Shown in pieces: positions 1-33,294 of a stretch of DNA of 33,294 nt. The DNA comes from a virus. Location: the IMG/VR virus record IMGVR_UViG_3300025769_000450, positions 1 to 33,294 of that record. One strand, given 5' to 3'. The translations under genes and the position numbers were made by a program. Positions within the stretch are counted from its first letter, which is position 1, and each line of letters opens with the position of its first letter. The notes under the pieces are model-generated. The model was not told where the DNA came from, searched no databases, and saw nothing but the letters and a program-made list of their open reading frames with translations.

Positions 1-713
1 GAAGCTTTCATATCAGCCGGATCCATAACACCATTAGCAATACCTGTACTTACGGCAGCATTGATGGACTCTTTGTCATTCTTATAAATACGTTCTAGTG
101 CATCAACTGGATCCCCATCACCCCACGCCTCTTTAGGGAGGGCAGATAGAACGCTTATTACATTTTCTGGTGATCTAACTTGTAGAGTCTGTATCTGATT
201 GAATGCATTCTTTAGAGAATCTCCATAACCTTCTGCGGCCATAGAAGTCAATTCCTCTTCATTGATATCAAATTGATTGTCTACTAGACCTTCGCCAGCT
301 CTATTTGTCAACTGATCACGAACCATAGATTCCAATTGAGTAGAGAATGAACCTAAACCTTGTAGGGTCTGTGTTCTCTCTTTAGCGTCTTCAGCGGCTT
401 GTTTATCTATACGTTGTCTAGCATCTACAGTAGTGAGAAAGTCCTGTCTAGAGGTAAGTCCTGCGCTCTCAGCACTACCCTGCTCTTGAGGCTTCTCTTG
501 TTGAGCAGCCTGTTCATTATTTGCTGATTCAGGATTCATCTGTTGAGCTGGAGTTCCCATCATCTTAGATTGATCTGGGGTCATACCACCGGCAGCGGCA
601 TCCATAGGCGACGCAGCAGTAGGAGAGGTAGCTTTAGCTGCTGCCTCTTTCTCCGCTTTCTTGGCTTCTTCTTCAGGAGAAGTACCCATGATGTTGTTTA
701 ATACGCCTGCCAT
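1..713 (-). CDS. Putative phage virion protein, C-terminus cut by window edge
   Basis: An open frame of 237 codons starts at the ATG ending at 713 and runs off the left edge, so the C-terminus is missing. GAGG lies just upstream of the ATG, and a near-consensus sigma-70 promoter sits immediately before it inside the end of the preceding gene. Residues 1-90 are low complexity, rich in Ala, Glu, Gln, Met and Pro. The rest is predicted helical (runs such as QRIDKQAAEDAKERTQTL). I do not recognise a family. Its place after the two tubular-like tail genes is where podoviruses encode internal or ejected virion proteins, so that role is an inference from position only. Confidence 0.75.
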   Translation of the reverse strand, partial: MAGVLNNIMGTSPEEEAKKAEKEAAAKATSPTAASPMDAAAGGMTPDQSKMMGTPAQQMNPESANNEQAAQQEKPQEQGSAESAGLTSRQDFLTTVDARQRIDKQAAEDAKERTQTLQGLGSFSTQLESMVRDQLTNRAGEGLVDNQFDINEEELTSMAAEGYGDSLKNAFNQIQTLQVRSPENVISVLSALPKEAWGDGDPVDALERIYKNDKESINAAVSTGIANGVMDPADMKA

Positions 714-734
714 GTAAAAACCTCACATATATCT

Positions 735-763
735 ATTTTATCACTCTACGAATCATTTGTCAA
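735..763 (-). promoter_or_regulatory. Sigma-70 promoter for the 1-713 gene
   Basis: Read on the minus strand, TTGACA (763-758) is followed by exactly 17 bases and TAAAAT (740-735). The predicted start near 728 leaves a leader of only about 15 bases before the ATG, just enough for the GAGG ribosome site. The -35 lies inside the 3' end of the large tail gene. Confidence 0.8.
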
Positions 764-3700
764 GGCTTGATCCATACCTAGACCATTTTCAATATTTAAC
801 TTAAAGTCGATAGAAGTTACTATCAAATTCTCGTCCTTAGTTCCATGATCAAGTTTGAATTGATAGAACTGTAGAGTCCTGTCAGTAGGGGATAGACCTA
901 TTGAGTAGATACTCTTAGTTTCTGTCCTGTCAATTTCATCCATAGGAACAAAGTCATCAAAGTCTGCAGAATTAGAAGGATACAAATCAGTAACTCCATC
1001 AGTACCATCCAAATAGATGGTCACTCTATTAAGAGTCACTCTTGTTGCCTTATCTCCAAACGATTGAGCGCCATAAGTCCAAGATGATTCTATTGCCTTG
1101 CTGTCATCTCTATAGTCCGTTTTCGTACCAGTGTTACGAATTGAGAACATCTTACTTTCATATATTCCGAAGTAGACACCTTCAGTAGTTTCTTTCCAAG
1201 ACCTAGCGTTGATATTGTCATAAGTAACCCACGCACCTTCTTGCGTTTCAGGAGTCTTAATGAAGTCATAAACAACTGCTTCAGAGGTAGTAGAACCATC
1301 ATTCACAGAAACACTTAACTTATATTTACGATTGAGTGAATCTAAGAAACCAACAGCATCACCTCTTTTGTTTACGCTATCTCTCCAATATGATTCAATA
1401 TTTCTACCAACATATTCTACTACTAGGTTTCTGTCAATAACATAAACACCAGTGTCATTAGCGAAGAACACTCTACCATCAACAGCAACTATTGATTCAG
1501 GTAAGGTACAACCTTGTCCCCATGTTTCTAATTTCTTAGCAGTCCTTTGAGTAGTATCAACAACGTAGATAGAGCTCTCTTTAAATACTAGAACATAACT
1601 AGAAAGAGAAGTGTCCTCACCAGCAGACACGCCAAAGAATCCACTGATACCTGTTATAACTTGACCATCATCAGCAGCTACATCAATTATAGAATCTGAT
1701 TCAGTAGCGAATAAAGTAAAAGGATTGTCAACAACGTCGGGATAATTATCATAAGAAAGTACTACTCTCGATCTGAAGCTTAAAGGTTTACTGGTTATGT
1801 CAACCACTGTATTTGTATAATCTATTGTAGGTTCTAGAGCAGAGTCTGTAGACGCTTGTAGTCTTTTAGGAATGTAACCATTGATAAATACTTGCACATT
1901 CTTCTTAGCTAGAGTCTGATCATGATCAGTGTAATCGATTGCAAAACTAGTCAAGTCATCAAAAGCTTCTACAACTAGATTGTTGTAACCTACTGTGTCA
2001 CCCCAACGAGCTTGACAGAACCCACCTAACTCTGGTAAGTTATCTGAAGCAACATCCATAGCAGCTTTATCTATGAAGTCCTGTTCTCTCATAACATCAT
2101 TGATTGCTCTACCAAGATCTAGACCTAATCTGTTTGCAGGAACTGAATAACCATCAGATATAGCAGTTTGATCATGAGTTATAGAGCTTGAGGAAAGTCT
2201 GCAAAGAAGTGGGACAACAACGACATTATTAGTTGTAGGGTCATAGCTTCCGCCACTAGCTGCAGCAGCAACTATTAGACTTAGAGAATCAGCCACGTAA
2301 TCTACAGGATCTAATTCATCAGCAATCTGTTTTCCTATATTTATAGTAATAGATGAAGCGGTAGCAGCAACAACTCTATAATGACCAGCCAACACACCGA
2401 ATCTACCTACTTCACCTTTACCTACTATTTGTACATAATCAGGAGCACCAAACTTAGTATCGTCTAGAGTCACTCCGAATTGAATGAAATTGTCACCACT
2501 TATCTCTGACTTCACAATAGATCCTACAGAAGCTACAGCAGAATGAATTAAGTCTTCAGCTTGAACCTGTAATGTATCTGAAGCTAATTCAGGAGTATTG
2601 TAGAATACAAACCTCTGATCACCACCTTCTTGCCAAGTGATAGCTCCAGTTATTCTTGTTAAACATATTGCAGTTCTTAAGAAAGAGTTTTCTGTCAATG
2701 AGAATCCTTGGAGGTCTTCAAATCCAACATCAAGTCTTGAATTAGAACGAACACCTGCGTATATCATCTTGTTACCATTGTTAGTCATATAAGTTGACTT
2801 AGGTGGAACAGTTATAGCTTGAGGAAGTTCTAGTCCTTTTAGATTTACTGAAACCCTATCTGAAGAATTTCTATCAATAGATTGATCTGGCTTATAGTCT
2901 TCAAATAGAACAGTACCACTAGCAGTAGCATCTGATGGAGAGAATCCTTGAAGTTCTGGAAATCTTTTAGTAGCTACAGGATAGAATATAGCTTGATCTG
3001 GACCAGCTTCTGGATAACCTAAAGTTCTAAATAGACGTATTCTCATTCGTGACCAATCAATTTCAGCAGCACTTGAAGGAAATACAGTACATTTATGACT
3101 GATAGTAGAAGGGCTGTAAATTGTCAATTTTGTTTCATTAGCGCCTGTAGTTGGCCCAGTACCTACCTGTAGGTTTCTATCTACTGATTCTAATCTCATA
3201 TAGTATCTGAAAGATGTAGGAATGTATAGGGAACCATTTGATCCTGAAAGATCTGTATCTATGTTAAGTTTGATCTCTTTAGCAGCAGCATCATAGTCTT
3301 TTAGAGTTGTTTCATATATTGTTCCACCAACATTGATATCGATTCTCCCACCTACTTGAGGAAGATCTGAAAGAGGCGGCATGTTTACAGTGAATGGACA
3401 AGTCAGTACATCAGCAGCCCATGTAGTATCAGTAAATGTAAATGCATTTGGAAGAAGCCCTGAAGTGGCATCTTCTGTTATCCATGAGTTTGATCTTATA
3501 GGCCAGTTAGGAATTCCAGCATCTTGAGTTATAACTCCATCATACTTCTTAACTGGATCTGTTTCGTTAGTAAAGAATACTGAATTTGATAATGCGGCAG
3601 ATTGAACCTTATAGTTAGCTTCTGCATCTTCATATTGTTCAGCATTAACATCAACAACATTAGTTGGAGTTCTAGACAAAATAAGCCTACCATCTAGTTT

Positions 3701-5938
3701 TATAGTAGTTACAATACCACTTCTACCCGTGACTTCAACTGCTTCATCAATTGTTATAGTCTTAGCTTCAGTATCAATAGCAAGTATTTTGAATTTTCTT
3801 TTGTAACCAAGTAAAGGAACTAGGTCACCTTTAACAAACCAATCTGTAGATTTGACAGGAAGAACATCAGTTACTCTTCTATATGATAGAGGTACAGCAG
3901 GTTGAATAGTCACACCACTTAGAACATCACATATCCAAATTTCATTATTCACTTCATCTATACTAGATATACAAGCTCCTTCAATGAAGTTCACTTTATC
4001 GTCTACTTTGCCAGAAGGCGTAGAAGCTAGAGTCAAGTAGTCAGTATTAACACGAACTCTAGTACCAGAAGACACATTACATGGAGTGTAAGTAGGAAGT
4101 CCCGGAACAGATAGAACCACAGTGCCTTCTACTTCATCCGTAGATAGAACTTCCCATTCACCATTATATTCTGGAACTTCTGCATTTCTAATACTCATAA
4201 TATCTCTATTAGGTACTAGTGTATTTATGGATCCCTCAGTCACATTATCTAGTTTCAAAGTGACTTTAACTGTTCCATTCTTTAAGTTGTTAACTTTTAA
4301 AGCTTCTACTTCCCCGTCAACAATACCAGAACCAACAACACCTCTATTCTTCCCACCTAATGTTGTATGAGAACCGAAGAACGTGTCAACCACTTGAGCA
4401 CTTACACCTTGAATATCTTGAAGATCTACATCTGTAATAGGAAAGTATTGTCTATTTTCTGTTTCTGGAGAATCATTCCATAGATCTCCTTGACTTATAG
4501 CTATCAATTTATTGAAGTCTTTACCAGACCATTCATCTATCTTTTTAATTTCTCTATATTGTTCTCTGTTATTTATAGTTAGGATATCATCTTGAGAGAA
4601 TCCATGTACCCATGTACCAGAGACTTCAGATTTATCTAAATCAAAATCACCAGCATTACCATTAGATATGAGTCCTTCAGCAGAAGTCCATATACCTTGT
4701 GCGGGATTTTCAACTTCAATACCTGCTACAATTGGAGTAGAAGGAAATCTCACAAACTTAACTTGTGTATTTTCTGCAGGATCCATTGAATAGGTACATG
4801 TTAAAGTTTTAGTTGATTGATCATAAATTATAGAATTAGGAATAACTTCTTCTTGAATAGAATCAACACCATCAGGAACGACTCTATATAGAGCTGTTGT
4901 GTTGTATCTAACTGAGACATTCGGTATAGAAATGACTTGAGCACCCGGATCGTTTGGATCGCCATTAGGAATAACATCTTGTATAACACACGATTCTCCA
5001 TTTACAGAATCATCAATAGTATAAAATAGAATATCATAAGAAGCAGCTTCAGTTGAAGTGAAGCCAACCTCTAATACTCTATTACCAGTAGAAGCATCTG
5101 TAGTAAGTTCTACCATATCAGGAACGAAAGTCTCTTGAGTAGATCCAGTATCTATAAGACAAAAGACTTTGAAGTTAGGAAAAGGAGCATCAACAAATTC
5201 TTCAGTGTCTAGAGGAATCGTTGCAGTAGTGTATAGGAATCCACTACTAGCAGAAGAAGACACAGCTCCAAGAAAGGAACCAGCAGTGTCGTCAACGTCA
5301 ACATCATCAGTAGCACCATCAGCAGGAGCTAGGAATGAGAATTTAGTGAAAGAAGTTTGAGACTTCTCAATTGCAGGATCAATAACAATAGGTGTGAAAA
5401 GGTCTTCAGAATCTGCACCATCATCAGAGAATCTGAATGTAGCCTGAAATTTACCACCACCAGTATCGGTATTTTCTATTCCATTAGGAATTACATATTC
5501 AGCGAATTGAAGTGAATCAGTACCTTGTTGAAGTAGACTGATACCTATATCATATCCCCTACCATGCTCTACGTTCACGAACGCATTACCTTCAATAGTG
5601 AAATTTGATAAGTTTTCATATGTAGGAAAATAGTAAGACTTCGCACCACTTTCTGTATACTGAGATACAACAATAGGACCAGCTTCTACAAGAGAAGCAT
5701 CTAGAGAATCAGGAAGAGTCAATTCAACTTTGTCACCGTTAACTACTACATTTTGAATTCTTATTGGAACTTCTCTAAAATGCTGATAGCCTTTTCTCTT
5801 TTCTATATAACCGGAAGTGTTAGTATCCATGTTATACATAGATCTAGCAAATCCCTTTTTAGTCTTGTCAGGAGTATTCCTATTATCAAGACCACGAGAA
5901 ATCACTGTATGTTGATCAGTTGATTTGTTTCCTGCCAT
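746..5938 (-). CDS. Very large tail protein, nozzle (T7 gp12)-like by position
   Basis: This 1730-residue protein is the largest in the window. The N-terminus (VISRGLDNRNTPDKTKKGFA, then YNMDTNTSGYIEKRKGYQ) resembles the opening of phage tail-tube/nozzle proteins, which begin with a short 'genes list then RPG/KRKG' segment. The C-terminal third (about 1380-1600) has repeated beta strands of the type SSIYVVDTTQ, GRVFFANDTGVYVID, suggesting a propeller-like fold. The middle is beta-rich with many short Val/Thr/Asp strands. TAGGAT precedes the ATG. It follows the gp11-like gene by eight bases, the usual pair order. It is about twice the length of T7 gp12, so extra domains are inserted. Assignment rests on order and weak sequence character. 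Confidence 0.6.
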   Translation of the reverse strand: MAGNKSTDQHTVISRGLDNRNTPDKTKKGFARSMYNMDTNTSGYIEKRKGYQHFREVPIRIQNVVVNGDKVELTLPDSLDASLVEAGPIVVSQYTESGAKSYYFPTYENLSNFTIEGNAFVNVEHGRGYDIGISLLQQGTDSLQFAEYVIPNGIENTDTGGGKFQATFRFSDDGADSEDLFTPIVIDPAIEKSQTSFTKFSFLAPADGATDDVDVDDTAGSFLGAVSSSASSGFLYTTATIPLDTEEFVDAPFPNFKVFCLIDTGSTQETFVPDMVELTTDASTGNRVLEVGFTSTEAASYDILFYTIDDSVNGESCVIQDVIPNGDPNDPGAQVISIPNVSVRYNTTALYRVVPDGVDSIQEEVIPNSIIYDQSTKTLTCTYSMDPAENTQVKFVRFPSTPIVAGIEVENPAQGIWTSAEGLISNGNAGDFDLDKSEVSGTWVHGFSQDDILTINNREQYREIKKIDEWSGKDFNKLIAISQGDLWNDSPETENRQYFPITDVDLQDIQGVSAQVVDTFFGSHTTLGGKNRGVVGSGIVDGEVEALKVNNLKNGTVKVTLKLDNVTEGSINTLVPNRDIMSIRNAEVPEYNGEWEVLSTDEVEGTVVLSVPGLPTYTPCNVSSGTRVRVNTDYLTLASTPSGKVDDKVNFIEGACISSIDEVNNEIWICDVLSGVTIQPAVPLSYRRVTDVLPVKSTDWFVKGDLVPLLGYKRKFKILAIDTEAKTITIDEAVEVTGRSGIVTTIKLDGRLILSRTPTNVVDVNAEQYEDAEANYKVQSAALSNSVFFTNETDPVKKYDGVITQDAGIPNWPIRSNSWITEDATSGLLPNAFTFTDTTWAADVLTCPFTVNMPPLSDLPQVGGRIDINVGGTIYETTLKDYDAAAKEIKLNIDTDLSGSNGSLYIPTSFRYYMRLESVDRNLQVGTGPTTGANETKLTIYSPSTISHKCTVFPSSAAEIDWSRMRIRLFRTLGYPEAGPDQAIFYPVATKRFPELQGFSPSDATASGTVLFEDYKPDQSIDRNSSDRVSVNLKGLELPQAITVPPKSTYMTNNGNKMIYAGVRSNSRLDVGFEDLQGFSLTENSFLRTAICLTRITGAITWQEGGDQRFVFYNTPELASDTLQVQAEDLIHSAVASVGSIVKSEISGDNFIQFGVTLDDTKFGAPDYVQIVGKGEVGRFGVLAGHYRVVAATASSITINIGKQIADELDPVDYVADSLSLIVAAAASGGSYDPTTNNVVVVPLLCRLSSSSITHDQTAISDGYSVPANRLGLDLGRAINDVMREQDFIDKAAMDVASDNLPELGGFCQARWGDTVGYNNLVVEAFDDLTSFAIDYTDHDQTLAKKNVQVFINGYIPKRLQASTDSALEPTIDYTNTVVDITSKPLSFRSRVVLSYDNYPDVVDNPFTLFATESDSIIDVAADDGQVITGISGFFGVSAGEDTSLSSYVLVFKESSIYVVDTTQRTAKKLETWGQGCTLPESIVAVDGRVFFANDTGVYVIDRNLVVEYVGRNIESYWRDSVNKRGDAVGFLDSLNRKYKLSVSVNDGSTTSEAVVYDFIKTPETQEGAWVTYDNINARSWKETTEGVYFGIYESKMFSIRNTGTKTDYRDDSKAIESSWTYGAQSFGDKATRVTLNRVTIYLDGTDGVTDLYPSNSADFDDFVPMDEIDRTETKSIYSIGLSPTDRTLQFYQFKLDHGTKDENLIVTSIDFKLNIENGLGMDQALTNDS

Positions 5939-5946
5939 TTTATATC

Positions 5947-6936
5947 CTACTTGATATTACGTCTAAGTCTTCCGCGCTGCCAAATACCAGAGGTATTCTT
6001 TATAGTCTTAGTTCCTTCACGTCCAGCTTTAGAACTTGTGATATCATCTTCTAATTTATCTAGTCTTTGTGATTGACCACTTTTTAGAGTTCCGAGAGTA
6101 TCTCTGATCTCATTAGTAGCGTATTGAATGATATAGTTTTCGATAGGTTTTGGGAATAGAACTACACATGTACCACCAAGTGAGCACAGGTAATCATCAA
6201 GATCTACTACATCTTGCTCATCTAGAAGGGACTCACCACTGACATCTATGTTAAGTACTTTGTCTCTTGTAGGTACAGCTCTGAATTTAATCTGATCACC
6301 GTTGATCTCTTCTACTTGAAGTGAGCCTTTAATTTCACCAGTAGATGAATCCACTACACTGACATACTTCTTATATGTGTCAGAAACAGAAATGTCCTCT
6401 CCTACTGAATCAACAGTAATGAAAGGTCTTTGTGCTGGAGTGTCTGGTGGAACCTCTTCCACTGATTCAGATACAGCATCTATTCTGCCTTGTTGTTTTA
6501 CTAGTTTACCTAAGTCTTGTAAGTACCATATACGGACTGTTATGGAACGTACAGGATTAGGGAAAACCATATTCCTTCCGACTAGCGCCCATGCTGGGGG
6601 AACGAGGTCGGTTGCGTTGGTTGTTAGAGGGCCTAAGGCTTGGAACGTCATTCGAGTGATTGGTTCCCACCTATTTGAGTCTCCTGTCTTGCACTCAAGC
6701 TTGACAACTCTATCTTCAAAAGCTCTAGGAGGGATAGCTAATTTAGTATCTCCCTGAGACATCTGAACGTCTTCATACCTCAATAGAGGTTCAAGATATT
6801 GCTTAGCCATTTTGTTGTAAGCGTAATCTTTACCTCTGTTAAGGGCATCTAGAATCATCTGATCGCTGACTTGAGACTTATTGCTCTCTTGTACATTAAA
6901 CCTGATTTGTCTAATTAGGTCATTTACAGTTTGCAT
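5947..6936 (-). CDS. Tail adaptor / tail tubular protein A (T7 gp11)-like
   Basis: The 329-residue product begins MQTVNDLIRQIRFNVQESNK and continues with DQMILDALNRGKDYAYNKMA. This amphipathic start, followed by a beta-rich body, is typical of head-to-tail adaptor proteins of podoviruses. In that family the protein forms a ring below the portal. A Pro/Asp-containing beta region fills residues 95-250, and a basic C-terminus (WQRGRLRRNIK) ends it. AGGA sits seven bases before the ATG. It starts next to the end of the acidic 81-residue gene and is followed by the giant tail gene. A patch around 6580-6660 is noticeably richer in G and C than the rest. Family call is by recognition, not alignment. 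Confidence 0.6.
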   Translation of the reverse strand: MQTVNDLIRQIRFNVQESNKSQVSDQMILDALNRGKDYAYNKMAKQYLEPLLRYEDVQMSQGDTKLAIPPRAFEDRVVKLECKTGDSNRWEPITRMTFQALGPLTTNATDLVPPAWALVGRNMVFPNPVRSITVRIWYLQDLGKLVKQQGRIDAVSESVEEVPPDTPAQRPFITVDSVGEDISVSDTYKKYVSVVDSSTGEIKGSLQVEEINGDQIKFRAVPTRDKVLNIDVSGESLLDEQDVVDLDDYLCSLGGTCVVLFPKPIENYIIQYATNEIRDTLGTLKSGQSQRLDKLEDDITSSKAGREGTKTIKNTSGIWQRGRLRRNIK

Positions 6937-6937
6937 A

Positions 6938-7183
6938 TTATAGTCCTAAGTCTAGGTCTTCCTCTTCTTCAGCGCCTTCTTCATCAGCAGGAGCTTCCTC
7001 TTCTTCAGCTTCTTCTTCGTCATCAAGAAGATCTCTCTTTTTCATCTCTGCGATTAGGTCTTCATCTGAAGCGTCTGACAGGTCTACGCCCTCTGCAGCT
7101 TCTTCTTCCGCGCCTTCTTCATCAGCAAAAAGATCGATTTCCTTTTCTTCATCCATTGGCATTTCAAGATCTAAGTCTTTCAT
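6938..7183 (-). CDS. Small highly acidic protein, unknown function
   Basis: The product is 81 residues if translation starts at the ATG ending at 7183, chosen because AAAGGA lies six bases upstream. An in-frame ATG 15 bases earlier lacks a good ribosome site. About half of the residues are Glu or Asp, in two similar runs (DEEGAEEEAAEG and DEEGAEEEEDLDLG) separated by LSDASDEDLIAEMKKRDLL. A sigma-70 promoter lies directly upstream. It sits just ahead of the adaptor-like gene. Extreme acidity suggests a disordered protein or DNA mimic, but no function can be assigned. Confidence 0.75.
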   Translation of the reverse strand: MKDLDLEMPMDEEKEIDLFADEEGAEEEAAEGVDLSDASDEDLIAEMKKRDLLDDEEEAEEEEAPADEEGAEEEEDLDLGL

Positions 7184-7212
7184 TTTGTATCCTTTCATTT
7201 GGGTGCTCTTTT

Positions 7213-7241
7213 ATTATATCACACCCTTCCATATATGTCAA
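7213..7241 (-). promoter_or_regulatory. Perfect sigma-70 promoter before tail genes
   Basis: On the minus strand TTGACA (7241-7236) and TATAAT (7218-7213) both match consensus and are separated by 17 bases. The predicted start is near 7206, giving a leader of about 22 bases to the acidic-protein ATG. It lies in the short gap between the 279-residue gene and the acidic gene. Confidence 0.9.
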
Positions 7242-7256
7242 TTCAAAACACCGGCG

Positions 7257-8096
7257 CTATTTCCGGCGCTTAATCTCTTCTTCAATAAGCCACTCACAAA
7301 ACAGATAGTCATCCCCACAGTGGGTATGAATAGTCTTTCTTGGATCTGGTTTCCAATCTTTAGGCTCTCTCATTTGTATTGAGTGAGTCTTTCTGTCTCG
7401 AGAAGTAGGAAGTCTATCTGAAGGCCACCATTCTTCTTTTCCAAGTATTGCTAGGACTTGTGAGAAATCTCCTACCGCAATACGGTATAGAGGATTTTCT
7501 GGTCTTCTTTTCGCTTGCCATTTGAGTATAGACTTCTCAAACCACCAGTTCCATCCTACAAGTTGTCTTCTCAGTATGATGTGAAGAACTTGAAGATGTG
7601 CTCCATAATCATCTATTTGAGATCCCATATCTGCTGGAATCATATAAGCCCACCAATAGTTTCTATCAGTTAGCTTGTGTGCAATTATGGCAAAGGTTGC
7701 AAGGAGGCCGGGTAAGATCTGAGTTCTACCCCATTTCACTTTGAATTCATTCGCTTCGCCCATGAAGCCTTGATTGCGTAGAGCGTACTCTACTACATGC
7801 TCAGCAATATCACCTCTTTGGTTGTGCCAGCAGTACCATGCTAGGCCAACAAGCATATCTCTAGATATAGAGGAAGCTGATCCGTTTCCTTCTTCGCCAC
7901 ATACAAAACATTTAGGGTGTTGCAAACTTCTTCTGTGCCATAGAGTACCATCAAATGCTGCATCTATGTTCACATGAAAATCAGGAAGACAACCAAGAAG
8001 ACTAGAGAACAGAAGGGAATCACATTCTTTGTGATAGATGAATCCGTCTGAATCTCTGTGTTCTTGAATTAGATGTTTGTATAGGTCTGATTTCAT
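7257..8096 (-). CDS. Trp-rich protein of unknown function, tail region
   Basis: The 279-residue product is rich in Trp and His and helical in character. Recognisable segments are KCFVCGEEGNGSASSISRDM, LVGLAWYCWHNQRGDIAEHV and LVGWNWWFEKSILKW. A Ser-Arg-Asp-Met followed by a Trp-rich helix, repeated along the chain, resembles helical toroid folds seen in some glycan-active enzymes, but I cannot identify catalytic residues and do not claim that activity. Its ATG overlaps the stop of the preceding fibre gene (TAATG), so the two are translationally coupled. A role in receptor or cell-wall interaction is possible from the context. Confidence 0.7.
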   Translation of the reverse strand: MKSDLYKHLIQEHRDSDGFIYHKECDSLLFSSLLGCLPDFHVNIDAAFDGTLWHRRSLQHPKCFVCGEEGNGSASSISRDMLVGLAWYCWHNQRGDIAEHVVEYALRNQGFMGEANEFKVKWGRTQILPGLLATFAIIAHKLTDRNYWWAYMIPADMGSQIDDYGAHLQVLHIILRRQLVGWNWWFEKSILKWQAKRRPENPLYRIAVGDFSQVLAILGKEEWWPSDRLPTSRDRKTHSIQMREPKDWKPDPRKTIHTHCGDDYLFCEWLIEEEIKRRK

Positions 8097-9157
8097 TATT
8101 CAAATCTCATTAAACATACAAAAGTTGCTTTATAAGTTTGACCGTTATATGGAGCACTTGCCTGTGCAAAAACCCTTCCACCTGAAGCTGTAATAGTACA
8201 ATCTGGATCTTGTCTAACATGAGAAAGTACAGCAGAAGAGCTTGATGTTATATTTATAAAAGCGTTACTCATTGCTGAATAAGAGCCACCTGTACCACTT
8301 CTGGATATAGTAACCATATACATACCAGATAGATTATTTACGACTCCGTTAGCAACAAGAGTAGGAGATGAACTACTTAGAACTGTTTTTGAAGAATATG
8401 ATTCAAATATATTCCCTGTTGTTGTTTCTGTGAAAGTCTTTTTACCTGAAAAAGTCTGATCTTCAGGAGTCACGGTCCCCGCCTCAGTTGCCGACGCTGG
8501 GGGGAGTCCAAGAGCTCCCGCTGCTACCGGTGTTTGCAAGTTGATGACTGGGTACGATTCAAGGTTAGCGTCGGCCCATGTTGGTTTTGACGCAAGCTTC
8601 ACTGTGCCTGAACCTATGAATGCAACCATAGATGAAGTTGAGGTAACAAGAAAATCATTTGTGCCAAGAGCAAGACCACCATCAGAATCATCCTGAGAAC
8701 CTGATCTCATTGCAAACGCTTGGTATTTTGTACCGCTTCCAGTGTTATCTAATACAATCCCATCAATACTTACCTGCAAACTCAGCGAAGCCGTTGCAGT
8801 GCCATGAATAGAGAAATAAAAATACCAGTCGCCATCTGAATCTGAATAGGCGTAACCTTTAGCCATTCGAGTAGCCCAACCGGCTGGTGTATTTGACAGG
8901 CTTAAATCTATAGTGTTAGTTCTAAAAGGACCATTAGGAACAGTTAATGAACCATTAGCTGCTAGGAAGTCAGTGTATTTACCGCTTGAGTTGTCGAGGG
9001 TACTTCCATCACAGTAACACACACCATCTTTCTGCTTTACACCATTTATAACTGGCCATGCTGAAGCGTTCTCCGTGATCTGCTTGATCGTTGTGATTGG
9101 ATCGAGCGATACTGGCTTGGTAGTTTTGTACGTCGATGTCTTCGAGCTTTGACGCAT
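8096..9157 (-). CDS. Tail fibre protein
   Basis: Start chosen at the ATG ending at 9157: it overlaps the stop of the upstream HNH gene as TAATG and has AAGGA before it. An earlier start at 9187 would lie 30 bases inside that gene. The 353-residue product opens with a segment (about 20-80: WPVINGVKQKDGVCYCDGST) that parallels the tail-collar region of the fibre encoded at 10029-11156. Residues about 215-250 hold a linker of the kind found in phage fibres (ATEAGTVTPEDQTFSGKKTF). The C-terminal part is Ser/Thr-rich beta and probably carries receptor contact. GC-rich patches near 8470-8600 and 9000-9130 contrast with AT-rich neighbours, which suggests mosaic exchange. Confidence 0.75.
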   Translation of the reverse strand: MRQSSKTSTYKTTKPVSLDPITTIKQITENASAWPVINGVKQKDGVCYCDGSTLDNSSGKYTDFLAANGSLTVPNGPFRTNTIDLSLSNTPAGWATRMAKGYAYSDSDGDWYFYFSIHGTATASLSLQVSIDGIVLDNTGSGTKYQAFAMRSGSQDDSDGGLALGTNDFLVTSTSSMVAFIGSGTVKLASKPTWADANLESYPVINLQTPVAAGALGLPPASATEAGTVTPEDQTFSGKKTFTETTTGNIFESYSSKTVLSSSSPTLVANGVVNNLSGMYMVTISRSGTGGSYSAMSNAFINITSSSSAVLSHVRQDPDCTITASGGRVFAQASAPYNGQTYKATFVCLMRFE

Positions 9158-9927
9158 TATATAATTCCTTCTTCTAGTAGATCCCAATCTTCACGATCTT
9201 TCTTGGATCTGTTATCTTCTGTTAGTAATATCTGTAGATTAGTATAATGTGATCTTCTAATCACTTCATCTGCTGTTTCGGCCTTAGCCATTGGTTCAAC
9301 ATGGTCTATTTCATAGTTAAATCCCGTGAGCCATTCTCTAGGCATTCCATAGTTAGATTCAAAAGTATCACCTAAATGTTTCCATAAAGTTTCCCAATCA
9401 CAGCCAAGATAGTCAACGGTTGATTTAGTTTTACGAATTCTTTTGTTCTTTAGGCTATAGTTCAGTCTGCACCTGACATCACATTTAAGTTTATATACCG
9501 GATCTTCCTTTCGTCTAATCCTTCTACGTTCGTACTCCATCCGCAACTTATGATCCCGGTTTTTAAGTTCCCATTCTCTTGCTTTAGCTTTCTTATTGGC
9601 TACAAATTCAGGATCTTTCATGTACTCTTCGTGCCGTCGTTTATAGGCTTCTTTGTTAGCTTGATAATACCTACGCTCACGTTCTTTGTGTTTAGGATTA
9701 TCTTTATGTTTTTGCCAACTTCTCTTTGAGATTTCTCTCATTCTTTCGCCATCTACCTTACGTCTGGCTTTCGTCTTCGCTGATATGCACGCCTTACAAT
9801 CCGAACGATAGGTGATTTTCCTACCCTTAGCTGCTGTCTTGTAGTACCCCTCCCAAGTCTTGTATTCCCCACAAGTGCAACACACTTTTCCATTCTCATC
9901 ATATTCTGTAGTAAAAGTCTTTGGCAT
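9157..9927 (-). CDS. HNH homing endonuclease
   Basis: The 256-residue protein has an N-terminal zinc-binding segment (Cys near 16-19 and 44-47), a long Arg/Lys/Glu helical middle, and a C-terminal HNH core: YGMPREWLTGFNYEIDHVEP followed by HYTNLQILLTEDNRSKKDR. HNH nucleases of this kind cut double-stranded DNA and are common free-standing mobile genes in phages. It is clearly paralogous to the gene at 11149-11703, with the same GMPREWL and IDH-P-TNLQ order. GGAGG lies four bases from the ATG and it has its own promoter. It is inserted between two fibre genes and overlaps the next by one base. Confidence 0.88.
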   Translation of the reverse strand: MPKTFTTEYDENGKVCCTCGEYKTWEGYYKTAAKGRKITYRSDCKACISAKTKARRKVDGERMREISKRSWQKHKDNPKHKERERRYYQANKEAYKRRHEEYMKDPEFVANKKAKAREWELKNRDHKLRMEYERRRIRRKEDPVYKLKCDVRCRLNYSLKNKRIRKTKSTVDYLGCDWETLWKHLGDTFESNYGMPREWLTGFNYEIDHVEPMAKAETADEVIRRSHYTNLQILLTEDNRSKKDREDWDLLEEGII

Positions 9928-9946
9928 AATTCCTCCATAATACTAC

Positions 9947-9975
9947 ATTATACCACACTAAGTAAGGTTAGTCAA
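9947..9975 (-). promoter_or_regulatory. Sigma-70 promoter for the HNH gene
   Basis: Minus-strand TTGACT (9975-9970), 17 bases, TATAAT (9952-9947). Predicted start near 9940, about 13 bases before the ATG, just ahead of the GGAGG site. An imperfect inverted repeat, TGACT/AGTCA at 9983-9999, lies just upstream. Confidence 0.85.
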
Positions 9976-10028
9976 GGTTTTGTGACTGCTTGAGAGTCAT
10001 ATTGTTATCCTCATAGGAAGGTTAATCG

Positions 10029-11156
10029 TTATGTGAAGTCTGTAGTTTCCGTTATTTGAACTTGGTGGTCGGTCAAAGTGGCCCAAGACCTTCTGTAAGA
10101 ACCTGAACTGTCTGTAGGATTTATAGTGGCTACTCCCCAACTCACCTTGTTAACATCTAATGTTGTTGCTGTAGCAATAAAAGTAATCGAGCCAGCCGAA
10201 TGGAGCGTATTAACACTCATAGGATGATAGGTTAATCCGTCAGTACCATTTACTATTTGGATACCGAAAGCGCCTTCTCCGCCTGCGGCTATTCCGAAAG
10301 CATAATCATAAGTATAAAGATTGCCTACTATTAAGTTACTAAAAGAAACTTGAGTCGTGTCATTTTGACCTACCATAACCTTAGTCTGAGTTTTAGGAAG
10401 CTTCACAGTACCAGCCTGAACCGCACTTGCCTCCCCTCCAGTTATGTTTCCACTTAGGGTTAGGTTAGTCGCCGACACGTCGCCTGAGACAGTTGCATCC
10501 CCTGAGACGTTGAGGTTCTTCGTGGAGATCACGTTGGCGTTGTTGTTGTAGAGTGCGATGATGTAGACTACAGGTGCGGTTTTAGGGCGTGTCTCGTCGT
10601 CACCAGTTATGGTGTGAGTGTGACTCGAGCCTGCTGAATCAGCATAAGTTCGTAGACTTCCCGGAGCTGTATCTTTCCTTATGTAACCGAAAGTACTTCC
10701 AGCGGTAACTCCACCAGCTTCCATGTAATCGTGTGCACTTCCTACGTTTCTAATATAACTGTGTTCGTGACTACCACTACTGGGAATGTCGAGACCATTC
10801 TTCGCCGTCTTGTCTTCTGCGAATTGACCAAGAGTCAGATCGCCACCAGCTGCACCCAGATAGAGGCCAGCCAGTTTTGGAAGTCTGAACTGTCCAGCTC
10901 CTACTGTTCCTGTCTGTCCACTGGGATGAGCGAAGGAATCCCACGTTCCTTGAATGTTTGCATATAGATCTGGATAGTCTGCTTGATTGAGTACATCACC
11001 TTCACATACTCCCCAACCCCTATATTGTTTTACACCATTAACTTCCGGCCAGTTCGAAACGTCCCCAGCAAAAGGTTTGATAGTTCCTGCAAGCTCTGCA
11101 GATTGTGGATTCGAAGATACCGTAATCTTCCCAAGTCTGTCTGATAACTTAGCTAT
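10029..11156 (-). CDS. Tail collar-domain fibre protein, apparent AUA start
   Basis: The frame is open from the ATA ending at 11156 to 10029 (375 residues). No in-frame ATG, GTG or TTG occurs until the ATG at 10724, which would remove a conserved domain. The ATA is preceded at ideal distance by GGAGGT and overlaps the HNH stop. Residues about 20-190 form a phage tail-collar domain: WPEVNGVKQYRGWGVCEGD, YPDLYANIQGTW, FRLPKLAGLYLGA, SSGSHEH, and DDETRPKTAPVVYIIALYNN. The ETRPK/YIIALYN end matches short tail fibre (T4 gp12-like) collar proteins. The C-terminal 130 residues resemble those of the fibre at 11712-14027. It may be a receptor-binding short fibre. Confidence 0.75.
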   Translation of the reverse strand: MAKLSDRLGKITVSSNPQSAELAGTIKPFAGDVSNWPEVNGVKQYRGWGVCEGDVLNQADYPDLYANIQGTWDSFAHPSGQTGTVGAGQFRLPKLAGLYLGAAGGDLTLGQFAEDKTAKNGLDIPSSGSHEHSYIRNVGSAHDYMEAGGVTAGSTFGYIRKDTAPGSLRTYADSAGSSHTHTITGDDETRPKTAPVVYIIALYNNNANVISTKNLNVSGDATVSGDVSATNLTLSGNITGGEASAVQAGTVKLPKTQTKVMVGQNDTTQVSFSNLIVGNLYTYDYAFGIAAGGEGAFGIQIVNGTDGLTYHPMSVNTLHSAGSITFIATATTLDVNKVSWGVATINPTDSSGSYRRSWATLTDHQVQITETTDFT

Positions 11157-11703
11157 GACCCACCTCCCAATTTAGTCTATTTGATTTCATTAGATTGTCT
11201 TCCTTAAATAGAAGTTGAAGATTTGAGTAATGATTTAGTTTATACACTTCTTCTTCTGTTTTAGCGGTTGATATAGGTATTATATGATCTATATGAACCT
11301 CTATATTTCCTAGCCATTCTCTAGGCATTCCGTAATTAGCTTCGAAAGTAGCTTCTAGATGATTCCTAAGTTCCTCTGAAGAACACCCTATAATATCTAG
11401 AGTTCTTTTTGATTTACCTACTCCATTAAGAAATCCTCTAATCCTTCTACTTATATTTGACTTTAGTCTATAAGAAGGATCTTCAAGTCTCTTTCTTTCT
11501 TTAGCAGCTAAATACTCTCTATTTTTACTAGCCCACTTTTTATATTTAGTTCTTGATCTTTCAGGATTAGCTTTGATCTCAGCCTTTTGTTTTTCTCTTA
11601 AGCAAGCTTTACATGGACCTTTGTATCCAGAAGGTCTGTCATTAGATCTTCTGAATTCTTCTATAGGCTTTTCTACGCCACATGTTTTACAAGTCTTTGC
11701 CAT
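11149..11703 (-). CDS. HNH homing endonuclease
   Basis: The 184-residue product carries an N-terminal Cys4 element (C5, C8, C31, C34) and an HNH core (YGMPREWLGNIEVHIDHIIP then HYSNLQLLFKEDNLMKSNR). It is a shorter paralogue of the endonuclease at 9157-9927. AGGA precedes its ATG. It lies nine bases after the large repeat fibre, and its stop overlaps the unusual start of the collar-domain gene, so it looks inserted exactly at a gene boundary. It probably spreads itself and flanking fibre alleles by double-strand-break repair; that is family knowledge, not shown here. Confidence 0.87.
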   Translation of the reverse strand: MAKTCKTCGVEKPIEEFRRSNDRPSGYKGPCKACLREKQKAEIKANPERSRTKYKKWASKNREYLAAKERKRLEDPSYRLKSNISRRIRGFLNGVGKSKRTLDIIGCSSEELRNHLEATFEANYGMPREWLGNIEVHIDHIIPISTAKTEEEVYKLNHYSNLQLLFKEDNLMKSNRLNWEVGHS

Positions 11704-11711
11704 TATATTTC

Positions 11712-14027
11712 CTATGGATAAGTAAAGGTGCTGACTTCTGTATGTTGATTAAGTTCATACAAAATAGCGTAAGTCCTATGGTCTGCTGCATTACCTTGTA
11801 AAGTGGTACCTCCAGAAGCACTTCCTATTTCTAAAGTTACCGTGGTTGCTGTAGCCACAAAAGTAGTAGATCTAAAATAAGTGCGTCCTAGTCCGTCTGC
11901 GGTGTTTGGGTAGTTGACACTTATAGTAGTTCCGTCGTGCTTAATAAGAGAGTTGACCGATCCGTCTGAAGCGTCTTGCGTCCATCTTTCTTGTAATTCA
12001 TACTTATAAGTTTTACCTATTGTTAAATTACCAAAGCTGAGTTCAGATATCACCCCTGTCGGATTTACCTTGTCAGCCAGTAATACTTTTTGTTGCCACA
12101 AGGTCTCTCCTGCATCTTGAGCAGTTGCCCAGTAAGCATCAGTAATTTCCCAAGTACTATCATTCACGTTAGCAACAAAGGTAGAACTACCAACGTCTAA
12201 CACATACTCAGTATCAAGTCCTAGGTCAGGATCATTGAACTGATCCGTACTACCCCTCGTAAGAGTCACAGTACATCCACCTGCATCATTAATAGGCGTA
12301 ACCTTAATACTCCCAGCGTCTGCAATTGCGGGCATTGTAGCAGAGGCATTCAAACTAGAGCCTCCACCAAAGTCAACCAAGTAATGAATATCAAGTTCCA
12401 GAGTCGCAGGTAAGCTTCCATAAGCGTATTCTTCAATTGTGAGACCACCGCCTCCGCCGCCACCAGCGCCGCTAAGGTTTAAAGCCCAGTGACTTAAATC
12501 ATCATCCCAGCTAAGTTCTAACCAAGAGCCACTAACATCAAGCACAAAGCTTTCATCAACAGCAAATCCGTCAATCTTCTCTCCAGAACTTGGTACTAAC
12601 GTAACATTGTTATCTGTCCAAGTCTCTGAACTATCAGTTATACGTATGCTGGCAGTCTTCTTCTTAGTAGCACTCAACGCACTTGCGTCAGGAAGGTTAA
12701 TCGTGATTGCTCCTGATGTGCTATCCGTCAAGTAGTGTTTGCTTATCTCTGCTGTCACAGGACTAGCTGTGTCGTTGATATAGACTAATTCAAGGCCGCC
12801 AGCTCCACCGCCGCCAGATCCGCCAACTACGTTACTAAGTGTTCCATCGTAATACAGCATTAGCACTGCATCAACAGCTAGTTCTAAGTCACCATCAGTA
12901 CCGTTATTAACTGTAGCACTATTAGGAATTACCAAGACTGCGCCAGTATTGTTTTCTATCATGTACTGTCTGTCTTCTGTCAACCCTGTGATTTCATTTA
13001 AAGGTCCAGTTCCAGTAACAGTAATATAAGTTGCATCAGCTGGAATGGCTAAACTATTAGCTGCTATCGCTGCTGTTCCTCTATCAACATAAAGTTCAGG
13101 AAATGATCCTGTGATCTTGGAGGCTGCCACATCACTGACTTTAGCATCAGTTACTGCACTGTCTGCTAACTCATCAGTACCGATACCACCATCAGCAACA
13201 TCAATAGTTCTATCAGCAGAAAGATCACCACCTCCTGTTAGGGAACCTGTACCAGTTACAGTTGTAGTCTTATCTGCTTTAGTAGAATAAAGATCAGCAA
13301 TGTCAGTATCATTTCCACCAATAGCTGATTCAGCAGAATCAAGTCTGCCTTCAACTTCATCGATAGCTGCTTGAGCATCAGTAGCTACTAGACCACTTGC
13401 TGCGTTGTCATATGTAGCTTTGTTTGAGTTGACTGAATCTATTTTAGCATCTGTAACTGCTGCATCTAGGATCTTGTCAGTCACTACTGCATCATTAAGG
13501 ATGTTCTCTGTCTGTACTGCATCATCAGCCAGTTTAGTGTTATCGATAGCATCAGGTGCGATCTTAGAAGTTGTTACGTTTTCATTTACGATGTTTTCTG
13601 TTTGAACTGCATCATCTGCAAGTTCTGCATTAGTCACAGCATCAGGTGCTAGTTCTGAAGTACCAACACTGTCTGCTATGATTTCATCTGTACCAACACT
13701 ATCAGTTGCCATCTTTTCTAAAGTGATAGCATCATCAGCAATATCAATGGTAGCAACTCCACCATCTTTAATGTTGTCAGAATCGATATTTGTTACAGTA
13801 GCGATATCGGCATCAACCGTCAATGTATTATTCGCACTGTCAATAGTTTTATTTGTGAGTGTGTCTGTTGAATCTCTAGACACTAGGTGGTCATTAGCTG
13901 TCCTTAAAGGAAGCTTCAATTCAATGTCATTAGCTTGAGCATTGTCAGGCTTTATTGTGACCGTATTGTTAGTAAGGGTTCTTATAACTAGCCCTACTAA
14001 TCTTGAAATTTCGCCTAAGACTTTCAT
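11712..14027 (-). CDS. Long tail fibre with repeat shaft
   Basis: The product is 771 residues. Residues about 85-200 contain a run of short repeats of the type DAVTDAKI / ADDAVQTENI / DSVGTDEI, the repeat typical of fibrous trimeric phage tail shafts. The middle has Gly-rich hinges (GGSGGGGAGG, SGAGGGGGGG) separating similar beta domains with the motif DxxxLVDVG/LDVGSS. The C-terminal about 120 residues (SFGNLTIGKTYKYEL to TFTYP) resemble the end of the collar-domain fibre. GGAG lies before the ATG. It follows the decoration-like gene after a perfect hairpin. Host adhesion is the expected role. Confidence 0.82.
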   Translation of the reverse strand: MKVLGEISRLVGLVIRTLTNNTVTIKPDNAQANDIELKLPLRTANDHLVSRDSTDTLTNKTIDSANNTLTVDADIATVTNIDSDNIKDGGVATIDIADDAITLEKMATDSVGTDEIIADSVGTSELAPDAVTNAELADDAVQTENIVNENVTTSKIAPDAIDNTKLADDAVQTENILNDAVVTDKILDAAVTDAKIDSVNSNKATYDNAASGLVATDAQAAIDEVEGRLDSAESAIGGNDTDIADLYSTKADKTTTVTGTGSLTGGGDLSADRTIDVADGGIGTDELADSAVTDAKVSDVAASKITGSFPELYVDRGTAAIAANSLAIPADATYITVTGTGPLNEITGLTEDRQYMIENNTGAVLVIPNSATVNNGTDGDLELAVDAVLMLYYDGTLSNVVGGSGGGGAGGLELVYINDTASPVTAEISKHYLTDSTSGAITINLPDASALSATKKKTASIRITDSSETWTDNNVTLVPSSGEKIDGFAVDESFVLDVSGSWLELSWDDDLSHWALNLSGAGGGGGGGLTIEEYAYGSLPATLELDIHYLVDFGGGSSLNASATMPAIADAGSIKVTPINDAGGCTVTLTRGSTDQFNDPDLGLDTEYVLDVGSSTFVANVNDSTWEITDAYWATAQDAGETLWQQKVLLADKVNPTGVISELSFGNLTIGKTYKYELQERWTQDASDGSVNSLIKHDGTTISVNYPNTADGLGRTYFRSTTFVATATTVTLEIGSASGGTTLQGNAADHRTYAILYELNQHTEVSTFTYP

Positions 14028-14053
14028 CTATGCTCCGAGAGTTTGAAATGGAT

Positions 14054-14074
14054 GAGAGGGCATTGCGCCCTCTC
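14054..14074 (-). terminator. Perfect 8-bp hairpin between decoration-like and fibre genes
   Basis: GAGAGGGC and GCCCTCTC pair perfectly around a five-base loop. On the minus strand no T-run follows, so it may act as an attenuator, RNA processing site or mRNA stabiliser rather than a full intrinsic terminator. Confidence 0.5.
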
Positions 14075-14081
14075 TAAGGTA

Positions 14082-14417
14082 CTAAACTGAGTATGCTGTC
14101 CAATCTGAGCCATCAGATCTTAATAGAGTAAGACCTACTGGACAAGATTTGCCTGCTACATTAACTGCACCTGCTGTAGTGTTAACTACAGTAACTACTA
14201 AGTCCTTGTTAGCATGAGAAGCTGAAGGACAAGTAACATCTGCAACTGAACCTGCAAGTATTATAACTGCTGGAATTAGGTGAGATCTAGAATATTCTTT
14301 ATCTGCACTTACCACTTCAGAATCAGTCTTGACTTTATCCATAACGAGAGCATCTGCTTTACCTACGTGCTTAGAAGCACCTTGAGCAAGCTCTGCTGGT
14401 TTTTTGTATTTTGCCAT
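14082..14417 (-). CDS. Head decoration-like protein
   Basis: The 111-residue product has a basic N-terminus (MAKYKKPAELAQGASKHVGK) and a beta-rich, Val/Ala/Thr-rich C-terminal half ending SDGSDWTAYSV. It lies directly after the major capsid gene, a common place for capsid decoration or stabilising proteins. AAGGA stands nine bases before the ATG. I do not recognise a specific family, so the role is inferred from position and composition. The short intergenic hairpin between it and the capsid gene may set their relative mRNA levels. Confidence 0.6.
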   Translation of the reverse strand: MAKYKKPAELAQGASKHVGKADALVMDKVKTDSEVVSADKEYSRSHLIPAVIILAGSVADVTCPSASHANKDLVVTVVNTTAGAVNVAGKSCPVGLTLLRSDGSDWTAYSV

Positions 14418-14447
14418 TTTATCTAATCCTTTGTTAGGGTTAGGAGA

Positions 14448-14461
14448 AGGGCCGAAGCCCT
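14448..14461 (-). terminator. UUCG-loop hairpin after major capsid gene
   Basis: AGGGC-TTCG-GCCCT, a five-pair stem with a TTCG tetraloop, lies six bases past the capsid stop. There is no T-run, so partial termination or 3'-end protection of the abundant capsid mRNA is more likely than strong termination. Confidence 0.45.
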
Positions 14462-14466
14462 AATCC

Positions 14467-15858
14467 TTAAACTGCACCAATAGTAAATTTGTCGATTACA
14501 AGAGCAGCCGCTGGGTGTCTTGAAAGAAGAGTTACACGACCAACCATGTACTTCTGGATTACACCGATTCTGTCGCCATCACCATCTCTTGCTAGGAAAG
14601 TGTCTTGGCTACCAGCTTTAACATTGTAGATGTCAGTTCCGTAGAATTCACATACTGCTTTTTGCTTAGCTGATTCAGGAAGAAGTAACATTCTGTCAGA
14701 CTTAGCGAACTCTGAGTCTTGTAGTTTGATAGTATCAGATCCGTGAACGTATCCGAAACCAGTTGCACCACGCTCTTGCTTAGCAATGTCAACAAGTCTT
14801 CTGTCAGCTTCGTTTGATTCGATTAGGTAATCGATTGCTTCGAAAGAAGATAGAGCTTGCTTGTAACTGTACTTGTCAGAACCAACTCTGTTCTTAACTT
14901 TAGATACTGCTCTTTGGAATGTTGAGATGTCTAATGCACCGTTAACACTGTGAACAGTTGCAGAAGTAGAACCTTTCATTTTGATTCCGTGAACAGTTCT
15001 TCCGTCGTTAGAGTAAAGAGTGTCGAAACCAACCATAGCTTCAGTAGATGAGTTCAAGTCAGCAGCTTTAACTGTAGCGTCATCAGAAAGATCCGCCTTA
15101 GTTCTTTGACCAGCTCTGTAGATTAGAACCTCACCTGCTGGAACTGCTGCTGGAGAACCAACTTTAGCACCATTTGCGTCGTAAACTTCACAAACAACTG
15201 AGTCACTCTCTCTGTCTTTTTCTACAACTTTGTAGATTTGAGCATTTGCAGATGAGCCGTCAACTGCTGCAGTAACAAGAAGGTCACCATACTGACACCA
15301 TCTTTCGCCACCGTAAGAGTTAGCGTTAACAAATGAAGTACCTGAAGTGATTGCATTATCAAATTCGATAGTAACTAGGTCTGCATCAATAGAAGATGAT
15401 GCTTTACCAAGTACACCTGTACCGTCACCATGAAGTGCGATAGAAAGCATTCTCTTTTGAGAGATAACTTTTGAGTTGATTTCGTGTGCTAGAGGATCAA
15501 CATACTTTTCAGACTTAGCTGCTCTATCGATAAGGTCCATCTCAATTTCAACAGTAGTTGAGATTTGCTTCATCTTAGCATCGTATTCGTCTTGCTTTGT
15601 TTGTTGTCCCTTAGGGAACTTAAGACCGTAGCCTTGACCAACGAACTGAGAAGCTGCTGCACCTAGTTCAGTTTGTAACATGAACGCTTGTGTTCTAGCT
15701 TGTCTGTCGCTTACTTTGTTTTTAGTGATCATATCCCAATCAGAGAAGTTCTCTGAGTTTTGGTATACAATACCGTCAGTGAAAGCAATCTGTAGAAGAT
15801 TACCTAAGTTTGTGTTGTCCTTGGATTGTGGGACATACTGATCTGGAGTAACTGCCAT
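14467..15858 (-). CDS. Major capsid protein
   Basis: The 463-residue protein lies between scaffold and decoration-like genes, downstream of portal, as expected for the major capsid protein. It starts MAVTPDQYVPQSKDNTNLGN, has a conserved-looking N-terminal region (FMLQTELGAAASQFVGQGYG) and a central segment with DPLAHEINSKVISQKRMLS, and is regular in alpha/beta content. AAGGA lies before the ATG; another out-of-frame ATG occurs within that spacer. Codon use is very regular, as expected of a highly expressed gene. No residue signature proves the HK97-type fold, which is assumed from gene order and size. Confidence 0.8.
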   Translation of the reverse strand: MAVTPDQYVPQSKDNTNLGNLLQIAFTDGIVYQNSENFSDWDMITKNKVSDRQARTQAFMLQTELGAAASQFVGQGYGLKFPKGQQTKQDEYDAKMKQISTTVEIEMDLIDRAAKSEKYVDPLAHEINSKVISQKRMLSIALHGDGTGVLGKASSSIDADLVTIEFDNAITSGTSFVNANSYGGERWCQYGDLLVTAAVDGSSANAQIYKVVEKDRESDSVVCEVYDANGAKVGSPAAVPAGEVLIYRAGQRTKADLSDDATVKAADLNSSTEAMVGFDTLYSNDGRTVHGIKMKGSTSATVHSVNGALDISTFQRAVSKVKNRVGSDKYSYKQALSSFEAIDYLIESNEADRRLVDIAKQERGATGFGYVHGSDTIKLQDSEFAKSDRMLLLPESAKQKAVCEFYGTDIYNVKAGSQDTFLARDGDGDRIGVIQKYMVGRVTLLSRHPAAALVIDKFTIGAV

Positions 15859-15923
15859 TTCATTAATTCCTTTTGAGTTTCAATTTGAGGTAGGGCCACA
15901 ATTAAGTGGCTCCCATCTCCTGT

Positions 15924-17045
15924 TTATTTGTTTCCATGTAGAGCTTGTCTAAGTGCTGCAGACATATCAGTTCTCACTGTTTCTCTGAAATCAGGAGCTT
16001 CTTGATTCTGTTCTACTGCTTTTGTCATTTCCTTGGCAGCCATAGCTTTCTGCTTAGCTTTCTTAGTCTTGACCTTAGTGCTCTTGCCAATATTGAGATC
16101 ACCTCTGATATTTTTGAATGATTGGTCCATAACCTTATGAATCAATTCTTCAGTTATCTGATCTGTCTCATAACCGGATATAGCTTCGTTGAATTCTCTG
16201 AAAGCCATTCTGTTTAGACGATGAGCTTTCTTCTCGTCTCCAACTTCGCTTCCGAACCTATATTCATAAAATGCTGCGTTAACATCTGTTTGTACTTGCT
16301 TTTGAAGTGTACTCTTCTCAGAAGCTTGAACTTCTTCTTTCTTAGATTCAGTGTCTGCTTCATAAGCAGCCAACTTCTTTTCTAATTCTCGAAGTCTTCT
16401 CTTCTCCTTCAGATTAGCTTCATAGGCACTACGTTCGTCATCAGTAAGACCACTTAGGTATTCATTCTTAGCAATGTACTCTTCAATGATAGTATCTACT
16501 GATACGTCGTTTCCAATTACATTTTGAATAAATCCTACCCAATCACCAGACTCTGATGCTTCTGTGTGCATCTCATCTAGTTTCTCGAAGCCTGCTTTGT
16601 ATTTCTCAACATCGGGCCTCAGTGTCTCAAGCTCTGCTTTTAGAGAGTCTCTCTCTTTGAAAGCTTGATTCATACCCTTCTGAAGATTAACAGCTTTAGT
16701 AGCAACCTTCTTGATCCAATCACGATCATTGTACTTTACAGTTAGAGTCTTTCCTTCGATGTCTAGCTTCTCGGTATCTTCCTCATTTGGCTTGGCATCG
16801 CCTTCTGATTCAGAAGCTTGAAGTTCTTCCGAGGATTCTTCCTCCACTTGAGCATCAGCACTCTGCTCAACTTCTCCATTTGGTGTCATTGTTTCCATAG
16901 CTTCAGAGTTTGCCGACTCATCTTCCACTTTTACAACCGGTTCACTTGACACTTCTTCAACTGGTTCTGAGGACTCATGTCCAAAGCCTTGCTTCAGTAA
17001 GTTGGATACGGATTGAAAACCTGCTTTTTCTACCTGATCTGACAT
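15924..17045 (-). CDS. Putative capsid scaffolding protein
   Basis: The 373-residue product is highly charged. The first 100 residues are acidic and disordered (EPVEEVSSEPVVKVEDESAN). A long helical, coiled-coil-like region follows (about 110-240: RDSLKAELETLRPDVEKYKA, RRLRELEKKLAAYEADTESK), then a basic C-terminal tail (STKVKTKKAKQKAMAAKEMT). This layout and a place between portal and major capsid genes are typical of scaffolding proteins. A promoter of its own lies upstream, with a leader of about 90 bases. AAGG is the only ribosome-site match, a weak one for so central a gene. Confidence 0.72.
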   Translation of the reverse strand: MSDQVEKAGFQSVSNLLKQGFGHESSEPVEEVSSEPVVKVEDESANSEAMETMTPNGEVEQSADAQVEEESSEELQASESEGDAKPNEEDTEKLDIEGKTLTVKYNDRDWIKKVATKAVNLQKGMNQAFKERDSLKAELETLRPDVEKYKAGFEKLDEMHTEASESGDWVGFIQNVIGNDVSVDTIIEEYIAKNEYLSGLTDDERSAYEANLKEKRRLRELEKKLAAYEADTESKKEEVQASEKSTLQKQVQTDVNAAFYEYRFGSEVGDEKKAHRLNRMAFREFNEAISGYETDQITEELIHKVMDQSFKNIRGDLNIGKSTKVKTKKAKQKAMAAKEMTKAVEQNQEAPDFRETVRTDMSAALRQALHGNK

Positions 17046-17141
17046 TTTGTCTTAGCCTTTCTGCGACATCCGAGGGTAGTCACTTGCTTATAAATTGCTC
17101 GTCCGAAGATAGAGCGGTATGAAAATATCATAGGTATCTCT

Positions 17142-17170
17142 AGTTTACCATAAAACCAGAGAATTGTCAA
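17142..17170 (-). promoter_or_regulatory. Sigma-70 promoter for scaffold and capsid genes
   Basis: Minus-strand TTGACA (17170-17165), 17 bases, TAAACT (17147-17142). Predicted start near 17135, giving a 90-base leader before the scaffold ATG, the longest leader among the internal promoters. It lies just past the portal stop. Confidence 0.8.
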
Positions 17171-17173
17171 CTG

Positions 17174-19189
17174 TTAAATGGGTGCTGGACCTGCTGGAGC
17201 CATGCTTGCATCCATTGGAGGAGCACCTTCAGCTTGTGGACCTGCCGCTCCCGGAACTGCTGGGCCGCCACCGCCGCCTGCACCGCCGCCTGATGGAGCT
17301 TGTCCTGCTGCCATATCTGCCTGCATCTTCATTCTTTCTTCTTTATGACGAATGATCATGTCTTGAATGTCTTCTTCAAGTCTATCGAATTCAGCAGTCT
17401 CCATGAACCTAATAAGATAAGGTAGTCTGAGTTCATGATTCTCCCACTCTCTAGGAGCTACGTATTCTTCTGTGTCAATAATAGTCTTTATGATCTCATC
17501 CATTCTCTTTTCAGAATGAGTTCCTACATCGTCCATACCTTCTAGGTCATTGAACTTGATGTGCTTAGTCAGCTCTTTAGGATCCTTGCCAGCCTTTTCC
17601 CATAATGGCATAAGCTGCATGATCTCTTGTCTTCTAGCCATAGGATCAAGTGAGAATGAGGTGCCGTATTCTACACGTAGATCGAATCCACCTGCAATAT
17701 CTGCGCCTTCGTATTCCTTAATATCAAATGCTCCCTCTTGTCCACTTATCTTAATCTTTCTAGGAGTATCCCAGTGTTTCTTAATTATGTCTAGAATGTC
17801 TTTATAGACTCCTTCAGTAGTACCTACATACTTATTGAATAGCCTTCTTCTTATTAGATTACCTTGATTAGTTGCATATTGCATTGAGAAACCTGAAGTC
17901 TCTCTTGACTGTTGACCAAACATACTTTCATTAGTACCAGCTAGATCATTGAAGCCCTGAAGAATATCAGCTCTCATCTTAGCAACATCTGGCATAGTTC
18001 CCGGAGTGTTTACAAATGAAGGTCTTTGATTACCTGCACCTTTAACTTCAACTACATCCCATGTAGAGTTATCGATACCTACAGCTTCCGCACCTTCTGG
18101 TAGTACCATCTTAGTTTGACCATGGGCTCTGATATTCTCAAGAGTTTGAAGATCAAGTCTATTCATTGTATCTTGAATCTTAGTTAGGTATGTGATGAAT
18201 GTGTTTCCATAAACTTGGTTAGTCACATCTATATCTGTCATTATGTGGTATGGAAGTCTTGCTTTAGGAAGTGTATCCTTAGTACCGAATCTATGTGGAT
18301 TAGGAACTGGATCTGTAAGACATGTACCATCCTGTAGTATAGCTTCTACATAACGTCCTTGGAATCCATTCTCAGGAAGTCCTTTTTCCCAATACTCGTA
18401 TATAGCGTACTGTCTCTCTTTCTTGTCTTCACCTTGTCTGAATCTATCAGCAAAAGATCTAGACTCTCTGAATGCTTGTCCTGAATCAGTAGATTCTTCT
18501 ATGATGTGATCTGCATAATCTGGATAACATGCTCTGATCTCAGCTTCTGTAAGCAATTTTCTTTCAAATATAAATCTGACTTCATCCCACTTCTTTGCAA
18601 GGGGATCTATGTAGACAGCCCATGTGTCACAAGATTTGACATGAATGTCTCCTTCCATCTCTGTGATTTCAAGAGTTTCAGGATCAAACTTTAGTGGATC
18701 TCCTGCCCATCTATCCCAACATGACTTGATGAATGATGTTCCATACATAACAAGTTGAGCATTGTTTAGATCAAATTCTTCTTGTAGTTTGTATTGTCTT
18801 AGGGCATATCTTACGATGTCATCAGCAGCTCTTGCTCTCCTAACATCTTCTTGATCTGGAGTTAGTGGACTAGGGGTAACACTAGGTGGGTTAGCACTAA
18901 GTTGTGCCTGAATCAATCTGTAGTATCGTACTGTATAGTTCATACCAAATGAATCAAATCCATTAGACTCATCTTCAGAAGCCTTGTTCATGTCAACTCC
19001 AACAGCTCTAGATAGAGAATTGTTCTTATCTCCCATAACTCCTTCAGGATCATATACAGTCTGTTCATTAAGAAGCCATACATCCTCTTGAGTCTTAGCT
19101 CTATAGTCCATAGCATCGGATAGACGGCCACCAAGAAGTTCTTTACCTTTCTCTTTATTGAGGGGTATGAATTTCAAAACTCTACTCAT
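17174..19189 (-). CDS. Portal protein
   Basis: The start is placed at the ATG ending at 19189, which has GGAG six bases upstream; an in-frame ATG 12 bases earlier is less well placed. The 671-residue product contains DIDVTNQVYGNTFITYLTKI, DTMNRLDLQTLENIRAHGQT and SMFGQQSRETSGFSMQYATN, the last resembling the central wing/stem of large portal proteins. The C-terminus is a Pro/Gly/Ala-rich tail from about 630 on. It lies between the terminase and scaffold genes. Portals form the DNA-entry ring and bind terminase. The size and context fit well. Confidence 0.85.
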   Translation of the reverse strand: MSRVLKFIPLNKEKGKELLGGRLSDAMDYRAKTQEDVWLLNEQTVYDPEGVMGDKNNSLSRAVGVDMNKASEDESNGFDSFGMNYTVRYYRLIQAQLSANPPSVTPSPLTPDQEDVRRARAADDIVRYALRQYKLQEEFDLNNAQLVMYGTSFIKSCWDRWAGDPLKFDPETLEITEMEGDIHVKSCDTWAVYIDPLAKKWDEVRFIFERKLLTEAEIRACYPDYADHIIEESTDSGQAFRESRSFADRFRQGEDKKERQYAIYEYWEKGLPENGFQGRYVEAILQDGTCLTDPVPNPHRFGTKDTLPKARLPYHIMTDIDVTNQVYGNTFITYLTKIQDTMNRLDLQTLENIRAHGQTKMVLPEGAEAVGIDNSTWDVVEVKGAGNQRPSFVNTPGTMPDVAKMRADILQGFNDLAGTNESMFGQQSRETSGFSMQYATNQGNLIRRRLFNKYVGTTEGVYKDILDIIKKHWDTPRKIKISGQEGAFDIKEYEGADIAGGFDLRVEYGTSFSLDPMARRQEIMQLMPLWEKAGKDPKELTKHIKFNDLEGMDDVGTHSEKRMDEIIKTIIDTEEYVAPREWENHELRLPYLIRFMETAEFDRLEEDIQDMIIRHKEERMKMQADMAAGQAPSGGGAGGGGGPAVPGAAGPQAEGAPPMDASMAPAGPAPI

Positions 19190-19430
19190 TATCTTCTCCA
19201 TTCCATCCAGATCTTCCTAGAAGCTTCTCTGCGACCTTCTGTTCGACGTTTAGAAGTTCTGCAGTCTCTTCACTAGCAAGAGGTTGTTCTTTGTGAAAAT
19301 TGCCGTCTTCTTCCTTCTCAGGGCATTCATCTTCTGTCTTATGAAGTGTTTCACATTTTGGACACATTCTTTTAGGTCCTTCTTCTGGCATACATAATTT
19401 AATGCCTAAATCTATAAATAGTTTGCTCAC
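19182..19430 (-). CDS. Small zinc-ribbon protein
   Basis: The 82-residue product carries MCPKCETLHKTEDECPEK, a candidate zinc-binding segment with three Cys plus further Cys/His. The C-terminal half is acidic and helical (SEETAELLNVEQKVAEKLLG). It overlaps the terminase stop by four bases and the portal start by eight, so it is translated in a tight unit with the packaging genes. It may be a packaging accessory. No family is recognised. Confidence 0.65.
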   Translation of the reverse strand: MSKLFIDLGIKLCMPEEGPKRMCPKCETLHKTEDECPEKEEDGNFHKEQPLASEETAELLNVEQKVAEKLLGRSGWNGEDNE

Positions 19431-20974
19431 CAGATTTTCCTACTCTTTCTCATTAACATCGTATACTTGCCTTTATTGCCCTTGCGCTTTGCAGCTCTAG
19501 CTTCCTCTTCCAACTCACTAGCCATAAATAGTCTAGCATCTCTGGTCATATGTTGAGGAACCACATCAACTTTAGGAAGATGAAAGATTCCGTACTGTAG
19601 AGCATCACATAGGTGATATTTCGTAGAGTTCTTTATATGTCCAAATTTAGCTGGATTAGGATCCCACTCGGCATCATTAAGCTCGGTAAGCAGTTCTACT
19701 AATTCAGAGTCTATATCTATTTTATCACTTTCTAGCTCTTTTTGCAAGTGCATAATTAGTGCGGTCTTATCTGTCTTATCTGCCTGCATCCAGCCATATA
19801 TTTTGTTTCTTATCATTTCGTTCTGGAACCAAGTCTCAGAAGGGTCATATACTTTTCTTACTATATTGTGAGTGTTTAGAATCCTTGAGATCTTAGACAC
19901 ATAAGTAGTCAGGTCACCTTCTACCTTCAGATAGAAAGCATCAGCAATGTAAGGTCTTCCAGTATGAGGATTCTGAGCTATGAGAATGAATCCACCTTTC
20001 CCACCTGCTGCAGGATCTGCTGCCAAAGTATGTGGCCATTGTTTGTCATAATTGTCAGGAGTGTTGATTATGTTATGATCTCCAAACCTAAACACGGCAT
20101 CAGAAGAATCTAACCAATCACCATAAAGAATACAATTACGTTCTGCTTCTGGAAGATTAGCTACTTTAGCAATCTCTTTCTCTTTTACATTTCTGTATAT
20201 AGGATTGTCAAGTTTACCAAATTTGAATTTCTTACCAATAAGTGGATCAACATTGTCAACCATCTGTCTAATCACTGGATTAGGACTCTTAGGTGTGAAT
20301 GTAGATATGAACTGTCCACGCCTAGCATCAACCCTTCGCTGAAGTTCTTCAACGTACTTGTGAGAGCTTGGCATCTCATCTAGCCATACGTGATGAGCCG
20401 TAAATGATTGAGCTTTCTCTCTAGCATGATCTGCTTTATCGTGAGTTAGGAATATGATCTTGTTTCCATTTTTCAAATTTAACACATGATCTAGTGAACC
20501 ACCAGCTTTTACTACTTTGAAATCTACACCTTCTTTACCTAGATATGGACGAATCTTCTTGTCCCAAAGTTCTGTAATCTGTTTCATCACACGCCCAGCT
20601 AGGATAAGAGTTAGAGGTTCTTGCGCCCAATCAATCCAAGTGTTACCACATTCTTTACATCTGTATTCGTCTAGGTCTGAATCTACTAGTTCAATATTGT
20701 GAGATCCACATCTCTTATCGTAACAGACTTGAGAGTTTGGTCTTTCCCAGTATGGATGATTCTCTTCAAATTTCCATGCAAGAATTCTCGCACCTATTTG
20801 AGATTTACCAAATTGATTACCAGCTACTAGATATACGAAGTCAAGACTGCATTCCATAAGAACTTCTAGCTGTTGAGGAGAAGGTCTTGAAGCAGGTTTG
20901 AAAGGATCCATACAATGAAGCTTCTGTTCATCGACTCTTTTCTTAAGTGCATCTAATTGTTTCTGTGTATACAT
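19427..20974 (-). CDS. terL: Terminase large subunit
   Basis: This is the packaging motor ATPase and nuclease, which cuts DNA and pumps it into the prohead. The 515-residue protein has a Walker A variant (AGNQFGKSQIG, about 51-61) and Walker B (HHVWLDE, about 194-200). The C-terminal RNase H-like nuclease shows acidic motifs near TLAADPAAGG (D320) and VYDPSETWF (D377). An unusual insertion after Walker A holds four Cys (about 84, 89, 106, 109), forming a zinc ribbon within the ATPase domain. It overlaps neighbours on both sides by one to four bases. The small-subunit candidate is not adjacent but about 3.8 kb upstream. Confidence 0.93.
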   Translation of the reverse strand: MYTQKQLDALKKRVDEQKLHCMDPFKPASRPSPQQLEVLMECSLDFVYLVAGNQFGKSQIGARILAWKFEENHPYWERPNSQVCYDKRCGSHNIELVDSDLDEYRCKECGNTWIDWAQEPLTLILAGRVMKQITELWDKKIRPYLGKEGVDFKVVKAGGSLDHVLNLKNGNKIIFLTHDKADHAREKAQSFTAHHVWLDEMPSSHKYVEELQRRVDARRGQFISTFTPKSPNPVIRQMVDNVDPLIGKKFKFGKLDNPIYRNVKEKEIAKVANLPEAERNCILYGDWLDSSDAVFRFGDHNIINTPDNYDKQWPHTLAADPAAGGKGGFILIAQNPHTGRPYIADAFYLKVEGDLTTYVSKISRILNTHNIVRKVYDPSETWFQNEMIRNKIYGWMQADKTDKTALIMHLQKELESDKIDIDSELVELLTELNDAEWDPNPAKFGHIKNSTKYHLCDALQYGIFHLPKVDVVPQHMTRDARLFMASELEEEARAAKRKGNKGKYTMLMRKSRKIW

Positions 20975-21291
20975 TAGTTACCTTTGTAAAGTAATGCCAA
21001 CTTGTAAACAGCGAATACAGCTCCACTGATTCCACCTACCCATAATATAAGTTTGGTAAGTACTCTTATGAAAGTCAAGTGTTCATCAAGAGGTTCTAGC
21101 TTCCTAAGAAGTTCTTCTCTCTCTGCTTTGCCTTGCTTTCTAATCTCTTGTATCATATCTTCATTACGAGCTGATCTAGCCATATGAGCTTCTAGATCTT
21201 TGTTCATATAAGCTTGCTTGATATCAATAGAATCTAATCTATGTTCAAACTTTTCTAGTTTATGTAAAATTCTATCAACATCCTTATTCAT
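20974..21291 (-). CDS. Holin-like membrane protein, C-terminal TM helix
   Basis: The 105-residue product has a heptad-rich charged N-terminal helix (HKLEKFEHRLDSIDIKQAYM) and one C-terminal membrane segment (about 76-100: TKLILWVGGISGAVFAVYKL) followed by a short basic tail. This layout matches small phage proteins of the XhlA/holin-associated type. It overlaps the stop of the spanin-like gene upstream and the ATG of the large terminase downstream. A holin role is inferred from topology and the neighbours; it could equally be another membrane anchor. Confidence 0.55.
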   Translation of the reverse strand: MNKDVDRILHKLEKFEHRLDSIDIKQAYMNKDLEAHMARSARNEDMIQEIRKQGKAEREELLRKLEPLDEHLTFIRVLTKLILWVGGISGAVFAVYKLALLYKGN

Positions 21292-21836
21292 TAGAACCTA
21301 GCTCCTATACCTAAAGCTACTTCACCTGTTAAGGTTTCAAAGTATCCTGTCACTCCGAATGGTCCCCACATGTCATATTGGAATGAGACAAATGAACTTA
21401 GACCTGTAGTATATCCAGCTCCCACACTAAGCGATCGTTTAGTTTGATGTTTCTCATTTTCAATTCGTTTAATTTCCTGTTTCAGTTCTCTCACTTGGTA
21501 TTGATATTCTAGTCTAATTTTCTGTTCTCTTACGGTATCTTCTTCTTTGCTTAGATCTTTAGTCTTCTTAGTTATACGAGTTCCATCTGGTTTAACTGTC
21601 TCTTCAAATGATTCACTCAGTTGACTTTTAAGTTTACGGTTCTCACTTATTTGCATTTCGAGAGTTGCTTTGTGAGTCTTGATCTCTTCTTTAAGTTCAA
21701 TAACTTCTTCTTTTCTAATCTCAATTATGTCACCTTGAAGGCTATAAGTTAGAAAATTAGTAAGGCCCATCAGCATCATCACTAGAGCAAGGAGTGCTAA
21801 CTTTGGGTATTTCTTTATTGTATCAAGCATCTTCAC
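21291..21836 (-). CDS. Spanin-like protein: N-terminal TM, coiled coil, beta C-terminus
   Basis: The 181-residue product has an N-terminal hydrophobic helix (about 12-32: LALLALVMMLMGLTNFLTYS), a long charged coiled coil (about 35-135) and a C-terminal beta segment with alternating aromatic and polar residues ending in Phe (GPFGVTGYFETLTGEVALGI then GARF). An inner-membrane anchor plus periplasmic coiled coil fits an i-spanin. The terminal strands with a final Phe resemble outer-membrane beta-strand signals. A single protein that spans the envelope is possible. GTG (21836) or ATG (21830) could start it. It lies between the peptidase-like and holin-like genes. Confidence 0.5.
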   Translation of the reverse strand: MKMLDTIKKYPKLALLALVMMLMGLTNFLTYSLQGDIIEIRKEEVIELKEEIKTHKATLEMQISENRKLKSQLSESFEETVKPDGTRITKKTKDLSKEEDTVREQKIRLEYQYQVRELKQEIKRIENEKHQTKRSLSVGAGYTTGLSSFVSFQYDMWGPFGVTGYFETLTGEVALGIGARF

Positions 21837-22314
21837 CTACAACCTCATCAAGGAATCTCTTTATGTCTTTAGGACTTAGTATGTCTATGTCCTTATCTAT
21901 GTAGTATCCCATTACGTTCATCAAAAAGATGGCAACAAACTCAGAACATATCTGATGTTCTCTACCTCTATTTAGAGGATTCCATTTCAACTTCCACTTT
22001 CTCTGTAAGAGAATTCCGATCAGTTGTTTATATCCATATTCTAGTCCAGCGAATTCTAAAAGTACTGGAAACTCTTTCTCTTGCTCTTCAGATAGACTCA
22101 ATGTGTATGAATGTAAAACTTCTACTGGATTCATCTTCATCTTCATCTGTCCGAGCAATCTTACATTTGTGTCGTTTGCTTCGTAAACGTAAGAGTGATC
22201 TTCCATAACAACTCTTAGCCTGACATGTCCGTAGTCAGTACCTTCTACTTTTCTAACTAACCAGTTTACCCATGAGAACTTAACTGGGTTTGTAAATTCA
22301 ACAATAACTTTCAT
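21823..22314 (-). CDS. NlpC/P60-like (YiiX-type) hydrolase, candidate endolysin
   Basis: The 163-residue product shows features of circularly permuted papain-fold amidases: an early His in TDYGHVRLRV (H30), a beta strand and then a Cys opening a helix in HQICSEFVAIF (C123). In that fold, Cys and His are the catalytic pair. The body is compact with no signal peptide. It is followed by spanin-like and holin-like genes, so a lysis role (peptide or amide bond cleavage in cell wall) is plausible. Related proteins also act on other amide or lipid bonds, so the substrate is uncertain. Confidence 0.55.
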   Translation of the reverse strand: MKVIVEFTNPVKFSWVNWLVRKVEGTDYGHVRLRVVMEDHSYVYEANDTNVRLLGQMKMKMNPVEVLHSYTLSLSEEQEKEFPVLLEFAGLEYGYKQLIGILLQRKWKLKWNPLNRGREHQICSEFVAIFLMNVMGYYIDKDIDILSPKDIKRFLDEVVGEDA

Positions 22315-22316
22315 AT

Positions 22317-22958
22317 CTAACTCGGCGGTTGATGTAGTAGTCCATTAAAAAATGCTGACACTGCACCTGTATTACCTTCTCCCTTTTTGAATATTATATG
22401 TATCTGAAGTCCTGCTGGTAATTTAGCCGCATAGACATTCTCTTTATGATACCCATCACAAACTCCCCAACTAGGAACGAATGCCTCTAATAGTCCTGCA
22501 AGAGGGTGATGTATTTCAAATGAGATAGTATCGCCAATTTCAGATCCTTCAAAATAGAATCTGAGTCCATTGATCAGTCTGTCTTCTGGCAGATCATATA
22601 CTAGTGTAATATCTTCTGTTCTGTTTTTGAATGAGCCTAAGAATTCAAATCTCGTTCTTGCTCCTTCAGGATCGTCCCATACAGATTTCTTATCACTTCT
22701 TTTAAGTGTAGTACTTACGGACTTACCATTTCTTATCTCTTCTAGAATAGGATCTAGTTCTTCTTTTGTGTAACGTATGTAGCCTGCAAGAGGTGTTGCA
22801 AATTCATTAGTGAATGGAAGTAGACAATATTCAAGCTCTGTCAAAGATCCATCTTCTTCTTCTCTAGTTATAGGTACAGGTTTAGTTTTGTCATATCCTG
22901 ATGTTTGCAGCATAGCTTCTGATATATCTGATTTTCTTATGATGACAAATTTTTTCAT
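22317..22958 (-). CDS. Hypothetical protein between adhesin and hydrolase genes
   Basis: The 213-residue product is globular with no clear motif. It contains ARTRFEFLGSFKNRTEDITL and EDRLINGLRFYFEGSEIGD, a beta-rich middle that might be a jelly-roll or carbohydrate-binding sandwich, but this is only an impression. Its ATG overlaps the stop of the lectin-like gene (TAATG). It lies two bases before the hydrolase gene. A virion or host-attachment role would fit. Confidence 0.65.
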   Translation of the reverse strand: MKKFVIIRKSDISEAMLQTSGYDKTKPVPITREEEDGSLTELEYCLLPFTNEFATPLAGYIRYTKEELDPILEEIRNGKSVSTTLKRSDKKSVWDDPEGARTRFEFLGSFKNRTEDITLVYDLPEDRLINGLRFYFEGSEIGDTISFEIHHPLAGLLEAFVPSWGVCDGYHKENVYAAKLPAGLQIHIIFKKGEGNTGAVSAFFNGLLHQPPS

Positions 22959-24451
22959 TATACACCTACAAAATTAGTTTGATCCATGTTGATCATAGTC
23001 ATCTCATTGATACCTAATTCGTCTTGAATAGTTGGCGCAGTTGCATTCTCGCCCATCTTCCACCAACTTACTAGTCTATTAGAAAACACCTGAGCTTGTA
23101 GATTAACTCCATCTCCGTCATTATATATTGCATTTATTTCTGAAGGTGATAAAGCTGTATCCCAATAAGAAACTTCATCTATTGTATTGTCCCAAAAAAA
23201 TCCTGAAGCTGTTCCTACTTTTAAGCTCTTAGTTGTAAGCCTCCTTCCAGAAGGAAAAGGATCATTAGCAGTCTGAGTACCCGAAGCTATAGCTCCGTTA
23301 GCGTACATTATCATAGTATCTGTAAATTCATCATAAGTCATTACAATGTTTGTTCTATTTCCTCTATAGGAAGGATCTATTCTAAAATCCTTAAAAGCTG
23401 TAGCAGTTCTTAATCTACAAAACAATTGTCCATTAGAAAACATCCTAAAAGAATATTCATCACCTACTTCTAAAATACCTCCACTGTCTTGCTGTGCTGG
23501 CATATCTACCCAAAAACTTAAAGAGAATGATTGAGTTTTGAAAGATGGATCACTTAACACTTCTGTGTATTCAGAAACTCCATCGAAAGTTGTTTGTATT
23601 GTGGATGTGTATGGTGCTGGTATGACAAAGGCTCCAAATCCTTTAGTGTATTCATTATCTACTGCATCTGTTGAGATTATATCAAATACATAAAAAGGGT
23701 GATTTAGAGAACTAGGTTCAGCAAGTTGGACTTCATTCCCTACTATCTGTAACTTAGAAGCATCTTGTCCACTTAGACTATATACATAAGGAGATATTCC
23801 TCCTGTTGTAGATAGAGTTCCTATCACAGTTCCAGTAGGACTTCCTTCAACTATAGAGTTGTTACTCAGTTCTATATTTGTAATAGGTTGCGGAGTGATA
23901 TTGATAGTTAGAATCTGATCATATGTTGCACCATTAGAGTCAGTAGTTCTTATCAATATATTGAAAGGAGAATCAGTTGAATCTGCTAGATAATCTATGA
24001 CTAGATTAGAATTAGATGCTCCGTTGAGAATTACCTTATCTGTCTCTCCTCCTATTATAGAGTATGTGAAAGGTCCTACTCCACTGATAGTAGTTAGTAT
24101 ACCAATCAATGTTCCCGGCTGTGAACCTTCTAGAATAGTATCATTACTCAGTTCTACACCTAGTGGTACAGGAGTTGAAGGAGTTCCCCCTTCTACAACA
24201 AGACTCAAAGGTTCTAGCCAGCCTTGAGGAATATTAACTTGATAGTTCCTATATTCGATCCCATCTATTGTTGGATATCCTTCGGCACTATAAGTGATTG
24301 TCACAGTTTCTTTCTTCTGAGCACTTACATTGTATGTAACAGAAGTTGGAAGAGTTGGATGAAGTGGATCATCATACGCAACAGCATGGACACTATTTAT
24401 AATGGAAATAGGTCTTTCTGTAAGTCTCTTGTATGTGATATTAGTCGCCAC
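22958..24451 (-). CDS. Adhesin with cadherin-like repeats and LamG-type lectin domain
   Basis: The 497-residue product has two Ig/cadherin-like repeats (about 100-190 and 190-275), each opening with the same pattern: LSNDTILEGSQPGTLIGIL and LSNNSIVEGSPTGTVIGTL. A concanavalin/LamG-like jelly roll follows (about 285-470) with FDGVSEYTEV, SFSLSFWVDM, TNIVMTYDEFTDTMIMYANG and NTIDEVSYWDTALSPSEINA. These folds bind glycans or proteins at surfaces. It overlaps the metallopeptidase gene by 11 bases. Whether it is a virion component or a surface protein cannot be told. Confidence 0.78.
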   Translation of the reverse strand: MATNITYKRLTERPISIINSVHAVAYDDPLHPTLPTSVTYNVSAQKKETVTITYSAEGYPTIDGIEYRNYQVNIPQGWLEPLSLVVEGGTPSTPVPLGVELSNDTILEGSQPGTLIGILTTISGVGPFTYSIIGGETDKVILNGASNSNLVIDYLADSTDSPFNILIRTTDSNGATYDQILTINITPQPITNIELSNNSIVEGSPTGTVIGTLSTTGGISPYVYSLSGQDASKLQIVGNEVQLAEPSSLNHPFYVFDIISTDAVDNEYTKGFGAFVIPAPYTSTIQTTFDGVSEYTEVLSDPSFKTQSFSLSFWVDMPAQQDSGGILEVGDEYSFRMFSNGQLFCRLRTATAFKDFRIDPSYRGNRTNIVMTYDEFTDTMIMYANGAIASGTQTANDPFPSGRRLTTKSLKVGTASGFFWDNTIDEVSYWDTALSPSEINAIYNDGDGVNLQAQVFSNRLVSWWKMGENATAPTIQDELGINEMTMINMDQTNFVGV

Positions 24452-24803
24452 TGTTATCCGCCTTCTCTTTTCCTAGTTCAACCATTTTGAAATCTGAATA
24501 GATTCCACTAGTAAGTGAAACCTGAGAAGCCATAGAATTCTCTATAGCTCTAATGATTCCTTCTTCTTTATCTGAGTCTGCAATGACTGAAGCCATTCCA
24601 GTTTCATATAATACTGCATGTAGTGTCTCATGAAAGATTGTAGCAAACAAGTCATCCTTCTTATAGTGATTAGCAGTAGAGATCTTTATGATCTTCTTTT
24701 CAAGTAGAGCTTCTCCGTGAAGATCTGCCCAATTCTCTTGGTACTGAATGTGGTAGTATTTCCCACAAACATTAACTAATGTAGGAACTTTTACCTTACT
24801 CAC
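24441..24803 (-). CDS. Putative zinc metallopeptidase (HExxH)
   Basis: The 120-residue product contains HETLHAVLYETG (HExxH at 58-62), the zinc and catalytic helix of gluzincin/ImmA/SprT-like peptidases, with later Glu residues (about 81 and 88) available as third ligand. Many phages encode similar small single-domain proteins near terminase genes. It starts with GTG inside the last codons of the gene before it, after GAGGG. Its substrate is unknown; capsid or host regulator processing are possibilities. Confidence 0.7.
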   Translation of the reverse strand: MSKVKVPTLVNVCGKYYHIQYQENWADLHGEALLEKKIIKISTANHYKKDDLFATIFHETLHAVLYETGMASVIADSDKEEGIIRAIENSMASQVSLTSGIYSDFKMVELGKEKADNSGD

Positions 24804-25287
24804 TTGGACCCTCTATCTTTTTAACATAACCTAACTGTTCAATCAACTTCTCAAGTTGTTCTTTATCTACTTGGTCATTAGCTTTCTCTTCTTTTTGAGC
24901 AGCTTTGATTTCAGATCTAACTTCTTTTAAGAACTTCATAGCGGCTAGAGAATCAGAATCTCTGTCTGCTCCTGCCATAAGTTCAGCAGCTCTTTCTATC
25001 GCTGATTCAAACAAGTAGTCAATTCTATCAGTTATGTGTTGTCTATCACGAAACCAATTCTCAAATACAGGAGTCCACCAAGAAGCAAGAGTGTCGGGAT
25101 CCATACCTGCCAGTTCCTGAATCTCTCCAAGCTCTGCTAACTCTGGTGAAGCAACTCCTAAGAGTTCTGCTTTGTTGTAATATTTAATTTTAAATTTCTT
25201 CTGAGCTGGATTAGGATGAAAAGAAATCAAGTCTGCTTGTTTCACTATATTCCTAATACTCTCACCATTAACTATTCTGTTTGCCAT
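24796..25287 (-). CDS. Candidate terminase small subunit / DNA-binding protein
   Basis: The 163-residue product is mostly helical and charged. An N-terminal region (VNGESIRNIVKQADLISFHP) could hold a helix-turn-helix, and the C-terminal half (AAMKFLKEVRSEIKAAQKEE) is coiled-coil-like, an arrangement seen in small terminase subunits. The ribosome site is near perfect (AAGGAGG). It begins the translationally coupled run that leads through the large terminase. The function is inferred from size, charge and order; a transcription regulator is an alternative. Confidence 0.45.
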   Translation of the reverse strand: MANRIVNGESIRNIVKQADLISFHPNPAQKKFKIKYYNKAELLGVASPELAELGEIQELAGMDPDTLASWWTPVFENWFRDRQHITDRIDYLFESAIERAAELMAGADRDSDSLAAMKFLKEVRSEIKAAQKEEKANDQVDKEQLEKLIEQLGYVKKIEGPSE

Positions 25288-25341
25288 GTGTCCTCCTTAG
25301 GAGGCCCTTGTTGGTATAGCAGTAGGGCCGTAGCTGCTTTT

Positions 25342-25376
25342 AAGGAGGATTGAGGCCCCACGAGAGGCCCCTCCTT
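25342..25376. repeat. GC-rich inverted repeat upstream of terminase-side genes
   Basis: AAGGAGG (25342-25348) and CCTCCTT (25370-25376) pair perfectly, with a GGCC-rich interior that can pair further. It fills the gap between the 36-residue gene and the small-terminase candidate. On the plus strand a pyrimidine-rich stretch follows; on the minus strand the hairpin has no T-run. Attenuator or processing hairpin are both possible. Confidence 0.45.
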
Positions 25377-25377
25377 C

Positions 25378-25488
25378 CTATTTCTTCTTTTCGTTATCTC
25401 TCTTGAGCTTCTTTATGATCTCTGCATTTCGCTGATCGCGCTCTTTCTTTTTCTTATCTTTAAGATGTTTCTGAAAGTCATTTATCAT
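25378..25488 (-). CDS. Lys-rich micro-protein, 36 residues
   Basis: A short frame starts at an ATG that overlaps the stop of the previous gene (ATGA) and ends at 25378. The product, MINDFQKHLKDKKKKERDQR then a Lys/Asn-rich end, is a single charged helix. The overlap, coupled start and fit to the row of genes support it despite its length. Function unknown; a nucleic-acid binding peptide is plausible. Confidence 0.55.
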   Translation of the reverse strand: MINDFQKHLKDKKKKERDQRNAEIIKKLKRDNEKKK

Positions 25489-25688
25489 TTTCCAAAGAAT
25501 CCCTTCTTAAATGCTGACACTCTTCCTTTATCAAGACCTTTGCCTTTTTTAGATTTCTTCTTATCCGCTAAAGCTTCGTTCTCGTCTTCATCACCAAAAC
25601 CAAAAAGATCCTTGAAACCTTTGTTTCTCTTCTTTTTGATATCTTCCATTTTGTTAACGCCTTTTTTACTGGCTGTCTTTCTTTCCAT
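25485..25688 (-). CDS. Small Lys-rich protein
   Basis: Start chosen at the ATG ending at 25688, two bases past the upstream stop, because GGAG lies nine bases before it; an ATG 15 bases earlier has only pyrimidines upstream. The 67-residue product is basic with one acidic patch (FGFGDEDENEALAD) between Lys-rich ends. Three genes in a row here (25378-25995) share this composition, which suggests related nucleic-acid or virion-internal roles. Confidence 0.65.
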   Translation of the reverse strand: MERKTASKKGVNKMEDIKKKRNKGFKDLFGFGDEDENEALADKKKSKKGKGLDKGRVSAFKKGFFGK

Positions 25689-25689
25689 C

Positions 25690-25995
25690 TTAGAATGCTC
25701 CATTCACAGGAGAAGGAGGAGTCAGCTCAGTATCTTCTTCGCCCATCTCTGGATCTAGTGCAGCTACTTCTGGTTTCTTCTTCTTCAGTTTGTACTTCTT
25801 ATTCTTCTTAGTCTCTTCTACTTTTTTAGCAGATACTTCTTCAGGAGTCATTGACTCGTCTTTCTCTTCCGTAGTTTCAGGAATGCCAAGCTGTTCCTTT
25901 AGACGTTTCATTGATTCTGTTTTCATTACTGGTCCCTTGAGTATTGCTAGTAGTATTAGAGCACCGTAGGCATTATGCCGTCTGTGCCGTTTCAT
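25690..25995 (-). CDS. Small charged protein with possible N-terminal membrane helix
   Basis: ATG at 25995 is preceded by AAGGA; an upstream in-frame TTG lacks a site. The 101-residue product begins MKRHRRHNAYGALILLAILK, a basic start plus short hydrophobic stretch, followed by an acidic/Lys-rich tail (KNKKYKLKKKKPEVAALDPE). It overlaps the winged-helix-like gene by 23 bases. Function unknown. Confidence 0.65.
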   Translation of the reverse strand: MKRHRRHNAYGALILLAILKGPVMKTESMKRLKEQLGIPETTEEKDESMTPEEVSAKKVEETKKNKKYKLKKKKPEVAALDPEMGEEDTELTPPSPVNGAF

Positions 25996-26266
25996 TCGTC
26001 TTCCTTTTGATTCCAACAGGAGGAGCGATAGTCAGGTAGATAGTCTTGTAGTCTATACGAAGATCTTCTAACAGGCCAGCGCCTTCCATGAATCTGAGAT
26101 ATTCGACTATGTCTGGTTGGGAATATTGTAGGTGCTTTGAAAAGCTACTGAGGTTGATCACTCTGGTCAGTCCTTTAGCATCATCAAATTTGTTTCCGTA
26201 CAGAATTTCCGTAAGGATCCTACCGACACGATTCTTGTATCTCTCTTGTTTTCTACCAACTGCCAT
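25973..26266 (-). CDS. Possible winged-helix DNA-binding protein
   Basis: The start is the ATG ending at 26266; the longer frame would begin inside the promoter -35. The 97-residue product has a helix-turn-helix-like run (SSFSKHLQYSQPDIVEYLRF then MEGAGLL) followed by two strands, as in winged-helix domains. A consensus promoter ends directly before it, so near-leaderless mRNA is predicted; AGGAG before the ATG is usable only on transcripts from further upstream. It may regulate or help package DNA. Confidence 0.6.
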   Translation of the reverse strand: MAVGRKQERYKNRVGRILTEILYGNKFDDAKGLTRVINLSSFSKHLQYSQPDIVEYLRFMEGAGLLEDLRIDYKTIYLTIAPPVGIKRKTNETAQTA

Positions 26267-26279
26267 TGTGTGTACTCCT

Positions 26280-26308
26280 ATTATATCATAAATTGGCTGA
26301 TTAGTCAA
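26280..26308 (-). promoter_or_regulatory. Sigma-70 promoter overlapping the ribosome site
   Basis: Minus-strand TTGACT (26308-26303), 17 bases, TATAAT (26285-26280). The predicted start (near 26273) lies past the AGGAG ribosome site, so its transcripts would carry only about seven bases before the ATG at 26266. Confidence 0.85.
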
Positions 26309-26328
26309 TCTGATTTTTCTGGTTTTAA

Positions 26329-26532
26329 TTATCCGACTTTTCTTTGAATGTCGTATGCTCTATAGATCGCGCCAAGAAGCTCATCCATATTTGGGTGTGT
26401 CAATAATACCTCACTGATGACCCCATCATTGATTATTTTGATTCTGAAGAATCCTTCCTTCATTGCTTGAATGCTTAAGATCTTGCCACCTACTGTATTG
26501 ATTTCTTCGTAAGCTGTTTCTAGTCTAATCAT
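26329..26532 (-). CDS. Small hypothetical protein, 67 residues
   Basis: The product begins MIRLETAYEEINTVGGKILS and looks like a small alpha/beta domain with a final helix (MDELLGAIYRAYDIQRKVG). AGGAGG sits just before the ATG and inside the end of the 29-residue gene upstream. No family recognised. The strong site suggests good expression. Confidence 0.68.
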   Translation of the reverse strand: MIRLETAYEEINTVGGKILSIQAMKEGFFRIKIINDGVISEVLLTHPNMDELLGAIYRAYDIQRKVG

Positions 26533-26614
26533 GGGTTCCTCCTGTTATGAGATCTAGACATATAATAAATACTATTCCGATAAATAATATGACGGCGTTA
26601 GGTACTTCAATCAT
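26525..26614 (-). CDS. Membrane micro-protein, 29 residues
   Basis: A short frame from the ATG ending at 26614, preceded by GAGGGAGG, encodes a single membrane helix (residues about 6-22: NAVILFIGIVFIICLDL). Its stop overlaps the start of the next gene by eight bases. Ribosome site, overlap and clear membrane helix support a real gene. A role in lysis timing or superinfection exclusion is possible but unproved. Confidence 0.6.
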   Translation of the reverse strand: MIEVPNAVILFIGIVFIICLDLITGGTHD

Positions 26615-26687
26615 TGTGCCTCCCTCAAGGGATGTTTTTAGAGTAAGTTAGTCAATTCCATAGATAGTTATCCCTACTGGGAGATCT

Positions 26688-27029
26688 TCAGTCCTCAGAA
26701 TCCTCCGCTTTGAATGTAGATAGAAATCTACCTCTTACCCTATCTTCTAATTCTTTTCGATCGTCTTCATTTATAGAGACTTCGTCTACCCACATAGTTT
26801 CTAATTTAGGCATAGGTATCTTCTTAAAAGGTACTACCTTACCTTCTTTGGGTATTTTCACCCATTCACTCTTCTTAGGAGCCTTGACTTCTAGAGCGTC
26901 AAATTTGGTGGCACTCTTTATATCAAATAACATCTGTGCATAAAGCTCAGCTCTCTTGCTCTGAGTCTTAGCTCTGCTCATAAGGTCTACATAATAGTAG
27001 ACTGTCTTCTGAATTCTTGTCTCTTTCAT
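26688..27029 (-). CDS. Small hypothetical protein, 113 residues
   Basis: The product begins MKETRIQKTVYYYVDLMSRA and is helical at its N-terminus, with a central basic segment (APKKSEWVKIPKEGKVVPFK) and an acidic C-terminal end. AGGAGG lies eight bases before the ATG. It follows the 56-residue gene closely, so both are read from the main leftward promoter. Function unknown. Confidence 0.7.
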   Translation of the reverse strand: MKETRIQKTVYYYVDLMSRAKTQSKRAELYAQMLFDIKSATKFDALEVKAPKKSEWVKIPKEGKVVPFKKIPMPKLETMWVDEVSINEDDRKELEDRVRGRFLSTFKAEDSED

Positions 27030-27041
27030 TCCAATATCCTC

Positions 27042-27212
27042 CTAGTCCTCAACATGAACAGTAAAAACAATAGTAGTAGTTTCTTCATAAGGAAGACCTA
27101 CGTTATCAAGATGCTCTATCAAAGACTTAGATGCAGATTCCTTAGTTTTGTAATACCCAATGGTCGTATAATCCATAGCTCTATTCTTGTATACTGCTTT
27201 ATAGATCTTCAT
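27042..27212 (-). CDS. First gene of the main leftward operon, 56 residues
   Basis: An ATG ending at 27212 with AAGGAGA upstream opens a 56-residue frame: MKIYKAVYKNRAMDYTTIGY, then a helix and a Val-rich strand (TTTIVFTVHVED). It is a small alpha/beta protein of no known family, about 83 bases behind the predicted transcription start. Confidence 0.65.
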   Translation of the reverse strand: MKIYKAVYKNRAMDYTTIGYYKTKESASKSLIEHLDNVGLPYEETTTIVFTVHVED

Positions 27213-27241
27213 CCCATCTCCTTGTAGGTATGGCTAACGCC

Positions 27242-27265
27242 AGTAGACTCGTATTCTCGTCTACT
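27242..27265 (-). promoter_or_regulatory. Hairpin in leader of the main leftward transcript
   Basis: AGTAGAC and GTCTACT (7 perfect pairs) enclose a 10-base loop between the promoter and first gene. It may stabilise the 5' end or control translation of the 56-residue gene. Confidence 0.5.
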
Positions 27266-27301
27266 TATAATTTTGTAGCTCTCAATCTTCTTTATATACT
27301 T

Positions 27302-27330
27302 ATTATATCAATCTCCTAAAATCTTGTCAA
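27302..27330 (-). promoter_or_regulatory. Perfect sigma-70 promoter, main leftward
   Basis: Minus-strand TTGACA (27330-27325) and TATAAT (27307-27302), 17 bases apart. Both hexamers match consensus. It is the furthest upstream strong promoter of the leftward arm and could drive all structural genes. Predicted start near 27295. Confidence 0.9.
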
Positions 27331-27391
27331 GCATTATTTTCTACTCATTTTGGTAATTATTACTAATTGCAAATAGGTGGGATATTACTTT

Positions 27392-27495
27392 AGTCAGTGA
27401 TTTCAAGGACTTAGCTTTTATTATCTAGATAAACCTCAATTTAATGTACCTGAATAATCACCGCTTCGCGGATCTAATCCCTTTCATCACTGACT
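27392..27495. repeat. Long-range inverted repeat with internal palindromes
   Basis: AGTCAGTGAT (27392-27401) pairs perfectly with ATCACTGACT (27486-27495). Between them lie the 12-base palindrome TTATCTAGATAA (27421-27432) and a CCGC-TTC-GCGG hairpin near 27460. No gene covers the stretch 27331-27785; it may be an operator, replication element or RNA domain. Confidence 0.5.
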
Positions 27496-27570
27496 GTCTT
27501 CAACTCTTTCTACAACTTTCCTATCAATTTGTTGTAGCAACAGCCAGTTATTCCTGTGGATTAGTAGCAG

Positions 27571-27592
27571 CTTACTCGCACTTTACTCACAC
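27571..27592. repeat. Two-copy 11-base tandem repeat
   Basis: CTTACTCGCAC is followed directly by TTTACTCACAC, 9 of 11 bases identical. It lies in the non-coding stretch and might be a protein-binding pair. Confidence 0.45.
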
Positions 27593-27689
27593 TATCCTTA
27601 TACTTATGGCGATAAAGGCCCATAAATGATACTTTAGTTGTAGTTAAAAGGCCCCAAAAACCGTCCAGAGTGTATAACGGAATCTCTCT

Positions 27690-27712
27690 CCCTGCCTACC
27701 CCCCCTGTCCCC
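27690..27712 (-). other. G-quadruplex-capable tract
   Basis: The minus strand reads as G-runs of 4, 7, 2 and 3 separated by ACA, TA and CA. Splitting the run of seven gives four runs of three or more with loops of 3, 1 and 6, fitting the standard intramolecular quadruplex pattern. Such a tract is unexpected in AT-rich DNA. Confidence 0.5.
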
Positions 27713-27785
27713 ACTTGTACACTGCTCTCTGCGTTGGCATGAACCTTGCAAGGAGGTGGGTTCACCGTTGATATTATTGGTTATT

Positions 27786-27854
27786 TTAGAATATTTGGGT
27801 GATCGCGTGTGTATAGATCACGATATTTACGATTAAGTATGGTGCTAGTCTCAT
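27786..27854 (-). CDS. Hydrophobic micro-ORF, 22 residues
   Basis: ATG ending at 27854 follows AAGGGAG. The product, MRLAPYLIVNIVIYTHAITQ then IF, is hydrophobic. It comes 16 bases after the 28-residue frame, in the same direction. Good ribosome sites on both support translation, but such short peptides cannot be proved from sequence. Confidence 0.4.
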   Translation of the reverse strand: MRLAPYLIVNIVIYTHAITQIF

Positions 27855-27870
27855 GGTGCTCTCCCTTGGT

Positions 27871-27957
27871 TTACATTGTAGCGATCTGTGCTATCAAATA
27901 TACTGCTAATAAAAGGTTGGTTACAGCTAGTAAATATGTTGTCAAATCCTGTAGCAT
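27871..27957 (-). CDS. Membrane micro-ORF, 28 residues
   Basis: ATG ending at 27957 follows GCAGGAGGG at a good distance. The product has one membrane helix (about 5-25: LTTYLLAVTNLLLAVYLIAQ). A weak promoter-like pair (TTGACA at 28063-28058, TTTATA 18 bases on) lies upstream. Its similarity in style to the 29-residue membrane peptide at 26525-26614 suggests a set of phage membrane peptides. Confidence 0.45.
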   Translation of the reverse strand: MLQDLTTYLLAVTNLLLAVYLIAQIATM

Positions 27958-28033
27958 GGTGTTCCCTCCTGCTTACATCGTGTTACTGAATTTCAATAAC
28001 ATCTAGTAACATAACACTTATCGGTATACTATC

Positions 28034-28063
28034 TATAAAGTTGAACTTTGCTGATTTTGTCAA
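28034..28063 (-). promoter_or_regulatory. Weak candidate leftward promoter for micro-ORFs
   Basis: Minus-strand TTGACA (28063-28058) has a poor -10 (TTTATA, 28039-28034) after 18 bases. It lies about 75 bases upstream of the 28-residue frame. Only the -35 is convincing. Confidence 0.3.
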
Positions 28064-28355
28064 TCATTCTAGTGCCTTATCGTGCTCTTTTTTCCCGCCG
28101 ACATGTAACCCCTTGATATTATTGGCTTTTGTTTTTCTACTATATATACCTAAATTGGAAATAGATGGTCTGTACAATTCTCCTATCTAACCTATTGTAA
28201 TCACTGGACTTTCTGATTCACTGATCTAATTGTGCCTTGCAACCTATTGATATGTTTAGGGAAAAAAGAGAGTTTTTATTTTTATATTGCCGCGCCGATA
28301 TGTATTATAGAACTTGGGCAGGGAACCAAGAAACAAAAAAGAAATTGAATTTTCT

Positions 28356-28576
28356 ACTAAAGTTTCCAAACACCCCGCCGATAAGAGAGAGAGGCCAAAG
28401 TCAACCACCTATTTCCTAGAAATAAAGTGAACGACACTAAAAAAAGAACTAAAGTTTTTGATAAGGGCCGCCGATAAGAGAATTGAGTTAGGGGTGATTA
28501 CTTTCACCAAGTGAAAAGAAAGCCCAAAAAACTCAAAAAAGAGCTAAAGTTTTTAAAAGCTCTGACCGATAAAGAG
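28356..28576 (+). repeat. Three-unit array of ACTAAAGT ... CCGATAAGAGA elements
   Basis: Three units of about 93-95 bases each contain (A/G)CTAAAGTTT (starts 28356, 28448, 28543) and, 10-15 bases on, (G/A)CCGATAA(A)GAGA (28377, 28470, 28564). Hairpins lie between units (TATTTC/GAAATA at 28410-28424; GGTGA/TCACC at 28493-28508). Degenerate copies of the second box occur at 28097 (GCCGACA) and 28294 (GCCGATA). GATAAGAGAGA recalls the initiation region of single-subunit phage RNA polymerase promoters, so phage-specific promoters are one reading; origin iterons are another. Confidence 0.55.
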
Positions 28577-28584
28577 AGAGTAAG

Positions 28585-28987
28585 CAGCGCAGGGGATGCC
28601 CAAGCTGATACTAAATACACACTGGGAAACTGTAACAGTCATAAATAATTGCAGTAAGTGAATCACTCAATAGCGAAAGCGAGTGAACGGGTAGTCCAAC
28701 CTGATACCTTTAAAGTTAAAACGGACTTTTGATACCAAGCGCCAAATAGGTGCTACGAAAAGGCAATTAATTTTGCTGGGGTGCAGTAGTATGCAACCTT
28801 AGGTTATATGTAGGGAGTGGAATCCTGATAATAGCTAGCGGTATCATCAGATAGCTGGATACTACGAGATAATTGGGTAGGTTATTACTGAATAACTACA
28901 TTGAGTTAACCGATTATCACACAAGAGAGATAACGAAACGGGAAAAGTAAGCGCCGCGCGAGCGGATGGAACGCCGGAATTCCCGTC
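28585..28987 (+). ncRNA. Candidate large structured RNA ending at a ribozyme cleavage site
   Basis: About 400 bases without a believable gene form a series of hairpins: CACTC/GAGTG with an inner GC-GAAA-GC cap (28664-28685), AGTCC/GGACT (28693-28727), AGCGCC/GGTGCT (28738-28754), GGTGCA/TGCaACC (28780-28798), GTATC/GATAC with inner CAG/CTG (28841-28862), and GATAAT/ATTATC (28868-28918) enclosing GTTATT/AATAAC. The GNRA tetraloops and repeated CTGATA motifs are typical of large folded RNAs. Its 3' end would be set by the type II hammerhead at 28987. Phages are known to carry large ornate RNAs such as GOLLD and ROOL; I cannot match it to either. Confidence 0.5.
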
Positions 28988-29023
28988 GATAGGTGTTGGT
29001 AGCCTATCCTGATGAGTCACCAA
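28931..29023 (+). ncRNA. Type II hammerhead ribozyme (HHR1)
   Basis: All core elements are present in type II order. CGAAA (28934-28938) leads into stem III, CGGGAA (28939-28944) paired with TTCCCG (28980-28985), closed by a long loop with its own CCGC-GCGA-GCGG hairpin. Then come the cleavage triplet GTC (28985-28987), stem I GATAGG/CCTATC (28988-28993 / 29003-29008) with a nine-base loop TGTTGGTAG, and CTGATGA (29009-29015). Stem II is nearly absent (G29016-C28934, T29017-A28933). Loop I TTGGT can pair with ACCAA (29019-29023), a pseudoknot in its place. Predicted cut: 28987/28988. Confidence 0.82.
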
Positions 29024-29084
29024 AGTCTTTCAATCTTCATACGAGCCACACACAATGGCCCACCACATTAGAGGCGTTATGTCT

Positions 29085-29138
29085 CTCCTATCGGTAGATA
29101 TTGGTAGTCTACCCTGATGAGTTACCACGAAATAGGAG
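29085..29138 (+). ncRNA. Type III hammerhead ribozyme with SD in stem III (HHR2)
   Basis: Stem III pairs CTCCTA (29085-29090) with TAGGAG (29133-29138). The cleavage triplet is ATC (29090-29092). Stem I is GGTAGA/TCTACC (29093-29098 / 29108-29113) with loop TATTGGTAG, followed by CTGATGA (29114-29120), a one-pair stem II (G29121-C28 of 29128) with loop TTACCA, then CGAAA (29128-29132). Loop I TGGTA can pair with TACCA in loop II. The AGGAG in stem III is the SD of the gene starting at 29147 (eight-base spacing). Cutting at 29092/29093 would release the anti-SD strand and could switch translation on. Confidence 0.88.
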
Positions 29139-29146
29139 CGAATAAA

Positions 29147-29221
29147 ATGATTTACATGTTGATAGTACTTTACACAAGTTTGATAGTTTCAGTAATTACA
29201 GGCCTAGGAGGGCTTTACTAG
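29147..29221 (+). CDS. Membrane peptide, 24 residues, first gene under ribozyme control
   Basis: ATG 29147 lies eight bases after the AGGAG in hammerhead stem III. The product has a single membrane helix (MIYMLIVLYTSLIVSVITGL then GGLY). Its stop overlaps the GTG start of the next gene (TAGTG), so expression of this peptide may be coupled to the following genes. Whether the peptide works itself or serves as a translated leader is unknown. Confidence 0.65.
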   Translation: MIYMLIVLYTSLIVSVITGLGGLY

Positions 29222-29415
29222 TGAGAGATATAACACAATACAATGATCGCGAGCTTTATCTATGGTGTAATACTGAAGAGGATGACTATTTTATTGTTAA
29301 CGCACATATAAATTATAGACAGTATGGATTTTTAACTAATCACTTAGCGAGTAGATATAAATTTACACCTAAACAATTCACTTACTTGATAGATAACTGG
29401 GAGGTTTCTTTATGA
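29221..29415 (+). CDS. Small hypothetical protein, 64 residues, GTG start
   Basis: GTG overlaps the stop of the membrane peptide, with GGAGG upstream. The product has acidic and aromatic residues (NDRELYLWCNTEEDDYFIVN) and ends QFTYLIDNWEVSL, a compact helical domain. Stop overlaps the next ATG (ATGA). Not recognised. Confidence 0.68.
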   Translation: MRDITQYNDRELYLWCNTEEDDYFIVNAHINYRQYGFLTNHLASRYKFTPKQFTYLIDNWEVSL

Positions 29416-29573
29416 GATACGAAATTCTAATAAAATCAGTAGTTGCACCGAACGAGTGGATGCACTACCTATTTGAAGCTGACCTAGATGATGCTCTTAT
29501 AGTAGCTTCATCCCTAAATGGAATGTCATATATAAACGAGGTGAAAATTGAAGAGCACAGACTTGCAGCGTAG
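29412..29573 (+). CDS. Small hypothetical protein, 53 residues
   Basis: ATGA overlap with the gene before; GAGG stands a few bases upstream. The product begins MRYEILIKSVVAPNEWMHYL and has an alternating strand/helix pattern (ADLDDALIVASSLNGMSYIN), like a tiny ferredoxin-like fold. Not recognised. Confidence 0.6.
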   Translation: MRYEILIKSVVAPNEWMHYLFEADLDDALIVASSLNGMSYINEVKIEEHRLAA

Positions 29574-29724
29574 TGTTATAGAACTACATGGGGAGCTGGT
29601 CGAAGTGACTAGGTATCCTGAGAAGCGCGCCAAAAAAGGCAGCAAAATGACAACATCAAACCGTAAGCATAAAGCGCCGCCACCATCGGCGGACTGGCTT
29701 AAACAACAAGGCTTCATTAAGTGA
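29548..29724 (+). CDS. Small basic protein, 58 residues, TTG start
   Basis: The best start is TTG at 29548, four bases after GAGGTG. It overlaps the preceding gene by 26 bases in another frame. The product has a helical start and a basic, Pro-rich tail (KKGSKMTTSNRKHKAPPPSA then DWLKQQGFIK). The next gene's region (GAGG) follows the stop. An internal start is possible, so length is uncertain. Confidence 0.5.
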   Translation: MKSTDLQRSVIELHGELVEVTRYPEKRAKKGSKMTTSNRKHKAPPPSADWLKQQGFIK

Positions 29725-29732
29725 GGTAAACA

Positions 29733-29888
29733 ATGGAAAAGCTAGAAGAATTGACGGCCTTGGACTATCTTAAAATGTCCAAAAAAGAGAAGCTACACTA
29801 TGTAGAAGTATGTATAGAACTAGAGCCAGACTTTGAACGTAAATGTGAGTTAGTGAAATTACACAACCGAATAGGAGAGGCGGCATGA
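29733..29888 (+). CDS. Small helical protein, 51 residues
   Basis: ATG 29733 follows GAGG after eight bases. The product (MEKLEELTALDYLKMSKKEK, then HYVEVCIELEPDFERKCELV) is a charged two-helix protein. The stop overlaps the next ATG (ATGA). Unknown function; it may bind a host protein. Confidence 0.62.
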   Translation: MEKLEELTALDYLKMSKKEKLHYVEVCIELEPDFERKCELVKLHNRIGEAA

Positions 29889-30085
29889 GAGAGCGTATAT
29901 ATTGTACCAATAGTGCGGATTGTATAGAGGTAGTTGACAATAGACCTGCAGGTATTAGATACCTAGATGTATTTATAGATGGTGGTGACGAATCCACAGT
30001 ATGTATTGTACTAAATGACGATAAGATAGACAAACTAATCACCTGTTTAAAGGAGTTGAAAAATGCTAAAACTGAAAGTGTATAA
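29885..30085 (+). CDS. Small hypothetical protein, 66 residues
   Basis: ATG overlaps the stop of the gene before, after AGGAGAGG. The product begins MRERIYCTNSADCIEVVDNR and has short strands (LDVFIDGGDESTVCIVLNDD) and a C-terminal helix. No family recognised. Its end overlaps the next gene by 23 bases. Confidence 0.63.
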   Translation: MRERIYCTNSADCIEVVDNRPAGIRYLDVFIDGGDESTVCIVLNDDKIDKLITCLKELKNAKTESV

Positions 30086-30248
30086 GGGCTTGAAAACTCT
30101 TGAAAACCTTAAACGAAATAAGCAGGATATACAACATAGAATAGTTCAAATTGAAAACCTTTTAGAAGATTGTAGCAGCCTTGAGGAACTATATGAGAGA
30201 GCCGAATATATAGACTACGAAATTAGTGAGTTAGTAAAGGGGTATTAA
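30063..30248 (+). CDS. Coiled-coil protein, 61 residues
   Basis: ATG 30063 follows AAGGAG at seven bases. The product (MLKLKVYKGLKTLENLKRNK then QDIQHRIVQIENLLEDCSSL) is helical with heptad-like spacing. Only one base separates it from the next gene. Not recognised. Confidence 0.62.
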   Translation: MLKLKVYKGLKTLENLKRNKQDIQHRIVQIENLLEDCSSLEELYERAEYIDYEISELVKGY

Positions 30249-30249
30249 A

Positions 30250-30498
30250 ATGAAGTGTCAATCGTGCGGGGGAACCGCTAAGCTAGTAGAAGTGAGTGCT
30301 AAATGTAGTGATAGATGTTTCACTAGAGGTGTGAAATCAGGTAAGGAACACGATGGGTACGTACCTGAATGGTTAGGACCTGAAGGTTATGGGGACTATG
30401 TACAATTCACTATATGTAGACACTGCGGACAAGTGCAAGGCTCATGGCCACACCATGACAAAAACATGAATCAATTCAAACACGGGAAGGTAGCCTAA
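30250..30498 (+). CDS. Zinc-ribbon protein, 82 residues
   Basis: The product has CQSCGG at the N-terminus and ICRHCGQ about 60 residues on, the two knuckles of a zinc ribbon, with extra Cys between (KCSDRC). The middle carries a Gly/Trp-rich loop (GYVPEWLGPEGYGDY). Such proteins bind nucleic acid or proteins. Its stop overlaps the next start (TAATG). Confidence 0.68.
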   Translation: MKCQSCGGTAKLVEVSAKCSDRCFTRGVKSGKEHDGYVPEWLGPEGYGDYVQFTICRHCGQVQGSWPHHDKNMNQFKHGKVA

Positions 30499-30638
30499 TG
30501 AGAGTATATCATCAACCATGTGCTTCATGTCTTGATGTAGTCGAGGCAAGCGAACTGAATGAGGAAGGTGTATGTCTACTATGTGTAGAGATAGCTAAAC
30601 AAACCCTAGAACTTGAAAGGGAGAGAGAACATGGATAA
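30498..30638 (+). CDS. Small Cys4 protein, 46 residues
   Basis: The product MRVYHQPCASCLDVVEASEL, then VCLLCVEIAKQTLELE, has two CxxC pairs and a charged C-terminal helix, so a small zinc finger. It is coupled to the zinc-ribbon gene before (TAATG) and overlaps the following ATG by eight bases. Confidence 0.62.
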   Translation: MRVYHQPCASCLDVVEASELNEEGVCLLCVEIAKQTLELEREREHG

Positions 30639-30798
30639 CTTTTTGAATATTGATGAGTTGAAATATGAGAAATTACTGGATGACGTAAGGTCTAAGCCAG
30701 AGCCAGAGCCTACTGAAATAAACATGAGGTGGATTGACATTGAAGCTTTACAATCTAAGGCAGATGAATTGAAGTCACTAATGGAGCTACTGAAATGA
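30631..30798 (+). CDS. Small acidic protein, 55 residues
   Basis: ATG 30631 has GGGAGAG upstream and overlaps the stop of the gene before. An upstream in-frame TTG is less likely. The product (MDNFLNIDELKYEKLLDDVR, then a Pro/Glu run and two helices) is acidic. Not recognised. Confidence 0.6.
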   Translation: MDNFLNIDELKYEKLLDDVRSKPEPEPTEINMRWIDIEALQSKADELKSLMELLK

Positions 30799-30893
30799 CT
30801 AAAGACTTAATAGTTTGCTTATGTCTCATAAGACCAATGCCTCAAGTGCCTTGGTATCAGATACGATCATATAAACACACTTGGAGTAGATAA
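30795..30893 (+). CDS. Micro-protein, 32 residues
   Basis: ATG overlaps the previous stop (ATGA). The product begins MTKDLIVCLCLIRPMPQVPW and ends with a basic aromatic tail (YQIRSYKHTWSR). Coupling to both neighbours supports it. Function unknown. Confidence 0.5.
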   Translation: MTKDLIVCLCLIRPMPQVPWYQIRSYKHTWSR

Positions 30894-30896
30894 CAA

Positions 30897-31106
30897 ATGA
30901 AACACTATTCAAAATCAATATCAGTAAATGGAATGTATGACAATGAGGCTTTCCTAGTCACTGAATATGTGAACTTGCCAGACCAAAGACAAGCGATTGA
31001 AGTGAGTACTAAGGTACACGACCAACTAAGAGACAGTGTGACATTAACATTTAAAGAAGCGCGAGACTTGAGAGCCTTCTTAAACAGACTAGACCTAGAC
31101 AAATAA
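30897..31106 (+). CDS. Small hypothetical protein, 69 residues
   Basis: The product starts MKHYSKSISVNGMYDNEAFL and is strand-rich with a final helix (FKEARDLRAFLNRLDLDK). It is three bases after the micro-protein gene. No clear SD is seen, so translation probably depends on upstream ribosomes. Not recognised. Confidence 0.62.
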   Translation: MKHYSKSISVNGMYDNEAFLVTEYVNLPDQRQAIEVSTKVHDQLRDSVTLTFKEARDLRAFLNRLDLDK

Positions 31107-31117
31107 GGATAACAATC

Positions 31118-31795
31118 ATGAGCAAACTACTTACACAGAATAGCAAAATCAAAAAGAGCGGCGGCGACAAATTTGACATATGGAATTTTGGAATACCTGC
31201 ATATCAAAGTGAGACAGGTATTAAGACTTGCCCACTAGCAGGGGAGTGTGCTAAGGGATGCTACGCACAGCAAGGTGCTTATGTATGGGGTAATGTGAAG
31301 CCTGCCTTTGAACGTAGATTACAAGCTACACTACAAGATGACTTTGTACAAGTGATGAGTGCTGAGATAGCTGGCAAGGCTAAGAGGTCGGCGGCCAAAG
31401 GCAAGACTTTGGTAGTGAGAATACATGACAGTGGTGACTTCTACTCAGCAGGATACCTAGCTAAGTGGATTGAGGTAATGGAGCAAAATCAAGACGTTCT
31501 ATTCTATGCATACACTAAATCGATACCTTTCTTTAGAAGAATCACAACACCGACAAACTTTGTAGTCATATTCAGTGAAGGCGGCAAACTTGACCACCTA
31601 ATTAGGGACAACGACAGACACAGTAGAGTGTTTGAATCTAAGGCGGCGCTTGAAGCGGCGGGCTATGACGATGCTAGTAAGGATGACAAGGTAGCTTTCC
31701 TAAGTGGATCAGGTAAGATAGGATTGATCTATCACGGTGCTAAGTCTAAGTCGTGGACTACTGAAAATGAAACAAGAGAACTTGAGGTGGCGTAA
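31118..31795 (+). CDS. Gp88-like phage protein
   Basis: The 225-residue protein contains the pattern TCPLAGECAKGCYAQQGAY (Cys 38, 44, 48) and LVVRIHDSGDFYSAGYLAKW, followed by YAYTKSIPFF and VIFSEGG. This matches my memory of the Gene-product-88 family of phages, a Cys-rich protein of unknown function possibly binding metal or Fe-S. AAGGA precedes the ATG. The stop overlaps the next start (TAATG). It lies in the early-gene cluster; a role in host takeover or replication is only a guess. Confidence 0.7.
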   Translation: MSKLLTQNSKIKKSGGDKFDIWNFGIPAYQSETGIKTCPLAGECAKGCYAQQGAYVWGNVKPAFERRLQATLQDDFVQVMSAEIAGKAKRSAAKGKTLVVRIHDSGDFYSAGYLAKWIEVMEQNQDVLFYAYTKSIPFFRRITTPTNFVVIFSEGGKLDHLIRDNDRHSRVFESKAALEAAGYDDASKDDKVAFLSGSGKIGLIYHGAKSKSWTTENETRELEVA

Positions 31796-32022
31796 TGAAA
31801 CTGACAATTGAAAAGAATACAAAACTATTTGAACCTATAACAATGACTATAACACTAGAGTCAATGGAGGAATTGAGTGATCTATACCATAGACTTAATA
31901 TAGGACATAGCAATACCCTCGAACATTCATGCTCAGGATTTCCTAAGATACACAAGAGAGAAATGTTTACCGAATTACACAGAGAACTTTATGACATAAT
32001 CAATTCACTAGTAGGAGAGTAA
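31795..32022 (+). CDS. Small hypothetical protein, 75 residues
   Basis: Coupled to the Gp88-like gene by TAATG. The product begins MKLTIEKNTKLFEPITMTIT and ends in a helix (FTELHRELYDIINSLVGE), with one Cys-His region (NTLEHSCSGFPKIHK). Not recognised. Confidence 0.65.
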   Translation: MKLTIEKNTKLFEPITMTITLESMEELSDLYHRLNIGHSNTLEHSCSGFPKIHKREMFTELHRELYDIINSLVGE

Positions 32023-32024
32023 CA

Positions 32025-32678
32025 ATGAACAACACATATCAGAATCTACCACATACAGACGTGCTGTCTATGATGGACAAAGCACTGGCAAAGACAGGAC
32101 TGAATTACGAAATGAAATTCAGACAGAATGGAGAGAAACAACTAGTAGTTGACTATGTATTCACTGACTACGAACACATAGGACTAGGTGGATTGAGGCC
32201 ACAGATCAGCGTCATCAATTCAACGGATGGATCAAGGGCATTCAACTTGATAGGCGGTGTGTTCAGATTAGTATGCTCTAATGGCCTAGTAGCTGGTGAC
32301 ATTTTTGACAGTGAACGTATAGTTCACAGAGTAGGGCCTACCTTTGATAGGAAAATTGAGTCACTACCTCTAAGGATTGTTGCACTAGTTGAGGATACAG
32401 TGGAGGCAATGAAGGAACTGAACGAATTGACTTGTCAAGAACTGAGTGAAAACAAAATGATAGAAATTGTAGGTAATCTTACCATGAGTAAGAAAGCAAA
32501 GACGGAAACAATTAAGGACGTAGTGTTTGAAGATCAGAGAAGAGAGGATGATCAAGGGAATAACGTGTGGACATTATACAATATTGTGAATGAGAATCTA
32601 CGTAAACATTCAAAGGCTAAGGCTTATCAAAAACATAACGAGAAATTGCTAGAGAACATTCAACTGTTAGCAGCATAG
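32025..32678 (+). CDS. DUF932-like protein
   Basis: The 217-residue protein contains GGVFRLVCSNGLVAGDIFDS (CSNGL at about 84-88) followed by a His and a helical C-terminus. The VCSNGL motif with a preceding basic/aromatic beta region is the mark of the DUF932 family, found in phages and plasmids with unknown function. GGAG lies before the ATG. It is the best recognised product of the right end after Gp88. Confidence 0.7.
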   Translation: MNNTYQNLPHTDVLSMMDKALAKTGLNYEMKFRQNGEKQLVVDYVFTDYEHIGLGGLRPQISVINSTDGSRAFNLIGGVFRLVCSNGLVAGDIFDSERIVHRVGPTFDRKIESLPLRIVALVEDTVEAMKELNELTCQELSENKMIEIVGNLTMSKKAKTETIKDVVFEDQRREDDQGNNVWTLYNIVNENLRKHSKAKAYQKHNEKLLENIQLLAA

Positions 32679-32687
32679 GAGACTGCA

Positions 32688-32849
32688 ATGAAAGTGACAG
32701 ACCTAGAAATGATCAAGCAACTTAAGAAGATTGAAAAGAATCTTGAAGACTTCACCTATGAGACTGACCCAATACAATCAGCAGAGCTGTTAGCAGATAG
32801 TAGACTGAGAGTGAAGGACTTAATACGTAAATTAGTAGGAGTAGAATAG
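32688..32849 (+). CDS. Small helical protein, 53 residues
   Basis: ATG 32688 follows AGGAGA after about seven bases. The product (MKVTDLEMIKQLKKIEKNLE then a second helix, AELLADSRLRVKDLIRKLV) is a likely helical hairpin. It is one base from the next gene. Not recognised. Confidence 0.63.
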   Translation: MKVTDLEMIKQLKKIEKNLEDFTYETDPIQSAELLADSRLRVKDLIRKLVGVE

Positions 32850-32850
32850 A

Positions 32851-33195
32851 ATGAAAAGAGAAGTGATGGAAAAATGGGTAGCAGTCCTTAGATCAGGCGA
32901 ATACAAGCAAGGTAGAACACAATTGAAAGATGGAGATACTTACTGTTGTCTTGGAGTGTTGTGCGAAATAAGTGGGGAATACTATAGTGACGGCGCAGGA
33001 GACCTATCACCAGAGGTACAAGATTGGGCTGGGATGGACTCATCAGACGGATGGCTCCCTAAAGAGTATAAAGCAAAAGATGGATCGAGGTCTTGGGTAT
33101 TATACGAACTGAACGACAGAGAAGATGACAAAGGAAAATCCCTGTCCTTCAAACAGATCGCAAACATTATTGAAAAGAATTGGAGAGAACTATGA
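32851..33195 (+). CDS. CCLGVLC-family phage protein
   Basis: The 114-residue product has KWVAVLRSGEYKQGRTQL, DTYCCLGVLCEISG and a C-terminal DREDDKGKSLSFKQIANIIE. This trio of motifs recurs in small phage and plasmid proteins of unknown function. AGGAG precedes the ATG. Its stop overlaps the next start. Confidence 0.72.
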   Translation: MKREVMEKWVAVLRSGEYKQGRTQLKDGDTYCCLGVLCEISGEYYSDGAGDLSPEVQDWAGMDSSDGWLPKEYKAKDGSRSWVLYELNDREDDKGKSLSFKQIANIIEKNWREL

Positions 33196-33294
33196 TGCTA
33201 ATAATAGACCGCGGCGGATATCCATATGCCTATAACAAAATACACAGATCATCTTTGCTTAAACTGTTGAAGCAGTTGATTGAAACGAAAGCAG
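33192..33294 (+). CDS. Partial gene at window end
   Basis: ATG 33192 overlaps the previous stop, with GGAGAG upstream; a second in-frame ATG follows directly. The frame is open to the edge: MMLIIDRGGYPYAYNKIHRS then a Leu/Lys helix. Too short to identify. Confidence 0.55.
   Translation, partial: MMLIIDRGGYPYAYNKIHRSSLLKLLKQLIETKA

Follow-up and report, generated by a model that had tools for sequence, protein, structure and literature searches.

The window analyzed here, a virus record of 33,294 bases in IMG/VR, has structural genes (terminase, portal, tail) running leftward and small genes, GP88 and DUF932 among them, running rightward. The two sets are separated by approximately 2 kb without long ORFs, and a hammerhead element is located at the right end of this gap (Table 1). 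A perfect sigma-70 promoter with an extended -10 (TTGACA-17-TATAAT) is present on the minus strand at 27302-27330 and faces the leftward structural genes. Direct repeats spaced by approximately 95 nt lie at 28360-28600; they include CCGCCGATAAGAGA and AACTAAAGTTTTT-like stretches and are possibly an origin or regulatory iterons.

Table 1. Coordinates of the rightward leader features in the window
Feature	Position	Strand	Basis or remark
HHR1, permuted type II hammerhead	28925-29031	+	descriptor; MFE fold with matching stems I, III, and outer stem II; 0 type II matches in 300 shuffled windows; repeat shared with HHR2
HHR1 outer stem II, GAGAGAU/GUCUUUC	within 28925-29031	+	
HHR1 GAAA	28935-28938	+	5' of closed stem III
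HHR1 stem III, CGGGAA/UUCCCG	28939-28944/28980-28985	+	
HHR1 predicted cleavage	28987/28988	+	
HHR1 stem I, closed	28988-28994/29002-29008	+	
HHR1 pseudoknot UUGGU/ACCAA, 5 bp, loop to 3' tail	28996-29000/29019-29023	+	by inspection
HHR1 CUGAUGA	29009-29015	+	
Predicted released RNA, 105 nt	28988-29092	+	inferred from the two cleavage sites
HHR2, type III hammerhead ribozyme	29085-29138	+	Rfam RF00008, E=4.1e-5; own descriptor; covariation in 17 relatives
Stem III 5' strand CUCCUA (anti-SD)	29085-29090	+	pairs with 29133-29138
Predicted cleavage site AUC^G	29092-29093	+	position after NUH in core (Rfam alignment)
Stem I hairpin, predicted 5' end of cleaved mRNA	29093-29113	+	7 bp; all paired in 17 relatives, 6/7 pairs compensated
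Stem I strands GGTAGAT/GTCTACC	29093-29099/29107-29113	+	
Loop I ATTGGTA, GGUA part	29103-29106	+	pseudoknot partner of loop II
Core CTGATGA	29114-29120	+	
Stem II GT/AC, 2 bp	29121-29122/29127-29128	+	
Loop II UACC	29123-29126	+	complementary to loop I GGUA; columns nearly invariant
Core GAAA	29129-29132	+	
Stem III 3' strand UAGGAG (Shine-Dalgarno sequence, SD)	29133-29138	+	8 nt from ATG at 29147
24-aa hydrophobic ORF MIYMLIVLYTSLIVSVITGLGGLY	29147-29221	+	SD in stem III; stop overlaps GTG of next ORF
Next ORF, 64 aa, GTG start	29221-29415	+	own strong SD AGGAGGG

Two hammerheads in the leader

Two hammerheads located 105 nt apart were found in the window using our own descriptor, which covers hammerhead types I, II, and III. 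In 300 dinucleotide-shuffled windows, the descriptor returned 3 type III, 1 type I, and 0 type II matches, none of which scored as high as the real ones. The downstream element, HHR2, has an open stem III and closed stems I and II according to both the Rfam alignment and the descriptor, and its core is complete, with CUGAUGA, GAAA, AUC^G, and stems I, II, and III all present. Rfam cmscan matched RF00008 (Hammerhead_3) to exactly 29085-29138 with 35 bits, below the gathering score of 48.5, and nothing was returned for HHR2 at the gathering threshold; this cut-off is a detection threshold and not a defining feature of the ribozyme. The folding energy of HHR2 alone is unremarkable (MFE z=-1.36) because the pseudoknot is left out of the folding model. 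The loop I GGUA and loop II UACC are complementary and conserved, and a tertiary contact between them is predicted by sequence comparison. By every core sequence test available, HHR2 is a hammerhead. Matches to snoRNAs in the Rfam scan were attributed to chance, as was a match of the leader to Lactobacillus phage LpeD (E=0.3), which falls inside coding sequence.

The initial annotation had placed a hammerhead at this position, with TAGGAG serving both as its stem III 3' strand and as the only SD of the gene at 29147, CTCCTA as the pairing partner, and cleavage at 29092/29093 yielding an mRNA that begins with the stem I hairpin. These anatomical claims agreed with the present analysis: the coordinates were exact to the base, the two strands pair, no other SD lies between the ribozyme core and the ATG, and the core alignment gives the same predicted cleavage position and 5' hairpin.

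Conservation was assessed using an alignment of 17 type III hammerheads of the HHR2 sub-kind from different phages. Compensatory changes were observed in stems I and III, with a covariation of 0.551 compared to 0.139 in shuffled alignments (0/500 reached the observed value), and two-sided changes were present in 12 of the 18 stem pairs. Since the aligned rows come from different phages, the fold is maintained by selection. In one relative (L353), a GG-to-CG change in loop I is matched, by inspection, by an altered loop II. The window virus has just one close relative, contig IMGVR_UViG_3300025759_000468 (L002/L011), which is 98.9% identical and therefore offers no independent conservation test for the window copy. 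None of 50,697 named phages gave a match in a BLAST comparison with four hammerheads.

The upstream element, HHR1, is a new finding of this analysis. It has the features of a type II hammerhead, namely GAAA 5' of a closed stem III, a closed stem I, an open stem II, and a pseudoknot to the 3' tail; it gave no Rfam match in the leader scan, and its folding energy is unremarkable (z=-1.26). The central parts of HHR1 and HHR2 form a 42-nt repeat with 81% identity. Because a second hammerhead lies just 5' of HHR2, the pair would excise a 105-nt RNA if both cleave. Upstream, more than 400 nt (28580-28990) are free of ORFs, and the plus strand of this interval folds moderately well (z down to -2.9) with its 3' limit in HHR1; it might be an uncharacterized structured RNA with a 3' end made by HHR1. 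An unusually structured large RNA at 28500-28990 was considered and set aside, as the folding z of about -1 to -2.9 is not decisive and diverged relatives are lacking.

The gene at 29147, described in the initial annotation as the first rightward gene, is a mini-ORF of 24 codons; its stop codon, TAG, and the start GTG of the 64-aa ORF overlap in the sequence TAGTG (29219-29223). The SD overlap claimed for it stands, and its reach is narrower than that description implied: since the 64-aa ORF has its own SD, masking would act directly on the mini-ORF only. The further genes of the downstream operon also carry their own SDs. With the next gene overlapping the stop and having its own SD, the rest of the operon would be affected only via coupling. 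Hammerheads are likewise followed by small hydrophobic peptides in the GP88-type phages L020 and L014.

Recurrence of SD-containing open stems among phage hammerheads

Scans covering 2.9 million viral contigs (IMG/VR) identified approximately 30 distinct hammerheads of types III and I with the SD inside the open stem, belonging to at least 14 DNA-unrelated contig groups. Clustering at the DNA level gave 16 groups, or 14 once two doubtful cases were removed; in the table of 33 cases, L119 and L200 are doubtful, with very short ORFs and a weak start. Start codons are mostly 5-10 nt 3' of these ribozymes, the ORFs are mostly 60-240 codons long, and the SD forms AGGAG, AGAGG, GGGAG, and UGGAG each occur with a matched anti-SD strand.

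The type III scan used the pattern of AGGAG directly after GAAAN with an ATG 4-10 nt further on and returned 34 contigs, roughly half of which are hammerheads by fold, the others being chance coding matches. This set includes a CCUG/CAGG(AG) clade 5' of several different, unrelated gene families and a pair of contigs (L327/L328) with a stem III of 10 bp. Copies with stem III strands CUUCUUUG/CAAAGAGG (L007) and CCCUA/UAGGG+AG (L020) were encountered without the SD being required; another match of this kind (L008) had the pattern without a stem I and was rejected as chance. The type I scan, for a stem I of CUCCN/NGGAG, returned 16 contigs with 25 matches, and about 14 of the contigs carry genuine ribozymes; the CTCC...GGAG matches in L330 and L336 look like chance by inspection. 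As a collection-wide control, performed for type I only, the strands were swapped: the mirror pattern GGAG...CTCC, of equal composition, returned 2 contigs and 0 genuine ribozymes, compared to 16 contigs with about 14 genuine. Both mirror matches (L344 and L345) lack a hammerhead fold and were judged to be chance by inspection.

Three contigs (L338, L343, and L201) each have three to four type I ribozymes of this kind ahead of several genes. The layout is a stop TAA, CUCC...GGAG, N5-10, and AUG, with the ribozyme mostly right behind the upstream stop (TAA|CUCCC), and the predicted cleaved mRNAs would begin with the SD itself. In L338, an SD-masking type I hammerhead is directly 5' of the gene for a phrog_1617 protein, and the GP88 protein of the window also matches phrog_1617. 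GP88-type genes recur beside leader hammerheads in L014, L020, L338, and the window (31118-31795), in phages that are otherwise unrelated, sometimes with a small hydrophobic ORF in between.

The position of phage hammerheads at gene boundaries is more general. Of 124 type I copies, 92 are preceded by an open frame of 50 codons or more that terminates between -40 and +15 nt from the ribozyme, often inside stem I, and for 106 a start codon lies within 70 nt. Boundary signals of both kinds, the stop codon and the SD, are absorbed into open stems. The TAA of the upstream gene seems to end the stem I 5' strand in L100, L101, L111, L176, and others (e.g. GGTTAA...TTAACC). Four contigs (L105, L193, L144, and L101) have 4-6 type I hammerheads each, most of them just 5' of a separate gene, and ribozyme-by-gene processing of whole operons is predicted for them. 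In L105, L131, and L144, the stem I 3' strand freed by the predicted cleavage can re-pair a short way downstream (e.g. UGUGGAUUUUACCCAC), forming a new 5' hairpin.

In a sample drawn by core sequence only, the SD is in the open stem in 4 of 141 viral hammerheads (three in L201 and one in L106, which equals L020) and in 0 of 68 hammerheads from cellular genomes. SD masking is therefore best regarded as a lineage-specific elaboration of the gene-boundary habit, and it is not a general role of phage leader hammerheads, since most keep the SD outside the ribozyme. A translational switch of this kind at the head of a phage operon had been called unusual in the initial annotation; the arrangement is a minority state in this sample but is not unique to the window. 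The comparative data make the SD overlap look selected and not accidental.

Predicted cleavage and access to the ribosome site

From the observed fold, covariation, SD overlap, and recurrence, we infer cleavage by HHR2, release of the anti-SD strand, and an effect on translation. In HHR2, the SD is in the open stem and the anti-SD is on the strand detached by the predicted cleavage. Because HHR2 folds only with CUCCUA paired to the SD, the SD is covered in any uncut RNA that has adopted the active fold; by this geometry, SD exposure and an uncut, correctly folded ribozyme are mutually exclusive. The preferred interpretation, to which a probability of about 0.55 is assigned, is that of an element that processes the leader by self-cleavage and uses its open stem also as an SD/anti-SD clamp, so that cleavage licenses translation. 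Under this interpretation, HHR1 and then HHR2 would fold and cut as the rightward transcript is made, the anti-SD strand would become part of a distinct 5' product, attached through just 6 bp, and would fall off, and the processed mRNA would start with a 5'-OH and the stem I hairpin, its SD free to serve the 24-aa ORF and, via coupling, the next gene. In other phages, the clamp would be repeated gene by gene in polycistronic messages.

In most cases, the anti-SD strand is held by 4-6 bp after cleavage. For the window, the predicted duplex has an energy of -7.2 kcal/mol for the bare strand and -11.1 kcal/mol with flanks, compared to -6.5 kcal/mol for the SD with a generic 16S anti-SD. Nearest-neighbor folding with the pseudoknot omitted gave a mean SD-opening cost of 3.8 kcal/mol before cleavage and 2.3 kcal/mol afterwards (33 cases, Wilcoxon p=3e-4). 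With the pseudoknot likewise ignored, the window value showed a small drop (3.4 to 2.2 kcal/mol) and that of L350, in the CAGGAG clade, was reversed (1.7 to 4.1 kcal/mol). Exposure by folding is strong in several type I copies of L338 (predicted 6.5 to 0.3 kcal/mol at L338:11403) and in L327, modest in the window, and unsupported in part of the CAGGAG clade; these accessibility values are weak evidence either way because the pseudoknot, which would hold the loop II ACC apart from the SD, is absent from the model. It is plausible that cleavage turns translation on. The term 'switch' used in the initial annotation is too strong, as nothing indicates regulated cleavage, and 'cleavage-licensed ribosome site' is a better fit.

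Cleavage-licensed translation is favored over pure packing economy, in which the ribozyme cuts long phage transcripts into per-gene mRNAs with clean, often hairpin-capped 5'-OH ends, and sharing of the SD has no effect on translation because cleavage outpaces ribosome loading. With fast, constitutive cleavage, the SD would indeed be masked too briefly to matter. This alternative keeps an appreciable probability, clearly below even odds. It accords with the boundary position of phage hammerheads (92/124 with an upstream frame end, 106/124 with a start codon near), with the absorption of stop codons and SDs alike into open stems, with the SD being outside the ribozyme in most copies, and with the proposal of Perreault et al. 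that hammerheads process transcripts into operon- or gene-length mRNAs (PMC3088659). Packing alone does not readily explain the CAGGAG/CCUG pairing conserved before unrelated genes, nor the 10-bp stem of L327, in which the SD is deeply buried.

A truly conditional switch, with translation on under one condition because a factor (host state, upstream-terminating ribosomes, a protein, or an alternative fold via AGAGG at approximately 29072-29076) controls HHR2 folding or cleavage, is considered improbable. The type I relatives do place the anti-SD immediately 3' of the upstream stop, where a terminating ribosome would cover it, and a weak AGAG/CUCU hairpin immediately 5' of HHR2 could, by inspection, compete for the stem III 5' strand in the window. 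This hairpin has only about 4 bp, the leader yielded neither an aptamer-like or conserved alternative structure nor any other Rfam match, and it is without diverged relatives. It is hardly credible that the SD overlaps a real ribozyme by chance or that the ribozyme has decayed. By our own estimate, a random 6-nt stem strand holds GGAG with a chance of approximately 1%, and the SD-in-stem arrangement is the minority state, but the fact that it recurs across at least 14 contig groups, together with the strand swap for type I (16 versus 2 contigs), argues against coincidence, as the intact core and pseudoknot do against decay. On a broader form of the cleavage-licensing proposal, several phage lineages would have independently evolved translation-licensing hammerheads in which only self-cleaved mRNA exposes its SD, setting gene-by-gene expression in polycistronic messages, with upstream ribosomes or the state of the cell possibly determining the timing; this is advanced tentatively, at not quite even odds.

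Relation to known hammerhead systems

A synthetic SD-sequestering hammerhead riboswitch was reportedly presented by Wieland and Hartig in 2008. To our knowledge of the open-access literature, the SD as a ribozyme strand was previously known only as a synthetic design, and an earlier report elsewhere is possible. What is new, as far as the predicted structures indicate, is its natural and recurrent use. The architecture would tie cleavage to ribosome access by geometry in many phages. If so, a gene-control design built by synthetic biologists is already used in nature, phage mRNAs can carry an SD at, or very close to, a 5'-OH end generated by a ribozyme, and, should cleavage indeed license translation, these elements would be the natural counterpart of synthetic SD-masking ribozyme switches.

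A synthetic design of this type is described in PMC5052635, and twister ribozymes (P1-SD/P3-SD constructs) control SD accessibility in E. coli (PMC5052635). The window element resembles both in having the SD and anti-SD in a ribozyme stem, and in those constructs cleavage controls SD accessibility; they are engineered and ligand-controlled, whereas the window element is natural and without a known ligand.

Natural prophage and phage hammerheads of types I, II, and III with a loop I-loop II pseudoknot are known (Perreault et al. 2011, PMC3088659; Rfam RF00008, RF00163), and their role was left open at the time of that description. A 2-bp stem II is common in hammerheads, the loop I-loop II pseudoknot is critical for fast cleavage, and a cloned triple hammerhead array cleaves in E. 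coli (PMC3088659). HHphage of haloviruses HF1/HF2, for which the 5' end of the transcript has been mapped to no more than 3 nt from the hammerhead site (PMC3088659), is similarly close to a start codon, being 13 nt upstream at the head of a polycistronic transcript. Unlike the window element, it has a variant core and belongs to an archaeal virus, and no SD role is reported for it in the accessible part of the paper. The window pair shares with the hammerheads of PMC3088659 the core, the short stem II, the pseudoknot, the tandem arrangement, and nearby phage genes; in contrast, the text of that paper describes processing without an SD in the open stem and contains neither 'Shine' nor 'ribosome'. 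A similar tandem in reverse order, type III then type II, is located before an ORF in L005.
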